From NCBI RefSeq assembly GCF_013911085.1, contig NZ_JACERN010000039.1, positions 186,001-250,000 of the forward strand: 64,000 nucleotides of DNA. Reading direction: 5' to 3'. Origin of the DNA: Aquitalea aquatica (GTDB lineage Bacteria > Pseudomonadota > Gammaproteobacteria > Burkholderiales > Chromobacteriaceae). Below the pieces are notes generated by a model. That model did no database searches. It was given only the letters and a program-made list of their open reading frames with translations, and was not told where the DNA came from. This document shows positions 1 through 64,000 of this stretch, piece after piece (position 1 is the first letter of the stretch; every line of letters begins with the position of its first letter). The position numbers and the translations under genes are program-made.

Positions 1-759
1 CTTCTGCTGCATTTCGTGCATGGCAGCCAGCAGGCTTTGTGGCGGGCCGTTGACCTGAATTTGCTGGGTCAGGTCGCCCTGGGCAATCTGGCGTACCACT
101 TGCGCCGCATAGCCAGGCTCGCCACCCAGCGAGCGTACGATGCTGCGCGACATGGCACTGCCCAGCAGGATGAGGGCCAGCACCGAAACCCCGCTGAGAA
201 TCAGCAGGATAGTGCCCTGACGCCAGAACAAGGCGTCGATGTCATCAATGAAGAAGCCGGTACCCACCGTCCAGCCCCAGGGGTCGAAGCGCACCACGCC
301 GTTGAGCTTGGGCAGCTGTTCCTTGCTGGCCCCGCGTGAGGTCAGGATGGTGACGATGCCGTAATGGTCTTTTTGCAGTGCCTCGTTGTAGACGGCTACC
401 GTGGTGCGGCCATCGGGCACGGTGCTACCCATGTCCACCTTGCCTTCACGCTCAGTCTTGGGGTGCAGCACCAGGCGGTTGTCGCTGTCGCGGGCAAAGA
501 AGTAGATGTCATTCACCTTCAGTGCCTTCAGCGTCTTGCGTGCCATGTCCTGTGCCTGCTGCCGGCTGAGTTTGCCGCTGGCTTCCTGCTTGGCGTAATA
601 ATCCAGCGTGTTCTCGGCCATGCGCAGCAACAGGGTGATCTGTTCGTGCTTTTCGCTCTGCAGCGTGCTACGGGTGATGTACAGCGAGGTGGCGGCCAGC
701 GTGATCAGCGCGATCAGACTGGCAGCAATGATGATGAGCAAGCGGGTATTGACGCGCAC
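1..759 (-). CDS. Methyl-accepting chemotaxis protein, C-terminus beyond window edge
   Basis: Reading the minus strand from a GTG at 759 gives 253 codons that run off the left edge. The protein starts with a membrane segment (about residues 7-28), followed by a periplasmic single-cache-type sensor region. That region contains KVNDIYFFARDSDNRLVLHP and the late motif FDPWGWTVGTGFF. A second membrane segment (about 188-210) leads into a HAMP start (LGGEPGYAAQVVRQIAQGDL). This order is typical of cache-type chemoreceptors that bind small ligands. GTG is chosen because AAGGGGA lies about 8 nt upstream and an in-frame TAA stands a little further up. The signalling domain is outside the window, so the receptor class cannot be checked. 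The ligand is unknown. Confidence 0.85.
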   Translation of the reverse strand, partial: MRVNTRLLIIIAASLIALITLAATSLYITRSTLQSEKHEQITLLLRMAENTLDYYAKQEASGKLSRQQAQDMARKTLKALKVNDIYFFARDSDNRLVLHPKTEREGKVDMGSTVPDGRTTVAVYNEALQKDHYGIVTILTSRGASKEQLPKLNGVVRFDPWGWTVGTGFFIDDIDALFWRQGTILLILSGVSVLALILLGSAMSRSIVRSLGGEPGYAAQVVRQIAQGDLTQQIQVNGPPQSLLAAMHEMQQK

Positions 760-917
760 GATGGCAGTCCCCTTGGCTGGAGATAGTTTTTAAAATGGCG
801 TGGTCTGTAAAATGTTGCAGCAAATTTACCGCAGCATTGTTAATACTAAACGCTGGGTCGAGCAGAAATAACTGCTGAAAACCCCTAGTCGCTAGCTTAT
901 TGCTGCGGATTCTCTAC

Positions 918-2300
918 TTATAGTCTTTGCTCGGATAAAGCGGCAGTAAAAACTGTGAAATCAAGTTCGACCTGATCGGCATAACTCATGGCATAGCTGG
1001 CAATGGCCTGGTCGAATTTGTCCGACTGGCCGATATAGCCCGCCATTTCCGCAGCCCGGCCACCGGATTTGGCATGTGCGCGTGCCAGGGCCCAGGCACA
1101 AGCCTGGCCAAATGCCGCCAGGCTTTCCGGTGAGTCGAATGACTCCAGTGCCGGCGCTGCTTTCATGTCGCGCAGCTGGCGCACATAGAAATGGCGCTCA
1201 CCCGGCCCGCTAGTCCAGCCCAGGAACAGGTCGCTGGCCGCCTGCATCAGCCGCTGGCCAAACACAACGCGCTTGCCCTGATGGCCGTGTACGCATTGCT
1301 GGGTGTAGGGCTCCAGTACCGAGCTGCGTGCTTCTTTCAATTGCAGGAATAGCGGCTGGTCGTATTCGTCCTGCAGCAGCATCACCAGGCAGCGGGTGCC
1401 GACACTACCTACCCCGACTACCTTGAAGGCGGCATCCACCAGCCGGAAGCGGCTGAGCAGGGTGCGGCGGTCTTCCTTCAGCGTGGCGCTGTATTCGGCC
1501 AGCATGGGCTGCAGCAAGTCGTGTGGTGTGCCATCGCCCAGCCAGTGTTCGTCATTACCCCAGACCTGGTCTTGCTGTTGCATGTGGAAGATGACTGGCG
1601 GGTTGTCGCGCAGGCGCAGGCTGCCGTCTTCCAGCACGGTCATCTTGGGCAGCAGCTTTTCCTGGGTCTGGCCGCGTGCCTTGTCGGCCAGCTTCAGCAA
1701 CTGCTGGCGGATGGTGTCGTTGCTGGCCCGTGCCAGCAATTGTTCGAAGCCTACCTTGCAGTACCACAATTCCAGCTGACTCATCTGGGCATATTCCTGC
1801 ATGCGCCGGCGATAGGTTCCCACCAGCTGGCACACCGCCTGCCGCGCTGCACTGTTGCTGAAGCCGCGATTGCGTGCGGCCAGCACCACGCTGACCGCCA
1901 GGCGCTTGATGTCCCATTCCCATGGTGCCTGATGTGTTTCGTCGAAGTCGTTGATGTCAAACATCAGCTGGCGTTCCGGCGAAGCAAAGAAGCCGTAGTT
2001 CATCAGGTGGGCATCGCCGCAGGTTTGCAGGGTGATGCCGCTATTGGGTGTCACGGCCAGATCGGCAGCCTGGATCATCGCCATGCCACGGAAGAAGGCA
2101 AAGGGCGAAGCCTGCATACGGCTATAGCGCAACGGGATCAGGGAGGAGACGCGGCCTGCCGAGGTGTGGCGCAGCATGGCAACCACGTCGCGCTGCGGAC
2201 TCAGTTGGCATTGAGCCTGCAGGGTACGCGAGCAGCGTTCACGACGTGCCTTGCCGGCGGCAAGGCGTATTTCATATTGCGGATGGGCAGGAGTGGGCAT
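918..2300 (-). CDS. DUF2252 family protein
   Basis: A 460-aa cytosolic protein that matches the DUF2252 (COG4320) family. The hallmarks are GDAHLMNYG (95-103), DINDFDET (115-122) and WDIKRLA (129-135), which resemble the catalytic block of the aminoglycoside/choline kinase-like fold. A later segment (VGVGSVGTRC) is also typical of the family. The biochemical role of DUF2252 proteins is not established, so no substrate is proposed. The gene is preceded by about 100 bp of spacer and is followed on the same strand by a chemoreceptor gene; nothing suggests a shared function. ATG at 2300 is the first start, with only a weak ribosome binding site. Confidence 0.85.
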   Translation of the reverse strand: MPTPAHPQYEIRLAAGKARRERCSRTLQAQCQLSPQRDVVAMLRHTSAGRVSSLIPLRYSRMQASPFAFFRGMAMIQAADLAVTPNSGITLQTCGDAHLMNYGFFASPERQLMFDINDFDETHQAPWEWDIKRLAVSVVLAARNRGFSNSAARQAVCQLVGTYRRRMQEYAQMSQLELWYCKVGFEQLLARASNDTIRQQLLKLADKARGQTQEKLLPKMTVLEDGSLRLRDNPPVIFHMQQQDQVWGNDEHWLGDGTPHDLLQPMLAEYSATLKEDRRTLLSRFRLVDAAFKVVGVGSVGTRCLVMLLQDEYDQPLFLQLKEARSSVLEPYTQQCVHGHQGKRVVFGQRLMQAASDLFLGWTSGPGERHFYVRQLRDMKAAPALESFDSPESLAAFGQACAWALARAHAKSGGRAAEMAGYIGQSDKFDQAIASYAMSYADQVELDFTVFTAALSEQRL

Positions 2301-2401
2301 GGCAGGTAACAGGCTGAAGATGACAATTCAGCACAGTGTAATCCTGCAGACATGAAAAATTGATGATTGGATGTCATTTGCCATCACCGGACTGTCGGTG
2401 G

Positions 2402-3160
2402 CTAGTCCTGCTGCAGGAAGTGCAGTAATTGCCGGTGGTAGTGCAAGGCGGCAGTGGGCTGCGCTTGCCAGTGTTGCTGCAACTGGTGGCCCGCCCCGGC
2501 CAGCCACAATAGTTGGCTACTGCGGCACTGGCTGGTGCTGGCATACAGTTTTTCAATCAAGCTGCGCGGAATCACCGCGTCCTGCTTGGCTGCCACGATC
2601 AGCACATGACCGCGAAATTGCTGCAGGCGCGACCAGGCATCGCTATCCAGCCAGCTGAGTGGCTGGCGCAGCATGGCGCTGAAGGCAGGGCCGAACGGGA
2701 CATCAAAGGCTTGTGGGGTGTAGGCGCCGGGTACTTGCAGGATCAGGTGGCTGCAGGGTAGCTGCTCCAGCAGGTGCAGGGCGATATAAGCCCCCATGCT
2801 GCTACCCAGTAGCGCCACCGGCTTGTTGTCCGCATGGCAATGACGGTATACCGCCAGGGCTTGCTCCACGCGCTGGCGCAGGCTGGACCCCAGCAGGCTA
2901 CCTCCGGTTTCGCCGTGGCCGATGAAGTCAAAAGCGCTGCTGGCAACCCGCTGTGACTGCAAATGCTGTCTTAATGGCAGATAGCTGGAGCGGTCGGCTT
3001 GTCCGGCACCGTGTAGCAGCAGCAAGTGGCGCAGGGGAGCTGGGCTATTGCAGCAGTCGCCGCGTAGCAGGGTAGTGGCAAACGGTAGGCTAAAGGCCTG
3101 GCGGGGCAGGGCAGCATTCCTTTCGATATGGGCTATCGTCGATGTTGTGGTGATTGTCAT
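2402..3160 (-). CDS. Alpha/beta hydrolase
   Basis: A 252-aa single-domain alpha/beta hydrolase. The oxyanion-type motif LLLHGAG is at 47-53, the nucleophile elbow GSSMG at 119-123 (Ser121), the acid in AAKQDAVIP (Asp194) and the histidine in AGAGHQ (His225), so the triad looks complete. The substrate cannot be told; the fold fits a small esterase or lipase-like enzyme. A GTG at 3187 would add nine residues, but ATG 3160 is preferred because the longer form would run into the DnaA-box-like cluster upstream. Neither start has a convincing Shine-Dalgarno sequence. Confidence 0.75.
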   Translation of the reverse strand: MTITTTSTIAHIERNAALPRQAFSLPFATTLLRGDCCNSPAPLRHLLLLHGAGQADRSSYLPLRQHLQSQRVASSAFDFIGHGETGGSLLGSSLRQRVEQALAVYRHCHADNKPVALLGSSMGAYIALHLLEQLPCSHLILQVPGAYTPQAFDVPFGPAFSAMLRQPLSWLDSDAWSRLQQFRGHVLIVAAKQDAVIPRSLIEKLYASTSQCRSSQLLWLAGAGHQLQQHWQAQPTAALHYHRQLLHFLQQD

Positions 3161-3167
3161 TGTCTGT

Positions 3168-3365
3168 TTGTCCACAGATTCATGCACAGGCTATGCACAT
3201 CATCCACAACGGATGAGGTGTTTGTAAAAGCATGCACAGCTGGCCTGTCATTGCCGTCGGGGCATTGTCACGTATTGATGGCACCATATGCGGTCTTATG
3301 CACAGCTTGTTCAGGATTTATCCCGGCCATCCACAGAGTTGGTGTTGGTGGGAAACTTATCCACA
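3168..3365 (+). promoter_or_regulatory. Cluster of eight DnaA-box-like 9-mers, all in one orientation
   Basis: Compared with TTATNCACA, perfect boxes start at 3296 (TTATGCACA) and 3357 (TTATCCACA). One-mismatch boxes start at 3168 (TTGTCCACA), 3180 (TCATGCACA), 3191 (CTATGCACA) and 3200 (TCATCCACA). Two-mismatch boxes start at 3230 and 3327. All lie on the plus strand, and most continue as CACAG. Start-to-start spacings are 12, 11, 9, 30, 66, 31 and 30 bp, close to multiples of a helical turn. The segment lies between the ends of two minus-strand genes. It could titrate, regenerate or assemble DnaA, or regulate the hydrolase gene; this is inference. Confidence 0.6.
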
Positions 3366-3373
3366 GTTGGATA

Positions 3374-3748
3374 TCAGCTGGCGCAGCGCTTGATCAGCCG
3401 CAGCCAAGGCGGTGTTAGCGGGATGCCGTTCTGGTCGACCTGCAAGCGGCTGTGTTCGCCATCTGGCTGCACATCGACTTCCAGGCTGGTGTTGCCGCTG
3501 ACCGGGTTGAGCAGCTTGATGGTCTCCATGCCGTCGGCCTTGCTTTCACGCTGCACGTAGTCGTCGGGAATCTTCAATTGATGGATGCCCTGTTTCAGGC
3601 AATCTGCCACGGCAGCCGGGCTTTTGTCGGATGTCAGTTGCAAGCTGCTGTCAGCACGAGCTAGGGCGGGGCAGGCCAGCAGGATGGTTAGCAGCAGCAC
3701 GCGGTACAGGGATTGGCGCAATGTCGGAGTCGGGAATGGCTTTGGCAT
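3374..3748 (-). CDS. Small secreted protein, unknown function
   Basis: A 124-aa protein with a signal peptide: basic N-terminus, hydrophobic LYRVLLLTILLACPA and a likely cleavage after ALARA. The mature part has two cysteines (in ADCLKQG and LIKRCAS) that could pair, and no domain I recognise. It is probably periplasmic. ATG 3748 is chosen over an upstream GTG at 3799 because it places the basic residues directly before the hydrophobic core. The stop codon abuts the DnaA-box-like cluster. Upstream, 79 bp away, is a membrane protein gene on the same strand, so the two may be co-transcribed. Confidence 0.6.
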   Translation of the reverse strand: MPKPFPTPTLRQSLYRVLLLTILLACPALARADSSLQLTSDKSPAAVADCLKQGIHQLKIPDDYVQRESKADGMETIKLLNPVSGNTSLEVDVQPDGEHSRLQVDQNGIPLTPPWLRLIKRCAS

Positions 3749-3827
3749 GGGGCTGGGCTCTGGCAAGTGATATGCGGATGGAGGCCTGGCAGCGCCCACT
3801 GGTTCCGCCCTGTTGCGGCAACAGATG

Positions 3828-4280
3828 TTAAGGAGTGTTGAAAGCGCCGGTTTGCCAGGCGCTGGACAGCAGCACCAGCAGCAACAACAACAGCAATTGC
3901 CGACGGCTGTGCCGTGCCAGTTGTCTACAAAGCTCGTCTGCAGGCAGGCGGCCGCGTTCCAGCCGTTGCCGGCATTGGCTGATCAGCGGGCGGGTACGCC
4001 ATTCCAGCAGTAGTAGCAGGACAATGCCCAACAACTTGGCCATGGCCAGCGGGACCGGCCGGCCTTGCTGCCACAGCAGGGCTGCATGGTAATAAGCCAG
4101 TCCGGTGCCGCTGCACAGCCACAACAGCAGGCTGTGCCGCCACCAATTGTCGGCGCGCAGGCAGCGCGTCAGGGCGGGGGCATCCAGTGGCGGAGCCAGA
4201 TTGCGACCACGTGCGGCAAGCGCACCCAGGCCGCAGCCCAGGGCCAGCAGATGAAGCGTGGCAAACAGCCATTGCAGCAT
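3828..4280 (-). CDS. Predicted inner-membrane protein, DUF2214-like
   Basis: A 150-aa protein with about four membrane segments: residues 2-22, a segment around LLLWLCSGTGLAYY, one around AKLLGIVLLLLLEW, and a C-terminal Leu-rich helix. The pattern RADNWWRHSLLLWLCSGTGL followed by a short loop and an RTRPLI tail resembles DUF2214 (COG3556) membrane proteins. Function is unknown. ATG 4280 is preferred to a TTG at 4301 because GGGGGGT lies about 5-10 nt upstream. The Leu-rich C-terminus is encoded by a CAG/CAA-rich tract on the plus strand, which is low-complexity sequence and not a separate repeat. Confidence 0.6.
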   Translation of the reverse strand: MLQWLFATLHLLALGCGLGALAARGRNLAPPLDAPALTRCLRADNWWRHSLLLWLCSGTGLAYYHAALLWQQGRPVPLAMAKLLGIVLLLLLEWRTRPLISQCRQRLERGRLPADELCRQLARHSRRQLLLLLLLVLLSSAWQTGAFNTP

Positions 4281-4404
4281 GATGACCCCCCGGCCAGCCA
4301 AGTCTGACTACACTAGTGAAGCTGGCTGCGGCTGGCAAGCATTCAACGCTATTTGTCTGTCATGACCATGATGGCTGTGATATTTGCCAGTCGGCGGCGG
4401 GCGT

Positions 4405-4430
4405 AAAAAAACCGGCCGCAGCCGGTTTTT
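4405..4430 (-). terminator. Rho-independent terminator after proA
   Basis: AAAAAAACCGGC and GCCGGTTTTT flank a short loop, giving a GC stem with T-runs in both directions. It sits 17 bp beyond the proA stop codon. Confidence 0.85.
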
Positions 4431-4446
4431 CTCAGAGCAGCTGACA

Positions 4447-5706
4447 TCAGCCGCGGACCTGGCCGTCGCCCAGCACGATCCATTTCTGGCTGGTAAGACC
4501 TTCCAGGCCTACCGGGCCACGGGCATGGATCTTGTCGGTGGAAATGCCGATTTCCGCGCCAAGGCCATATTCGAAGCCATCGGCAAAGCGGGTGCTGGCA
4601 TTCACCATCACGCTGGAAGAGTCCACTTCGCGCAGGAAACGGCGTGCCCGGCCGTAGTCCTCGCTGATGATGGCATCGGTGTGATGGCTGCCGTAGTGGT
4701 TGATGTGCTCGATGGCTTCGTCCAGATCCTTGACCACCTTGATGGCCAGAATCGGGGCGGAGTATTCGGTGAACCAGTCTTCTTCCGTCGCTGCCACTAC
4801 CTTGTCGCCCAGAATGGCACGGGTGCGTTCGCAGCCGCGCAGCTCCACACCCTTTTCCCAATAAGCCTCGGCCAGGCGCGGCAGGATGAATTCGGCAAAG
4901 GCCGTGTGCACCAGCAGGGTTTCCATGGTGTTGCACGGGGCGTAGCGCTGGGTTTTGGCGTTGATGGCGATATTGAAGGCTTTTTCCGGATTGGCCGTGT
5001 CGTCGATATAGACATGACAGTTGCCGTCCAGATGCTTGATCACCGGCACGCGTGCTTCGGCACTGATGCGGGCGATCAGGCTCTTGCCACCGCGCGGCAC
5101 GATGACATCGACGAACTCCTGCATGGTGATCAGCTCACCCACCGCAGCACGGTCGGTGGTTTCCACCACTTGCACCACTTCGGCCGGCAGGCCGGCCAGG
5201 CGCAAGCCTTCGTGCACGCAGGCGGCAATGGCCTGATTGCTGTGGAAGGCTTCCGAGCCGCCACGCAGGATGGTGGCGTTGCCGGATTTCAGGCACAGGC
5301 CGGCGGCATCAGCGGTGACGTTGGGGCGGGCTTCGTAAATGATGCCCACCACGCCCAGCGGCACGCGCATCTTGCCTAGCTGGATGCCGGACGGGCGGTA
5401 GCAGAAGTCGTCCATTTCGCCCACCGGATCGGGCAGGCTGGCAATCTGGCGCAGGCCTTCGGCCATGCCGGCAACGGTGGCCTCGGACAAGGCCAGGCGG
5501 TCGATGAAGGCGGCGTCCAGCCCGGCGGCGCGGGCGGCGTCCAGATCTTGCTGGTTGGCCGCCAGCAGTTTGGCACTGTCGCGCAGGATGGCGTCGGCCA
5601 TGGCGTTCAGTGCCTGGTTTTTCTGGCGGGTGTCGGCCTTGGCAATCGCGCGGCTGGCTTTGCGCGCCGCCTGGCCGACGCGCTGCATGTAGTCCTTCAC
5701 ATTCAT
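4447..5706 (-). CDS. proA: Gamma-glutamyl phosphate reductase
   Basis: A 419-aa enzyme of proline synthesis that reduces gamma-glutamyl phosphate with NADPH to glutamate-5-semialdehyde. Length and sequence match ProA throughout: [19 protein letters not shown] (113-131), the NAD(P)-binding [13 protein letters not shown], and the catalytic cysteine in [12 protein letters not shown] (Cys258). The C-terminal motif [15 protein letters not shown] is complete. No proB (glutamate 5-kinase) lies next to it, so the pathway is split on the chromosome. A terminator follows directly. ATG 5706 is the natural start. Confidence 0.97.
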
Positions 5707-5814
5707 GGCAATGTCCTGATGCTGATCACTTTTCGGGTAGTGAGCCAGATTACCGCAAAACTGCCCGGCTCAGCCAGTGACAAGCAAGTGGATATTGTCA
5801 GACAGCGTGGCCGC

Positions 5815-6201
5815 CTAGCCCACCATGGCGCAGGGGTGGAAGTCCAGTGCCATGAAATCGTCTGCCACTTCCTGGCCGAATTCGAGGATGGTTTCGTCGT
5901 CTTCGATGTAGTGCCAGTTCAGGGTGACATAGTTACCGGCTACGGCGGCGTCGTTGAACAGGGCGAACAGCTCCAGCAGCACCTTGGTGCTGGAACTGTT
6001 GAAGTAGGCCAGCTGGATATCCACGGTGATCTCGGTGGATTGCAGGCTGGGCAGGTAGTTTTGTACCGCTTGCATGATGGGGCCGAAAAAGGCTTGGGCG
6101 TTTTCCGGGTAGCTTTCGCCGCGCAGGCTGAGCTGGTGCTGGTCGAACTGGAAGTTCACTTCCGGCGTGGACGAAGTCGGGGCGATATACAGGTTGTGCA
6201 T
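5815..6201 (-). CDS. siaC: SiaC-type regulatory phosphoprotein (DUF1987)
   Basis: A 128-aa protein of the DUF1987 family. In Pseudomonas aeruginosa, SiaC is phosphorylated by SiaB and dephosphorylated by SiaA, and the unphosphorylated form binds and activates the diguanylate cyclase SiaD. Visible family features are the N-terminal strand with PTSSTPEVNF, the motif LSLRGESYPENA (24-35), and the phosphosite region YFNSSSTK (66-73), where one of three serines or Thr72 would be the acceptor. It is the last gene of the operon, 11 bp after the kinase gene. No siaD-like gene follows; the next gene is proA. The name is from homology; the output partner here is unknown. Confidence 0.85.
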   Translation of the reverse strand: MHNLYIAPTSSTPEVNFQFDQHQLSLRGESYPENAQAFFGPIMQAVQNYLPSLQSTEITVDIQLAYFNSSSTKVLLELFALFNDAAVAGNYVTLNWHYIEDDETILEFGQEVADDFMALDFHPCAMVG

Positions 6202-6212
6202 GATGGCAGCTT

Positions 6213-6773
6213 TTAAATGGTGGCTTTGAGATAGAAGGTAGTGAAGGGGCTATTGCTACCGGCTTCATCAACAAAATCAAATTCGATGGGGTTGCTGGAG
6301 TCGCGGGCGACGGTGAGAAAGCCCAGGCCGGCCCCCTTGCTGCCTGCCTCGCCTTCAGCGCGCAGCTTTTCCTTGTACAAGGCCTTGATTTCGTCGTTGG
6401 TCATGGTGCGTAGCGGCTCCAGCTTGGCGCGGATGTGGCTGGCACCGGTGGGGCTGATGGGGTTGGCGCACACCACGTAGTAGTGGCCGTCGGCTTCGCC
6501 TACCCACAGCGAACCCATGCGGATTTCGTGGTCGGCGTCGTCGCTGGCGGTCAGGTGATCGGCCGAGTAATGCACCACGTTCTGCGCCATTTCCACGAAG
6601 ACGGAAAACAGCTTGCGGCGGGCGGTCTGGCTGGCGTCCAGGCTGGACAGGCGCAGGCGCAGCGAGTCGCCCATGGCGGTGACGATGCTTTGCGAGAAAT
6701 AGCCGGTGTAATAGAACACCACGTTTTCCTGGCGGGCCAGTTCCTTGAAGCGGTGGAAATCGGTCAGGCTCAT
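6213..6773 (-). CDS. siaB: SiaB-family protein kinase
   Basis: A 186-aa soluble protein matching the SiaB-family kinases, which phosphorylate SiaC-type proteins. The N-box of a GHKL-type ATP site is visible as VFVEMAQNVVHYS (about 58-70), and the glycine-rich lid as GSKGAGLGFLTVAR. The start at 6773 is chosen because an upstream ATG at 6836 lies inside the phosphatase gene; AAGAAAG precedes the chosen start weakly. It is 31 bp downstream of the phosphatase gene and 11 bp upstream of siaC, so the three are almost certainly one transcript. Confidence 0.85.
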   Translation of the reverse strand: MSLTDFHRFKELARQENVVFYYTGYFSQSIVTAMGDSLRLRLSSLDASQTARRKLFSVFVEMAQNVVHYSADHLTASDDADHEIRMGSLWVGEADGHYYVVCANPISPTGASHIRAKLEPLRTMTNDEIKALYKEKLRAEGEAGSKGAGLGFLTVARDSSNPIEFDFVDEAGSNSPFTTFYLKATI

Positions 6774-6804
6774 GCGCGTGCTTTCTTGATGGGGTGGGTC
6801 TGGA

Positions 6805-8046
6805 TCAGAGCAGATGTACGCCAAACAGGCTGACATCGTCGCGGCGGCTGTTGTCGCCCTGCCATTTGAGGAAGGCGTCGATCAGCTGCTTTTGCTGTTG
6901 CTGCATCGGCTTGTCGGTATGTTTGAGGATGTTTTCTTTCAGGCGCTTCTTGCCAAAGCAGATGCGCTTGGGGCCGCCGATCTGGTCGATGATGCCGTCG
7001 GTGCTGATATACAGGCGGCTGCCCGGCGGCAGCTGCACGGCGTGGTTGTCCCACTGGTAGTCCAGCGGGGTGCCGACATAGCCCACGCCCTTCTTGTTGG
7101 CATCCAGGGTGTGGACTTCGTCCGCGCCCGGCTCCAGCACGAACAGCGGAGTCTTGGCCGAGGCATAGGTCAGGGTGCGGCTGGCATAGTCAAACCAGCA
7201 GAAGGCACCGTCCATGCCGTCGTCGGAGTTCAGCTCCGGGTGGTCGGCGAGGCCGGCTTCTTCCGGGGTGAGCTGGCCCAGCGACTGCTTCACCTGCTGG
7301 TTGATGGCGCGCAGCAGGGCGGCCGGGTTGTGCAGGTCGTGGCTGGTCAAAACCTGTTTCAGTGTGGAAGCCATGATCAGCGTCATGAAGGCCCCCGGCA
7401 CGCCGTGGCCGGTGCAGTCGATGACGGCGACAAAGAAGCCGTCCGGCCGTTTGACAAAGTAGTAGTAGTCGCCACCGACGATGTCACGCGGTGCCCACAC
7501 CATGAAGTAATCATCCAGCGCACTGGCCATGTCGCGGCGCGAGCTTTGCAGGAAGGACTGCTGGATCACACTGGCGTAATTGATGCTCTCCATCATCTGG
7601 CGGTGCTTTTCCGCCTGCTGGTCGGCCAGTGCCTGCATCAGCGACACGCCCAGCCCCATGCCGGCATAGGCATTGTCCAGATTGATGATGAAACCGTCCG
7701 ACAGCACTTTTTTGTCTGCTTCCAGCGCCATGAAGGACAGCTCGGTAATCGGCGTCAGATAGTCGACGATCAGCGGGCTGGCATTCATGAAGGCGGTGCA
7801 GGGCTTACGGCCGAAGATTTCGCGATGAAACGGCCGTGCCAGCGTGCTCATGAAGGTATTGCGGTTGATGATGCCGATGGCGCGCTGCTGCTCCACCACC
7901 GGGATATTGCTCAGCCCTTCGTCCTGGGTGAACAGTTCCAGCACATGGTAGTTGTTGTCATTGGGGCTGACGGTCGGTGGCGTTTGCAGCAGATGTCCCG
8001 CCATGGATTGCGAGCGAGCGGCGTGGGGTGTGCTGTCTAGCGGCAT
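6805..8046 (-). CDS. CBS-like domain plus SpoIIE/PP2C phosphatase, SiaA-like
   Basis: A 413-aa protein. Residues about 30-145 look like a CBS-type ligand domain (VVEQQRAIGIINRNTF, then RPFHREIFGRKP). Residues 150-413 form a PP2C/SpoIIE serine phosphatase, with metal-binding acids in DIVGGDY (188-194) and DCTGHG (210-215), and STDGIIDQIGG and DDVS further on. The role, by position before siaB and siaC, is to remove phosphate from the SiaC protein. Pseudomonas SiaA is a membrane protein with a HAMP domain; this one has no membrane segment. The input signal therefore differs, possibly a nucleotide bound by the CBS region (inference). ATG 8046 starts the operon. Confidence 0.8.
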   Translation of the reverse strand: MPLDSTPHAARSQSMAGHLLQTPPTVSPNDNNYHVLELFTQDEGLSNIPVVEQQRAIGIINRNTFMSTLARPFHREIFGRKPCTAFMNASPLIVDYLTPITELSFMALEADKKVLSDGFIINLDNAYAGMGLGVSLMQALADQQAEKHRQMMESINYASVIQQSFLQSSRRDMASALDDYFMVWAPRDIVGGDYYYFVKRPDGFFVAVIDCTGHGVPGAFMTLIMASTLKQVLTSHDLHNPAALLRAINQQVKQSLGQLTPEEAGLADHPELNSDDGMDGAFCWFDYASRTLTYASAKTPLFVLEPGADEVHTLDANKKGVGYVGTPLDYQWDNHAVQLPPGSRLYISTDGIIDQIGGPKRICFGKKRLKENILKHTDKPMQQQQKQLIDAFLKWQGDNSRRDDVSLFGVHLL

Positions 8047-8352
8047 GATGTTCTCGGCGGAATTGACGTGGCCGCAGTCTAGTTTTGCCGGATGATGATT
8101 CGGTTACTGCCAGATGAACTTTGCTTTATCGCTAATTAAAGGCGATGTTATTTGTTAGATGTATTGATTATTAAATGAATATGGATTGGCAGATGGGCAG
8201 CCTGTTGTTTCGTGCCGACGGCTGTCCGGGCAGGCTTGCCCGAGATGGTGATGCTGCTTGACCCTGTGGCATAAAGGGCTTATTTTGCTTGTCTAGCAAC
8301 CGCTTGGTTGATAAATAAAACAAAGATCTAGCTACCATCCTCGGGAGACTGC
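8047..8352. other. Divergent intergenic region between the sia-like operon and prpE
   Basis: 306 bp without a credible gene. It must hold the promoters of both flanking units. There is an AT-rich stretch at about 8110-8180 and a small hairpin (CGGGCA and TGCCCG around a 4-nt loop) near 8228-8243. I see no clear promoter hexamer pair. GGGAGA before 8353 is the prpE ribosome binding site. Confidence 0.5.
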
Positions 8353-10251
8353 ATGAGCGACTATCAAGAATTCCATCGCCGTTCCATCGAGCAGCCAGAA
8401 GCATTCTGGGGTGCCGAGGCCGCGCGCATCCACTGGCACAAGCCCTACACCCAGGTACTGCAGTACGACAATCCACCCTTTCGCCAATGGTTTGCCGGTG
8501 GCGAAACCAATCTCTGTTACAACGCGGTAGACCGCCATCTGGCCGAGCGCGCCGAGCAGGCCGCGCTGATTTACGTGTCCAGCGAAACCGGTGTCGAGCA
8601 AAGCTATACCTACCGCCAGCTGTACGAAGAAGTCAGCCGCTTTGCCGCCATCATGCAGGCGCAGGGCGTGGGCAAGGGCGACCGGGTTTTGATTTACATG
8701 CCGATGATTCCGGAGGCCATCTTTGCCATGCTGGCCACGGTACGGCTGGGCGCCATCCACTCAGTGGTGTTTGGAGGCTTTGCCTCGGCCAGCCTGGCTA
8801 CGCGTATCGAAGATGCCGCGCCCAAGCTGCTGATCACTGCCGATGCCGGCATGCGTGGCGGCAAGGTGATTGCCTACAAGTCGCTGGTGGACGAGGCGAT
8901 GGAGCTGGCCGGCAGCGCGGCCGCCGACAAGGTGATCCTGGTGAATCGGGGCCTTGCGGAAGCGCCGATGATGAAGCCGGGGCGCGATCTGGATTACGCC
9001 ACCTTGCGTGAGCAGCACTGGAATGACCGGGCCGAGGTGGAGTGGGTGGAGTCCAACCACCCCAGCTACATCCTGTATACCTCCGGCACCACTGGCAAGC
9101 CCAAGGGTGTGCAGCGCGATACCGGCGGCTATGCCGTGGCGCTGGCCTCCACCATGGAATACATCTATGGCGGCAAGCCGGGAGAAACCTATTTTTCTAC
9201 CTCGGACATCGGCTGGGTGGTGGGTCACTCTTACATCGTCTATGCCCCGCTGATCAGCGGCATGGCCACACTGGTGTACGAAGGCCTGCCCATCCGCCCA
9301 GATCCGGGCATCTGGTGGCAGCTGGTGGAGAAATACCGCGCCACGGTGATGTTCTCCGCCCCCACCGCCTTGCGCGTGCTGAAAAAGCAGGACCCGGAAT
9401 GGCTGCACAAATACGATCTGTCCAGTCTGCGGGCGCTGTTCCTGGCGGGCGAGCCGCTGGACGAACCGACGGCCGAGTGGATCTCCAGTGAGCTGAAGAT
9501 TCCGGTGCTGGACAACTACTGGCAGACCGAAACCGGCTGGCCGATGCTGACGGTGTGCAATGGTGTACAGCCGCTGCCCACCAAGCTGGGCAGCCCCGGC
9601 CTGCCGGTGTATGGCTATAACGTCAAGCTGTTGAACGAGACGACGGGCGAAGAAGTGCCGGTGGGCGAAAAGGGGGTGATTGCGGTGATTCCACCCTTGC
9701 CGCCCGGCTGTATGAGCACGGTATGGCGGCAGGATGAACGTTTTATCAGCACCTATTTCAGCCTGTTCCAGGACCGCAAGGTGTATTCCTCGTTTGACTG
9801 GGGTATTCGCGATGCCGATGGTTATTTCACCATTCTTGGTCGTACCGATGACGTGATCAATGTCGCCGGCCACCGGCTGGGTACGCGTGAAATCGAAGAA
9901 GCGGTATCCGGCCATGCGGCGATTGCCGAAGTGGCGGTGGTGGGGGTGCATGACACGCTGAAGGGCCAGGTGCCACAGGCTTTTGCCGTGCTGCGTGACC
10001 CGTCGGTGCTCAAGGATCCGGAAAAGAAGGCCGCGCTGGAAAAAGAGGTGATTGCCAAGGTGGCATCCCAGCTGGGCGCGATTGCCAATCCGGCGCGGGT
10101 CTACTTCGTCAATCAGCTCCCCAAGACCCGCTCTGGCAAGGTGCTGCGCCGTTCGATACAGGCGCTGGCCGAGGGGCGCGATCCGGGCGACCTGACCACG
10201 CTGGATGATCCGACCGGGCTGGAGCAGGTGCGCGAGGCGGTACAGTCTTGA
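8353..10251 (+). CDS. prpE: Propionyl-CoA synthetase (acyl-CoA synthetase)
   Basis: A 632-aa enzyme that activates propionate (or acetate) to its CoA thioester with ATP. It belongs to the acetyl-CoA synthetase superfamily. The AMP-binding motif YTSGTTGKPKG is near residue 240, NYWQTETGWPM further on, and the C-terminal catalytic lysine in TRSGKVLRR is Lys596. Length and the RIHWHKPYTQVLQYDNPPF N-terminus match PrpE better than Acs. No methylcitrate cycle genes are adjacent, so it acts as a stand-alone activator or feeds a distant cycle. A terminator follows 54 bp after the stop codon. Confidence 0.9.
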   Translation: MSDYQEFHRRSIEQPEAFWGAEAARIHWHKPYTQVLQYDNPPFRQWFAGGETNLCYNAVDRHLAERAEQAALIYVSSETGVEQSYTYRQLYEEVSRFAAIMQAQGVGKGDRVLIYMPMIPEAIFAMLATVRLGAIHSVVFGGFASASLATRIEDAAPKLLITADAGMRGGKVIAYKSLVDEAMELAGSAAADKVILVNRGLAEAPMMKPGRDLDYATLREQHWNDRAEVEWVESNHPSYILYTSGTTGKPKGVQRDTGGYAVALASTMEYIYGGKPGETYFSTSDIGWVVGHSYIVYAPLISGMATLVYEGLPIRPDPGIWWQLVEKYRATVMFSAPTALRVLKKQDPEWLHKYDLSSLRALFLAGEPLDEPTAEWISSELKIPVLDNYWQTETGWPMLTVCNGVQPLPTKLGSPGLPVYGYNVKLLNETTGEEVPVGEKGVIAVIPPLPPGCMSTVWRQDERFISTYFSLFQDRKVYSSFDWGIRDADGYFTILGRTDDVINVAGHRLGTREIEEAVSGHAAIAEVAVVGVHDTLKGQVPQAFAVLRDPSVLKDPEKKAALEKEVIAKVASQLGAIANPARVYFVNQLPKTRSGKVLRRSIQALAEGRDPGDLTTLDDPTGLEQVREAVQS

Positions 10252-10304
10252 GTTGAAGGTGGGTGTACACAGCCGGCGCGGGTCAGTTGCCGGCTGTGGA
10301 TTCA

Positions 10305-10335
10305 GCCGCATCCTGTGATGGGATGCGGCATTTTT
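10305..10335 (+). terminator. Rho-independent terminator after prpE
   Basis: GCCGCATCC and GGATGCGGC pair around a 7-nt loop and are followed by ATTTTT. The stem lies between the convergent ends of prpE and the next chemoreceptor gene. Confidence 0.85.
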
Positions 10336-10354
10336 ACGCCTGCCTTACCCCGGC

Positions 10355-11980
10355 TTAGCTGCGGAATACGCCAACGGCGGCATTGAGTGCCTTGGCATGG
10401 CTGTTCAACTGGTCGGAGGCGGCGGCCGAGGCTTCCACCGTGGCCTGGTTGGACTCGGTCATGCTGGCAATGATCTCGATGCGCTGCGCCATGTCACCCA
10501 TGGCACTTTGCTGTTCGTGCAGCGCCAGGCTGATGCCCTGGATGTGCTCGACGATCTGGTCGGTATTCTGGCGGATGCCACTGATGGCTTCGCGCGCGGT
10601 GTGAGTCTGTTCCACGCCGTGATTGGACGCATCCACACTGCTTTGCATGACGCTGACCACCCCGGTCATGCCCTGGCGGATGGTTTCGATCTGCCCGGAA
10701 ATCTCCACCGTGGCCACGCCCGTGCGTTCTGCCAGCTTGCGTACTTCATCGGCTACCACGGCAAAGCCACGACCCATTTCCCCGGCGCGCGCAGCCTCAA
10801 TGGCGGCATTCAGCGCCAGCAGATTGGTCTGGTCGGCAATGTCGTGAATGGTGCGGGTGATGGAGGCAATGGCATCGGTCTGCTTGTTCAGGTCGTCGAT
10901 GGCGCTGGCGGCACTGCCGATGCGTTCGGCGATATGGCTGATGTCGTTGGCAGTAGCGTGAATCAGCTGTTCGCAATCGCTCACCATCTGTCCGGCACTT
11001 TGTGCCTCGCCGCCAACATCGTGGCTCTGGCTGCCCAGTTGCTGGATGCTTTGCAGCACTTCTTCCACCGACACGCTCATGGAGCGGGTCGATTCGCTCT
11101 GTACCGCGCTGGATTTCTGCAACTGGTGCGCGGCATCACTCATGCTGCCGGCACTGCTGTCCAGTTCGCCGGACAGATTGCGGATATTGCTGGTGATATT
11201 GCGCAGCTGGCCTTGCATGTCGGCCAGGCTGTGCAGCAGGCTGCCTTCGCTGTCTGCCGGCAGTACGATGCGCTGCCCCAGATCGCCGCTGGCGATGCGG
11301 TTGGCCACTTCCATGGCCAGTGCCGGTTCGCCACCCAGTACGCCGAATACCCGGCGATACAGCAAGACCCCACCCAGGCTGACCACGATGACCAGCAGTG
11401 CCGCCAGCCCCAGCGTCATATTGCGCAACTGGGCCGTGGTGTGGTTCATCGCGGCATAGGCAGTGCTGTCCTGCTGGTGGATCAGCGTATTCAGCGCCTC
11501 GACCTGCTTGGTCAGCTCTTCGGCGCGGTCGTCAAAACCGCCACCTTTTTCCTTCATCAGTACATTGCCCGCTTCGCGGCCACCCTCGACATAGGCTTTG
11601 GCCATGCGCTTGCCCACGCTGTAGAACTGGTCCACGGCTTGCTGCATGGCGTTCACCTTGTCAGCCAGCTGCGGATCAAGCCGGCTGATGGTGGGCAGGT
11701 TCTTTTGCAACGCCTGGTAATGTTCCTCGGCATCCTTGTAGCCGTCGGCATCGCCGGTGGCGCTGACATCAGTGAGGAACTGCTGGATCTGCACCACGTG
11801 GTAGCGCACATCGGTCATGTTCTGCACCAGGGCGTTGGTGACGTCCTGTTCGTAATGGGCGGTTTCGTCGATGCGTTCCAGGCTGAACAGGGTGACCAGA
11901 CCCAGGGTGAGCAGCAGTGCCACGACAATGGCAATGAAGCCGACCAGGATGGGTTTTAGTTTTTGGGTTTTGCGCGACAT
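10355..11980 (-). CDS. Methyl-accepting chemotaxis protein
   Basis: A 541-aa chemoreceptor. Membrane segments at about 11-33 and 189-210 enclose a periplasmic region of about 155 residues that looks like a four-helix bundle (many Asp/Gln/Val heptads). A HAMP domain follows ([20 protein letters not shown]), then the cytoplasmic signalling domain, with the conserved hairpin tip [20 protein letters not shown] and [14 protein letters not shown]. The C-terminus ends NAAVGVFRS without a CheR-binding pentapeptide, so it probably relies on other receptors for adaptation. Ligand unknown. ATG 11980 is the natural start; no flagellar sigma-28 promoter was evident upstream. Confidence 0.95.
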
Positions 11981-12420
11981 GAGAGTGACTTGCTATGGGT
12001 AGGGTGGCCGGCCGTGATTGCGCCGTATTTGCTTATGCAGATTGTTCAGGCTGTTGCAGTCCGGGTGTCCATGCGGCGGCTGCGGCAATGGCAACCCCGC
12101 TACGGGAAGGGTTGATTTTGGCGGAAACCAAATTGTCTGACAATAAGAATTATTTTTGTTTTGATGATCTCCATCAAATACGAGCTTTATTTTCACTAAT
12201 GGCTTGAAAAACAAGTACTCAGCATGCTGGACCTACCCGTTTTCATGTCTGAATACCTGGCTGGGATCGCCGCAAGACGCGTTAAGGGCCGCTGCTGCGC
12301 GCATCACTCTGGCGGTGCCGAAGGGCGGCTAACCATACCTGGTAAAGCATCCGGACCAGGGGGTGCCGCCGCCAACAGGACAAGTCGTTCGGCAAGGCGG
12401 CGCCAGCTGGGGAGCGGAGG
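11981..12420. other. Intergenic region between DUF3422 gene and chemoreceptor gene
   Basis: 440 bp with no supported gene. The part nearest the chemoreceptor (about 12110-12200) is AT-rich and probably carries its promoter on the minus strand. The part at 12240-12420 is GC-rich with no ORF resembling a protein family, no strong hairpin and no repeat that I can find. Confidence 0.4.
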
Positions 12421-13746
12421 TTAGCGCAACAGGTCCGCATCGTGATGGGCATCCTGCCCCTTGTTCAGCGATGCCTTTAGCCGGCGCATGCTGAACCACA
12501 CGGTCAGCGCCACCAGCGGAATGGCCAGCCCGGTTAGCAGTTCCACATTCAGATGCAGGCCGGCCGCTTCCACTGCCGCCAGCAGGTGGTGCAACAGGCT
12601 CACCATATAGTAGGTGAGCACACCAACCGACAAGCCTTCCACGGTTTCCTGCAGGCGCAGTTGCAAGGCTGCCCGGCGGTCCATGCTGGCCAGCAAGGCG
12701 CGGTTCTGTTCTTCATGCAGTACTTCTACCCGGGTGCGCAGCAGTGCGGTGGTGCGCTGCAGGCGGGCGGTGATGCGGTCCTGGCGGCGCGCCACGGTTT
12801 CGCAGGTGTTCATGGCTGGGGACAGCCGCCGTTCCATGAACTCGCGGAAGGGCTGCATGCCGGAGATGCGCTGTTCGCGTAATTCGCCGATGCGTGCTTC
12901 CACCAGCCGGTAATAGGCGTGGGCTGCGGAGAAACGGTACTGGCTTTCTGCGATCAGTTGTTCCACCCGCGTGGCCAGTCTGGTCAGCTCGGACAGCAGT
13001 TGTGCATCCGAGCCATTGCCCTCGGCTGCCGCCATGCGTTCGGTAATGGCGCGCAGCTCGATGCCCAGATTGTCCAGGTCGCGCATCTGCTTCTTGGCAA
13101 TGGGCAGCGCCAGCAGGGTGAGCATGCGGTAGGTTTCCAGTTCGAACAGGCGCTGCAGCATGCGGCCAGACTGGCTGGCGCCCATGGCGCGGTCCACCAC
13201 CACATAGCGCGAGAAGCCTTCCGCCAGCCGGGCATCGGGATGCAGGCGCAAGTCGGTATACGCCGCACCATTGCCATCGCCGATTTCCGCACCGATCAGC
13301 TCGCGGCCGCCAAACCAGCGGCTCGACATCTCGGCCAGCTCGGTTTCGCGTTCGGAAGGCAGCAGTACGGCGTGCAGTGCCACCAGCACCACGCCGGGCA
13401 GATCGCGCAGCCAGGCGGCGGGGATGCGGTCGAGCGCTGTGCGGTCGAATGGGTCGGCGCAATCGCCGCCGACAATAAAGGTGTAGCGGGCAAATTCGGT
13501 ATGCAGCGACCAGCGCACGGTCAGATCGCCAGCACTGGCCGAGTAATACGCCTGATCGGTCAGGGGGGCGGGCAGGCCGATGCGCTCGGCCAGGTCGGCC
13601 AGGGCGGCACGCTGCGGGGCATCGTCGAAATCGTAATACAGGCTGAGCGAGGTCAGCCGTGCCGGGGAGGGAATGGCGGCATAGGGCCGCGCATGGGCTT
13701 CCTCGTTCAGTTCACGGCGCAGGCGGTGCGGAGTGAGAGTCGTCAT
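12421..13746 (-). CDS. DUF3422 family membrane-anchored protein
   Basis: A 441-aa protein of the DUF3422 family. The N-terminal motif LRRELNEEAHARPYAAIPSP is characteristic. The middle is soluble, with long helical stretches (EARIGELREQRISGMQPF, TTALLRTRVEVLHEEQNRAL). Two membrane helices close to the C-terminus (about 375-398 and 405-424) place it in the inner membrane with a large cytoplasmic part. This topology resembles CorA-like or coiled-coil membrane proteins, but the function of the family is unknown. ATG 13746 with CAGGA upstream is preferred to a GTG at 13800. Confidence 0.8.
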   Translation of the reverse strand: MTTLTPHRLRRELNEEAHARPYAAIPSPARLTSLSLYYDFDDAPQRAALADLAERIGLPAPLTDQAYYSASAGDLTVRWSLHTEFARYTFIVGGDCADPFDRTALDRIPAAWLRDLPGVVLVALHAVLLPSERETELAEMSSRWFGGRELIGAEIGDGNGAAYTDLRLHPDARLAEGFSRYVVVDRAMGASQSGRMLQRLFELETYRMLTLLALPIAKKQMRDLDNLGIELRAITERMAAAEGNGSDAQLLSELTRLATRVEQLIAESQYRFSAAHAYYRLVEARIGELREQRISGMQPFREFMERRLSPAMNTCETVARRQDRITARLQRTTALLRTRVEVLHEEQNRALLASMDRRAALQLRLQETVEGLSVGVLTYYMVSLLHHLLAAVEAAGLHLNVELLTGLAIPLVALTVWFSMRRLKASLNKGQDAHHDADLLR

Positions 13747-14200
13747 CGGTGGGTCCTGAAAGGTAAACGGTTTCAGTGCTGGGGAGTGCAGGCCGCTCAC
13801 CAGGACTCAAACCGCTCGAGCGCAACAGCATACCCGATACGCCCTTGGCCACACCATGCAATTACCGCGCCAGCCAGACCATTGCCTGCTGAACACCATT
13901 CAGCTGTGGCTAGCGGCATACCGTGCTGTCAGCAAGGGGTAACGCTGAGCGAGCGCAGTGGAAAGCCGCTTGTCAGATTCTCTGACCAAACTCCCGCTCC
14001 GGCCTTGCGCCTCTTTGCCGCACACTTGGTGCTGTCTGCTTTGGCGCGCCTTGGCTGGGGGCCTCTGGGGGGGTTAGTTAGCATCCTTGGCATGGGAGGG
14101 TGAATAGTATTTTTTGATATAAATGTATCTCACAATATTATTAATGGGAATAAAGAGGCTGGGTTAGCATGATGTCAGTTCAATCTTCCCGGAGTCCATC
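13747..14200. other. Divergent intergenic region upstream of sbp
   Basis: 454 bp between the DUF3422 gene and sbp. Apart from the sbp promoter near 14114-14141 I find nothing gene-like. An upstream AT-rich tract around the promoter would suit CysB control of sulfate uptake genes, but no site can be assigned by eye. Confidence 0.4.
14114..14141 (+). promoter_or_regulatory. Predicted sigma-70 promoter of sbp-cysTWA
   Basis: TTGATA (14114-14119) and TATTAT (14136-14141) are separated by 16 bp in an AT-rich stretch, about 60 bp before the sbp start. This is the best hexamer pair in the gap. Confidence 0.5.
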
Positions 14201-15193
14201 ATGAAATTGCGCGCTTTGTTCGGCCTGGTGGCCGCAGTGCTATCTGCCCATGTACTGGCAGATGCTACTTTGCTGAATGTTTCTTACGATGTGATGCGCG
14301 ATTTCTACAAGGACTACAACCCGGCCTTCCTGAAAGCCTACAAGGCCAAGACCGGTGAAACCGTGACTATCCAGCAGTCGCACGGCGGCTCCAGCAAGCA
14401 GGCCTTGTCGGTAGCTAATGGCCTGGCGGCCGACGTGATCACCATGAATCAGGCGTCGGATATCGACCTGCTGGCCACCCGTGGCCTGATTCCGGCCAAC
14501 TGGGCCAGCCGTCTGCCCAATGCCTCGGTGCCGTTTACTTCGACCACGGTGTTCCTGGTGCGCAAGGGCAATCCGCACAAGGTGCGCGACTGGAACGACC
14601 TGGCCAAGCCGGGCCTGCAGGTGATCATTCCCAATCCGAAAACCTCGGGCAATGGCCGTTACACCTATCTGGCGGCCTGGGGTTCCGGCCTGAAGCAGCC
14701 GGGCGGCAGCGAAGCCAAGGCGCGTACGCTGGTGGCCGGCATCTTCAAGAATGTACCGGTGCTGGATGGTGGTGGCCGCGCCGCTACCACCACTTTCATG
14801 CAGCGCCAGATCGGCGATGTGCTGGTGACCTTTGAAAACGAGGCCGAGCTGATCGCCCGCGAGTTTGGCCGTGGCAGCTTTGAAATCGTCTATCCGCCGC
14901 TATCGGTGCTGGCGGAAAACCCGGTGGCCATCGTCGACAAGGTGGTGGACAAGAAAGGCAGCCGCAAGCAGGCGGAAGACTACCTGCGCTTCTTGTGGAG
15001 TAGTGAAGGCCAGACCATTGCCGCACAAAACTACCTGCGCCCGCAGGACAAGGCGGTGGCACAGAAATTCGATGCCCAGTTTCCTTATGTGAAGACCTTC
15101 ACCGTGCAAAGCGTGTTCGGCTCGTGGGCGGCGGTGAACAAGAAGCACTTCGCCGATGGCGGCGTGTTCGATCAGATCTATAGCAAGCGTTAA
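14201..15193 (+). CDS. sbp: Sulfate-binding periplasmic protein
   Basis: A 330-aa periplasmic protein that captures sulfate (or thiosulfate) for the CysTWA importer. A signal peptide covers residues 1-20 (cleavage after HVLA). Family motifs are LNVSYDVMRDFYKDYN, IQQSHGGSSKQA, DVITMNQASDIDLL and NPKTSGNGRYTYLAAWG, the last forming part of the anion site. GGAG lies 8 nt before the ATG. It is the first gene of the operon, 11 bp before cysT. CysP and Sbp are hard to tell apart by eye; Sbp is preferred because of length and motif spelling. Confidence 0.93.
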   Translation: MKLRALFGLVAAVLSAHVLADATLLNVSYDVMRDFYKDYNPAFLKAYKAKTGETVTIQQSHGGSSKQALSVANGLAADVITMNQASDIDLLATRGLIPANWASRLPNASVPFTSTTVFLVRKGNPHKVRDWNDLAKPGLQVIIPNPKTSGNGRYTYLAAWGSGLKQPGGSEAKARTLVAGIFKNVPVLDGGGRAATTTFMQRQIGDVLVTFENEAELIAREFGRGSFEIVYPPLSVLAENPVAIVDKVVDKKGSRKQAEDYLRFLWSSEGQTIAAQNYLRPQDKAVAQKFDAQFPYVKTFTVQSVFGSWAAVNKKHFADGGVFDQIYSKR

Positions 15194-15204
15194 GCGGAGC
15201 CAGC

Positions 15205-16047
15205 GTGAGCACTATCCTCAATCTGCGCCATAGCGTGCTGCCCGGTTTCCGGCTCAGCTTTGGCATTACCCTGTTCTGGCTGGCGCTGATCGTGCTGCTG
15301 CCCTTTGCTGCCCTGGTGTATTCCACCGTCGGCATGGGTTGGGACGGTTTCCTGGCGGCGGTGGGCAGCGAACGGGTCATGGCCTCCATTCGCCTGTCCT
15401 TTGCCACCGCCGGCCTGTCGGCCCTGATTAATCTGGTGTTCGGCTTTCTGGTGGCCTGGGTGCTGGTGCGCTATCCCTTCCCGGGCAAACGGCTGGTGGA
15501 TGCGCTGGTGGACCTGCCCTTTGCCCTGCCCACGGCGGTGGCCGGTATCGCGCTGACCACGCTGTATGCACCGAATGGCTGGATCGGCCAGTTTCTGGCC
15601 CCGCTGGGCATCAAAGTAGCGTTTACCCCGCTGGGCATTATCGTGGCGCTCACCTTTATCGGCCTGCCCTTCGTGGTACGTACGGTGCAGCCAGTACTGG
15701 AAGACCTGGAAAAAGAGCTGGAAGAAGCCGCCACCTGCCTGGGCGCCAGCCGCTGGGACATTTTCCGCCGGGTGATCTTTCCGGCCACGCTGCCCTCGCT
15801 GATTACCGGCGGCACCATGGCCTTTGCCCGCGCTACTGGTGAATACGGCTCGGTCATCTTCATTGCCGGCAATATTCCGCTGGTGTCGGAAATCGCCCCG
15901 CTGATCATCGTCTCCAAGCTGGATCAGTTCGACCAGCAGGGTGCCACTGCGGTGGCACTGGTGATGCTGGGCATTTCCTTTGTCTTCCTGTTGTTGATCA
16001 ACCTGATCCAGTGGTGGGCTGCGCGCCGCCACGGGGCCGGGCGCTAA
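15205..16047 (+). CDS. cysT: Sulfate/thiosulfate ABC transporter permease CysT
   Basis: A 280-aa inner-membrane permease with about six membrane segments. The permease signature loop that contacts CysA is EEAATCLGASRWDIFRRVIF. The motif LVDLPFALPTAVAGIALTTL is typical of CysT (CysU). The start is GTG at 15205 with GCGGAG upstream, 11 bp after sbp. It pairs with CysW 12 bp downstream to form the heterodimeric channel. Confidence 0.95.
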   Translation: MSTILNLRHSVLPGFRLSFGITLFWLALIVLLPFAALVYSTVGMGWDGFLAAVGSERVMASIRLSFATAGLSALINLVFGFLVAWVLVRYPFPGKRLVDALVDLPFALPTAVAGIALTTLYAPNGWIGQFLAPLGIKVAFTPLGIIVALTFIGLPFVVRTVQPVLEDLEKELEEAATCLGASRWDIFRRVIFPATLPSLITGGTMAFARATGEYGSVIFIAGNIPLVSEIAPLIIVSKLDQFDQQGATAVALVMLGISFVFLLLINLIQWWAARRHGAGR

Positions 16048-16059
16048 GCGGAGTGCTGC

Positions 16060-16932
16060 ATGGCTAATCTGACTACCGAAAGCCGCCCGGTGCGTTATGT
16101 GCTGACTGCCGTGGCGCTGGTGTTTTTGTTCCTGTTTCTGTTGTTGCCACTGATAGGCGTGTTCTGGGAGGCGCTGCACAAGGGCTGGCAGCTGTACCTG
16201 ACCGCGCTGGTGGAGCCGGAGGCCTGGTCGGCCATCAAGCTGACGCTGATTTCCGCCGCCATCGCCGTGCCGCTCAATCTGGTGTTTGGTGTGTCCGCCG
16301 CCTGGGCGATTGCGCGCTTTGATTTTCGTGGCAAAAGCTTGCTCACCACCTTGATCGACCTGCCGTTCGCGGTGTCGCCAGTGGTGGCCGGGCTGATGTT
16401 CATTCTGCTGTTCGGGGCCAATACCGCTGCTGGCGGCTGGCTGCAAGACCACGGCCTGCAGGTGATCTTTGCCGTGCCGGGCATCGTGCTGGCCACGGTA
16501 TTTGTCACCTTCCCCTTTGTCGCCCGTGAGCTGATTCCGCTGATGCAGTCGCAAGGCGCGGATGAGGAACAGGCGGCCATTGTGCTGGGGGCCAGCGGCT
16601 GGCAGACCTTCCGCAAGGTGACGCTGCCCAATATCAAGTGGGGGCTGTTGTACGGGGTGATCCTGACCAATGCCCGTGCCATGGGCGAGTTTGGCGCAGT
16701 CAGCGTGGTATCCGGCCATATCCGTGGTGAAACCAACACCATCCCGCTGCATGTGGAGATTTTGTACAACGAGTACAACTTTGTCGGCGCTTTTGCCTGC
16801 GCCTCGCTGCTGGCCTTGCTGGCCTTGGTGACCCTGCTGGTCAAATCGCTGGTGGAGTGGCATCTGCATCGTCAGCAACACGCCTCTACCCTGCGTACCG
16901 CCGAAGCCCGTCTGCAAGCCGCGCAACCGTAA
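16060..16932 (+). CDS. cysW: Sulfate/thiosulfate ABC transporter permease CysW
   Basis: A 290-aa permease and partner of CysT. Membrane segments begin at about residue 15. The family motifs [20 protein letters not shown] and [19 protein letters not shown] are followed by the ATPase-contact loop [37 protein letters not shown] is diagnostic for CysW. It is translated from ATG 16060, 12 bp after cysT, and is followed by cysA after 45 bp. Confidence 0.95.
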
Positions 16933-16977
16933 ACGATCTGGTGGACCGCTGCCGCTGGCGGCGGTCGGAGAACAAGC

Positions 16978-18060
16978 ATGAGCATTGAAATCCGCAATAT
17001 CCGCAAGCAGTTTGGCCAATTCACCGCGCTGGACAATGTCAGCCTCGATATCGCTGCCGGCGAGTTGCTGGCCTTGTTGGGGCCGTCAGGCTGTGGCAAG
17101 ACCACCTTGCTGCGCATCATTGCCGGCCTGGAAAAACCGGATGCCGGCCAGGTGCTGTTCGGCGGTGCCGACGCCACCCACACCCATGTGGCCGAGCGCC
17201 AGGTGGGCTTCGTGTTCCAGCACTACGCGTTGTTCCGCCACATGACGGTATTCGACAACGTGGCCTTCGGCCTGTCGGTGAAGCCGCGCCGTGAACGCCC
17301 CTCGGCCGAAGAGATTCGCGAACGGGTAATGAAGCTGCTGAAAATGGTACAGCTGGACTGGCTGGCCGATGCCTATCCCGGCCAGTTGTCCGGCGGCCAG
17401 CGCCAGCGTATCGCCCTGGCCCGTTCGCTGGCGGTGGAGCCCAAGGTGCTGCTGCTGGACGAACCCTTTGGCGCGCTGGATGCCAAGGTGCGCAAAGACC
17501 TGCGCCGCTGGCTGCGCGAGCTGCACAACGATATGCACATCACCAGCGTGTTCGTCACCCACGATCAGGAAGAGGCGCTGGAAGTGTCCGACCGCGTGGT
17601 GGTGATGGATCACGGCCATATCGAGCAGGTGGGCCGCCCGGATGATATTTACGAACATCCGGCCACGCCCTTTGTCACCCAGTTCCTCGGCGATGTGAAC
17701 CTGTTCCACGGCCGGGTGGATGCCGGCCAGCTCACCATCGGCAGTTATGAACAGGCGCTGGGGCAGCATCAGGACGCAGACGGCGACGCTGCCGTGGCCT
17801 ATGTACGCCCGCACGATCTGGACCTCACCCTGCAAGCCGATGGCGCGCTGGCGCAAGGCCGGGTCGAGCATATCCATGCGGTGGGCCCGGTGGTGCGGGT
17901 GGAGCTGCAACAGGCCGATGGCCAGACCATCGAGGCGGCGGTCAGCAAGGAGCGCTTCCGTGCGCTGGGCATCGTGCCGGGCGATACCGTCTACGTCACT
18001 CCGCGCAAGCTGGCGGTGTTCCTGAAAGATGCCGCCGGGCAGCAGGATTATGTGATCTGA
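16978..18060 (+). CDS. cysA: Sulfate/thiosulfate import ATP-binding protein CysA
   Basis: A 360-aa ATPase that powers the CysTW channel. Walker [10 protein letters not shown] is at 35-43, the signature [14 protein letters not shown] at about 137, Walker [13 protein letters not shown] at about 159, and the switch histidine in FVTHDQEEA. After the nucleotide-binding domain there is a C-terminal regulatory domain (about 240-360) containing YVRPHDLDL, as in CysA. It is the last gene of the operon, and a strong terminator follows 21 bp later. Confidence 0.96.
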
Positions 18061-18081
18061 GCCTGCTTTGCCGGCAAACAG

Positions 18082-18107
18082 AAAAGCCGCCCTGGGGCGG
18101 CTTTTTT
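18082..18107 (+). terminator. Rho-independent terminator of the sulfate operon
   Basis: AAAAGCCGCC and GGCGGCTTTTTT pair around a 4-nt loop directly after cysA, with A and T tails suited to both directions; the next gene ends toward it from the other side. Confidence 0.9.
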
Positions 18108-18110
18108 CAT

Positions 18111-18150
18111 CAGAGCCTGTGAACACGATGCGTGTGTGGTACAGGCTCTG
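18111..18150. repeat. 40-bp palindrome with GAGCCTGT ends
   Basis: CAGAGCCTGT (18111-18120) is the exact reverse complement of ACAGGCTCTG (18141-18150). The 20-bp interior can pair further (ACAC with GTGT). It sits between the cysA terminator and the end of the phosphate transporter gene. Its ends resemble those of the larger foldback element at 31179-31335, so it may be a related remnant; that is inference. Confidence 0.5.
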
Positions 18151-18158
18151 CTCGGAAG

Positions 18159-19769
18159 TCAGACAAACAGCTTGCTGAACAACCAGTACAGGCTGGCCGA
18201 CAGCGCAATGGCTACCGGCAGGGTCAACACCCAGGCCATCAGCAGATTGCGGATGGTATCGATTTGCAGGCCGGAGCGATTGGCCGCCATGGTGCCGGCC
18301 ACGCCGGACGACAGCACATGGGTGGTGGAAACCGGCAGGCCGAAGGCATCGGCCGCCCCAATGGTGGTCATCGCCACCAGCTCGGCTGAGGCACCCTGGG
18401 CATAGGTCAGATGGGTTTTGCCTATCTTCTCGCCCACGGTCACCACGATACGGCGCCAGCCCACCATGGTGCCCAGCCCCAGTGCGATGGCGACAGTCAC
18501 TTTCACCCAGGTCGGGATGAATTTGGTGGAAGCATCCAGCTCGCCCTTGAAGGTTTTCAGATTGGCCAGCGTAGCCTGATTCAAGTGCGCCTCCTTGCTC
18601 TGCTGTAACAGGCGGATGGATTCGGAAGCCAGATACATGTCATTGCGCACATTGCCGACCGACTCCTCCGGCACGGCTGCCAGGCTGCCATGCGTTTCGA
18701 TCTGCCTGCCAATCTGGCCGGTTACGGCTGCCAGCGCTGGTACCACATCGGGCTGCCAGTGCTGGCTGCGGATGTAGCGGGTCAGTATGGCGCGCGGCTG
18801 TTGTGGCATCGGTGCCGGCACCGCTACTTGCAGCGACTGCTGGGTAGCCTGTGCCACCAGTACGAACTTGCCCATTTCGCTGGCCGGCAAGGCGCGGTTC
18901 AGACCATAGGACAGCGGTACTGTGCCCACCAGGATCAGCATGATCAGGCCCATGCCTTTCTGGCCATCGTTGGAACCGTGGGCAAACGACACCCCGGAGC
19001 AGGTGAGAACCAGCAGGCTGCGAATCCACCACGGCGGTGCTTCTTTGTTCTTGGGGGCTTCAAACAGCTGTGGCTGCTTGACCAGACGCTTGAGCAGTAC
19101 CAGTAGCAGGGCAGCACAGAAAAAGCCCACCAGCGGCGACAGCAGCAGCGAATAACCCACCTTGCTCACCTGGGTCCAGTCCACACCGCTGGTACCGTCG
19201 CGGCCATGCATCAGCGCATTGGCAATGCCCACGCCGATGATGGAGCCGATCAGCGTATGCGATGAGGAGGCAGGCAGGCCTAGCCACCAGGTGCCCAGAT
19301 TCCACAGAATGGCGGCAATCAGCAGCGCAAACACCATGGCAAAGCCGGCGCTGGAGCCTACTTGCAGGATCAGCTCTACCGGCAGCAGCGAAATGATGCC
19401 AAAGGCTACCGCACCGCTGGAGGTGAGTACCCCGAGGAAATTGAACAGGCCAGACCACACCACGGCCACATGCGGGGGCAGCGAGTGAGTGTAAATCACC
19501 GTGGCCACGGCATTGGCCGTGTCATGGAAGCCATTGACGAACTCGAAACCCAGGGCAATCAGCAAGGCCAGAATCAGCAGCAGGATGGAAATCCAGCTGC
19601 CATGGCGGGCGATGGTGTCATTGACATCGTGAAACAGATTGAGTCCGGCAAACAGCAAGCCACCCGCCAGCAAGGCCACGAACAATAATACGGTGCTGCT
19701 GTTGGTGGGGCGGTGCATTGCCGTTGCGGCCGTGCTGCGACTGAGCGCCACCTCGGAAGACTGGTCCAT
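18159..19769 (-). CDS. Inorganic phosphate transporter, Pit family
   Basis: A 536-aa polytopic membrane protein of the PiT family (low-affinity phosphate/proton or sodium symport). Both family signatures are present. The N-terminal half has LGFEFVNGFHDTANAVATVI and LGLPASSSHTLIGSIIGVGI. The C-terminal half has FAHGSNDGQKGMGLI and GLPVSTTHVLSSGVAG. A long cytoplasmic loop of about 130 residues separates the halves. ATG 19769 has a perfect AAGGAG upstream; an upstream in-frame start at 19799 is less likely. The symbol pitA is plausible but cannot be separated from other PiT paralogues. Confidence 0.9.
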   Translation of the reverse strand: MDQSSEVALSRSTAATAMHRPTNSSTVLLFVALLAGGLLFAGLNLFHDVNDTIARHGSWISILLLILALLIALGFEFVNGFHDTANAVATVIYTHSLPPHVAVVWSGLFNFLGVLTSSGAVAFGIISLLPVELILQVGSSAGFAMVFALLIAAILWNLGTWWLGLPASSSHTLIGSIIGVGIANALMHGRDGTSGVDWTQVSKVGYSLLLSPLVGFFCAALLLVLLKRLVKQPQLFEAPKNKEAPPWWIRSLLVLTCSGVSFAHGSNDGQKGMGLIMLILVGTVPLSYGLNRALPASEMGKFVLVAQATQQSLQVAVPAPMPQQPRAILTRYIRSQHWQPDVVPALAAVTGQIGRQIETHGSLAAVPEESVGNVRNDMYLASESIRLLQQSKEAHLNQATLANLKTFKGELDASTKFIPTWVKVTVAIALGLGTMVGWRRIVVTVGEKIGKTHLTYAQGASAELVAMTTIGAADAFGLPVSTTHVLSSGVAGTMAANRSGLQIDTIRNLLMAWVLTLPVAIALSASLYWLFSKLFV

Positions 19770-19927
19770 GAAAGCTCCTTGAAAATATTCAAGAAGCATT
19801 AATACGTGAGCCAGATTGCAGGGCGGTGACAGTAAGCTGTTGTTGATTGATTTAAAACAAAATTTAATATGCGGTCGCCCTTAGTGGCGGCCAGCCTGGG
19901 CGGTGAGGTGTGTGGATCGCGTAGTGT

Positions 19928-20389
19928 TCAGCGCTGACGGTGGTGAGCGATCAGTCGTGCCAGCGCTGCGCTTACCAGCGGATTGCTCACCTGTTGCGCG
20001 CCTGCTTCGATCTCTTCCAGCGCTTGCTGACTGATGCCGATGCGCTTGGGTGGCGGGGGCGGCGGGTTCAGATGTATGTCCACCTTGATACGGATCTTGC
20101 TGGCGCTATAGCCACGCGATTCCAGTGGCAGCAGCAGGCTGTTGCCCATCATGCGTAGCCGGGCGGCCACGATGCCGTTATGAGCAAACACCACCAGCTC
20201 GCCATCACGAATACGCACGGCGCGACAGGCCTCAGCCAACTGCGGCGGCAACTGGCTGCGAAAAGCCTGATCCAGCGCCATCAGCGCATTGGCCTCGCGG
20301 GTCAGCTGCGACAGCGTGCTGTCCGTGCGGGCGATATCCTGAAACTGGCGTTCCGACATGGTGGCTCTGAACTGGGGGTAATCAGCCAT
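19928..20389 (-). CDS. DciA-like protein (DUF721), putative replicative helicase loader
   Basis: A 153-aa protein of the DUF721/DciA family. DciA proteins help load the replicative helicase DnaB in bacteria that lack DnaC. The N-terminal half (FRSQLPPQLAEACRAVRIRDGELVVFAHNG) carries the KH-like DUF721 core. It is followed by a proline run (NPPPPPPKR) and a short helical tail. In other Neisseriales and betaproteobacteria, as far as I recall, this gene lies close to secA. Here secA is about 8 kb away, with adhesin and ABC genes in between. Either ATG 20389 or ATG 20359 could be the start; neither has a good ribosome binding site. Confidence 0.75.
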   Translation of the reverse strand: MADYPQFRATMSERQFQDIARTDSTLSQLTREANALMALDQAFRSQLPPQLAEACRAVRIRDGELVVFAHNGIVAARLRMMGNSLLLPLESRGYSASKIRIKVDIHLNPPPPPPKRIGISQQALEEIEAGAQQVSNPLVSAALARLIAHHRQR

Positions 20390-20575
20390 TGTAGCCGATT
20401 AACTTCCTGCCCACCCAGGCGCATGGTGAAGGTCAGACCCATGCCGGCGTATATTCACCTGCCGCAGAGCCCGCTGCAGCTGTTGTCGGAACCAGCGAAA
20501 TTAACGCCCATGCTTGCATGGAGTGGTCATTTGATCTTTGAAAGAGCCTGATTGCCACCAGTGCAAGTCGTATTT

Positions 20576-21667
20576 CTATTGATATGAAAAAGTAAAGGTG
20601 GCAGTGGTTGAGAGTGTACCTGCTGTAATCGCTCCCGTACGAATATAGGAAACAGAAAGCGGAAAACTCTGTTGTCCGGAAAAGGTGCGCAAGAAAAATT
20701 GATTGGTATTGCCACTGCTAGCAGAATCAGGACCGTAATTGACAGTATTGCTGTTGTAACTGAGTTGCATGCCAACGCCTTTTGAAGTGGATCCGCTATC
20801 TGGTGTTAAAATATTGCCGGTTTGGGTTGGACTGTTTTTGTCGGTAAAAGTAATGTACAAATTAGTGGAATACGAACAATTAATATTGATATTGAAGGTT
20901 GTGCTACCTGTTGTGCTATTCAGGTTTGGTAATTGATTGGCAGTAATAGAGGGAAGGTTGACAGGGTTGGGGCTAATGGAGTTAGTGCAACTATTATTGA
21001 CAATATTGGATGGTGTGGTGATGAGCGGCCTTGTGGTATCAGTACCGCCTGTTGAAAGGTAGGATACAGAATAGATTTGATTACTTAAATCTAATGTGCC
21101 GCTGCCGACCTGATTGGCTATTTTATAAAACTGCAAATAAAAAGTGACATAGTAGCTCATTAAAACATTAGAGCCGCACGAAAAGAAATTATTTGGTTCG
21201 TAAGGTTGGTTCGGGTAGGAGCTGTCCGTCTCGCCAATCCAGGCTGGTGTTGTTATTGATGGACATGCGATATTGCCAGATCCGGATGATACATAACCGG
21301 TTAGGCCGAGCGCATAGCCAATTCCGGGTATGTTGGTGCTGAAAATACGCCGGCCATTGATAGTGCTTACATAACTGCCGCTAGTATAAATTCCGAAAAT
21401 CATCATTTTCCCAATGCCGACGCCAGGGCATGTAAATTGCTTATTGTTGGCTGGGGTAGACATGACTAAGCCACCAATTGGGCTATTGATCGCTAGGGAA
21501 TCAAAATTCTGATTAAAAGAGGGAAGTGTAATGCTGTTGCCTGTTCCGGGGGTGCAGGCAGCATGAGCATTGATCGTAAATAGTATCGTAGTGAGTAGTA
21601 AAGAGAGCAAAGAAAATAAATTGCAACGAGAAAAATCTGTAGAGTATGACATTTCGATCATTACCAT
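20576..21667 (-). CDS. Two-domain fimbrial adhesin-like protein, copy 1
   Basis: A 363-aa secreted protein. A signal peptide (LFSLLSLLLTTILFTINAHA) is followed by an N-terminal domain of about 190 residues with four cysteines. A C-terminal pilin-like domain carries the terminal strand TLSTTATFTFSYQ, as in chaperone-usher tip adhesins. NIPGIGYALGL and SPNPVNLPSI are shared with the two neighbouring copies. The coding sequence is clearly AT-richer than the surrounding genes, suggesting acquisition. No chaperone, usher or major pilin gene is in the window. ATG 21667 or 21652 may be used; neither has a clear Shine-Dalgarno. Receptor unknown. Confidence 0.65.
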   Translation of the reverse strand: MVMIEMSYSTDFSRCNLFSLLSLLLTTILFTINAHAACTPGTGNSITLPSFNQNFDSLAINSPIGGLVMSTPANNKQFTCPGVGIGKMMIFGIYTSGSYVSTINGRRIFSTNIPGIGYALGLTGYVSSGSGNIACPSITTPAWIGETDSSYPNQPYEPNNFFSCGSNVLMSYYVTFYLQFYKIANQVGSGTLDLSNQIYSVSYLSTGGTDTTRPLITTPSNIVNNSCTNSISPNPVNLPSITANQLPNLNSTTGSTTFNININCSYSTNLYITFTDKNSPTQTGNILTPDSGSTSKGVGMQLSYNSNTVNYGPDSASSGNTNQFFLRTFSGQQSFPLSVSYIRTGAITAGTLSTTATFTFSYQ

Positions 21668-21691
21668 TTTAAGTGCGATGATAATATAAAA

Positions 21692-21726
21692 AATTGATGT
21701 GCTTTTGCAGTAGGAACTTTCTTAAA
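21692..21726 (-). promoter_or_regulatory. Conserved upstream block of adhesin copy 1
   Basis: On the minus strand this reads TTTAAGAAA, three variable bases, CCTACTGCAA, then CACAT a few bases on. The same block is found before copy 2. It lies 25-60 bp upstream of the start codon, so it probably includes the promoter. Confidence 0.4.
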
Positions 21727-21782
21727 CATAGATGATAATGCAAGAAAGTCCATCATGGGGTATGAATTATGCCAAATATATA

Positions 21783-21813
21783 AAGGCCGACCTGTTTCCA
21801 GGTCGGCCTTTTT
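21783..21813 (-). terminator. Terminator hairpin A, downstream of adhesin copy 2
   Basis: AAGGCCGACCTG and CAGGTCGGCCTT pair over 12 bp around a TTTC loop, with T-rich flanks on both sides. It is a near-copy of the hairpins at 23208 and 24789. Confidence 0.8.
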
Positions 21814-21991
21814 CGTAATGCGGCGTAGTTGCGTTACCCTTTGTTATCTGTCAGTTGCTTCATCTGTATGGATGGTTTTGGCGTGGTTCTTGCAAGCAAG
21901 TCTCCATTGTTCGCGTGGCAGGGTTGCTTACTGACTGGCATGCGTCGTAGTTATCTGACATTTTTTTCAATAAATGCAACGCTGTTATTGA

Positions 21992-23065
21992 TTACTGATA
22001 GGAAAAAGTGAATGTGGCAGTTGTTGATAAAGTGCCGGGTGATACGGCTCCAGTGCGGATATAGGCCGCCGAAAATGGGAAATTCTGCTGCCCAGAGAAG
22101 GTCTTCAGAAAGAACTGATTGGTGTTGCCACTATTTTCGGAGTCCGGTCCGTAATGAATGATATGGCTATCGTAGCGTAGCTGTGTGCCGACGCCGCTGG
22201 CGGTTGAGTTATTGTCAGGTGTCAGGATATTGCCAATTTGGCCTAAATTGTTTTTGTCGGAAAAAGTGACATATAAGTTGGTGGCGTTTGAGCATGTGGT
22301 ATTGATATTAAAAGTAGTGCTACCCGCCGTGCTGTTTATAAAGGGTAGCTGACCCGCATTAATGGTGGGTAAATTGACGGGGTTTGGCGAGACGGAGCTG
22401 GTGCAGCTGATATTGGTAACGTTGGATGGCGTGGTAATCAAAGGCAGCTTGCCATAGATAATGCCATTGCTGGGCGAGAAATATACTGTCGAATAGATTT
22501 GATTGCTCAGGTCCAGTGTGCCACTGCCAACGGAATGAGATATTTTATAAAACTGTAGATAGAAAGTGGCTGAATAACTGGATACCAGCGAAGAGCTACA
22601 GCTGAAAAAGTTATTTGGGCTGTAGGGTTCATTGTCATAGTGACCATCAGGCTCTCCTATCCAGCTGGGCGTAGGTGTCATGCACGAATGAGTGCCATAG
22701 CTATCTGATATAGTTCCGTCAACGCCAACAGCATAGCCAATGCCCGGGATATTAGTGTTATACACGCGGCGGCCATCGATGGTGGTGACGTAGCTGCCCG
22801 TGGTGTATATGCCGTAAACGTGTGCATTGCCGGGGCGTAGACCAGTGCAATTAAACTGCCTGACCTTGGCCGACATGACCTGACCACCAATGGGGCTGTT
22901 AATCGGCAGGGCATTCAGGTTTTGATTGAAGGAAGGTAGCGCAATACTGTTGGGTCCAACGACTGTACAGCTGGCGTGAGTATGTGCTGAAAGCAGCAGG
23001 GTAATGAGTAGCAGGGCAAGCAGTGTAAAAATTTTACGGTTGAAACTATGAATTGAACGTAGCAT
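21992..23065 (-). CDS. Two-domain fimbrial adhesin-like protein, copy 2
   Basis: A 357-aa secreted protein with the same architecture as the gene downstream of it: a signal peptide ending SAHTHA, an N-terminal domain and a C-terminal pilin-type domain ending TLSTTATFTFSYQ. By eye it shares roughly 60% of residues with copy 1, highest in the pilin domain (FFLKTFSGQQNFPFS, NILTPDNNSTASGVG). The N-terminal domains differ more (RQFNCTGLRPGNAHVYG against QFTCPGVGIGKMMIFG), as expected if they face different receptors or immune pressure. Base composition is AT-rich like copy 1. The ATG at 23065 has no clear Shine-Dalgarno. Confidence 0.65.
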   Translation of the reverse strand: MLRSIHSFNRKIFTLLALLLITLLLSAHTHASCTVVGPNSIALPSFNQNLNALPINSPIGGQVMSAKVRQFNCTGLRPGNAHVYGIYTTGSYVTTIDGRRVYNTNIPGIGYAVGVDGTISDSYGTHSCMTPTPSWIGEPDGHYDNEPYSPNNFFSCSSSLVSSYSATFYLQFYKISHSVGSGTLDLSNQIYSTVYFSPSNGIIYGKLPLITTPSNVTNISCTSSVSPNPVNLPTINAGQLPFINSTAGSTTFNINTTCSNATNLYVTFSDKNNLGQIGNILTPDNNSTASGVGTQLRYDSHIIHYGPDSENSGNTNQFFLKTFSGQQNFPFSAAYIRTGAVSPGTLSTTATFTFSYQ

Positions 23066-23114
23066 TTTAAAATTACCGTTACAAGTATTGATGGTGATTT
23101 CAAAATATATAAGC

Positions 23115-23150
23115 TTTTCATGTGATATTGCAGTAGGCGTTTTCTTAAAG
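23115..23150 (-). promoter_or_regulatory. Conserved upstream block of adhesin copy 2
   Basis: The minus strand carries TTTAAGAAA, three variable bases, CCTACTGCAA, then CACAT, matching the block before copy 1. It lies about 50-85 bp before the start codon. Confidence 0.4.
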
Positions 23151-23207
23151 ATGGCTGCGATTCCGTAAGCATGTATCGTAATGCCGGCGTTCTGGGCCCA
23201 ATAGATA

Positions 23208-23235
23208 AAGGCCGACCTGTTGCCAGGTCGGCCTT
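23208..23235 (-). terminator. Terminator hairpin B, downstream of adhesin copy 3
   Basis: A 12-bp perfect stem AAGGCCGACCTG / CAGGTCGGCCTT around TTGC. The sequence beyond it (23236-23283) continues to match the region after the ABC ATPase gene. Confidence 0.8.
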
Positions 23236-23273
23236 GTCATTGCTGCGCTATGTAGTCGCACTAGCGCTTTACT

Positions 23274-23450
23274 GTGCGCCTTCCCGATTTTCCGGGTCAG
23301 TCTTCTTGCCCAGCAGTACCAGTGAGTTAGGCTAGGTGCTGTGGCGGTAGTAAGCATCTGTCGACAGCGAATTGGCCATGGTGGCTATTGCTAGGGAAAC
23401 TTGACCTTGTTGTTGAGTGATTCCTTGCTCAGTAGTGCCGCCAAGGCTTA
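23274..23450 (-). pseudogene. Possible small gene remnant sharing its last codons with the ABC ATPase gene
   Basis: On the minus strand a frame reads through TTEQGITQQQGQVSLAIATM, then to DAYYRHST, meets TAG, and continues to LLGKKTDPENREGAQ and a TAA. The last four codons (EGAQ) and the stop equal those of the ABC ATPase gene at 24850. The rest has no similarity that I recognise. It could be a chance open frame; the shared 3' end is the firm part. Confidence 0.25.
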
Positions 23451-24497
23451 TTGATAGGACAGGGTAAAGGTTGCTGTAGAAGACAGTAGTCCTGCTGCCA
23501 AGGGGCCGGTGCGGGTATAACTTGCACTGAATAAAAAATTTTGTTGGCCGGAAAAACGGTCGAGGAAAAATTGGTTTAGATCACCTGGTGTCGGTGAATC
23601 GGGCCCAAAGCCGATTAAATTGCCATTGTGCCAGAGCTGAATACCCACTCCGCCAGCGGTTGAGCTAGCATCTGGCAACAAAATGGAGCCAGTTTGATCG
23701 ACGGCATTTCTATCACCAAATGTAATATATAAGGAGGTGGTATAGGGGCAGTTAATGCTGATACGAAATGGAGTATCGCCGTAGCGGCTACCTATCGAAG
23801 GTAGTGCGGAGCTGGTGCTAATATCAGGTAGTTGGACTGGATTAGGACTGATGTTGACGGTGGAACAACTAGTGGCGGAAACGTTGAAATTATTAACTAG
23901 CAAGGGAATTTCCAGTGGTAAGTCGATGCCATCGTTGCGGACGATGCTGGCGATCATGCCGCTCAGGTTTACCGTGCCACTGCTCATTTCATTGGTGGTT
24001 TTGTAAAAGCGAAGCATCAATGCAGCAGCCCATGGATTGTTAATGCCACTACCGACGGAGACGCAGCTATAATATTTCTGCTTGTCTAAGCTGACGCCAT
24101 TGTCGCGTGAATAGCCATCACTACCTGGGCAGAGTGTGGCTGACTGGCCAAGAGCATAGCCAATGCCTGGTAGATTGGTGGCGTAGATTCTCAGGCCATT
24201 AAATGAAGTCAGATATGGGCTGTTGGTTTTGAATCCAAGCATGGATTGCCTGGAAAAGGTGCAATTGAATTGTACTGGATTGTTACTGGCCAGTTCATTG
24301 AGCTGGAGCCGGCTGCCCACGCGGATATCGCGGCTGATGCTGACGTCTGGAAGGAAAATGATGCTACTCTGGCCCGGATTACATCCGCTGGCAGGATCAG
24401 TAGCTGCTAGTGCGGGCGGTGCTGCGCAGAGTGTGATCAGCCATAGCAAGTAGGGAGTCAGGCGGTTGGGGGAAATACCGGCTGCTAAGTGGGTCAT
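23448..24497 (-). CDS. Two-domain fimbrial adhesin-like protein, copy 3
   Basis: A 349-aa secreted protein, more distant from copies 1 and 2 but with the same plan. It has a signal peptide ending AAPPALA, an N-terminal domain with LRIYATNLPGIGYALG, and a C-terminal pilin-like domain with ISPNPVQLPDIS, YITFGDRNAVDQTGSILLPD and the terminal strand STATFTLSYQ. GC content is closer to the chromosome than in copies 1 and 2. ATG 24497 is chosen because AGGAG lies 8 nt upstream; a longer frame begins at 24566. As the most diverged copy it may be the ancestral one (inference). Confidence 0.65.
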   Translation of the reverse strand: MTHLAAGISPNRLTPYLLWLITLCAAPPALAATDPASGCNPGQSSIIFLPDVSISRDIRVGSRLQLNELASNNPVQFNCTFSRQSMLGFKTNSPYLTSFNGLRIYATNLPGIGYALGQSATLCPGSDGYSRDNGVSLDKQKYYSCVSVGSGINNPWAAALMLRFYKTTNEMSSGTVNLSGMIASIVRNDGIDLPLEIPLLVNNFNVSATSCSTVNISPNPVQLPDISTSSALPSIGSRYGDTPFRISINCPYTTSLYITFGDRNAVDQTGSILLPDASSTAGGVGIQLWHNGNLIGFGPDSPTPGDLNQFFLDRFSGQQNFLFSASYTRTGPLAAGLLSSTATFTLSYQ

Positions 24498-24849
24498 GGT
24501 ACAGGCTCCTATACAAGTATGAGCTGCAACAATATGCCTCTGCCTGCTGTGGTGTGTCTGGCTCATTTCTTGTTCCAGACATGAACACTCTTCTCTGAGG
24601 GCGCATGTTCATGTTGTGCCTGGCTGTCAAAACCCGCTAATAACACCCCGGCACCGGCATCACGCCTTCTTGTGGCCTGCGCCGGCACGTCTTGATCCAG
24701 GGTTATGCGAGGTTTTATAAGTGATGCTAAGCAATCTACCGATTGTGGCTATGGTAACTACTGTCAAGCGGTGAGGTGTGCCACGCAAAAGGCCGACCTG
24801 TTGCCAGGCCGGCCTTGTCATTGCTGCGCTGTGTAGTTGCACTAGCGCT
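24498..24849. other. Spacer between ABC ATPase gene and adhesin copy 3
   Basis: 352 bp. It contains terminator hairpin C next to the ATPase gene and presumably the copy-3 promoter. The conserved upstream block of copies 1 and 2 is not visible here. No gene seen. Confidence 0.4.
24789..24816 (-). terminator. Terminator hairpin C, downstream of ABC ATPase gene
   Basis: AAGGCCGACCTG pairs with CAGGCCGGCCTT around TTGC, with one non-Watson-Crick position. It lies 33 bp past the ATPase stop codon and is the third copy of this hairpin. Confidence 0.7.
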
Positions 24850-26166
24850 TTACTGTGCGCCTTCTACATCTTCCATGCTGAAGGTTTCAGTGTGGTCGTT
24901 GTAGGAGAAGATTTCCGCGTAACGGCCCCAACTGATCACTGTATCCAGCGTTTCCTCGGCGGCGCTGTCGCTGAGTGAGTCTTCCAGTTCCTGCTCGAAA
25001 CGCAGGCGCGGTGCACGCTGGCCGGGGCGCTCTTGCAGCACGCGGCGGATGCGTGCCGCCAGCGGGATGTGTCGTAGCAGGTGCTCGGCAAAAATCACCT
25101 TGCGTTCCTGCGTGCCATAGTCGGCAAACAGCTTGCCGGCAGCGGTCAGTTCGATATCACCGTCGCGCAGTTCGACAAAGCCCAGGTGTTCCAGCGTTTC
25201 CGTTACCGGGAACAGGTCGTCCACCTCCAGCAGCAGCTTGCTGCCGATTTCCGGCAGGTCGGCGCGGCCGTTGTACGGTGCGGCGGCCAGTGCTTCCATC
25301 AGGCCGGCCATCAGGTTGGTGGAGACTTCGGTCAGCGGGCTGCCGATTTCCAGTTGTACCTTGTGCAGGGTGTCGGCGCTGCGGCGCTGGGTCATCAGCG
25401 CATAGATGTCGTCCACCATCTTGCGGAAAACCGGGTCCAGCCGGTTGCGCGGATGGGCGAACGGAACCTTGATCTCGGCCACCACCCGGCCCGGATTGGA
25501 CGACAGCACCATGATGCGGTCGCACATGAACACCGCTTCTTCGATGTTGTGGGTGACGATCAGGATGGACTTGATCGGCAGCTGCTTCTGGTTCCACAGG
25601 TCGAGCAGGTCGGTCCGCAGGGTTTCGGCGGTCAGCACGTCCAGCGCCGAGAACGGTTCGTCCATCAGTAGCAGGGTGGGGTTGACCACCAGGCCACGGG
25701 CGAAACCCACGCGCTGGCGCATGCCGCCGGACAGTTCGCGCGGATAGGCGTTTTCAAAGCCGTCCAGGCCGATCAGGTCGATGGCAGCCAGCGCGCGGCG
25801 GCGGCGCTCCTTGGGTTCCACACCCAGCGCTTCCAGTCCGGCTTCCACGTTTTGCAGCACGGTCAGCCAGGGGAAGAGGGCAAACGTCTGGAACACCATG
25901 GCCACGCCTTCGGCCGGGCCGTTCAGCGGTTGGCCGCAGTAGTTCACCTCGCCAGCGCTGGCCTGGATCAGGCCGGCAATGATACGCAGCAGGGTGGATT
26001 TGCCCGAGCCGGAGCGGCCCAGCAGGCCGACGATTTCACCTTCGTGCAGGGTGAGATTGACATCGTCCAGCACCTGGATGTCTTCTTCGCCGCCCTTGTG
26101 ATAGCCCTTGTCGACATGCTTGAGGGAGAAGATTTCCTGTCTCAGGGTTACGGTTTCTTGTGGCAT
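24850..26166 (-). CDS. NitT/TauT-type ABC transporter ATPase with AAA-associated C-terminal domain
   Basis: A 438-aa protein. Residues 10-260 form an ABC ATPase of the nitrate/sulfonate/taurine import group: Walker A GRSGSGKST (50-58), signature LSGGMRQRVGFARGL, Walker B LLLMDEPFSALD, switch VTHNIEEA. Residues about 265-438 form an added domain of the AAA-associated type found in a subgroup of these ATPases, with a winged-helix-like part (LEHLGFVELRDGDIELTAAG). The extension may regulate transport. ATG 26166 has AAGGGGGA upstream. It starts 14 bp after the permease stop codon. Substrate unknown. Confidence 0.85.
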   Translation of the reverse strand: MPQETVTLRQEIFSLKHVDKGYHKGGEEDIQVLDDVNLTLHEGEIVGLLGRSGSGKSTLLRIIAGLIQASAGEVNYCGQPLNGPAEGVAMVFQTFALFPWLTVLQNVEAGLEALGVEPKERRRRALAAIDLIGLDGFENAYPRELSGGMRQRVGFARGLVVNPTLLLMDEPFSALDVLTAETLRTDLLDLWNQKQLPIKSILIVTHNIEEAVFMCDRIMVLSSNPGRVVAEIKVPFAHPRNRLDPVFRKMVDDIYALMTQRRSADTLHKVQLEIGSPLTEVSTNLMAGLMEALAAAPYNGRADLPEIGSKLLLEVDDLFPVTETLEHLGFVELRDGDIELTAAGKLFADYGTQERKVIFAEHLLRHIPLAARIRRVLQERPGQRAPRLRFEQELEDSLSDSAAEETLDTVISWGRYAEIFSYNDHTETFSMEDVEGAQ

Positions 26167-26179
26167 GAGTTTCCCCCTT

Positions 26180-27919
26180 TTAGTTGAGACGGAGTTTGTT
26201 TTCGGCAATGGCGTACAGCGGACGCCACAGCAAACGGTTGAACAGCACGACAAACAGCGACATCACGCAGATGCCCAGCAGAATCTTGGGAAAATCCCCG
26301 GCAGCAGTCATCTGGGCGATATAAGCACCCAGGCCATGTGCGGCCAGTTTGTCATCGCCCCACGACACCATTTCCGACACGATGCTGGCATTCCAGGCCC
26401 CGCCCGATGCGGTGATGGCACCCGTGATGTAGTAGGGGAAGATGCCCGGCAGCATGACCTGCTTCCACCATTGCCAGCCCTTGATGTGAAAGTTGGCGGC
26501 GGCTTCGCGGAAGTCATTGGGGAAGGCACTGGCACCGGCTACCACGTTGAACAGGATGTACCACTGCGTGCCCAGTACGATCAGCGGCGACAGCCAGATG
26601 TCCGGGTTCAGCTTGAAGTGAACGATGAACACCACGAATACCGGAAACAGCAGGTTGGCCGGGAAGGCTGCCAGAAATTGCGCCACCGGCTGGATCATCT
26701 CGGCCAGGCGCGGACGCAGGCCGATCAGCACACCCAGCGGTACCCAGACGATGGAGGCCAGCGCAATCAGCAGGGTGACGCGAATCAGGGTGATGAAGCC
26801 CAGGCCAATCACCTTGAAGGTTTCGCCCAGCCCCACTTCGCTGCTGATGAAGCTGTACAGCTTCCAGCTGACATAGCCGCACAGCAACACCATGACACCA
26901 CCCCACACGATATCCAGCCCACGCGATACGCCAGAGTGTGGTGCGCTGTGGATGGCGCGTGGCAGGGTAATGTTCAGCCGCATGCGTGCCAGTTTTTTCA
27001 GCAGTTTGCCAAAGGGGCGCAGCAGTTGCTGGATGATACGGGTGCGCTGGATCAGGTTCAGCACCCAGGATTCCGGTGCAGCCTGCGACATGGTGTCTTC
27101 CAAGCGGAACTTGTCGGCCCAGGCCACCAGCGGACGGAACAGGAACTGGTCATAAATGATGATGACCACGGTCATGGTGAGAATGACCCAGCCCACCGCA
27201 GTCAGGTCCTTGTGGCTGATGGCCATGGCCAGATAGGAACCCACGCCGGGCAGGGTAACCGTCTTGTCGCCCACGGTAATCGCCTCAGAGGCCACCACGA
27301 AGAACCAGCCGCCGGACATCGACATCATCATGTTCCAGATCATGCCTGGCATGGAGAAGGGTACTTCCAGCTTCCAGAATTTCTGCCAGCCCGACAGGCG
27401 CAGGTTTTGCGACACTTCTTTCAAGTCATTGGGCACGGTGCGCAGCGACTGATAAAAGCTGAAAGTCATATTCCATGCCTGCGAGGTGAAAATCGCAAAA
27501 ATGGCAGCGAATTCAGCCCCCAGCACCCGGCCGGGAAACAAGGCCAGGAAAAAGGTTACGGTAAACGAGATATAACCCAGCACCGGCACCGATTGCAGGA
27601 TGTCCAGAATGGGCACCAGTAACTGGCCGGCACGGCGGCTCTTGGCCGCCAGCGTACCGTAAACCAGGGTGAACACGATGGAGGCGATCATGGCCGCCAG
27701 CATGCGCAGCGTGGTACGCAGTGCATACTCGGGCAGATTAGCTGCGTCCAGCGAAATGGGTTCGGTCTGTAGGGCACTGATGGGTGCCCAGGTGCCTTCG
27801 ATGCCCGTGGTGGCAAACAGCAGAAAACCCAGGATCAGGGGGAAAGCGATCAGGTCCCAGCGGTTGGGAAGCAGCCGTTTGGCTGTGGCGGGAATAAATG
27901 GACGGATAACGGTAGTCAT
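26180..27919 (-). CDS. ABC transporter double permease (NitT/TauT type)
   Basis: A 579-aa inner-membrane protein made of two fused permease domains. Each has the permease signature loop: DLKEVSQNLRLSGWQKFWKL in the first half and DFREAAANFHIKGWQWWKQV in the second. One polypeptide therefore forms the whole channel, with a hydrophilic linker around residues 275-330. ATG 27919 has GGAGAGG upstream. With the ATPase gene directly downstream it forms a two-gene operon. No periplasmic binding protein gene is nearby, so substrate capture must use a distant protein or none. Organic sulfur or anion transport is possible but unproven. Confidence 0.85.
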   Translation of the reverse strand: MTTVIRPFIPATAKRLLPNRWDLIAFPLILGFLLFATTGIEGTWAPISALQTEPISLDAANLPEYALRTTLRMLAAMIASIVFTLVYGTLAAKSRRAGQLLVPILDILQSVPVLGYISFTVTFFLALFPGRVLGAEFAAIFAIFTSQAWNMTFSFYQSLRTVPNDLKEVSQNLRLSGWQKFWKLEVPFSMPGMIWNMMMSMSGGWFFVVASEAITVGDKTVTLPGVGSYLAMAISHKDLTAVGWVILTMTVVIIIYDQFLFRPLVAWADKFRLEDTMSQAAPESWVLNLIQRTRIIQQLLRPFGKLLKKLARMRLNITLPRAIHSAPHSGVSRGLDIVWGGVMVLLCGYVSWKLYSFISSEVGLGETFKVIGLGFITLIRVTLLIALASIVWVPLGVLIGLRPRLAEMIQPVAQFLAAFPANLLFPVFVVFIVHFKLNPDIWLSPLIVLGTQWYILFNVVAGASAFPNDFREAAANFHIKGWQWWKQVMLPGIFPYYITGAITASGGAWNASIVSEMVSWGDDKLAAHGLGAYIAQMTAAGDFPKILLGICVMSLFVVLFNRLLWRPLYAIAENKLRLN

Positions 27920-28392
27920 CAGGCCTCTCCGATTGGTGTGGTTAACCTGGCGGAACAGTGCAGGCCCTGTTCCGCTTCTTCATCAGATGAGCACCATCTT
28001 TTGTCAGGACACGGCTGGCCGTGGGCAAACATAAAACTGGCTCTGCAAACGCGCAGGAATAATAGCAAGGCGCACATAAAAATTTGATGAAAATTGACAT
28101 TTTTTTGTATGGATTATGTAACGACACAATTCTGTCGAAAAATACCGTTCGCTGCGGTTTTTCTCAGCCTTTACATTGGCCTGGGTATTTTCAGAATCAG
28201 CCGTTGCCAGCATGGCTGCAGCCAGGGCCGGAGCGCGACCCGCAGCCTGCCATATCGCCGCGCCTGTCGCGACAAGTTTGACCAGGCAGGCTTGATTCAG
28301 CGCAAGCTCGCCCCCATAAACTTGTGCACGGGATGTGCTACACTTTCGCCTATTTTGTTTGTCGGCCCGTCTGGGCCTCTGGATTGGAATAC
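27920..28392. other. Divergent intergenic region between the ABC operon and secA
   Basis: 473 bp. It includes a candidate secA promoter (28094-28122) and, presumably, the ABC operon promoter in the AT-rich part around 28040-28130. The stretch 28190-28330 is GC-rich with no gene that I can support. Confidence 0.5.
28094..28122 (+). promoter_or_regulatory. Candidate sigma-70 promoter for secA
   Basis: A perfect TTGACA (28094-28099), a 17-bp T-rich spacer and TGTAAC (28117-28122). It would give secA an untranslated leader of about 260 nt. Confidence 0.45.
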
Positions 28393-31110
28393 ATGATTTC
28401 CTCGCTACTCAAGAAAGTATTTGGCAGCCGCAATGACCGCCTGCTGAAGCAGTATCGTCAGGAAGTGGCGCGCATCAATGCCCTGGAAGAAGGCATGAAA
28501 GCGCTGTCCGACGAGGCTTTGGCGGGAAAGACCGCCGAGTTCAAAAAGCGCGTCGTGGACGGCGCCTCGCTGGACAGTATCCTGCCGGAGGCCTTTGCCG
28601 TCTGCCGCGAAGCTTCGCGCCGCGTGCTGGGCATGCGCCACTTCGACGTGCAGCTGATTGGCGGTATGGTGCTGCATAACGGCAAGATCGCCGAAATGCG
28701 TACCGGCGAAGGCAAGACCCTGGTCGGCACGCTGCCGGTCTACCTGAATGCGCTCACCGGCAACGGCGTGCATGTGATCACCGTCAACGACTACCTGGCC
28801 AGCCGCGACGCCGGCATCATGGGCCGGCTGTACAACTTCCTCGGCCTGACCGTGGGGGTGAACCTGTCGCAGATGGCGCATGACGACAAGCAGGCTGCCT
28901 ACGGCTGCGACATCACCTACGGCACCAATAACGAATTCGGCTTCGACTACCTGCGCGACAACATGGTGTTCACCACCGGTGAGAAAGTGCAGCGCAAGCT
29001 GGCTTTTGCCGTGGTCGACGAAGTGGACTCCATCCTGATCGACGAAGCGCGTACCCCGCTGATCATCTCCGGCCCGGCCGAAGACAATATCGACATGTAC
29101 CAGCGCATGAACGCGGTACCGCCGCTGCTCAAGCGCCAGGAAACCGAAGAAGGCGAAGGCGACTACTGGGTAGATGAAAAGGCCCACAGCGTACTGCTGT
29201 CCGAGGCCGGTCACGAGCATTGCGAAGACATCCTGGTCCAGCTGGGCATGCTGAAGGAAGGCGACAGCCTGTACTCGGCCACCAACATCACCCTGATGCA
29301 CCACCTGATGGCCGCCCTGCGCGCCCATTCGCTCTTCCATCTGGATCAGCACTATGTGGTGCAGGATGACGAAGTAGTCATCGTGGACGAATTCACTGGC
29401 CGCCTGATGGCCGGTCGCCGCTGGTCGGAAGGTCTGCACCAGGCTGTTGAAGCCAAGGAAGGCGTGGAGATCAACCGCGAAAACCAGACCCTGGCCTCCA
29501 TCACCTTCCAGAACTACTTCCGCCTGTACGGCAAGCTGTCCGGCATGACCGGCACGGCCGATACCGAGGCTTACGAATTCCAGAGCATCTACGGCCTGGA
29601 AACCGTGGTGATCCCGACCAACCGCCCGATGGTGCGTATCGACTCGCAGGACAAGGTGTATCGCTCTGCGCGTGAAAAATACGAAGCCATCCTGGCGGAC
29701 ATCAAGGATTGCCACGAGCGCGGACAGCCGGTACTGGTGGGTACCACCAGCATCGAAAACTCCGAGCTGATTGCCGATCTTCTGCAAAAAGCCAAGCTGC
29801 CGCATAACGTGCTGAACGCCAAGGAACACGCGCGTGAAGCTGATATCGTGGTACAGGCTGGCCGCCCCGGCGTGATTACCGTGGCCACCAATATGGCCGG
29901 TCGTGGTACTGACATCGTGCTGGGTGGTAATCCGGAACCGGAAATCAAGGCTGTCGAGAAGGATGACAGCCTGAGCGATGCCGACAAGCAAAGCCGTGTC
30001 GAGGCCATCCGTGCCGAGTGGAAGCTGCGTCACGACGCGGTACTGACCGCTGGTGGCTTGCACATCATCGGTACCGAACGCCATGAATCGCGCCGTATCG
30101 ACAACCAGCTGCGTGGCCGTTCCGGCCGTCAGGGCGACCCGGGCTCCTCCCGCTTCTACCTGAGCCTGGAAGACCCGTTGCTGCGCATTTTTGCTTCCGA
30201 CCGCGTGGCGGCCATCATGGACCGTCTGAAAATGCCGGACGGCGAGGCCATCGAACACCCGTGGGTTTCCCGTTCCATCGAAAATGCCCAGCGCAAGGTG
30301 GAAGGCCGCAACTTCGACATCCGCAAGCAATTGCTGGAATACGATGATGTCGCCAACGACCAGCGCAAGGTGATCTACCAGCAGCGCAATGACATCTTGC
30401 AAGACGAGGATGTCAGCGATGTGGTGGTCAATATGCGCGAAGGCGTGCTGTCTGATCTGGTCGATCTGCATCTGCCGCCGGAAACCATGGAAGAGCAGTG
30501 GGATCTGGTCGGTCTGGAAAAGACCCTGGAAGCCGAATTCCAGTTGGCTGCTCCGGTGGCCGAGTGGATCAAGGCCGAGTCCACCCTGGATATCCCGGAC
30601 ATCAAGCAGCGCATCATCACGCTGGCGGCCGAGGTGTATCAGGCCAAGGTCGAGCTGGCTGGCGAGCAAGTGATGCGCCAGTTCGAGCGCAGCCTGGTGC
30701 TGCAGATGCTGGATACCCACTGGCGCGAGCATCTGGCTGCCATGGATCACCTGCGTCAGGGCATTCATCTGCGCGGCTATGCGCAGAAGAACCCCAAGCA
30801 GGAATACAAGCGCGAAGCCTTCGAACTGTTCGCCGACATGCTGGAGCGCATCAAGCGCAGCGTGGTAAACGTGCTGATGACCGTGCAGATCCGTGGTCAG
30901 GAAGACGTGGACGCGGTCGAACCGCACCAGCTGGGCGAGTACGAAATGCAGCATGCCGAGCCGGGTTCCTCGCTGGGTAGCGACGATGGCGAAGACAATC
31001 CGCTGTCGCCAGAAGCGCTGTCCGAGCAAGGCCTGCGCGTGGGCCGCAACGACCCTTGTCCCTGCGGCAGCGGTAAAAAGTACAAGCAGTGCCACGGCCG
31101 TCTGGCCTGA
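28393..31110 (+). CDS. secA: Preprotein translocase ATPase SecA
   Basis: A 905-aa motor that drives unfolded preproteins through SecYEG. Walker A is MRTGEGKT (102-109). The DEAD-like box [20 protein letters not shown], the helicase motifs [16 protein letters not shown] and [20 protein letters not shown], and the C-terminal zinc motif [13 protein letters not shown] (889-901) for SecB binding are all intact. The start is ATG 28393; an upstream in-frame start at 28324 gives residues unlike SecA. Length equals the family norm. The gene is monocistronic, with a terminator 35 bp after the stop codon. Confidence 0.98.
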
Positions 31111-31144
31111 GTCTGACCTCCGTCTGACCATGCCCTGACCGACC

Positions 31145-31177
31145 AAACGCCCTGCCTTGTTGCAGGGCGTTTTGTTT
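31145..31177 (+). terminator. Rho-independent terminator after secA
   Basis: AAACGCCCTGC and GCAGGGCGTTT pair around CTTGTT, followed by TTGTTT. Confidence 0.9.
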
Positions 31178-31178
31178 A

Positions 31179-31335
31179 GAACCTGTTCATAGTCTGCTGT
31201 ACGAGTTAAATCTGGGGCGATACTGCGTTAAAAACGCCTGCGGAATGCGCGTTCATTTATGTAAACACCGCTTCCCCACGTGTTCCGCCGTTTTCGCCTT
31301 GTCTCACTCTAGTTCGCGAGACGCTGAACAGGCTC
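31179..31335. repeat. Foldback (MITE-like) element with inverted ends
   Basis: The left end GAACCTGTTCATAGTCT and the reverse complement of the right end, GAGCCTGTTCAGCGTCT, match at most positions. Inside, AAAACGCCTGCGGAA (near 31231) is mirrored by TTCCGCCGTTTT (31282-31293), so nearly the whole 157 bp can fold back on itself. It has no coding capacity. The GAGCCTG-type ends recall some IS5-family termini, but no target duplication is evident. It fills most of the gap between the secA terminator and maf. Confidence 0.6.
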
Positions 31336-31447
31336 CGTAGGTGCTTCTACGAGGTGGTGCGCTTTTGCGGTGCAGCAGATGGTCGGCCACTGGCCGCTCT
31401 GCTACCCTTGCAGCTAATAAATTGATAACACTGGCAGCGACAACATC

Positions 31448-32044
31448 ATGACCCCGAGCGATACCCGTATTTACCTGGCATCCGGCAGCCCGCGCCGGCG
31501 CGAGTTGCTGGAACAACTGGGCGTACACCTGGAGCGCATCCACGCCGACATCGACGAATCCGTGCAGCCCGGCGAAGCTGCCGTGGCTTATACCGAGCGC
31601 CTGGCGCGCGAAAAAGCGGCTGCCGGCTGGGCGGTGGTGCAAAACTGCGGCCTGCCGTCGCGTCCCCTGTTGTCGGCTGATACCACCGTGGTGCTGGACG
31701 GCGAAATCTACGGCAAGCCCGCCGATGCCGCCGACGCCGCCCGCATGCTGCGCGCCTTTTCTGGCCGCAGTCATCAGGTGGTGACCAGCGTGGCCGTGCG
31801 CCAGGACGAGCGTATCGAACTGCGCAGCTCCATTACCGAGGTGTACTTCCGTGCGCTGAGCGAGGACGATATCCAGCGTTACATCGACAGCGGCGAGCCC
31901 TTCGATAAGGCAGGTGCTTATGGTATCCAGGGCCTGGCTGCGGTGTTCATCCAGCGTATCGAGGGTAGTTATACCGGGGTGATGGGCCTGCCCGTGTTTG
32001 AAACCGCCACCTTGCTGAGCCTGTTCGGACACCAATTCCCCTAA
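31448..32044 (+). CDS. Maf-type nucleoside triphosphate pyrophosphatase (YhdE group)
   Basis: A 198-aa enzyme that hydrolyses dTTP/UTP or modified nucleotides to monophosphates. Motifs are YLASGSPRRRELLEQLG (the phosphate-binding SxSPRR loop), ADTTVVLDGEIYGKP (Asp general base) and EPFDKAGAYGIQG. The neighbour order maf then rng, 11 bp apart, is the same as yhdE-rng in enterics, which supports the YhdE assignment over YceF. The ATG at 31448 follows GCAGCGACAACATC, with only a weak binding site. Confidence 0.92.
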   Translation: MTPSDTRIYLASGSPRRRELLEQLGVHLERIHADIDESVQPGEAAVAYTERLAREKAAAGWAVVQNCGLPSRPLLSADTTVVLDGEIYGKPADAADAARMLRAFSGRSHQVVTSVAVRQDERIELRSSITEVYFRALSEDDIQRYIDSGEPFDKAGAYGIQGLAAVFIQRIEGSYTGVMGLPVFETATLLSLFGHQFP

Positions 32045-32055
32045 GGAGGAAGACC

Positions 32056-33552
32056 ATGCTGCATCAGTCCATTCCTCTGCCGCGCGACATCCAGCGCCCC
32101 AAGGAACAAATCCTCGTCAACATCACCCCGCAGGAAACCCGTGTGGCGGTGCTGGAAGACTCCATCGTGCAGGAATTGCACGTGGAACGCGCCGCCAGCC
32201 GCGGCATCGTCGGCAACATCTATCTGGGTCAGGTCAAGCGCGTGCTGCCGGGCATGCAGAGCGCCTTTATCGAAATCGGCCTCGAACGTGCTGCCTTCCT
32301 GCACATCGCCGATGTACTGGAACAGCGCCAGCACCCTACCGAGCCGCAGCGCATCGAAAAGATGCTGTTCGAAGGCCAGACCGTGCTGGTGCAGGTGATC
32401 AAGGACCCCATCGGCACCAAGGGTGCGCGCTTGTCCACCCAGATGTCACTGGCCGGCCGTTTCCTGGTGCATCTGCCGCAGGAAGAACACATCGGCATCT
32501 CGCAGAAGATCGAGAGCGAGTCGGAGCGCCACAGCCTGAAAGCGCGGCTGGAAAAGCTGCTGCCGGCGGATACCCCGCGCGGCTACATCATCCGTACCAG
32601 CGCGGAAACCGCCAGCAATGACGAATTGCAGGCCGACATCGAATACTTGTCCAAGCTGTGGGCCGACATCCGCCACAAATCGCAGCACCTGCCGGCGCAA
32701 AGCCTGCTGTACGAAGACCTGCCGCTGGCAGTGCGTGTGCTGCGCGACATGGTGAGCGACACCACCGAGCATGTGATTGTCGATTCCACCGAAAACTACA
32801 GCCGCATGGTGGAGTTCGCCGAACAATACGTGCAGTCCGCCGTGCGCAAGATCGAGCGCTATTCCGGCGAGCGCCCGCTGTTCGAACTGTTCTCCATCGA
32901 GGCGGAAATCGACAAGGCGCTGTCGCGGCGGGTGAACCTGAAGTTTGGCGGCTACCTGATCATCGACCAGACCGAGGCGATGACCACCATCGACGTCAAT
33001 ACCGGTGGCTTTGTCGGTAACCGCAACTTCGACGAAACCATCTTCAAGACCAATCTGGAAGCCACCCAGGCCATTGCCCGCCAGCTGCGGCTGCGCAATC
33101 TGGGCGGCATCATCATTGTCGATTTCATCGACATGGATAACGAAGAGCACCAGACCGCCGTGCTGTCCGAGCTGGCCAAGGCACTGGCGCGCGACCGTAC
33201 CCGTGTCACCCTCAACGGCTTTACCAGCCTGGGCCTGGTGGAAATCACCCGCAAGCGTACCCGCGAGAGCCTGGCGCATGTACTGTGCGAACCCTGCCCC
33301 ACCTGCCAGGGGCGTGGCGAAATCAAGACCGCGCAGACCGTGTGTTACGAAATCCAGCGCGAGATCGTACGCGAGGCACGCCAGTTCGATGCCAAGGGCT
33401 ATCGTATTCTGGCCGCGCAACTGGTGATCGACATGTTCCTCGACGAAGAGTCGCAAAGCCTGGCGATGCTGGTGGACTTCATCGGCAAGCCGATTTCGCT
33501 GTCGGTGGAAAGCACCTATACCCAGGAACAGTTTGACGTGGTCCTGTTGTAA
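32056..33552 (+). CDS. rng: Ribonuclease G
   Basis: A 498-aa endoribonuclease that matures the 5' end of 16S rRNA and degrades some mRNAs. It has an S1 RNA-binding domain (about 40-130, GNIYLGQVKRVLPGMQSAFI). The DNase I-like catalytic core has TTIDVNTGGFVG (Asp312) and FIDMDNEEH (Asp356). A zinc-link CEPCPTCQGRG follows. There is no long C-terminal scaffold as in RNase E, so RNase G is the right name. A perfect AAGGAGG lies before the ATG, 11 bp after maf, pointing to co-transcription. Confidence 0.96.
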   Translation: MLHQSIPLPRDIQRPKEQILVNITPQETRVAVLEDSIVQELHVERAASRGIVGNIYLGQVKRVLPGMQSAFIEIGLERAAFLHIADVLEQRQHPTEPQRIEKMLFEGQTVLVQVIKDPIGTKGARLSTQMSLAGRFLVHLPQEEHIGISQKIESESERHSLKARLEKLLPADTPRGYIIRTSAETASNDELQADIEYLSKLWADIRHKSQHLPAQSLLYEDLPLAVRVLRDMVSDTTEHVIVDSTENYSRMVEFAEQYVQSAVRKIERYSGERPLFELFSIEAEIDKALSRRVNLKFGGYLIIDQTEAMTTIDVNTGGFVGNRNFDETIFKTNLEATQAIARQLRLRNLGGIIIVDFIDMDNEEHQTAVLSELAKALARDRTRVTLNGFTSLGLVEITRKRTRESLAHVLCEPCPTCQGRGEIKTAQTVCYEIQREIVREARQFDAKGYRILAAQLVIDMFLDEESQSLAMLVDFIGKPISLSVESTYTQEQFDVVLL

Positions 33553-33597
33553 CCGTCGTCCCGGCCTGCCGGACGATGTGAGAACGGAGTAGCAAGC

Positions 33598-34380
33598 ATG
33601 AAGCAACAAGCCGGCGATGCCCTGTGGCTCGCCATCCTGCAGGAAGCCGAACAGGCCGCGCGCGATGAGCCGATGCTGGCCAGCTTTCTGCACATGACGG
33701 TATTGCGCCATAGCACATTGGAAGACGTGCTGGCCTTTCACCTGTCCAGCAAGCTGGCCAGTCCGGTGATGGATGCTCGCGCGCTGATGGAGCTGTTCCG
33801 CGAGGCGCTGGCCTCGGACCCGCTTATCAGCGCCTCGGCACGGGCCGACATCCGCGCCTGTTTCGAGCGCGATCCGGCCTGCGATAGCTACTCCACGCCG
33901 CTGCTGTATTTCAAGGGCTTTCATGCTCTGCAAAGCCAGCGCATCACCCACTGGCTGTGGCAGCAACAGCGCAAGACACTGGCGCTATTCCTGCAGAACC
34001 GCATCTCTGAAGTGACTGGCGCGGACATCCATCCGGCGGCGCGCATTGGCCAGGGCGTGATGCTGGACCACGGCACGGCGCTGGTGGTGGGCGAAACCGC
34101 TGTCATCGGCAACAACGTCTCCATCCTGCATGGCGTCACCCTGGGCGGCTCCGGCAAGGATAGGGGCGACCGTCACCCCAAGATCGGCGATGGCGTGATG
34201 CTGGGGGCCGGTGCGGCGGTGCTGGGCAATATCCGCGTGGGTGACTGTGCCAAGGTGGGCGCGGGCAGCGTGGTGCTGGAAGACGTGCCGCCGCATACCA
34301 CGGTGGCCGGCGTGCCGGCGCGCATCGTGGCCCAGGTGAATGAAGGCATGCCTTCGCTGGACATGGATCAACGGGTGTGA
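33598..34380 (+). CDS. cysE: Serine O-acetyltransferase
   Basis: A 260-aa enzyme that makes O-acetylserine from serine and acetyl-CoA, the committed step of cysteine synthesis. An N-terminal helical domain (1-140) precedes a left-handed hexapeptide helix with IHPAARIGQGVMLDHGTALV and LGGSGKDRGDRHPKIGDGV. The catalytic histidine lies in MLDHGT. The C-terminal tail is long enough to take part in CysK binding (it ends DMDQRV rather than the usual Ile, so binding may be altered). CGGAG precedes ATG 33598. It overlaps the next gene by one base. Confidence 0.95.
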   Translation: MKQQAGDALWLAILQEAEQAARDEPMLASFLHMTVLRHSTLEDVLAFHLSSKLASPVMDARALMELFREALASDPLISASARADIRACFERDPACDSYSTPLLYFKGFHALQSQRITHWLWQQQRKTLALFLQNRISEVTGADIHPAARIGQGVMLDHGTALVVGETAVIGNNVSILHGVTLGGSGKDRGDRHPKIGDGVMLGAGAAVLGNIRVGDCAKVGAGSVVLEDVPPHTTVAGVPARIVAQVNEGMPSLDMDQRV

Positions 34381-35162
34381 TGGCCAGCAGCCAGATTCTG
34401 CAGGTAGTACAGGGCGGCAAGGCCGCCGATCTGCTGCGCCAGTTGCTGCCAGATGAAGAGGTACTGGCCTTCGAGGAGGACTTCAGCCACGGCCCGCTGG
34501 CCGATGCCGACACTATCGATCCGCAACTGCGCATGGCCTGGTGGAATCGCATCTGGTGGGCACATAGCTGGTGGCCGGATATCGACCAGCAATTTCAGCT
34601 GGCCTGGTGGCAATGTCGCAAGCGGCTGTTCCGTGCGCTGTCCGAGCAGCAGCCGCTATGTGTCTGGCTGGGTAATACCGTACACGACCAGCTGATGCTG
34701 GCCATGCTGGCGGCTAATGCCCATCCGGATCAGCCACTGGCGGTGCTGGACGTGGCCGGCCAGGTGGCATCCAGTCATCACGGTGTTTACGCCGTGGCCA
34801 TGTGTAGTGCCGCTGAGCTGCAGCCGCTGATTACCCGCCCGCGTACGCTGCTTGCCTCCGAGCGTGTGCAACTGATTGCCATGTGGCGCCATTGGCAGCA
34901 GCACGCCAATGGCTGGCGTGGCCAGATTGATGGCCAGTTGCACGTCTATCCGGCCGATCATTTCGATGCACGCTTGCTGGCCTTGTCGCGCCAGCAGGGT
35001 GAACAGCCCGCCGCCCGGCTGGTCGGCATGCTGATGGGGCAGTCGACAGTGGAACTGGTGAGCGACAGCTATCTGTTCTGGCGTCTGGCCACCCTGGCCG
35101 AAGCGGGTCTGCTGTTGCTCAAGCCACAGCCAGACGGCCCGCCGCTGGTCTCCCCGCTGTGA
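34380..35162 (+). CDS. DUF1835 domain protein
   Basis: A 260-aa protein resembling the DUF1835 family: an N-terminal VVQGGKAADLLRQLLPDEEV, then FEEDFSHGPLAD, the recognisable family motif. The central part is unusually rich in tryptophan (MAWWNRIWWAHSWWPDIDQQ). Function is unknown. The ATG overlaps the cysE stop codon (TGATG), indicating translational coupling; a GTG one codon earlier is possible. There is no signal peptide or membrane segment, so it is probably cytosolic. Confidence 0.7.
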   Translation: MASSQILQVVQGGKAADLLRQLLPDEEVLAFEEDFSHGPLADADTIDPQLRMAWWNRIWWAHSWWPDIDQQFQLAWWQCRKRLFRALSEQQPLCVWLGNTVHDQLMLAMLAANAHPDQPLAVLDVAGQVASSHHGVYAVAMCSAAELQPLITRPRTLLASERVQLIAMWRHWQQHANGWRGQIDGQLHVYPADHFDARLLALSRQQGEQPAARLVGMLMGQSTVELVSDSYLFWRLATLAEAGLLLLKPQPDGPPLVSPL

Positions 35163-35266
35163 AGCGGGGCAGCCTGCTTTGCAGGGAAGCGGCAGGCGGG
35201 TAGAATCCGCCGCCGTGGTCCGTCCCGATCTTGCCTGACGGCCATTCCTTGCGAGGAAACCATGCG

Positions 35267-36109
35267 ATGAACGTCCGCGTTGTCGATTACCGCGCAGCCG
35301 ATGCTGCCGCCCAATTCACCCGTTCCCTGCACGAAACCGGCTTTGGCGTACTGGTCAACCATCCTGTCCAGCAAGCGCTGGTGGAAAAAATCTACGCCGA
35401 CTGGCTGGATTTCTTCGACAGCCCGGCCAAGCACGACTTTGCCTTCGACCCGCAGCGCCAGGACGGTTATTTCTCCACCGCCATTTCCGAAACCGCCAAA
35501 GGTGCCAGCCACAAGGACATCAAGGAATATTTCCATTGCTATCCCTGGGGGCGGGTGCCGCCCACGCTGGCCGAAGATATCCGGTGCTACTACGCCAGCA
35601 CCAATGCGCTGGCGCGAGAACTGCTGGGCTGGGTGGAGCAATACACCCCGGCTGATATTGCCGCCCACTATAGCGAACCCTTGTCCGGGATGATTGCCGA
35701 CAGCCAGCAAACCCTGCTACGGGTGCTGCGCTATCCGCCACTGACGGGTCAGGAGCCTGCCGGTTCGTTGCGTGCTGCTGCCCATGGCGATATCAACCTG
35801 CTGACCATCCTGCCGGCCGCCAATGAACCCGGCCTGCAAGTGCAGGACAAGCAGGGAAGCTGGGTGGATGTGCCCTGTGATTTCGGCATGCTCATCATCA
35901 ATATCGGCGACATGCTGCAAGAGGCCTCGCGCGGCTACTATCCGTCCACCCAGCACCGGGTGGTCAATCCGCAAGGCGAGGGCGCGCGCAAGAGCCGGGT
36001 TTCCCTGCCATTGTTCCTGCATCCGCGACCTGAGGTTGTGCTGTCGGCACGACATACTGCGGGCAGCTATCTGGATGAAAGATTGCGCGAGCTGGGTGTA
36101 AAGAAATAA
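35267..36109 (+). CDS. 2OG-Fe(II) oxygenase, isopenicillin N synthase-like
   Basis: A 280-aa non-heme iron dioxygenase. The N-terminal region (LHETGFGVLVNHPV, 21-34) is the DIOX_N domain. The iron triad is His173 and Asp175 in AAHGDINLL, and His230 in STQHRVVNP. The 2-oxoglutarate-binding Arg is in RVSLPLF. The substrate is not predictable; relatives act on small acids or amino acid derivatives. GAGGA precedes ATG 35267 at about 9 nt. It stands alone between the cysE pair and a terminator. Confidence 0.85.
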   Translation: MNVRVVDYRAADAAAQFTRSLHETGFGVLVNHPVQQALVEKIYADWLDFFDSPAKHDFAFDPQRQDGYFSTAISETAKGASHKDIKEYFHCYPWGRVPPTLAEDIRCYYASTNALARELLGWVEQYTPADIAAHYSEPLSGMIADSQQTLLRVLRYPPLTGQEPAGSLRAAAHGDINLLTILPAANEPGLQVQDKQGSWVDVPCDFGMLIINIGDMLQEASRGYYPSTQHRVVNPQGEGARKSRVSLPLFLHPRPEVVLSARHTAGSYLDERLRELGVKK

Positions 36110-36156
36110 ATCACCCATGGCGGGTTAATTAAATTAATGGATTGTAAATGAGTGTA

Positions 36157-36180
36157 AATGCCCTTCGGGGCATTTTTTTT
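36157..36180 (+). terminator. Rho-independent terminator after the oxygenase gene
   Basis: AAATGCCC, the stable TTCG tetraloop, GGGCATTT and a run of T residues. Confidence 0.85.
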
Positions 36181-36225
36181 ACCTGCTAGGGTTGGCCTTG
36201 TTTTTATCGTCTGGCGAGTCATAAG

Positions 36226-36846
36226 GTGAATTATCTGTTGTATGCCCTCATGGTGCCTGCCACGCTGACATTAAGTGCGTGCAGTCTGGTGACTTCGCCA
36301 TTGCTTGCTGGTGTGCAATTAGCCAGTACGGCAGTGACTTCGGTCGCCAGTATGGCACCCAATACCAGTAGCAATGGCATGGCACATCCGCATGACGAAT
36401 TACACAATGTGTGTATTGAATTGAATTCTGGTGTGATTGTGGCCGATTTTATTCCAGAACTGCAAAAACAGCTGCGCGACCGCGAAATTGAAAGTCGTAT
36501 TTATGCGGCAGGTAATACGCCAGCTGATTGTGAGGCCATTCTTTATTACACAGTATTGACGCAATGGGGCTCGCCGATGTTCAGCGACGAATTACGTCCC
36601 TATATTACCGACATCAATTTGCTATTGAAGAAAAATGGCCAGGTATTGGCCAATGCCGCCTACCGGCTGGATGGCATGGCCTATGACAAGTGGGGTTCCA
36701 CCGGTAGAAAGCTGTCGCCACTGCTGCAGAAAATGCTTAACAGCGGCAGCATGGCACAGTGGCAAAATGCTGCCAGCAGCCGCGATGATGCGAGCCACTT
36801 TGAGCAAGATGTTGCCCAGCGGGCTGCTGCGGCTACCAGAAATTGA
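36226..36846 (+). CDS. Outer-membrane or periplasmic lipoprotein, unknown function
   Basis: A 206-aa protein with a lipoprotein signal: hydrophobic LLYALMVPATLTL then the lipobox LSAC (Cys19). The mature part includes an alternating strand region (ILYYTVLTQWGSPMFSDELR, then NLLLKKNGQVLANAAYRLDG) vaguely like Sbal_3080-type lipoproteins; this is a weak resemblance. GTG 36226 is the only start that gives a complete signal peptide. Its 3' end overlaps the 3' end of the convergent flgH gene by 14 bp. Confidence 0.65.
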   Translation: MNYLLYALMVPATLTLSACSLVTSPLLAGVQLASTAVTSVASMAPNTSSNGMAHPHDELHNVCIELNSGVIVADFIPELQKQLRDREIESRIYAAGNTPADCEAILYYTVLTQWGSPMFSDELRPYITDINLLLKKNGQVLANAAYRLDGMAYDKWGSTGRKLSPLLQKMLNSGSMAQWQNAASSRDDASHFEQDVAQRAAAATRN

Positions 36847-37522
36847 TCAGCCCGGCGAAGAAACGCTGGGCATCGGTGCGCGAGGCCACGTCGCTGGCCA
36901 CGCCATTGACCAGCTGTTCGATGCGCGCATCCCCGACATCGGTGGATGACACCACATTGCCCACCTTGATGTCGCGCTTGTTTACCACGCCGGAGAAACG
37001 CAGCACTGTGGTATTGCCGCTGGCAGCTACTGCCTTTTCGCCGGCAATGGCCATATAGCCGTTGGGTAATATATCGGTGACCGACACCATCAGGCTGCCA
37101 CTGATCTGGTTGGTATTGCTGACCTGGCCAATACCTTTCAGGCTGTTGCTGCCACTGGCCTTGCCGCTGTAATCAAAGATCTCCTTCAGCAAACCACCCA
37201 TCGATGACAATGCACCAGGGCCGGATTCGGAAATTGACGAGGTGCGGTTGGTGGTGGTGTTGGCATTATTGCTGGAGGAAAGATTCTCGGCGATATTGAT
37301 TTTCAGTGCATCGCCAACATGGCTGGCAATTGGCTCTTCAAATAGCAACATCGCCTTGTTTGGCTGATAAATCGAACCCGGGCTGTCTTCCAGTGCTACC
37401 GGAGTATATTGCGGCCGGATATGTACTGGCGCAGTCACTAGATTGGGTGGGGATGAGGCGCAGCCAGTGATCAGGCCAGTCAATAAAAGATAAGCCCTTG
37501 CATGAATAAACATGGTTTTCAC
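36833..37522 (-). CDS. flgH: Orphan flagellar L-ring protein FlgH homologue
   Basis: A 229-aa lipoprotein (lipobox LITGC, Cys21) of the FlgH family, which forms the ring around the flagellar rod in the outer membrane. Matches are PGSIYQPNKAMLLFEEPIAS, VGDALKINIAENLSSS, then GYMAIAGEKAVAASGNTTVL and LRFSGVVNKRDIKVGNVVSS. No flagellar genes, not even flgI, are adjacent, so this may be a second, diverged copy. GTG 37522 has GAGG about 6 nt upstream; ATG 37513 is the alternative. Whether it serves flagella or another envelope structure is open. Confidence 0.8.
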   Translation of the reverse strand: MKTMFIHARAYLLLTGLITGCASSPPNLVTAPVHIRPQYTPVALEDSPGSIYQPNKAMLLFEEPIASHVGDALKINIAENLSSSNNANTTTNRTSSISESGPGALSSMGGLLKEIFDYSGKASGSNSLKGIGQVSNTNQISGSLMVSVTDILPNGYMAIAGEKAVAASGNTTVLRFSGVVNKRDIKVGNVVSSTDVGDARIEQLVNGVASDVASRTDAQRFFAGLINFW

Positions 37523-37714
37523 TTTGGCCCTCGCTATGGTTTTTATTACTCCTTTAATTCTATTTGGTGGAATGGTTAATTGACGTTAGCGATCAGAAAG
37601 TAAGGTAAGAAAATGTAAAGCGGATGGCCATGCTCCTTAACGCGGCATAACGTAAATTTACATGCCGGCCTGTCTGGCATCAGAAAATGTAAAAAACGGT
37701 ATGGGGAGAAGGAC

Positions 37715-37942
37715 ATGAGCACAATCAGTGGCGTAGCCGCATCGACACCACCCCTGTCGGCTTACGGGGTGTTACGGCGTGATGCACAAGCTGTGGTTGG
37801 CGATGTGGAAGGCGTGGCCAAGGCAATCGGCCATGGCCTGGTGGCTGGCGGTAGTGCGACCGGCTCGGCGGTGGCGAGTGGACTGAGCGCGGTGGGCGAC
37901 ACGCTCAGTGCCTTGGGTCATACCATTAACACCTATGTTTAG
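37715..37942 (+). CDS. Small glycine/alanine-rich protein, unknown function
   Basis: A 75-aa protein with a good binding site (GGAGAAGGA) 4 nt before ATG 37715. The second half (GHGLVAGGSATGSAVASGLS) has the regular small-residue spacing of glycine-zipper or amphipathic membrane-active peptides. There are no cysteines and no signal peptide. It is divergent from flgH and convergent with the binding protein gene, whose end is 10 bp away. I do not recognise a family. Confidence 0.6.
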   Translation: MSTISGVAASTPPLSAYGVLRRDAQAVVGDVEGVAKAIGHGLVAGGSATGSAVASGLSAVGDTLSALGHTINTYV

Positions 37943-37951
37943 GCTGCGGCT

Positions 37952-38728
37952 TCAGCGCTGAGTGAAGTCGGCAATGTCGGCCGGGATTCTGTCCCGGCCC
38001 ATGTATTTCTGGCGCAAGCGTTCGGTGTAGCCGCTTTTTTCCAGCGCATCCAGCGCCGCTTGCAAGCGCCTGACCGTGTCGTCCGCCGTTTGCAGGTTCA
38101 GCGCATACCAGTACTGGTGCTGGCCATCCAGCAGGGCGACTGCCTGTACCTGGTGGGCATCCAGCCCGGCCTGTTGCAGTTGCCAGGCCATCGCCCAGTC
38201 CAGCATGGCCACCAGATCGACGCGCCCCAGTTGCAGCTTGCCCAGATTCACCGCATCGCTGCGGCCGCTGTCCTGCTCTTCGCCAAGGCGCAAACCCAGT
38301 GCCTGCAGCCGTTTTTGCGTGGCCGATTCGAACAGGGTGCTGGTGCGCAGTTGTTTCAGCTGCTCGATATTGCGCAGCAGGATGTCCTTGCGCCGGCTCA
38401 GCCGGTACAGATAAATACGGCGCGGGCCGATCGGACCCACCCAGCGAAACAGCTTCTCCCGCTCCGGCGTACGCACCGTGCTGAACAGCAGGCTGCCGGG
38501 AGTGGACTGTGTCAGGGCATAGCTGCGTGCCCAGGGCAGCAACTGCTGGCTGAGCGGGATGGCGGCCTTGTCGGCCATGGCCTGCAGTAGTTCGCTGGAA
38601 AAACCGCTTACTTTGTCCGACTGCTGAAAATTCAGCGGCGGCAATTCCTCGGTATAGGCAATCAGCGTGCTGGCGATGGCCGGATGCCACCACAACAGCA
38701 CAAGCAGCAACAGCAGGCGTGGGGACAT
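37952..38728 (-). CDS. Periplasmic substrate-binding-like protein (SBP family 3)
   Basis: A 258-aa protein with a signal peptide (LLLLLVLLWWHPAIAS) and the bilobed fold expected of polar amino acid binding proteins: LIAYTEELPPLNF, VSGFSSELLQAMADKA and LFRWVGPIGPRRIYLYRLS. No ABC permease or ATPase is near, so it probably belongs to the stand-alone group common in gamma- and betaproteobacteria whose role is unclear. ATG 38728 is preferred to a TTG at 38734. Confidence 0.75.
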   Translation of the reverse strand: MSPRLLLLLVLLWWHPAIASTLIAYTEELPPLNFQQSDKVSGFSSELLQAMADKAAIPLSQQLLPWARSYALTQSTPGSLLFSTVRTPEREKLFRWVGPIGPRRIYLYRLSRRKDILLRNIEQLKQLRTSTLFESATQKRLQALGLRLGEEQDSGRSDAVNLGKLQLGRVDLVAMLDWAMAWQLQQAGLDAHQVQAVALLDGQHQYWYALNLQTADDTVRRLQAALDALEKSGYTERLRQKYMGRDRIPADIADFTQR

Positions 38729-38911
38729 GGGCAATCTAAAAGAGTCGTTTAACGGAATTTAACCGCGTGATAACAGGCGAGCAAGCACTGGGCAAGCAAT
38801 GAATAAGCCCGCCCATTCAAGCAGCCTCGCGCGACAACCGTGTGACAGCCCCGGCTGGCAGCCTAGCTGGTGTAAAATGGCCGCTCCATAAGCCTTGAAG
38901 AAACGCCTGCC

Positions 38912-41065
38912 ATGAGTGAGCTGCTAGCCGGACTGAACAACGAACAACTGCGTGCCGTCACCTGGCCTGCCAAGAGTGCGCTGGTGCTGGCCGGAGCCGG
39001 CAGTGGCAAAACCCGGGTACTGACTACCCGCATCGCCTGGTTGATTGCCACCGGGCAGGTGAATCCGGCGGGCGTGTTAGCGGTGACCTTTACCAACAAG
39101 GCCGCGCGCGAAATGCACACCCGCCTGGGTGCCATGGTGCCGGTGAATGTGCGCACCATGTGGATTGGCACCTTCCATGGCCTGTGCAATCGCTTTTTGC
39201 GCGCACATTACCGCGATGCCGGCCTGCCGCAGACTTTCCAGATTCTCGATTCGGCCGACCAGCAGGCTGCCATCAAGCGCCTGCTGAAAAGCATGGAGCT
39301 GTCGGACGAAAAATACCCGCCGCGCGCAGTACAGAGCTTTATCAATGGCAGCAAGGAAGCCGGTGTACGTGCCGAGCGCCTGCCGCCGCCGCTGACACCG
39401 TACGAGGCCAAGCTGCATGAGCTGTATGCTGCTTACGACGCACAGTGCCGTCGCGAAGGCGTGGTGGATTTTGCCGAGCTGCTGCTGTGCAGCTACGAAT
39501 TGCTGCAGGCCAATGCCGCCTTGCGCGCCCATTACCAGGGCCGCTTCCGCCATATCCTGGTGGACGAGTTTCAGGATACCAACCGCCTGCAGTATGCCTG
39601 GCTCAAGCTCTTGTCCGGCGAGCACAACGTGCTGTTTGCCGTGGGTGATGACGACCAGTCCATCTATGCCTTCCGTGGTGCGGAAGTGGGCAATATGCGT
39701 GCGCTGCTGTCCGACTTCCAGGTGGCCGAGCCGGTACGGCTGGAGCAGAACTACCGCTCGGTCGGCACCATTCTGACGGCTGCCAATGCCCTGATCGAAC
39801 GCAATGACGGCCGGCTGGGCAAGAATCTGTGGACCGATGCCGGCGAGGGCGAGCAGATCCGCCTGTACGAAGCCTATTCCGATGGCGATGAAGCCCAGTT
39901 CATCATCGACGAGGTAAAGAGCCTGCAGCGCGAAGGCATGAATCTGTCCGACATGGCCATCCTCTACCGCTCCAATGCCCAGTCGCGGGTACTGGAGCAT
40001 GTGCTGGTGAATGCCCAGCTGGCCTACCGCATCTATGGCGGACTGCGCTTTTTCGAGCGGCTGGAAGTGAAGCACGCGCTGGCCTATCTGCGCCTGGTCA
40101 GCAATCCGGACGACGACAACGCCCTGCTGCGCGTCATCAATGTACCGGCCCGTGGCATCGGTGCCCGTACCGTGGAAAACCTGCAAGCGGTCAGCCGTGA
40201 GCAGGGCGTCACCTTGTGGCAAGCCTGCTGCGCCGCCGGCGGTGGCCGAACCGCGGCCAAGCTGGGTGAGTTCGTGCTGCTGATCGAAGCCCTGCGTGGC
40301 AAGGCCGAGGGCATGACGCTGGCGGAAACCGTCAGCCTGATCATCGATCATTCCGGCCTGCGCGCCATGTATGAGCAAGACAAGAAAGAGGGCGAGGAGC
40401 GGCTGGCCAACCTGGACGAGCTGATCAATGCTGCCGCTGGCTTCTTCCCCGATGCCGCCGACCAGGCCATTGTCGAATTCCTCAGTGCCGCCAGCCTGGA
40501 GGCCGGCGAGCATCAGGCGGAGGCTGGCGAAGATGCGCTGCAACTGATGACCGTGCATGCGGCCAAGGGCCTGGAGTTCGATGCGGTGTTTGTATCCGGG
40601 CTGGAAGAAGGCCTGTTCCCGCACGAAAACAGCATGAACGACAGCAAGGGCCTGGAAGAGGAGCGCCGGCTGATGTATGTGGCGGTCACCCGCGCCCGCA
40701 AACGGCTGTACCTGTCCTGCGCCCAGAGCCGCATGCTGCATGGCCAGAGCCGTTATCCGGTCCGCTCGCGCTTTGTCGAGGAAATTCCGGCCGAACTGGT
40801 ACGCGTGCTGTCTGCTACAGTAAAACCTGTACCGCAAAACACCCATCGCCGCGCGCCCTGGCTGGACGAAGTGGCTGCGCCGGCTGTACCGGCCGCCCAA
40901 TTGCAGGGTTTTCGCATTGGCCAGAGCGTGGGTCATGCCAAGTTCGGTTCTGGTGTGGTGATCAATGCCGAGGGCAGCGGCAGTGATCTGCGGCTGCAGA
41001 TCAATTTTGCCGAGCACGGGCTGAAGTGGCTGGATTTGCGTTATGCCAAGCTGACCGCCGAATAA
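38912..41065 (+). CDS. uvrD: DNA helicase II, UvrD
   Basis: A 717-aa 3'-5' superfamily 1 helicase for nucleotide excision and mismatch repair. Visible motifs are the Q motif NNEQLRAVTW, Walker A AGAGSGKTRVL (28-38), VDEFQDTNRLQYAWLKLL, GDDDQSIYAFRGA, QNYRSVGTILTAAN, LMTVHAAKGLEFDAVF and the late VAVTRARKRL. The C-terminal segment (VGHAKFGSGVVINAEG) is the Tudor-like tail of UvrD/PcrA. Length matches the family. The next gene starts 34 bp downstream. Confidence 0.96.
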   Translation: MSELLAGLNNEQLRAVTWPAKSALVLAGAGSGKTRVLTTRIAWLIATGQVNPAGVLAVTFTNKAAREMHTRLGAMVPVNVRTMWIGTFHGLCNRFLRAHYRDAGLPQTFQILDSADQQAAIKRLLKSMELSDEKYPPRAVQSFINGSKEAGVRAERLPPPLTPYEAKLHELYAAYDAQCRREGVVDFAELLLCSYELLQANAALRAHYQGRFRHILVDEFQDTNRLQYAWLKLLSGEHNVLFAVGDDDQSIYAFRGAEVGNMRALLSDFQVAEPVRLEQNYRSVGTILTAANALIERNDGRLGKNLWTDAGEGEQIRLYEAYSDGDEAQFIIDEVKSLQREGMNLSDMAILYRSNAQSRVLEHVLVNAQLAYRIYGGLRFFERLEVKHALAYLRLVSNPDDDNALLRVINVPARGIGARTVENLQAVSREQGVTLWQACCAAGGGRTAAKLGEFVLLIEALRGKAEGMTLAETVSLIIDHSGLRAMYEQDKKEGEERLANLDELINAAAGFFPDAADQAIVEFLSAASLEAGEHQAEAGEDALQLMTVHAAKGLEFDAVFVSGLEEGLFPHENSMNDSKGLEEERRLMYVAVTRARKRLYLSCAQSRMLHGQSRYPVRSRFVEEIPAELVRVLSATVKPVPQNTHRRAPWLDEVAAPAVPAAQLQGFRIGQSVGHAKFGSGVVINAEGSGSDLRLQINFAEHGLKWLDLRYAKLTAE

Positions 41066-41099
41066 TGACATTCCATCCGGGTTGGCCGATGATGACGCC

Positions 41100-42812
41100 A
41101 TGAGTGACAAGCACCCTTCCACCAGCTACCAGAGCCTGACCGCAGGGCAGGGTGGCGCCGAGCCAGCCCGCAAGTCCTACGAGGACCCGTACGCCAGCCG
41201 CCTGTTCCTGATCATCGACAGCCTGCCGGAGATGCAGCGCGCGCTGGCCATGACCCTGGCTTCGTTTGGTGCCGACAAGGTCGAATACGCCAGCAAGGCC
41301 GGCGATGCACTGGCCAAGATGGCTAAGTTCGAATTCGATGTCGTGCTGTGCGACTACGACCTGGGCAATGGCTACGATGGTCTTTACCTGTTTGAAGAGG
41401 TGAAGGAACGTAACCTGATCAAGCAGTCCTGCGTGTTCATGATCGTCACCGGCGAGCGCCGCTCGCAGCGGGTGATTTCTGCCGCCGAGCTGGCCCCGGA
41501 CGACTACCTGCTCAAGCCTTTCACCGGCGAAGTGCTCAGCCAGCGGCTGGAAAAAGCCATGCGCCGGCGCGAGGCTTTTCGCGTGGTGGACGAAGCCATC
41601 ATGCGCCACGAATACCTGGCCGCCATTGATGCCTGTAGCCGCAAGATCAGCCAGCGCGGTGAATTCACCCTTGATTTCATGAAGCTCAAAGGCTCGCTGG
41701 CACAAAAAATCGGCGACTTCGACACCGCACGTAGTCTGTACATGGAAGTGCTGCGCCTCAAGCCGCTGGCCTGGGCCAAGCTGGGGCTGGCCAAGTCGTT
41801 GACCGGGCTGAAGTCCTACGATGAAGCGCGCCTGCTATTCGAAGAAGTACTCACCGACAACGAAAGGGTGATGGAAGCCTACGACTGGCTGGCCAAGCTG
41901 CATCGCATCCATCACAACCTGCCGGGGGCGCAAAGTACGCTGGAAAAAGCTACCAATCTGTCGCCGGTAGTGCTGCGCCGGCAAAAGCAGCTGGCCGAAG
42001 TGGCCATGCTGAACAAGGATCTGGAAACCGCCGAAGCCGCCAGCGAAGAAACCCTCAATATCGCCAAGTACACCTGGCATCGCAGCCCCACTCACTACGC
42101 CATGCTGGCGCGGGTGCAGATGGCGCGTGGCGAAACCGGCACGGCTGCCCGTACCCTGGGCAATCTGCGCCGTGACTACCGCTACAACGAAACCGGCGAG
42201 TGGATGTGCACCGTCATCGACAGCCAGTTGCAAGGCAAGCTGGGCAATCGCGACAAGGCGCGCACGCTACTGGCCGAGGCGGAAGCCGGCTACCAGAAAC
42301 TGAGCGAAAACCTGCCATCCGATGCGCAAATGGAATTCGCCCGCGCCTGTTTTGCCCAGGGCAAGCAGGACAGCGGCAATGCTGCCATGCGCGACCTGGT
42401 GCGCAACAACCACGACAACGAAGAGCTGCTGTCCTCCATTGGTGGCCTGTTCGATGAAATGGGGCTGGGTGAAATGGGTCGCCAGCTGATTGCCGACAAT
42501 GTGCAGTCGGTGTTGGAGCTGAATAACCAGGCGGTGCGTGAAGCCCAGGCTGGCCGCTTCGACCAGGCCATCGAGCGCTTCGTCAAGGCGCATGAGGAAA
42601 TGCCGCACAATGTGCAGGTGATGCTCAACCTGGCGAATGCCACCATGGCCTATGTGCATGGCAATGGCTGGCACGAAAGCCATATGCGCCGTGCCTACGA
42701 CATGCTGGTACAGGTGCGCACGCTGGCCCCGGCCAACAACAAGTTTCAGAAAATCCTCCGTGCCTGGCGGCAACTGGTGGAAAAACTGGGCAAGCCGCAA
42801 TGGGTACTGTAG
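41100..42812 (+). CDS. Response-regulator receiver fused to TPR repeats
   Basis: A 570-aa cytoplasmic protein. Residues 33-155 form a receiver domain: acidic pocket LIIDS (Asp40, where most receivers have two acids), phosphoacceptor in VVLCDYDLGNG (Asp85), Thr117 in MIVTGE and Lys139 in YLLKP. From about 160 to the end are TPR-type helical repeats (for example EARLLFEEVLTDNERVMEAY and QAIERFVKAHEEMPHNVQVM). Such proteins act through protein contacts, not DNA binding. ATG 41100 is preferred to TTG 41082. The end overlaps the next gene by 13 bp. No histidine kinase is adjacent. Confidence 0.85.
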   Translation: MSDKHPSTSYQSLTAGQGGAEPARKSYEDPYASRLFLIIDSLPEMQRALAMTLASFGADKVEYASKAGDALAKMAKFEFDVVLCDYDLGNGYDGLYLFEEVKERNLIKQSCVFMIVTGERRSQRVISAAELAPDDYLLKPFTGEVLSQRLEKAMRRREAFRVVDEAIMRHEYLAAIDACSRKISQRGEFTLDFMKLKGSLAQKIGDFDTARSLYMEVLRLKPLAWAKLGLAKSLTGLKSYDEARLLFEEVLTDNERVMEAYDWLAKLHRIHHNLPGAQSTLEKATNLSPVVLRRQKQLAEVAMLNKDLETAEAASEETLNIAKYTWHRSPTHYAMLARVQMARGETGTAARTLGNLRRDYRYNETGEWMCTVIDSQLQGKLGNRDKARTLLAEAEAGYQKLSENLPSDAQMEFARACFAQGKQDSGNAAMRDLVRNNHDNEELLSSIGGLFDEMGLGEMGRQLIADNVQSVLELNNQAVREAQAGRFDQAIERFVKAHEEMPHNVQVMLNLANATMAYVHGNGWHESHMRRAYDMLVQVRTLAPANNKFQKILRAWRQLVEKLGKPQWVL

Positions 42813-43534
42813 AGCGGCTGCGCGTGCTGGTGGTGGATGATGAGCCATTGGCGCGTGAGCGCATGGTGGCACTGGTGGCACAGTGTGGTGCGACGACCGT
42901 GGCTGCCCTCGGGGATGCCATGGCCGCCAGCGACTGGCTGGAGCGACATGCTGCCGATGTGCTGCTGCTGGATATCTCCATGCCCGGCATCAGTGGCGTG
43001 GAACTGGCACGTCGTCTGCGTCAGCGTCCGCTGCCGCCGCAGCTGATCTTCACCACCGCGCACGAGCACTATGCGGTCGATGCCTTCGAGCTGGATGCCG
43101 CCGATTATCTGCTCAAACCGGTCCGGCTGGAGCGCTTGCGCCAGGCGCTGGACAAAGCGGCACGCCGCTGTGGCGGCAAGCCCGCCATCGAAGCCCACTT
43201 CAGCGTGCGCCATCGCGACCGGCTGCTTAACATTCCCTTCAGCGCGGTACGCTATCTCAAGGCCGAGCAGAAATACGTCAGCCTGGTCACCGCCGACGGG
43301 GAATACCTGCTGGATGATTCGCTGGTGGCATTGGAGCAGCGGCTGGGCGACAGCGTATTGCGCATCCACCGCAATTGTCTGGTGATGCGCCATGCGCTGC
43401 AGGAACTGCTGCGCACCGGCAATGCCGACGAAGAGCTCTGGGCGGTACGCTTGCGCGGCATCGCCCAGCCACTGGCGGTCAGTCGCCGCCAGCTACCGGC
43501 GATACGCGCGAGCCTGCGCCAAATAAGCAGCTAG
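42800..43534 (+). CDS. LytTR-family response regulator
   Basis: A 244-aa DNA-binding response regulator of the AlgR/LytR group. The receiver domain (about 7-120) has Asp13/Asp14, phosphoacceptor Asp58 in LLLDISMPG, and Lys107 in DYLLKPVRL. The LytTR DNA-binding domain (about 135-240) contains IPFSAVRYLKAEQKYVSLVT and IHRNCLVMR. Its ATG lies within the end of the TPR gene (13-bp overlap), so the two are translationally coupled. In this group the kinase gene usually lies nearby; here none is seen. Confidence 0.88.
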   Translation: MGTVERLRVLVVDDEPLARERMVALVAQCGATTVAALGDAMAASDWLERHAADVLLLDISMPGISGVELARRLRQRPLPPQLIFTTAHEHYAVDAFELDAADYLLKPVRLERLRQALDKAARRCGGKPAIEAHFSVRHRDRLLNIPFSAVRYLKAEQKYVSLVTADGEYLLDDSLVALEQRLGDSVLRIHRNCLVMRHALQELLRTGNADEELWAVRLRGIAQPLAVSRRQLPAIRASLRQISS

Positions 43535-43691
43535 TTAAGCAGCTAGTTTAGACAGCTGCCGCGATCTCTTGCCATTGGCGGTAATTTAGGTTAAGTGAAA
43601 TTACTTAGCAAACCCGTTTGCTGCAGATTGCACCGCGCAGAGTGCGGCACCTTCTATAGAATTACTGTTTTTATCCCACCAGCAGCTGCTC

Positions 43692-45194
43692 ATGCGGATC
43701 AAACTGGCCACCCTGGCTTGTACCCTGCTCTGGTTCGTGTTGAGCGCCTTGATTGCCATGGCCTTCCTCAGCCGGGCCGTGCTCAGCGCCGAGCAGGAGT
43801 TCGACCTGCTGGGCACACGCCTGTCCGAGCAACTGACGCAAAAGCTGCAGGTCAACGACACCATTCTCGACAGTTATGCGGCCTTTGCCATGCTGGGTCA
43901 TCAGCATGAAGCGCAGGAGCAGATCTTCGCGCGGCAGATGGCCGAGCGTTACCCGCAGCTGGTGTCGCTGGAGCGCATCCGCCGCATCAGTCAGCAGCAA
44001 TTGCCGCTCTGGCACCAGCAGATGGTCGAACGCTGGGGCAGCGACTTCCGCCTGCATGCCTATACCGCCGGCAGCCTGACTCCGCTCTATCCCTTGCCGG
44101 CCTACCCCGATTACTACCCGATTGAGTCTATCCAGCCGCTGACCCAGGCGGTACGCCCGCTGCTGGGGGCCGACATCGCACGTGATCCGCAATTGCAACA
44201 AGCCTTGCAGCAAGCGCTGCGTAGCGGTCGCACCACCATGTCCGCCCCCTTTCAACTACGCGAAGGCTATCGCGGCCATGTGCTGCTGCAGCCATTTAAC
44301 GATAGTGCCTTGCTGTTGCAAGGCCGCAAACCGGAACAGTTTGTCGCGCTGGTCTTGCGTTCCGACTATCTGCGTCCGGCTGACACCACGCTGCCGGCCG
44401 GCATGAAACTGAGCATCCGCCAGCGCGGTCAGTCGCCGGCGGCGGCCTATGTTGATATCCCCGGCCAGCAGCATGGTTGGCTCAGCACGCTGGGTTTTCC
44501 GCGACTGCAACTGCAACGGGAGCTGGGCAGTGAAGCACAGCCGCTGACCTTGCGGCTGGACTGGCAGCTGGGCTGGTTCCTGCTCAGCGGCTTTGAGCTG
44601 AGCGTGATTTTCTGCCAGTCCTTGCTACTGCTGTTGCTGTTGGTGGTCGGCCTGCGCTTTTACAGCGGCTTGTTGTCCAAGCAGCAGCGGCGGGAGAACC
44701 ATCTGTTCTACCTGGCCAATCACGACCGCCTGACCGGCCTGGCCAATCGCAACCTGTTTTACGACCGGCTGCAACATGCCATTTCGCGGCTGAACCGCAA
44801 CGGCAAGCGGCTGGCCGTGCTGTTTCTGGACATGGACCGTTTCAAGCCGGTCAATGACAGCTATGGCCACGCAACCGGTGACAAGGTATTGCAGCTGATT
44901 GCGGCCCGCATCCTGGCCATCATGCGCAGCGAAGACACCGTGGCCCGCCTGGGCGGGGATGAATTCGTGCTGCTGATGGAAGATGTCGAGTCCAATCGTG
45001 AGGCCGACCGGGTGCTGGAGCGGCTCAAGCATGCCATCCAGCAACCGTATGAGGTGGATGGCCACAGCATTCAGTTGGGCGTGAGCATCGGTATTGCCTA
45101 CTATCCCGAAGACGGCATGCTGATCGAGGAATTGCTGGATGTGGCCGACCGCAAGATGTATGGCGACAAGCAGCCGGAGCTGCCCCGCAACTGA
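43692..45194 (+). CDS. Membrane diguanylate cyclase with periplasmic CHASE-like sensor
   Basis: A 500-aa inner-membrane enzyme that should make cyclic di-GMP. Membrane segments at about 8-30 and 297-322 bracket a periplasmic domain of about 265 residues like CHASE (ERYPQLVSLERIRRISQQQL, DYYPIESIQP). The cytoplasmic GGDEF domain has NHDRLTGLANRNLFYDRL, DMDRFKPVND and GGDEF (421-425). An RSED motif precedes it by five residues, so the inhibitory I-site is present and product feedback is likely. About 160 bp separate it from the LytTR gene. It could be an output of the upstream regulators, or a distant partner for the SiaC-like protein (inference). Confidence 0.9.
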   Translation: MRIKLATLACTLLWFVLSALIAMAFLSRAVLSAEQEFDLLGTRLSEQLTQKLQVNDTILDSYAAFAMLGHQHEAQEQIFARQMAERYPQLVSLERIRRISQQQLPLWHQQMVERWGSDFRLHAYTAGSLTPLYPLPAYPDYYPIESIQPLTQAVRPLLGADIARDPQLQQALQQALRSGRTTMSAPFQLREGYRGHVLLQPFNDSALLLQGRKPEQFVALVLRSDYLRPADTTLPAGMKLSIRQRGQSPAAAYVDIPGQQHGWLSTLGFPRLQLQRELGSEAQPLTLRLDWQLGWFLLSGFELSVIFCQSLLLLLLLVVGLRFYSGLLSKQQRRENHLFYLANHDRLTGLANRNLFYDRLQHAISRLNRNGKRLAVLFLDMDRFKPVNDSYGHATGDKVLQLIAARILAIMRSEDTVARLGGDEFVLLMEDVESNREADRVLERLKHAIQQPYEVDGHSIQLGVSIGIAYYPEDGMLIEELLDVADRKMYGDKQPELPRN

Positions 45195-45300
45195 GCGGCG
45201 CTGTGGTGTTTGTGCCGCCGCGCTGGCAAATATCCGGCAATACCATGGCCTCTGCCCGGCGTATCGATTAAAATCCGCCGATCAACGACAGGGGAAAACC

Positions 45301-45480
45301 ATGTACCAGTCCGATTTCACCAAATTCATGAGCGAATTTCTGGACAAGAATCCAGAAGTAGACCAGCAGCGTCGCGAGCTGCGCCTTACCCTGTGGGACC
45401 GCAAGGTGAGCCTGGACGATCAGCGCCGCTGGAAGGAATCGAGCGTGGCGCAAAAGCCTTACGTCTACCAGCCCGAATAA
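45301..45480 (+). CDS. DUF3460 family small protein
   Basis: A 59-aa protein that fits DUF3460: MYQSDFTKFMSEFLDKNPEV at the start and LWDRKVSLDDQRRWKE later. These short proteins occur in betaproteobacteria and have no known role. AGGGGA lies before ATG 45301, and TAAAAT, 28 bp further up, looks like a -10 box. It is highly charged and likely helical and cytosolic. In this window it stands between the GGDEF gene and an O-methyltransferase gene. Confidence 0.85.
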   Translation: MYQSDFTKFMSEFLDKNPEVDQQRRELRLTLWDRKVSLDDQRRWKESSVAQKPYVYQPE

Positions 45481-45603
45481 GCAGTTCCCGGCCCGGCCCA
45501 TGCCGGGTCCACCCAGAACGCCCCCTGCTGCCAGCCCCGTTCACGGCCACCGTGCCGGACAGGCAAACCGAGTGGGCGTTTTGTCATTTTGCCGAGAACA
45601 TCC

Positions 45604-46269
45604 ATGACCAGTCGTACCGTGCCGCTGGACGGCCCACTGCATGATTACCTGATGGCCATTGGCCTCACCGAGCATCCGGTGATGCGTGAACTGCGCGAGT
45701 TTACCGCCGGCCACCGCATGGCCAAGATGCAGATCGCCCCGGAGCAGGGGCAGTTCATGGGCTGGCTGGTGCAGCTGCTGGGCGTGCGCCGCTATCTGGA
45801 AATCGGTGTGTTCACTGGTTACAGCATGCTGGCCGCCATGCTGGCCATGCCGGCCGATGGCGAGGCGGTGGCCTGTGACGTCAGCGAGGAGTTCACTGCC
45901 ATCGCGCGCGAATACTGGCGCAAGGCCGGGGTGGAGTCGCGCATCCGGCTGGTATTGCAGCCGGCACTGCTGACACTGCAGCAACTGCTGGCAGAAGGCC
46001 GCGCCGGCCAGTTCGACCTGGTATTCATCGATGCCGACAAGCCGTCCTATCAGGACTACTACGAGACTTGTCTGCAGCTGGTGCGCCCCGGTGGTGTCAT
46101 CGCCATCGACAACATCTTCCTGTCCGGCCGCGTGGTGTCGCCACGGCCGCAAGACCCGCCCGGTGTGCAGCTGATGCATGATTTCAATGCTCGGCTGCAG
46201 CAGGATGCGCGCATCCGCCACTGCGTGCTGCCGATAGGGGACGGCCTGACGCTGTGCACCCGGCTTTAA
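45604..46269 (+). CDS. SAM-dependent O-methyltransferase (family 3)
   Basis: A 221-aa methyltransferase of the caffeoyl-CoA/catechol O-methyltransferase type. The SAM motif I is RYLEIGVFTGYSMLA. The metal and substrate acids are in LVFIDADKPSYQDYYE and VIAIDNIFLSGRV. The N-terminal GHRMAKMQIAPEQGQFM matches bacterial members. The natural acceptor is unknown. GAGAA precedes ATG 45604; a TTG at 45589 is less likely. It occupies the place upstream of tolR where tolQ is usually found. Confidence 0.85.
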   Translation: MTSRTVPLDGPLHDYLMAIGLTEHPVMRELREFTAGHRMAKMQIAPEQGQFMGWLVQLLGVRRYLEIGVFTGYSMLAAMLAMPADGEAVACDVSEEFTAIAREYWRKAGVESRIRLVLQPALLTLQQLLAEGRAGQFDLVFIDADKPSYQDYYETCLQLVRPGGVIAIDNIFLSGRVVSPRPQDPPGVQLMHDFNARLQQDARIRHCVLPIGDGLTLCTRL

Positions 46270-46408
46270 CCCGCGCCAGCTACGGCTGGCCGCGAACTTT
46301 CCCGGCATACCCCGGGTCAGACCCCTTTTTTGTTAAGCAAGATGTTTGTCATCCGGCCCATTCGGGTGCGGTGCTATGATGGCAAACTGAACTTTTGTCC
46401 GGACCCCC

Positions 46409-46822
46409 ATGCTGAATCGCCGCCCCCGCCGCCAAATGAACCAGATGAACGTGGTGCCGTATATCGACGTCATGCTGGTGTTGCTGGTCATCTTCATGGT
46501 GACTGCGCCCATGTTCACCCCAGGGGTGATCCAGGTGCCCAGCGTATCGCAGGCCGCCGCGCTGGATCAGCCACCGCTGGAGGTGGTGCTGGATGCGGGC
46601 GGCAAGCTGGAAATCAAGGACGGCGACAAGGTGACAGCGGTGGAATCGCGTAGCACGCTGGCCACACAGGTGGCTGCCATGCTGGCCGGTGCCGACCGCC
46701 CGGTGGCCATTTCTGCCGACAAAGACCTGAAGTATTCCGAAGTAGTGGCGGTGGCCGACGACCTGCACAAGGCCGGCATCAAGCGTGTGGCCCTCACCGT
46801 CAAGCAGCAGAATCGTCAGTAA
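46409..46822 (+). CDS. tolR: Tol-Pal system protein TolR
   Basis: A 137-aa inner-membrane protein that, with TolQ, converts proton motive force into movement of TolA. One membrane helix covers about 16-36 (VVPYIDVMLVLLVIFMVTAP) and contains the essential Asp20 of the TolR/ExbD group. The periplasmic part (about 45-137) has ADKDLKYSEVVAVADDLHKA. TATGAT at about 46375 is a possible -10 box. tolQ and ybgC, which normally precede it, are absent here. tolA follows after 3 bp. Confidence 0.92.
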   Translation: MLNRRPRRQMNQMNVVPYIDVMLVLLVIFMVTAPMFTPGVIQVPSVSQAAALDQPPLEVVLDAGGKLEIKDGDKVTAVESRSTLATQVAAMLAGADRPVAISADKDLKYSEVVAVADDLHKAGIKRVALTVKQQNRQ

Positions 46823-46825
46823 GGC

Positions 46826-47782
46826 ATGAAGCGCTCCGACTCCTCCCTCTCCGGCTCATTGCTGGCCTCGCTGCTGTTCCACGCCCTGGTGGGCGGCCTG
46901 CTGCTATGGGCCGGTCTGAACAGCCAGCAGCCAGTCAAGGAAGTACCGCTGGCACTGGAATTGTGGAGTAGTGCACCGCCACCACCACCCGCCGTGACCG
47001 AGCCGGCAGCCATCGTCAAACCCGTACCGGCCACCCCGGTAGTCACGCCGCCCGCCCCGCCGCCAGAACCACCGGCCGAGGTCAATCTGGGTGCGAAGAA
47101 AAAGCCGGAGCCCAAACCGCAGCATCTGGTCAAACCGCCGGTTGAACCGGAGAAAAAGCCCGAGCCAGTGCATAAGCTGTCGCCGGAAAAGCCCAAGCCG
47201 GAACCGGTGAAGAAAGTGGAAGCGCCGAAAAAGCCGGAGCCGCTGAAAAAGCAGGATAAGCCAGCAGAGAAAGCGGTGAGCAAGCCGGCCACGCCAGCTG
47301 TGGCCGACAAGAAAACGGCCAAGACCCCGCCGCCAGCCGTACCGGGCAAGGGCAGCAAGCAGGCCAAGAGCTACAAGAATGAGGCTGATGATCTGTTGTC
47401 CTCGCTGGATAGCCCCAATACCAGCCACAAGGCCAATGCCCGCAGCACGCAGGCTGGCAGCGCCAATGGCATGGCCGGTGGATCGGTCAATGGCTCGGCT
47501 GCAGCCAAGGGCGCGTGGATCGACAAGGTCAAGGCCAAGATCACTCCGCTGGTGCAGATTCCCCCCGATCTGAGCGGCAATCCCAAGGTGGTCGTGCTGG
47601 TGACCCTGTTGCCGACGCTGGAGGTGAGCAAGGTGCAGGTGATCGGGCCCAGCAACAGCAGTGCTTACAATGAGGCGGTCCAGCGCGCCATCAGGGAGGC
47701 GGGTACCTTCCCCAGCCTGCCGGCCGGGGCCAACTTCAACGATGGTTATCGCCAGTTCAAGATGGAATTCCGCCCCCGCTGA
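46826..47782 (+). CDS. tolA: Tol-Pal system protein TolA
   Basis: A 318-aa protein that spans the periplasm from the inner membrane to Pal/TolB. It has an N-terminal membrane helix (about 10-29, with SHLS-like SLLFHALVGG), then a Pro/Lys-rich linker from about 45 to 170 (EPEKKPEPVHKLSPEKPKPE). The C-terminal domain (about 228-318) has IPPDLSGNPKVVVLVTLLPT and ends MEFRPR. The linker is Pro-Lys rather than the Ala-Lys helix of E. coli TolA, so it is probably an extended strut. It starts 3 bp after tolR. Confidence 0.93.
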   Translation: MKRSDSSLSGSLLASLLFHALVGGLLLWAGLNSQQPVKEVPLALELWSSAPPPPPAVTEPAAIVKPVPATPVVTPPAPPPEPPAEVNLGAKKKPEPKPQHLVKPPVEPEKKPEPVHKLSPEKPKPEPVKKVEAPKKPEPLKKQDKPAEKAVSKPATPAVADKKTAKTPPPAVPGKGSKQAKSYKNEADDLLSSLDSPNTSHKANARSTQAGSANGMAGGSVNGSAAAKGAWIDKVKAKITPLVQIPPDLSGNPKVVVLVTLLPTLEVSKVQVIGPSNSSAYNEAVQRAIREAGTFPSLPAGANFNDGYRQFKMEFRPR

Positions 47783-47850
47783 TCGCCGGGGGCAGTCAAT
47801 GGCCGAAGAATCACAGGTTTTTCACGAAATTTCGTCTCTAGAGGGAACTC

Positions 47851-49152
47851 ATGCCGCGCATCCGTACTCTGTTTAAGGCATTGCTAATGTTTGCCCTGTT
47901 GCTCAGCACGGCTGCTCGCGCTGAAATGACCATCGAAATCGTTGGCGGCGGTGCCAGCAAGCACGCCATTGCCGTGGTGCCGTTCAAGGATGAGGGCAGT
48001 CGTGTGCGCGAAGCACTCACGCCCATCATTCGCAACGACCTGGAGTTGTCCGGCGTGTTTCGCATGGTGGATGGCTCGACTGTCGCCAATGTGCCGGTGG
48101 AGCCGGCGGATGTCCGCTACCCGCTGTGGCAGGCTGCCGGCGCGCAGTCCATCGCCATCGGCAAGGTTGAGCCAGTGGCCGGCGGCCAGGTGAAGATCAG
48201 TTTCCGCTTGCTGGATGTGGCACAGAAAAAGCAGCTGACTTCCGGTGAGTTCACCGTGACGCCAGACCGTGGCCGTGAAGTGGCGCACACCATTGCCGAC
48301 ATGATTTACCAGGCCATTACCGGGCAGAAGGGCATTTTCAATACCCGGGTGGTGTATGTGCTGAAAAACGGCCGCAACTATATGTTGCAGGTGGGGCTGA
48401 TCACCGATGTGGACAGCAATCGGGCGCAAACCATTCTGCGCTCGAAAGAACCCATCATCTCGCCCAGCTGGAGTCCGGATGGCCGTTATCTGGCTTATGT
48501 GTCGTTTGAAAGCAAGAAGCCGGTGGTGTGGGTGCAGGATCTGGCCACCGGCCAGCGCCGGGCCGTGGCCAATTTCAAGGGCAGCAATTCCGCCCCGGCC
48601 TGGAGCCCGGATGGCAGCAAGCTGGCGGTAGTGCTGACCACTACGGGCAATTCGCAGATTTATCTGGTGAATACGCTGGGTGGTGCGCCGCGCCGCCTCA
48701 GCTATAGCGATGCGATTGATACCGAGCCGGCCTTCACCCCGGATGGCAGCCAGATTTACTTTGTCTCCGACCGCACCGGCGGGCCGCAAATTTATCGCAT
48801 GGCTGTCAGCGGCGGAGCCGCCCAGCGCGTTACTTGGCAAGGTAGCTATAACGTTTCGCCGCGTGTTTCACCGGATGGCCGCACGCTGACCTTTATCCGG
48901 CGCGAGGCAGGCCGTTTACGGGTGATGGCGCAGGATCTGGCTAGCGGCGATGTGCGTGCGCTGTCGGACAATGGCTATAACGAACGCCCCAGTTTCGCCC
49001 CCAATGGCCGCATGGTGCTGTATGCCAGCGATGCCGGCGGCAAGAGCGTGTTGTACGCCACCACGCTGGATGGCAGCAGCAAGGTGAAACTGGCAGTAAT
49101 CAATGGCGAAGTGCAGGACCCGTCATGGGGCCCTTTCAACAATCCGCAATGA
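47851..49152 (+). CDS. tolB: Tol-Pal system periplasmic protein TolB
   Basis: A 433-aa periplasmic protein that links TolA and Pal. Its signal peptide ends AARA. The N-terminal domain includes AIAVVPFKDEGSRVREALTP, followed by a six-bladed propeller with repeated SPSWSPDGRYLAYVS, APAWSPDGSKLAVVL and SPRVSPDGRTLTFIR blades. GAGGGAA precedes ATG 47851. The 68-bp gap after tolA contains a 12-bp palindrome ACGAAATTTCGT (47824-47835), whose role is unknown. pal follows after 31 bp. Confidence 0.95.
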   Translation: MPRIRTLFKALLMFALLLSTAARAEMTIEIVGGGASKHAIAVVPFKDEGSRVREALTPIIRNDLELSGVFRMVDGSTVANVPVEPADVRYPLWQAAGAQSIAIGKVEPVAGGQVKISFRLLDVAQKKQLTSGEFTVTPDRGREVAHTIADMIYQAITGQKGIFNTRVVYVLKNGRNYMLQVGLITDVDSNRAQTILRSKEPIISPSWSPDGRYLAYVSFESKKPVVWVQDLATGQRRAVANFKGSNSAPAWSPDGSKLAVVLTTTGNSQIYLVNTLGGAPRRLSYSDAIDTEPAFTPDGSQIYFVSDRTGGPQIYRMAVSGGAAQRVTWQGSYNVSPRVSPDGRTLTFIRREAGRLRVMAQDLASGDVRALSDNGYNERPSFAPNGRMVLYASDAGGKSVLYATTLDGSSKVKLAVINGEVQDPSWGPFNNPQ

Positions 49153-49183
49153 TGTAGTGCATTCAAATCCAAGGAGTGAAGGC

Positions 49184-49717
49184 ATGAACTGGAAGCAACT
49201 CGTACTCGGCACCGCCACGGTCACCCTGCTGGCCGCCTGCGCCAGCACCAAACCGGCTCCGGTAGCACCGGCAAGCAATAATGGCGCTGCCAGCAGCAGC
49301 CAGACCACTGCCCCGGTGGATACCGGCAGCAGCGACATGAAGTCGGTGCAGGGTGATCCGCTGCACGACCCGAACAGCCCGCTGGCCAAGCGCAGCGTGT
49401 ATTTCGACTTTGACTCCTCCACCGTGAAGAGCAGCGACAAGCCCACCGTGGAAGCCCATGCCGGCTATCTGAAAGATCACGCCGATCGCAAGGTCATCAT
49501 CCAGGGCAATACCGATGCCCGTGGCAGCCGCGAATACAACCTGGGCCTGGGCCAGCGTCGTGCCGAGGGCGTGAAGCGCTCGCTGGAAGTGCTGGGCGTG
49601 AAGGAAAGCCAGGTGGAAGCAGTCAGCCTGGGTAAGGAAAAGCCGAAGGCAACCGGCAATACCGAAGCTGACTTTGCCGAAAACCGCCGCGCCGACATTC
49701 TGTACAACGGCGAGTAA
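49184..49717 (+). CDS. pal: Peptidoglycan-associated lipoprotein Pal
   Basis: A 177-aa outer-membrane lipoprotein with lipobox LAAC (Cys19), a short Ser/Ala/Pro linker and an OmpA-like domain. Peptidoglycan-binding residues are in VYFDFDSSTVKSSDKPTVEA, GNTDARGSREYNLGLGQRRA and FAENRRADI. AAGGAG lies before ATG 49184. It anchors the outer membrane to the cell wall and partners with TolB encoded just upstream. A large stem-loop follows the gene before cpoB. Confidence 0.95.
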   Translation: MNWKQLVLGTATVTLLAACASTKPAPVAPASNNGAASSSQTTAPVDTGSSDMKSVQGDPLHDPNSPLAKRSVYFDFDSSTVKSSDKPTVEAHAGYLKDHADRKVIIQGNTDARGSREYNLGLGQRRAEGVKRSLEVLGVKESQVEAVSLGKEKPKATGNTEADFAENRRADILYNGE

Positions 49718-49771
49718 CACCGGCGACACGGGCGGCCAGTTGGGCGCCCCGCTGCCGGCATGCATGCAACA

Positions 49772-49820
49772 GGCCGAACATCAGTCCATGGACATCCGCG
49801 GACTGCTATGATGTTCGGCC
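49772..49820 (+). repeat. Stem-loop between pal and cpoB
   Basis: GGCCGAACATCA (49772-49783) is the exact reverse complement of TGATGTTCGGCC (49809-49820). Inside, GTCC and GGAC extend the fold. There is no T-run, so it is not a standard terminator. It may adjust or process the transcript between pal and cpoB. Confidence 0.6.
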
Positions 49821-49851
49821 AACCTGTATTCAACGGACCGAGAACTGCCCC

Positions 49852-50604
49852 ATGAAACGGCTTGCCCTCAGCGCGGCGCTGCTGCTCACCCTGTCAGCCT
49901 GCGCCACCACCAGCGACATCGAAGCAACCCGCAACCAGATCGATCAGGTCAATCGCCAGGCCAGCGCCAGATTGTCCGAAGTGGAAAGCAAGCTGTCCAA
50001 TGAGAAGCTGCTGGAAATGGTCAATCAGGTAGACAGCCTCAAGGCCGAAGTCGCCAAGCTGCGCGGCGAGGTGGAAGTGGCCAATTACAATCTGCAAACC
50101 ACGCAGAAGCGACAGAACGATCTGTATAACGATCTGGATGGCCGGCTGTCCCACCTGGAGAGTGCCGGCAAGGAAGCCGCGGCCCAGCAGACCGCCAGCC
50201 AGCCTGCCAGCACGAGCGCCGCTGCTGCCGATACCCAGACCAGCCCTGATTACGACAAGGCGCTGAACCTGCTGCGCGCCCGCGATTTCCCCAAGGCCAC
50301 CGCCGCGCTCAGCCTGTATGTGCAACAGAACCCGAATACGCCACAAGCCGTCGATGCCTTGTACTGGCTGGGTGTGGCGCATACCGCGCAGCGCCAGTAC
50401 GATGCCGCCATCGAGATCCATCGCCGCTTTGCCGAGCAGTTCCCCGACAATCCCAAGGCACCGGATGCGCTGCGCAATGTGGCCAACTGCCAGCGTGACC
50501 TGGGACAGGCCGACAGTGCCAAGACCACGCTCAAGCGGCTGATCAAGCTGTATCCTGCCAGCTCCGCCGCGCAGAAGGCGCGTGAGCAACTCACCAAAAT
50601 GTAA
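49852..50604 (+). CDS. cpoB: Cell division coordinator CpoB (YbgF)
   Basis: A 250-aa protein with a coiled-coil region (about 22-108, ATRNQIDQVNRQASARLSEV) and a TPR domain (about 125-250, YDKALNLLRARDFPKATAAL). This is the order of CpoB, which couples Tol-Pal to cell wall synthesis at division. The N-terminus reads LLLTLSAC (Cys17), a lipobox, whereas E. coli CpoB is a soluble periplasmic protein; this one is probably lipid-anchored. It is the last gene of the Tol-Pal cluster, 134 bp after pal. Confidence 0.88.
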   Translation: MKRLALSAALLLTLSACATTSDIEATRNQIDQVNRQASARLSEVESKLSNEKLLEMVNQVDSLKAEVAKLRGEVEVANYNLQTTQKRQNDLYNDLDGRLSHLESAGKEAAAQQTASQPASTSAAAADTQTSPDYDKALNLLRARDFPKATAALSLYVQQNPNTPQAVDALYWLGVAHTAQRQYDAAIEIHRRFAEQFPDNPKAPDALRNVANCQRDLGQADSAKTTLKRLIKLYPASSAAQKAREQLTKM

Positions 50605-50655
50605 GCCTTTGCCACCCGGCCCGCCTTGTACGGGTCGGGTAGGCAGTACCTGCCC

Positions 50656-51477
50656 ATGATGCTACCCGCCCCTCTGGAACTGGCCGGCTTTGGCCTGCTG
50701 GCCACCGCCTTGCTGCTGCAAAGCCTCAGTCTGCCGCGCTCGTCCGTGCTGGCCGGTGTCGCCGCCATTGTGCTGGCCGTCTGCAGCGGTTTGCTGCAGC
50801 CCTTGGGCTTGCTGGCGGTACTGCTGGCCGGTGGGCTCAGCTATGCGGTTTACCGGCGCCCCCGCGCCGAACTGCAGGTGCTGTGGATTGCCCTGTTGCT
50901 GGCACTGGCCCTGCATGCCTTGCCCGGCTTTGACAATCCCTTGCTGTGGCAGGGCAGGGCGACACCCAATAGTGAGGTGTACCTGCTGTTCTGGAGTTTC
51001 GACAAGGGCGTGGCCGGCTGGCTGCTGCTACTGGGCTTGCACGGTGCGCCGCACCATGGCCGGGCCTGGGGCAGTACCGTGGCGGCGGTAGGGGGGCTGC
51101 TGCTGGTATTGGTGCTGGCACTGGCGCAGGAAAGCGGCATGATCACCTACGCCCCCAAGCTGCCGGCCTGGTTGCTGCCCTGGCTGTTTGCCAATTTCTT
51201 TCTTACTGCCCTGCCGGAAGAAGCGCTGTTCCGCCACGGCCTGCAGCGCTGGCTGGAAAACCGGGTGGAACCCTTGCCCGCGCTGATTGCCGCCTCGCTG
51301 TTGTTTGGCGCGGCCCACCTTGCCGGCGGCTGGGGCTGGGTGGGGCTGGCCACGCTGGCCGGCCTGGGCTATGGCCTGATCTACGCCGCTACCCGCCAGG
51401 TGGCGTTGGCTGCTTTGGCGCATCTGGCCTTCAATACCGCTCATCTGTTGTTGTTCACCTATCCACGGCCGGGCTGA
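50656..51477 (+). CDS. CPBP-family intramembrane metalloprotease
   Basis: A 273-aa membrane protein with about eight segments and the CPBP (Abi/CAAX-like) active-site motifs. These are EE plus R in LPEEALFRHGLQRWL (Glu188, Glu189, Arg193), a first histidine in LFGAAHL (His221), and HLAFN (His256, Asn260). Members cleave or modify prenylated or other membrane substrates, and some give bacteriocin self-immunity. The substrate here is unknown. ATG 50656 or 50659 is likely; a TTG at 50626 is not. It follows cpoB by 51 bp. Confidence 0.82.
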   Translation: MMLPAPLELAGFGLLATALLLQSLSLPRSSVLAGVAAIVLAVCSGLLQPLGLLAVLLAGGLSYAVYRRPRAELQVLWIALLLALALHALPGFDNPLLWQGRATPNSEVYLLFWSFDKGVAGWLLLLGLHGAPHHGRAWGSTVAAVGGLLLVLVLALAQESGMITYAPKLPAWLLPWLFANFFLTALPEEALFRHGLQRWLENRVEPLPALIAASLLFGAAHLAGGWGWVGLATLAGLGYGLIYAATRQVALAALAHLAFNTAHLLLFTYPRPG

Positions 51478-51598
51478 GGGGTGGGTGGCAAATCAGCACA
51501 GTGCGATAAATGTCTTGATATCAAAATAAAAAACCATTCCGGCGCACCCCCGCTCTCAGGTAAAATCACTTCTTTATTCCTCCCTGAGCTGCACCGCC

Positions 51599-52087
51599 AT
51601 GATTGAAGTCGGCATCGTGATGGGTAGCAACAGCGACTGGGAAGTCATGCAGAACGCCGCCCGCGTACTGAAGGACTTCGGCGTTGCTTTTGAAACCCGC
51701 GTCGTCTCCGCCCACCGTACCCCGGACCTGCTGTTCAACTACGCCGAAACCGCTGCCGCGCGCGGTCTGAAAGCCATCATCGCCGGAGCTGGCGGTGCGG
51801 CCCACCTGCCGGGCATGCTGGCAGCCAAGACCCACCTGCCGGTGCTGGGCGTGCCGGTGCCGTCCAAATACCTGCGTGGCGAGGATTCGCTGCTGTCCAT
51901 CGTGCAAATGCCCAAGGGCATCCCGGTGGCCACTTTCGCCATTGGTGAAGCCGGTGCGGCCAATGCCGCACTGTTTGCCGTGGCCATGCTGGCCAATGCC
52001 GTGCCGGAGCTGGCGGAAAAGCTGATTGCCTTCCGCAAGCGGCAGGAAGAAACCGTGCTGGCGATGTCGCTGCCGGAGGTCGAGTAA
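51599..52087 (+). CDS. purE: N5-carboxyaminoimidazole ribonucleotide mutase
   Basis: A 162-aa class I PurE that converts N5-CAIR to CAIR in purine synthesis. It has the family motifs [13 protein letters not shown] (5-17), VVSAHRTPD (36-44), [13 protein letters not shown] and LGVPVP. The size is typical. TAAAAT at about 51562 may be the -10 box. It is followed without any gap by purK, which supplies its substrate. Confidence 0.96.
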
Positions 52088-53218
52088 ATGGCTGCCATCC
52101 TGCCGCCATCCATGCTGGGCATCCTCGGTGGTGGCCAGCTGGGCCGCATGTTCGCCGTGGCTGCCAAGACCATGGGCTACCGGGTAACGGTGCTGGACCC
52201 GGATGCCAACGCACCCGCTGCCCAGTTTGCCGATGTACACCTGTGCGCGCCCTTTAATGATGCTGCGGCACTCAAGACCCTGGCGCAGACCTGTGCCGCC
52301 GTCACCACCGAATTCGAAAACGTCAATGCCGACGCCATGCGCGAACTGGCCCGTACCACCCGCGTGTCGCCCTCCGGCGACTGTGTGGCCATCGCCCAGG
52401 ACCGTATCGTCGAAAAATCGTGGATCAACAAGGCTGGTCTGCCGACTGCGCCTTATCTGGCCATCGAAAGCGTCGAAGACATCCAGGTCGAGCTGTCGCC
52501 CTATCTGCCCGGCATCCTGAAAACCGCCCGTCTGGGTTACGACGGCAAGGGTCAGGTACGGGTCAGCACCGCCGAAGAAGCCCGCGCTGCCTATGCCAAT
52601 CTGGGTGGTCAGGCCTGTGTGCTGGAAAAGATGCTCGAGCTCAAGCTGGAAGTATCGGCCATTGTCACCCGTGTCAGCAGTGCGCAGATGGCGGTGTTTC
52701 CGGTAGCGGAAAACAGCCACGAAAACGGCATTCTGGATGTGTCCATCGTACCGGCGCGTATTGCCCCGGCGCTGGCAGCATCGGCCCAGCAGATGGCGCA
52801 AAGCCTGGCCGAAGCGCTGGACTATGTGGGCGTGCTGGCCGTGGAATTCTTCGTGCTGGCCGACGACAGCCTGGTGGTGAATGAAATCGCCCCGCGCCCG
52901 CACAATTCCGGCCACTACACCCTGACTGCCTGCCTCACCGACCAGTTCCAGCAGCAAGTGCGCGCCATGTGCGGCCTGCTGCCGGGCCGCACCGACCTGC
53001 TCAGCCCGGTGGTGATGGTGAACCTGCTGGGTGATGTATGGAAGGAAGATGGCCGCGAACCCAACTGGGACGTGCTGGCCGAAGCCCCCAACGCCCAGTT
53101 GCACCTGTATGGCAAGAAACAGGCACGGCCGGGCCGCAAGATGGGCCACTTCAACGTGATGGCGGCCACTGCCGACGAGGCGCTGGAACAGGCCGAAGCG
53201 CTGAAAGATACGCTGTAA
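52088..53218 (+). CDS. purK: N5-carboxyaminoimidazole ribonucleotide synthase
   Basis: A 376-aa ATP-grasp enzyme that carboxylates AIR with bicarbonate. Recognisable parts are LGILGGGQLGRMFAVAAKTM (11-30), the ATP-grasp lysine region LKTARLGYDGKGQVRVST and VNEIAPRPHNSGHYT near the metal site. The ATG starts immediately after the purE stop codon. purC follows after 108 bp, so all three genes probably form one operon of purine synthesis. Confidence 0.95.
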   Translation: MAAILPPSMLGILGGGQLGRMFAVAAKTMGYRVTVLDPDANAPAAQFADVHLCAPFNDAAALKTLAQTCAAVTTEFENVNADAMRELARTTRVSPSGDCVAIAQDRIVEKSWINKAGLPTAPYLAIESVEDIQVELSPYLPGILKTARLGYDGKGQVRVSTAEEARAAYANLGGQACVLEKMLELKLEVSAIVTRVSSAQMAVFPVAENSHENGILDVSIVPARIAPALAASAQQMAQSLAEALDYVGVLAVEFFVLADDSLVVNEIAPRPHNSGHYTLTACLTDQFQQQVRAMCGLLPGRTDLLSPVVMVNLLGDVWKEDGREPNWDVLAEAPNAQLHLYGKKQARPGRKMGHFNVMAATADEALEQAEALKDTL

Positions 53219-53326
53219 GCAGCAATCGGCACTGTTGGCATGGCTGCCAGCGGTGCCGCCAAGTTTTCAATATCGCCGATGGCCCCACGATGGCCTGATG
53301 GCCCAGCTCGCAAGCAAGGACGTGTC

Positions 53327-54208
53327 ATGACCGGACTTAACACCACCAATCTGAAAAGCCTGAAGAAAATCTACTCCGGCAAGGTACGCGATCTGTACGA
53401 GATCGACGACAAGCGCATGCTGATGATCGCCACCGATCGCCTGTCGGCCTTTGACGTGATCCTGGACGACCCGATCCCGGCCAAGGGCCAGATCCTTACC
53501 GCCATTTCCAACTTCTGGTTTGAAACCCTGAAGGACGTGGTGCCCAACCACCTGACCGGTGACAAGCCGGAAGACATGGTATCGGCTGAAGATCTGCCAC
53601 AAGTGCTTGGCCGTGCCGTGGTGGCCAAGCGCCTGAAGGCGGTGCCGATCGAAGCCGTGGTGCGTGGCTATCTGGCCGGCTCCGGCTGGAAGGAATACCA
53701 GAAGTCCGGCACCGTGTGCGGCATCGCGCTGCCGGCTGGCCTGCAGGAATCCAGCCAGTTGCCCGAGCCCATCTTCACCCCGTCCACCAAGGCGGCGGTG
53801 GGCGACCACGACGAAAACATCAGCTACGAACAGTGCGTGGAGATCGTTGGTGCCGAACTGGCGGCCAAGGTCAGTGCCACCGCCATCCTGCTGTACAAGA
53901 CTGCTGCCGAATTCGCCGCCAAGCGCGGCATCATCATCTGCGATACCAAGTTTGAGTTTGGTCTGGATGAAGATGGCACCCTAGTGCTGATGGACGAAGC
54001 GCTGACCCCGGACTCCAGCCGCTTCTGGCCGGCCGACAGCTATGCCGCCGGCAGCAATCCGCCGTCTTTCGACAAGCAGTTCGTGCGTGACTGGCTGGAA
54101 GCTTCCGGCTGGAACAAGCAGGCCCCGGCCCCGGCCGTGCCGCTGGACGTGCGCGAAAAGACCGCTGCCAAGTACCGCGAGGCGCTGGAACGCCTGACCG
54201 GCAACTAA
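53327..54208 (+). CDS. purC: SAICAR synthetase
   Basis: A 293-aa enzyme (phosphoribosylaminoimidazole-succinocarboxamide synthase) that joins CAIR and aspartate. It is of the longer form seen in yeast and many proteobacteria: [60 protein letters not shown] and [24 protein letters not shown] precedes ATG 53327; a longer in-frame start at 53240 is rejected because the extra residues are unlike PurC. A hairpin follows at 54235. Confidence 0.96.
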
Positions 54209-54234
54209 GCTGGTTTTCGTCGTAGCCCAAGCGC

Positions 54235-54260
54235 AAACGCCCGGCCCGTCCGGGCGTTGT
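54235..54260 (+). terminator. Probable terminator after purC
   Basis: AACGCCCGG and CCGGGCGTT pair around CCCGT, followed by a weak TGTTG tail. Confidence 0.6.
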
Positions 54261-54323
54261 TGCGTCCGGCATGCTGCTTGAGTCACTCATGGCCTGCGCT
54301 TACACTCACAGACCATTCTCCCT

Positions 54324-54929
54324 ATGCCAGACGCCGCCATGACCACCATCCAGCCAGTCCTTGCCACGCCCCGCCTGCAGCTGCTGCCCGCGCACATCGG
54401 CCTGGCGCGCGCCATGCTGGATTATCAGGTGCGTAACCGCCAGCACTTTGCCGCCTGGGACCCCAAGCCCGGCGACATGTTCTTTACCGAGCTGTACTGG
54501 ACCATGCAGCTGCGTCAGCAGGCACTCAGCTGGGAGCAGGGCCGTGGTGCACGCTTTTTGCTCACCCAGCCGCAGCAGCCGCAGCAGCCGCAGCAGATCG
54601 TCGGCACGGTCAGCCTCAGCAATATCGTGCGCGGGGTGTTTCAGGCGGCACACCTGGGCTATGGCATCGACCACACCCTGCAAGGCCAGGGACTGATGCA
54701 AGAAGCCGTGGCAGAAGTCATCCGCTTTGCCTTTACCGACTTGCGCCTGCACCGGCTGCAGGCCAATTACCAGCCGGCCAATGCCCGCAGCGCCGCATTG
54801 TTGCAGCGACTGGGCTTTGTCGAAGAAGGGCTGGCGCGCGATTACCTGTATATCAACGGCCAGTGGCGCGACCATGTGCTGACTTCGCTCACTCATGCCG
54901 GTTTCGATCCGCAACAGATGCTGGCCTGA
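54324..54929 (+). CDS. GNAT N-acetyltransferase, RimJ-like
   Basis: A 201-aa acetyltransferase of the RimJ/RimL type, which modify ribosomal proteins or small amines. LATPRLQLLPAHIGLARAML (N-terminus), then LGYGIDHTLQGQGLMQEAVA (acetyl-CoA site) and NARSAALLQRLGFVEEGLAR are conserved. A tract QPQQPQQPQQ sits in a loop between strands and is encoded by a 9-bp CAGCAGCCG repeat. ATG 54324 or 54339 could be the start. The specific substrate is unknown. Confidence 0.82.
   Translation: MPDAAMTTIQPVLATPRLQLLPAHIGLARAMLDYQVRNRQHFAAWDPKPGDMFFTELYWTMQLRQQALSWEQGRGARFLLTQPQQPQQPQQIVGTVSLSNIVRGVFQAAHLGYGIDHTLQGQGLMQEAVAEVIRFAFTDLRLHRLQANYQPANARSAALLQRLGFVEEGLARDYLYINGQWRDHVLTSLTHAGFDPQQMLA
54567..54597 (+). 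repeat. In-frame 9-bp tandem repeat inside the acetyltransferase gene
   Basis: The unit CAGCAGCCG is repeated about three and a half times and encodes Gln-Gln-Pro. Being in frame, copy number changes would only alter loop length. Confidence 0.6.
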
Positions 54930-55086
54930 AACGGCGTGGCGATTGCCAGCCACGACAAAATCATGTTTTCTGCTCAGTGATGCTGCCACCGGGGCGTGGC
55001 GGCGGTGTCGTTCCCATACTCAATGCAGTCTGGTACCCGGCTTTTGTATAGCGGCAAGCCAGACGCCTTATTTCTGCGAGGAAAAC

Positions 55087-56013
55087 ATGGAGCATTTCGA
55101 TCTGCTGGCGGCCGATGGCCACCGCATTCATGGCTGCCGCTGGTTGCCGCCTACCGGGCAGGCGCTGCGCGCCGTGTTGCTGATCGCTCACGGCATGAGC
55201 GAATATGCCGCCCGCTATCAGCCGGTGGCACAGCTACTGGCGGCGCAAGGCATTGCGGTCTACGCCCATGACCATCGCGGCCATGGCCCGCATGCCGCCC
55301 ATCAAGGCTGGTTTGCCGCCGAGCATGGCTGGGACAAGGTGGTGGATGATGTGGAATGCGTGCGCCAGCATGCGGTAGCCCAACATCCGGGTCTGCCCTT
55401 GCTGCTGTTCGGTCACAGCATGGGTTCGTTTATCGCACGCAGTTATTTCCTGCAGTACGGCGACCAACTATCGGGCTTGCTGCTGTCCGCCACCGGCTAT
55501 CGCCAGCGCCCGCTGGCCCGTGTGCTGCGTGCCGTGGCACAGCTGGCTGGACGGCTGGGCGGCATGAATACACCCAGCCGTTTCATGGCCAGGCTGGTGT
55601 TTGGCAGCTTCAATCTGGCTTTTATTCCCGCCCGCACCAGCATGGACTGGCTGTCACGTGATCGCGCGCAGGTGGATGCCTATATTGCCGATCCGCTATG
55701 CGGCTTTGATCCCACTCCCGGCCTATGGGTTGATCTGTTTGGCGGCATCATCGCGCTGGAGCAGGGCGAGGCCGCAGCGGCAGGGCGCTTGCCACGGCAT
55801 TGCCCGGTGTATCTGCTGGCCGGTAGCCGCGACCCGGTCAGCCATGGCCGGCTGGCGCTGGGCCAGCTGGAAATCTGCTACCGCGATGCCGGGCTGATCG
55901 ATATCCACAGCCATGTCTATGCGGGTGGGCGTCACGAAATGCTCAACGAGAGCAATCGGGCCGAGGTATTGCAGGACATCCAGAAGTGGCTGGACCGGGT
56001 GATCAAGCGCTAG
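55087..56013 (+). CDS. Alpha/beta hydrolase, monoacylglycerol lipase-like
   Basis: A 308-aa hydrolase of the serine aminopeptidase S33/monoglyceride lipase group. LLIAHGMSEYAARY is at 31-44, HDHRGHG at 61-67, nucleophile elbow GHSMG at 109-113 (Ser111), acid in AGSRDPVS and histidine in GGRHEMLNE. This is the lysophospholipase/MGL pattern (HGM-E). It is probably cytosolic and acts on lipid esters. GAGG lies before ATG 55087. The gene stands alone. Confidence 0.85.
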   Translation: MEHFDLLAADGHRIHGCRWLPPTGQALRAVLLIAHGMSEYAARYQPVAQLLAAQGIAVYAHDHRGHGPHAAHQGWFAAEHGWDKVVDDVECVRQHAVAQHPGLPLLLFGHSMGSFIARSYFLQYGDQLSGLLLSATGYRQRPLARVLRAVAQLAGRLGGMNTPSRFMARLVFGSFNLAFIPARTSMDWLSRDRAQVDAYIADPLCGFDPTPGLWVDLFGGIIALEQGEAAAAGRLPRHCPVYLLAGSRDPVSHGRLALGQLEICYRDAGLIDIHSHVYAGGRHEMLNESNRAEVLQDIQKWLDRVIKR

Positions 56014-56023
56014 GACTACGGCT

Positions 56024-56392
56024 TCAGACAGGGTGGGCGACATGCCACAGCCAGGCGATCCAGCCGCCCCAGGCCAGCCAGTGGGCCAGTACGATCAGCC
56101 AGAATGCTAGCTGATAGCTACCCTTGCTGGATTTGTGGTGTAGCCAGTATTGGCCCAGCACGCCACCCGGCCAGCCGCCCAGCAGCTCCAGCCAGTGCAA
56201 TAGCTTTTCCGGCGTGCGGCGGCCATGGTGAATAGCCTGGCGCTTGTCCCAAGCGTACACGGCAAAAGTCAGCACGCTCATGCCGAGGTAAAGCAGCAGC
56301 GGCCAGAACAGACTGTGGGTGAGCGCAAAGCTGCCGGCAGCCAGCAAGGGCGGCAGGGCAAGCAGATTGGCGAGCGGGCGGGGCAGGGGCAT
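56024..56392 (-). CDS. DUF1294 membrane protein
   Basis: A 122-aa protein of the DUF1294 family. The signature VYAWDKRQAIHHGRRTPEKL then GGWPGGVLGQYWLHHKSSKG is clear. There are about three membrane segments. In related proteins this domain is often fused to a cold-shock domain; here it is alone. Function unknown. The gene is convergent with the lipase-like gene (10-bp gap) and divergent from fadH. Confidence 0.8.
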   Translation of the reverse strand: MPLPRPLANLLALPPLLAAGSFALTHSLFWPLLLYLGMSVLTFAVYAWDKRQAIHHGRRTPEKLLHWLELLGGWPGGVLGQYWLHHKSSKGSYQLAFWLIVLAHWLAWGGWIAWLWHVAHPV

Positions 56393-56500
56393 GGTTTATC
56401 CGGCAGAAAAACCACAGTGTAAGCAGCCTGGCCGCCCCGGCCAAGCCTGAGCGACCGCGCCAGTGACACGCTGCTGGCAGCCATAGCCTGATTGCCTGCG

Positions 56501-56529
56501 TTGACAACTTACTTACTAGTAAGTATTGT
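56501..56529 (+). promoter_or_regulatory. fadH promoter with a 16-bp palindromic operator in the spacer
   Basis: TTGACA (56501-56506) and TATTGT (56524-56529) are 17 bp apart, and the perfect palindrome TACTTACTAGTAAGTA (56510-56525) fills the spacer. This layout is typical of repression by a TetR-family dimer. The leader to the fadH ATG would be about 90 nt. Confidence 0.7.
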
Positions 56530-56575
56530 CGAGCGAAAATAATCCATGTCATGCCGGCAAGCGACCGGCGACTGA

Positions 56576-58645
<2,070 letters not shown>

Positions 58646-58672
58646 TCAGGCTGTTTGGCGGTATTGGCCATG

Positions 58673-58705
58673 AAAAATCCCCGTAGCGTGCTACGGGGAT
58701 TTTTG
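58673..58705. terminator. Bidirectional terminator between fadH and the TlpA-like gene
   Basis: AAAAATCCCCGTAGC pairs with GCTACGGGGATTTTT around GT; A and T tails serve both convergent genes. Confidence 0.9.
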
Positions 58706-58724
58706 TTGCCGGGGCGTCGTGCGT

Positions 58725-59213
58725 TTACAGGAAATGCCGCAGTGTGTCTTCCAGATTCTTTTCGTTCAGCCGTCCCAGCAGGCTGCCCACCTGTTTGCCA
58801 TTGCGATCCAGAATGATGCTGTAGGGCAGGGCACCCGCCGGGTTGCCCAGTGTGCGCAGCAGGCTCAGGGTATCGCTGTCGCCCAGTACGATGGGGTAGC
58901 TGATTTTCAGTTGGCGGGCGAAGTTATAGGTTTCAGTCTTGTTGTCCAGCGCAATGCCCACTACCTCCACCCCCTTGGGGGCCAGTCGTTCGCGCAGCGC
59001 ATTGAGCATGGGCATTTCTTCGCGGCAGGGGCCGCACCAGGTGGCCCAGAAATTCACCAGCACCACTTTGCCCTGGTAAGCACGCAGTGATACCGAGCTG
59101 CCGGCCTGATCGGTGAAGCGAGTTTGCGCCAGCGTGGGTGCAGCCAGTGCGCTCAGTGGCAGCAGGCAGAACAGGGCGGCCAGCAGGCTGGCGCGCAGGG
59201 AAGTCGGGCTCAT
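58725..59213 (-). CDS. TlpA-family periplasmic thioredoxin-like protein
   Basis: A 162-aa exported protein: a signal peptide (LLAALFCLLPLSALAA) then a thioredoxin fold with WCGPC (Cys60, Cys63) in VLVNFWATWCGPCREEMPML and a cis-Pro in GALPYSIILDRNG. It is a thiol-disulfide oxidoreductase of the TlpA/ResA group, probably reducing periplasmic cysteines, for example in cytochrome c maturation (inference). ATG 59213 has a perfect GGAGG upstream; longer frames start within non-family sequence. Confidence 0.9.
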   Translation of the reverse strand: MSPTSLRASLLAALFCLLPLSALAAPTLAQTRFTDQAGSSVSLRAYQGKVVLVNFWATWCGPCREEMPMLNALRERLAPKGVEVVGIALDNKTETYNFARQLKISYPIVLGDSDTLSLLRTLGNPAGALPYSIILDRNGKQVGSLLGRLNEKNLEDTLRHFL

Positions 59214-59520
59214 GTGGCCTCCATCATGGTGAGTGGCAAGTGGTAAGGGAATTTCACCCGAATGGTTTTGGAGCAGCGGCCTGCGGCCAAGTTTCATGTC
59301 CGGCGGGCAAAATGCCGTCTGCTGCACCAGCAGGCCTCGCATGGCGACTATCTGTGCTGCAAGCTGCATGGTCGCTGCGGTGAGCCACTGCTGGTCAATG
59401 CGGCATTATGCCAAAGCGGATGCGGTGAAGCATTCCTTCATCCTGAAGGCTTGAATTCCCCGGCTGCAACCCCCACCATAGATCAATTCGCTGCAAGTCA
59501 TCCACCGTCTAGGGGAACCC
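59214..59520. other. Divergent intergenic region before gshA
   Basis: 307 bp between the TlpA-like gene and gshA, presumably with both promoters. I see no clear hexamer pair, hairpin or gene. AGGGGA before 59521 is the gshA binding site. Confidence 0.4.
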
Positions 59521-60804
59521 ATGACCGTCCCACATCTGTCCACTGCACTGACCGGCCCCCTGCTGGAACTGGAAAGTCGCATTCTTACCGCCCAGCCCCA
59601 CATCGAGCACTGGTTCCGCAGTCAGTGGCATAACCACGCCGCACCGTTTTACGGCTCGGTCGACTTGCGCAACAGCGGTTTCAAGCTGGCCCCGGTGGAC
59701 ATGAATTTGTTCCCCGGCGGACACAACAATCTCAACCCTGACTTCCTGCCCTTGTCCATCCAGGCGGCGCAGGCTGCGGTGGAAAAAGTCTGCCCGGAAG
59801 CGCGCAGCATCTTGCTGATTCCGGAAAACCATACCCGCAATACCTTTTATCTGCAAAATGTGGCCACGCTGGTACACATTTTCGAGCAGGCCGGCCTCAA
59901 GGTGCGGCTGGGTACGCTGAACCCGGAAATCACCGAAATCACCGAGCTGACCAGCGCTGGCGGCGACATCGTCAAGCTGGAGCCCATCCTGCGCCAGGGC
60001 AACCGCCTGAAGCTGGCTGATGGTTTCAACCCCTGCGTGGTGCTGCTCAACAACGACCTGTCCGGCGGCATTCCCGATATCCTGAAGGATCTGGAGCAGA
60101 ACCTGCTACCGCCGCTGCATGCTGGCTGGGCGGTACGGCGCAAGAGCAACCACTTCACCGCCTACGACCAGGTGGCCGACCAGTTTGCCCAGCTGATTTC
60201 CATCGACCCGTGGATGATCAACCCCTACTTCGTCAACTGTAACGGGCTGGATTTCCATGCGCGGCAGGGCGAGGACGCGCTGGCCGAATCCGTGGCCAGC
60301 ACGCTGGACAAGATCGCCGCCAAATACCGCGAATACGGCATCAAGAACGACCCCTTCGTCATCGTCAAGGCCGATGCCGGCACCTATGGCATGGGCGTGA
60401 TGAGCGTGAAGAGCCCGGAAGAGGTCATCGGCCTCAATCGCAAGGCACGCAACAAGATGTCGGTGGTGAAAGAAGGGCTGGAAGTCTCCGAAGTCATCGT
60501 GCAGGAAGGGGTTTACACTTTCGAAACGGTAGAAGACGCCGTTGCCGAACCGGTGGTGTACATGATGGACCGCTTCGTCACCGGGGGGTTCTACCGCGTG
60601 CATACCGGCCGTGGCATTGACGAAAACCTCAACGCCCCGGGCATGCAGTTTGTACCCTTGTCGTTTGAAACCCCCTGCCTGCCGGACAAGCATGGCTCGC
60701 CGGACTGTGCGCCCAACCGCTTCTACGCCTACGGCGTGATTGCCCGTCTGGCGCTGCTGGCCGCTTCGCTTGAGCTGGAAAACACCGACCCCGAGCGCGA
60801 CTGA
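59521..60804 (+). CDS. gshA: Glutamate-cysteine ligase, ferrooxidans type
   Basis: A 427-aa enzyme that makes gamma-glutamylcysteine, the first step of glutathione synthesis. It belongs to the proteobacterial GshA type first seen in Acidithiobacillus ferrooxidans, not the E. coli type. Visible family segments are GSVDLRNSGFKLAPVDMNLF, FPGGHNNLNPDFLPL, IKNDPFVIVKADAGTYGMGV and VVYMMDRFVTGGFYRVHT. AGGGGA precedes the ATG. gshB lies two genes downstream, so the pathway is clustered here. Confidence 0.93.
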   Translation: MTVPHLSTALTGPLLELESRILTAQPHIEHWFRSQWHNHAAPFYGSVDLRNSGFKLAPVDMNLFPGGHNNLNPDFLPLSIQAAQAAVEKVCPEARSILLIPENHTRNTFYLQNVATLVHIFEQAGLKVRLGTLNPEITEITELTSAGGDIVKLEPILRQGNRLKLADGFNPCVVLLNNDLSGGIPDILKDLEQNLLPPLHAGWAVRRKSNHFTAYDQVADQFAQLISIDPWMINPYFVNCNGLDFHARQGEDALAESVASTLDKIAAKYREYGIKNDPFVIVKADAGTYGMGVMSVKSPEEVIGLNRKARNKMSVVKEGLEVSEVIVQEGVYTFETVEDAVAEPVVYMMDRFVTGGFYRVHTGRGIDENLNAPGMQFVPLSFETPCLPDKHGSPDCAPNRFYAYGVIARLALLAASLELENTDPERD

Positions 60805-60808
60805 GGCC

Positions 60809-61741
60809 ATGCCGACCCTGCGCTGGCTGTGGCTGCTGCTATTACCCGCCGTGGCAACGGCGGCCAGCTTTGATTGCAGCAAGGCGTCAAGTGCCACCGA
60901 GCAGGCCATTTGCAGCCAGCCGGCACTGTCGGCCCTGGACGAGCAAGTGGCTGCTGCCTATCGCCAGCACAATCAGCAAGGCCTGCTGCAAGGCAATCAG
61001 CGCCAGTGGCTGGCCGGACCGCGTGCCGAGTGCAAGGCTGATGCCACCTGCCTGCAAAGCCGTTATCAAGAGCGGCTGCAACAATTGCAGGCAGCGCAGC
61101 TGATCCGCCAGCACATCGACAATGCCGCGCCGGCTTACCGCTTTGACATCAGCCTGCTCAACTGGGGCGAACGCGACTGGGCAGCCGAAGGCCCGGCCAT
61201 CATCAACATCATCGACAAGCGCAGCCAGCGCAGCGTACAGCAGCTGCGGCTGGACAATGTGTATATGGCGCATGGCGACGATGGCAAGCCGCTGGTCAAT
61301 AGCGCGCGGCTGTATGATTTGCAGGGCGTGATCAATGTGGCTGACTTCGACTTCGACGGCCATGCCGATTTCGCGGTGCAGAACGGCAATGACGGCCCCT
61401 ATGGCGGGCCCACCTACAGCGTGTATCTCTACGACACTGCCAGCAAACAGTTTGTCTTGAGTGATGAATTATCGACGTTGACTGGCGAAACGCTGGGCAT
61501 GTTCCAGGTGGATGCTAAACGCAAGCGGCTGAGCACCTTTGCCAAAAGCGGTTGCTGCTACCACGAAACCACTCACTACCAGTTTGATGTCCGCCATCGC
61601 TTGCAGGCGGTGGAGCGGCTGATTGAAGACGCGCAGGACCCGGCCGGCAAACAGGTGCGGGTGACCCGCGAAACCCTGGTCAACGGCCGCTGGAAGACAT
61701 CTACCCGGCGCTATGCGCTGGATGCCTACTATCATCAATGA
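60809..61741 (+). CDS. Secreted protein with LprI-like domain, between gshA and gshB
   Basis: A 310-aa exported protein. After a signal peptide (WLLLLLPAVATAAS) the region about 20-95 has the LprI/DUF1311 cysteine pattern (FDCSKASSATEQAICSQPAL, then GPRAECKADATCLQSRYQER). The C-terminal part includes NVADFDFDGHADFAVQNGND, a calcium-type FG-GAP-like strand, followed by GGPTYSVYLYDTASKQFVLS. This arrangement resembles proteins annotated as XAC2610-related. LprI is known as a lysozyme inhibitor in mycobacteria; its role here is unknown. GAGG precedes ATG 60809, 4 bp after gshA. Confidence 0.7.
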   Translation: MPTLRWLWLLLLPAVATAASFDCSKASSATEQAICSQPALSALDEQVAAAYRQHNQQGLLQGNQRQWLAGPRAECKADATCLQSRYQERLQQLQAAQLIRQHIDNAAPAYRFDISLLNWGERDWAAEGPAIINIIDKRSQRSVQQLRLDNVYMAHGDDGKPLVNSARLYDLQGVINVADFDFDGHADFAVQNGNDGPYGGPTYSVYLYDTASKQFVLSDELSTLTGETLGMFQVDAKRKRLSTFAKSGCCYHETTHYQFDVRHRLQAVERLIEDAQDPAGKQVRVTRETLVNGRWKTSTRRYALDAYYHQ

Positions 61742-61798
61742 ATCCCCTGGCCGCCAGCCGGCCCGCCAGTGCGTGCTGGCGAAACCCTGGAGAGCACT

Positions 61799-62755
61799 AT
61801 GCGTATCCTGTTCATCGCCGATCCGCTGGAACAGTTCAAGATCTACAAGGACACCACCTTTGCCATGATGGAAGAGGCGGCACGACGCGGCCATGCCATC
61901 AGCCATGCGCAGGCGCACCAGTTGTCGGTGGAAGGCGGCCGCCTGCTGGTGGATGCCCGTGGCCTCACCGTCACCGACGAGCGCAAGGGTGACCACCCGG
62001 CCTGGTACAAGCTGGACGACGTACACCGCCAGCCGCTGACCGCCTTCAACGCGGTGGTGATGCGCAAGGACCCGCCGTTCGACATGGAATACCTGTATGC
62101 CTCGCAGCTGTTCACGCTGGCCGAGGCACAGGGCGTCAAGGTATTCACCAGTGGCCAGGCGCTGCGTGACTTCAACGAAAAGCTGGCCATCCTCAACTTC
62201 CCCGAGCTGACCGCCCCCACCATGATCACTGGCGAAACCCCACGGCTGAAGGCCTTTATCCGTCAGCATCTGGACGTGATTCTCAAGCCGCTGGACAGCA
62301 TGGGGGGGGACAGCATTTTCCGGGTAACCCCGAACGATCCCAATCTGTCGGTGATTCTGGAAACCATCACCCTGCGCGGCAAGCGCACCATTATGGCCCA
62401 GCGCTATATCCCGGAAATCCGCGATGGCGACAAGCGCGTGCTGGTGATCGATGGCGTGCCGGTGGATTACTGCCTAGCGCGCATTCCGGCAGCGGGGGAA
62501 ACCCGTGGCAATCTGGCCGCCGGTGGCCGTGGCGAAGCACGTCCGCTGAGTGCACGCGACCGGGAAATCGCCGAAGCAGTCGGCCCGGAGCTGAAAAAGC
62601 GCGGCATCCTCTTGGCCGGGCTGGATGTGATTGGCAATTACCTGACCGAAGTGAATGTCACCAGCCCCACCTGCTTCCGCGAAATCATGGACCAGACCGA
62701 TATCAATGTCGCCGGCCTGTACATCGACGCACTGGAACGCGCCACCGCGCATTGA
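61799..62755 (+). CDS. gshB: Glutathione synthetase
   Basis: A 318-aa ATP-grasp enzyme that joins gamma-glutamylcysteine and glycine. [72 protein letters not shown] and [13 protein letters not shown] are all classic GshB segments. TGGAGAG precedes ATG 61799. It lies 57 bp after the LprI-like gene and probably belongs to the gshA transcript. Confidence 0.97.
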
Positions 62756-62904
62756 ACCTTGCCATCAGCCTGTCATCTGCCGGCGGCAACATCGCCGCTG
62801 GCGGCAAGGCCAGTTAGCTTGCCCGGCTGGCCGGCAGCGCTTAACATGCCGCTCGCCGGGCCGGCACAATGCCACCCGCCATCCACGCAATCACTGGATC
62901 TGAC

Positions 62905-63291
62905 ATGAGCAAGCATGAGGAAAGCCCGTTCAAGGGCAAGACCGGCGTCCGCCGGCTGATCAACGCCTTCGGTTATTCGCTGGATGGCATCAAGGCGGCC
63001 TACCGCCATGAAGATGCCTTTCGCCAGCTGGCCTTGCTGGCCTGCATCCTGATTCCCTGTGCGCTGTTCCTGGTGCCGGCCAGCCCGCTGGCACGCGCCA
63101 TGCTGGTAGCCAGCTCGCTGGCCACCCTTATCATCGAATTGCTCAATTCCGCCATCGAAGCGGCAGTGGATCACACCTCGCTGGAGCGTCATCCGCTGGC
63201 CAAGCGCGCCAAGGACATGGGTAGTGCGGCCCAGCTGCTGGGCCTGATCAATCTGGCGGCGGTATGGCTGCTGGTGTTGTTCGGGCGCTAG
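62905..63291 (+). CDS. dgkA: Diacylglycerol kinase
   Basis: A 128-aa inner-membrane enzyme that phosphorylates diacylglycerol and recycles lipid released by periplasmic glucan synthesis. It has three membrane helices and the conserved RLINAFGYSLDGIKAAYRHE and LIIELLNSAIEAAVD (Glu78, Asn81, Glu85). Length fits the DgkA family. ATG 62905 with GGAT upstream is chosen. Its 3' end overlaps the convergent membrane protein gene by 44 bp. Confidence 0.95.
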   Translation: MSKHEESPFKGKTGVRRLINAFGYSLDGIKAAYRHEDAFRQLALLACILIPCALFLVPASPLARAMLVASSLATLIIELLNSAIEAAVDHTSLERHPLAKRAKDMGSAAQLLGLINLAAVWLLVLFGR

Positions 63292-64000
63292 ACGGCAGCA
63301 GGCGGCGTGACAGCAGCTGCAGCCCGATTGCGCTCAGGCTGGCCAGCAGGAAGGCCGGATTCTCCTCCATGCGGGGCAGTAGCAGCGCCAGTGCCAGGCA
63401 GAAGCCGGCAAAACCCAGTCGCCCCAGCAGCATGCCACGCAGCAGCGCCTGCACTGCCCTTGCGCCTTGCGTACGCTGGGTGGCCACCGCCATCACCACC
63501 GCCAGCAAGGGAAATACCGCCACCATGCCGCTCCAGCGTGCTCCCATCTGGCTGGCCACCAGGCTTGCCAGCAGCGTCAGCAAGGCTGCCGCCAGCATGC
63601 GCAGCCACAATACTTCCTTGGCCGCGCCAGGTATGCTGCCCGCTCCAGGCTGGGGCAGACAATAACTGTTGATCACGACGGCCAGCCCGGCCACGGCCAG
63701 AGCCAGGGGCAGCGATGGCTTCAGGAGCTGCAGCAGGCAGGCTGCCAGCAACCAAGCGCCTAGTGCGGCAGTCAGCGTCCGCGGCCAGTCATGGCGTGAG
63801 GCACTGCGGGCATAAACCAGATTGAACAATTCGGAAGCGGCAATTGCCGCGATGGCCTGCATGGCAGCGTGGGTGGCAAAGTCGGCGCCATGCTCCTGCA
63901 ACAGCAGCCACAGGATAGGGCCGGCCACCACCGGCAGGCCGGCCATCCAGCCTGCACGTTGTGGCCCGTAATAGCGTGCCACCAGCGCCAGCAGGTAGAG
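63248..64000 (-). CDS. Multi-pass membrane protein, N-terminus beyond window edge
   Basis: 250 codons are visible, with the start beyond the right edge. The protein has seven or eight membrane segments (for example GLPVVAGPILWLLLQEHG and MVAVFPLLAVVMAVATQ). Small-residue and proline-rich loops suggest a transporter or permease-like fold, but I do not recognise a family. The stop codon lies inside the end of dgkA on the opposite strand, an antisense overlap of 44 bp. Confidence 0.6.
   Translation of the reverse strand, partial: LYLLALVARYYGPQRAGWMAGLPVVAGPILWLLLQEHGADFATHAAMQAIAAIAASELFNLVYARSASRHDWPRTLTAALGAWLLAACLLQLLKPSLPLALAVAGLAVVINSYCLPQPGAGSIPGAAKEVLWLRMLAAALLTLLASLVASQMGARWSGMVAVFPLLAVVMAVATQRTQGARAVQALLRGMLLGRLGFAGFCLALALLLPRMEENPAFLLASLSAIGLQLLSRRLLPSSARTTPAAIPPPD

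Follow-up and report, generated by a model that had tools for sequence, protein, structure and literature searches.

A conserved array of DnaA boxes beside proA in Aquitalea and its relatives: a candidate site of DnaA control near the replication origin

The array and the genes around it

The window (the whole 64-kb stretch of Aquitalea DNA analysed here, family Chromobacteriaceae) carries a run of DnaA-box-like sites between an alpha/beta hydrolase gene and a small gene that is followed by proA. The run occupies 198 bp of the + strand and contains eight sites that all face the same way. Six of them (3168, 3180, 3191, 3200, 3296 and 3357) differ from TTATNCACA by at most one mismatch, and the other two (3230 and 3327) by two mismatches; several of the array boxes are weak. 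A sequence-only reading of this DNA had reported eight same-strand sites, six with at most one mismatch, at spacings of 12, 11, 9, 30, 66, 31 and 30 bp, and our recount gave the same sites and identical spacings. The features of the locus are as follows, with the evidence for each in brackets.

918..2300, − strand: gene for a DUF2252 protein, the second neighbour (Pfam)
2402..3160, − strand: alpha/beta hydrolase gene adjoining the array (Pfam)
3168..3365, + strand: whole DnaA-box array, read as two tandem modules (box search, shuffles and genus alignment; found in 10/10 genus genomes, 7 of which were used to build the model)
3168..3238, + strand: module 1, an interpretation of boxes 3168, 3191, 3200 and 3230 at offsets 0/23/32/62
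3168..3176, + strand: DnaA box TTGTCCACA, which reads TTATCCACA in 7/10 aligned genus sequences (box search and alignment)
3180..3188, + strand: extra box TCATGCACA, separated from box 3168 by a 3-bp gap, i.e., double-box spacing (box search; spacing compared with the accessible text of PMC11317965)
3191..3199, + strand: DnaA box CTATGCACA (box search and alignment)
3200..3208, + strand: DnaA box TCATCCACA, directly abutting box 3191 (box search and alignment)
3230..3238, + strand: weaker box GCATGCACA, which reads TTGTNCACA in 5/10 genus sequences (box search and alignment)
3265..3271, + strand: TTGTCAC, a non-box element between the two modules (in the arrays of 10/10 Aquitalea genomes and 0/21 arrays of other genera)
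3296..3365, + strand: module 2, an interpretation of boxes 3296, 3318 (degenerate), 3327 and 3357 at offsets 0/22/31/61
3296..3304, + strand: DnaA box TTATGCACA, which opens a 19-bp stretch with 17 positions invariant in the genus (box search and alignment)
3318..3326, + strand: degenerate box TTATCCCGG, which completes module 2 and reads CTATCCACA in 1/10 genus sequences (alignment)
3327..3335, + strand: weaker box CCATCCACA (box search and alignment)
3357..3365, + strand: consensus box TTATCCACA (box search and alignment)
3374..3754, − strand: small gene with no Pfam match that looks secreted by eye, its stop 8 bp beyond the array (ORF and Pfam search)
4447..5706, − strand: proA, the constant neighbour, its 3′ end toward the array in 31/31 model-matched genomes (NCBIfam)

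The hydrolase ATG (3160) and the stop of the next gene (3374) flank the array, so it is non-coding if the hydrolase starts at that ATG, as had been proposed. If the hydrolase instead started at a possible upstream GTG (3187), its frame would cover the first box and most of the second.

The box motif itself is not over-represented in the window, where both strands together hold 24 sites with at most one mismatch against 28.8 expected, but its clustering in the array is. The window reaches six same-strand boxes per 198 bp, and the maximum in 300 dinucleotide shuffles of the 64 kb was one box in 92 shuffles, two in 197, three in 10 and four in a single shuffle, which bears out the earlier claim of clustering beyond chance. 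Exact copies of TTATNCACA number 55 in the whole 4.46-Mb genome, two of them in the array. The densest clusters of exact copies are on contig C46, with seven at 55765-56255 (the oriC candidate discussed below) and four at 66840-67089. The array is the largest outside oriC that we encountered in the analysis.

To describe spacing across the family, we used 22 non-redundant arrays from the 32 collected (the window is counted twice among the 32). Same-strand distances of 61, 9, 39, 22, 30 and 31 bp recur in 17, 12, 12, 11, 10 and 10 of the 22 arrays, respectively, while 500 rounds of random placement gave any one distance in at most nine arrays, under a null that ignores shared descent. A module whose boxes lie at about 0/22/31/61 bp contains all of these recurring distances, and most arrays fit a reading as two such modules separated by 83 to 129 bp. 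The window's array then has eight boxes, or nine with the degenerate box at 3318, and box 3180 is additional to both modules. In E. coli, DnaA in vivo prefers “double DnaA boxes” with 3- and 2-bp gaps (PMC11317965, accessible text), and these gaps equal the 12- and 11-bp steps at 3168-3180-3191.

The spacings had also been described as close to multiples of a helical turn. The eight box starts are indeed in phase with the helix (resultant 0.82 at 10.5 bp, with 0.74 at 9.75 bp as runner-up among 17 periods tried), but the 9-12 bp steps alone raise this value. Across the 22 arrays, the phase of same-strand distances peaks at 10.5 bp with a resultant of 0.35 (273 distances, which are not independent). 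Module-to-module separations (n = 6, read by hand) have no significant phase, with 0.61 at 10.5 bp and equal or higher values at 10.75 and 11 bp. We therefore do not use helical phasing as support for reading the array as a control locus.

Conservation of the array and turnover of its neighbours

We built a model, using sequence only, from an alignment of seven distinct arrays of Aquitalea (genus g1 in our numbering) and ran it over 61 genomes of the family. This run used stricter filters and weak matches were lost, so genomes missed by the model are weak evidence of absence. It matched 31 of the 61 genomes, seven of them being the training sequences and 24 new. Matches fell in g1 (10/10, with G002, G004 and G008 outside the training set), g2, which we take to be Chromobacterium (17/19), g7 (3/6) and g8 (1/1); under the stricter filters, the other six of the ten genera gave no match.

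The region beside proA was also inspected by eye in 20 of the 30 genomes without a model match. One of these, G028 (g2), has a full array by direct reading, the sole full array among the 20. In g10, three of five inspected genomes retain two or three boxes beside proA, which are traces only, and the 10 inspected genomes from g3, g4, g5, g6 and g9 have no array beside proA. G023 (g2) has neither an array nor tandem box pairs (see below) by model, eye inspection or pair search. Separately, three g7 genomes (G039, G041 and G042; loci L116, L117 and L118) carry a short run of boxes resembling TTGTNCACA immediately past the proA stop. Each run has two or three copies of TTGTNCACA spaced 11 bp apart, together with near-misses; these runs sit where other g7 members carry the full array.

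Among 10 distinct Aquitalea sequences, invariant columns are far more frequent in boxes (45/81) than in spacers (18/117; Fisher p = 4e-9); genomes in both g1 samplings were counted once. Conservation of the boxes in close relatives was one of the two points, the other being DnaA binding in vivo, on which the sequence-only reading had said its proposal would stand or fall: the array is present in relatives, with boxes and spacing kept.

The genes beside the array are less constant. In each of the 31 model-matched genomes, the array is within 6 kb of the proA 3′ end, and the genes on its other side vary: the hydrolase followed by DUF2252, DUF2252 without the hydrolase, a gene resembling glutamine synthetase (G044), or a TlyA-like gene (G038 and G040, where family scores are just below curated cut-offs). 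The hydrolase homologue is absent beside the array in G002, G003, G004 and G008, all four of which keep the array, and G038, G040 and G044 showed no DUF2252 gene up to about 1.5 kb from the array. At L022, L025, L028 and L041 (G006), the match to the hydrolase homologue is split into three segments that differ in frame, which suggests decay or sequencing error, and the adjacent array is intact.

These neighbours bear on the earlier suggestion that the array is a DnaA-regulated promoter, at which DnaA would set transcription of the adjacent hydrolase or DUF2252 gene and so link it to the replication cycle. The array does lie on the 5′ side of one or other of these genes in Aquitalea and in the g2 loci examined, and it contains one sigma-70-like site (− strand). 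However, the downstream gene differs among genomes, and in two of them, G038 and G040, proA and a TlyA-like gene converge with the array between them. No promoter would be expected in such a setting, and this is our chief reason for thinking that the DNA itself has a role. The single promoter-like match in 2900-3600 is at chance level (0.4, sd 0.6, in shuffles), and about 190 bp with eight boxes is long for one promoter. We therefore regard a promoter as quite unlikely to be the array's main role, though the array may regulate a neighbouring gene in other genomes. With changing neighbours and a convergent setting in two genomes, it appears to be an independent locus rather than the promoter of one gene.

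Position relative to oriC and the tandem box pairs

In its own genome, the window is C12:186001-250000, and the array (C12:189166) is about 139 kb from the dnaA match (C12:50197-50685), in agreement with the remark that it lies away from dnaA. To place the array and the tandem box pairs relative to oriC, we used genomes with the chromosome in one contig (sets of nine and ten genomes; G017 has a second small contig). In G001, GC skew in 40 samples changes sign between 1.14-1.16 and 1.18 Mb, and seven exact boxes cluster at 1155513-1156003. In G028, the skew sign flips across the homologous box cluster at 236.3-236.8 kb, and homology recovered the segment in all 10 genomes queried. This combination of skew change, box cluster and homology makes the segment the likely oriC of Aquitalea. 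In the window's own genome, it is at C46:55765-56303 (L033:7765-8303), beside waaC and on a different contig from dnaA, so the array, dnaA and oriC are separate loci.

In all 10 genomes with whole chromosomes, the array is on the same arm with its boxes directed away from oriC, at a distance of 242-527 kb (0.107-0.198 of an arm). Both its place beside proA and its side of oriC might reflect inherited gene order.

The array was also considered as oriC itself and rejected, as an AT-rich unwinding element and a strand-skew change (skew taken from the relative G001) are both absent. A relict or auxiliary origin is a related idea, and dense DnaA boxes of one orientation, as seen in the array, are a property of many origins. 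Such an origin is nevertheless highly improbable here: there is no skew change (G001 samples at 1.32, 1.43 and 1.54 Mb are all positive), and the lowest 40-bp GC content in or near the array is 40%, compared with 25% in the oriC candidate.

A second kind of box arrangement occurs around oriC. The pattern TTATCCACA-N20-TTATCCACA (at most one mismatch) is present in 35 of the 61 family genomes, with 4 to 12 pairs each in 18/19 g2 genomes and one or two in 9/10 g1 genomes, while a reversed-pattern control found none in the 61. When spacers of 5 to 35 bp were allowed with no mismatch in nine genomes, eight of the nine had some pairs; the spacer was 20 bp in 30 of the 37 pairs, 21 bp in seven and no other length, and the control pattern gave no pairs in the same nine genomes. 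In an order-wide sample of 399 genomes, exact pairs with a spacer of 20 or 21 bp occur in 9/13 family genomes against 5/386 others, which makes the pair mostly a feature of this family.

The pairs are concentrated around oriC in G016, G017, G021, G022, G024 and G028, and those of the window's own genome are at C46:67052-67089 and C12:40381-40418. Among the matches listed for nine genomes, 58 pairs were available. None lies beyond the half of an arm closest to oriC, and 51 fall within the closest quarter; 50 of these 58 point toward oriC and eight away. Genomes of one genus are not independent, and merging pairs within 6 kb (in origin coordinates) left 30 clusters, with 24 pointing toward oriC, four away and two tied (p = 2e-4). 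The matches listed for the N20 pattern include seven of the 11 pairs counted in G028 and none from the genomes that follow it. Two further G028 pairs are outside the direction test: 619839/619868 points toward oriC and fits the pair rule, and 804517/804547 (spacer 21, one mismatch) reads away.

The modules of the array hold a similar pair at 30 bp (offsets 31 to 61), and we consider that the array belongs with this wider set of origin-proximal pairs. Note that the array boxes face away from oriC, whereas most tandem pairs face the opposite way. In E. coli, DnaA boxes are reported to be enriched near oriC and biased to the lagging strand; they resemble the tandem pairs in being near oriC with a one-strand bias relative to the fork, but neither a 29/30-bp pair spacing nor a module array is described for them in the accessible text (PMC12371093).

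Possible role and comparison with known DnaA-binding loci

That the array is a chromosome-level DnaA control site is well supported by comparative sequence evidence: its boxes and spacing are conserved, its neighbours change, and its side of oriC and distance from it are kept. The array is probably a chromosomal binding site for DnaA that, once the origin has fired, reduces the supply of DnaA for initiation. DnaA would bind its same-direction boxes cooperatively, head to tail as on an origin. Because the array would be copied early, its dose would double soon after initiation and tie up DnaA (titration), and the tandem pairs, also duplicated early, would add to this lowering of free DnaA. The assembled DnaA complex might also speed ATP hydrolysis, as datA does. 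The window's genome encodes both DnaA and Hda, and with Hda present, the cell can probably also draw on regulatory inactivation of DnaA at the sliding clamp.

More broadly, we tentatively suggest, at somewhat less than even chances, that the Chromobacteriaceae control initiation through IHF-independent, origin-centred DnaA sites of strict geometry. These would be a two-module array of 8-9 boxes beside proA, about 4-12 tandem pairs in g2 (20/21-bp spacer, mostly toward oriC) and possibly a separate DARS-like site. If so, the layout of the boxes would dictate a particular DnaA assembly working as a dosage clock, and this would be a third scheme alongside datA/DARS and the B. subtilis clusters. 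To our knowledge, few bacteria are known to have loci dedicated to DnaA control, and a conserved example whose spacing code is fixed, found outside the gammaproteobacteria and firmicutes, would mean that they have arisen in a wider range of bacteria. The box-pair spacing rule is also a ready prediction of DnaA assembly geometry, and a single 200-bp segment that can be deleted or moved would let titration and catalytic inactivation be separated.

One of the known systems that had been proposed for comparison is datA of E. coli. A true datA equivalent would be a catalyst of DnaA-ATP hydrolysis that requires IHF. The array's place is comparable, at 0.11-0.20 of an arm from oriC against about 0.2 for datA, and the datA stretch also has its boxes mostly on one strand (3/4 boxes with at most one mismatch). 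Like datA, the array is non-coding (if the hydrolase starts at 3160), lies outside oriC and keeps a conserved relative distance on one arm (PMC4585315, accessible text). The difference lies in IHF. Using the consensus TAAnnnnTTGATW (from the accessible text of PMC10950094), the best match in each of the 32 arrays (window counted twice) has 1-3 mismatches, and for each array 11% or more of 100 shuffled copies contained a match as good, i.e., the arrays do no better than shuffles; the positive control, the E. coli datA stretch, has a perfect consensus between its boxes. This absence argues against the E. coli datA mechanism in its known form, and we consider a true datA equivalent unlikely. The proposed likeness to datA thus holds for position and one-strand layout and fails for IHF. 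Two repeated modules are a feature of the array and not of datA, and datA neighbours tRNA-Gly/queG where the array neighbours proA.

DARS1 and DARS2 of E. coli are, like the array, non-coding DnaA-box loci away from oriC. Their core has boxes I and II opposed (PMC8682772, accessible text), and the boxes that we took for the core are at +0/-14/-26 in both. In contrast, all array boxes face one direction, and the array of the window holds no opposed box with at most one mismatch. In some relatives, the 800 bp examined do include one or two opposed boxes. Having no opposed core, the array does not sustain the suggested likeness to DARS, and with the IHF consensus also missing, it is by membership neither datA nor DARS.

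A candidate DARS-like site was seen elsewhere in the window's own genome (G000 C6:80013-80048; L036:3013-3048), with the same site in G001 (L088) and G028 (L145). It has opposed consensus boxes 27 bp apart, arranged in Aquitalea as +0/-15/-27 with a weaker third box; G028 has no third box with at most two mismatches. Measured from oriC, the site is about 0.57 of an arm away in G028 and about 0.71 in G001.

In B. subtilis, removing six box clusters outside the origin gave early initiation (Okumura 2012, via the accessible text of the review PMC5295017), a result that fits limiting free DnaA. The array is likewise a DnaA-box cluster near oriC but outside it, though B. subtilis belongs to a different phylum and, according to the same text, the titration parallel is itself debated. 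Closer to Aquitalea, the accessible text on the related Laribacter describes an oriC with eight DnaA boxes and hda and mentions nothing resembling the array (PMC3135505). Among the papers listed in a literature search, with most subscription journals outside its scope, none describes such a locus in Aquitalea, Chromobacterium or Neisseria, judging by titles and the opening lines of abstracts. Compared with these systems, and going by box content and position, the array most closely resembles a DnaA-box cluster near the origin, or datA in a titration role.
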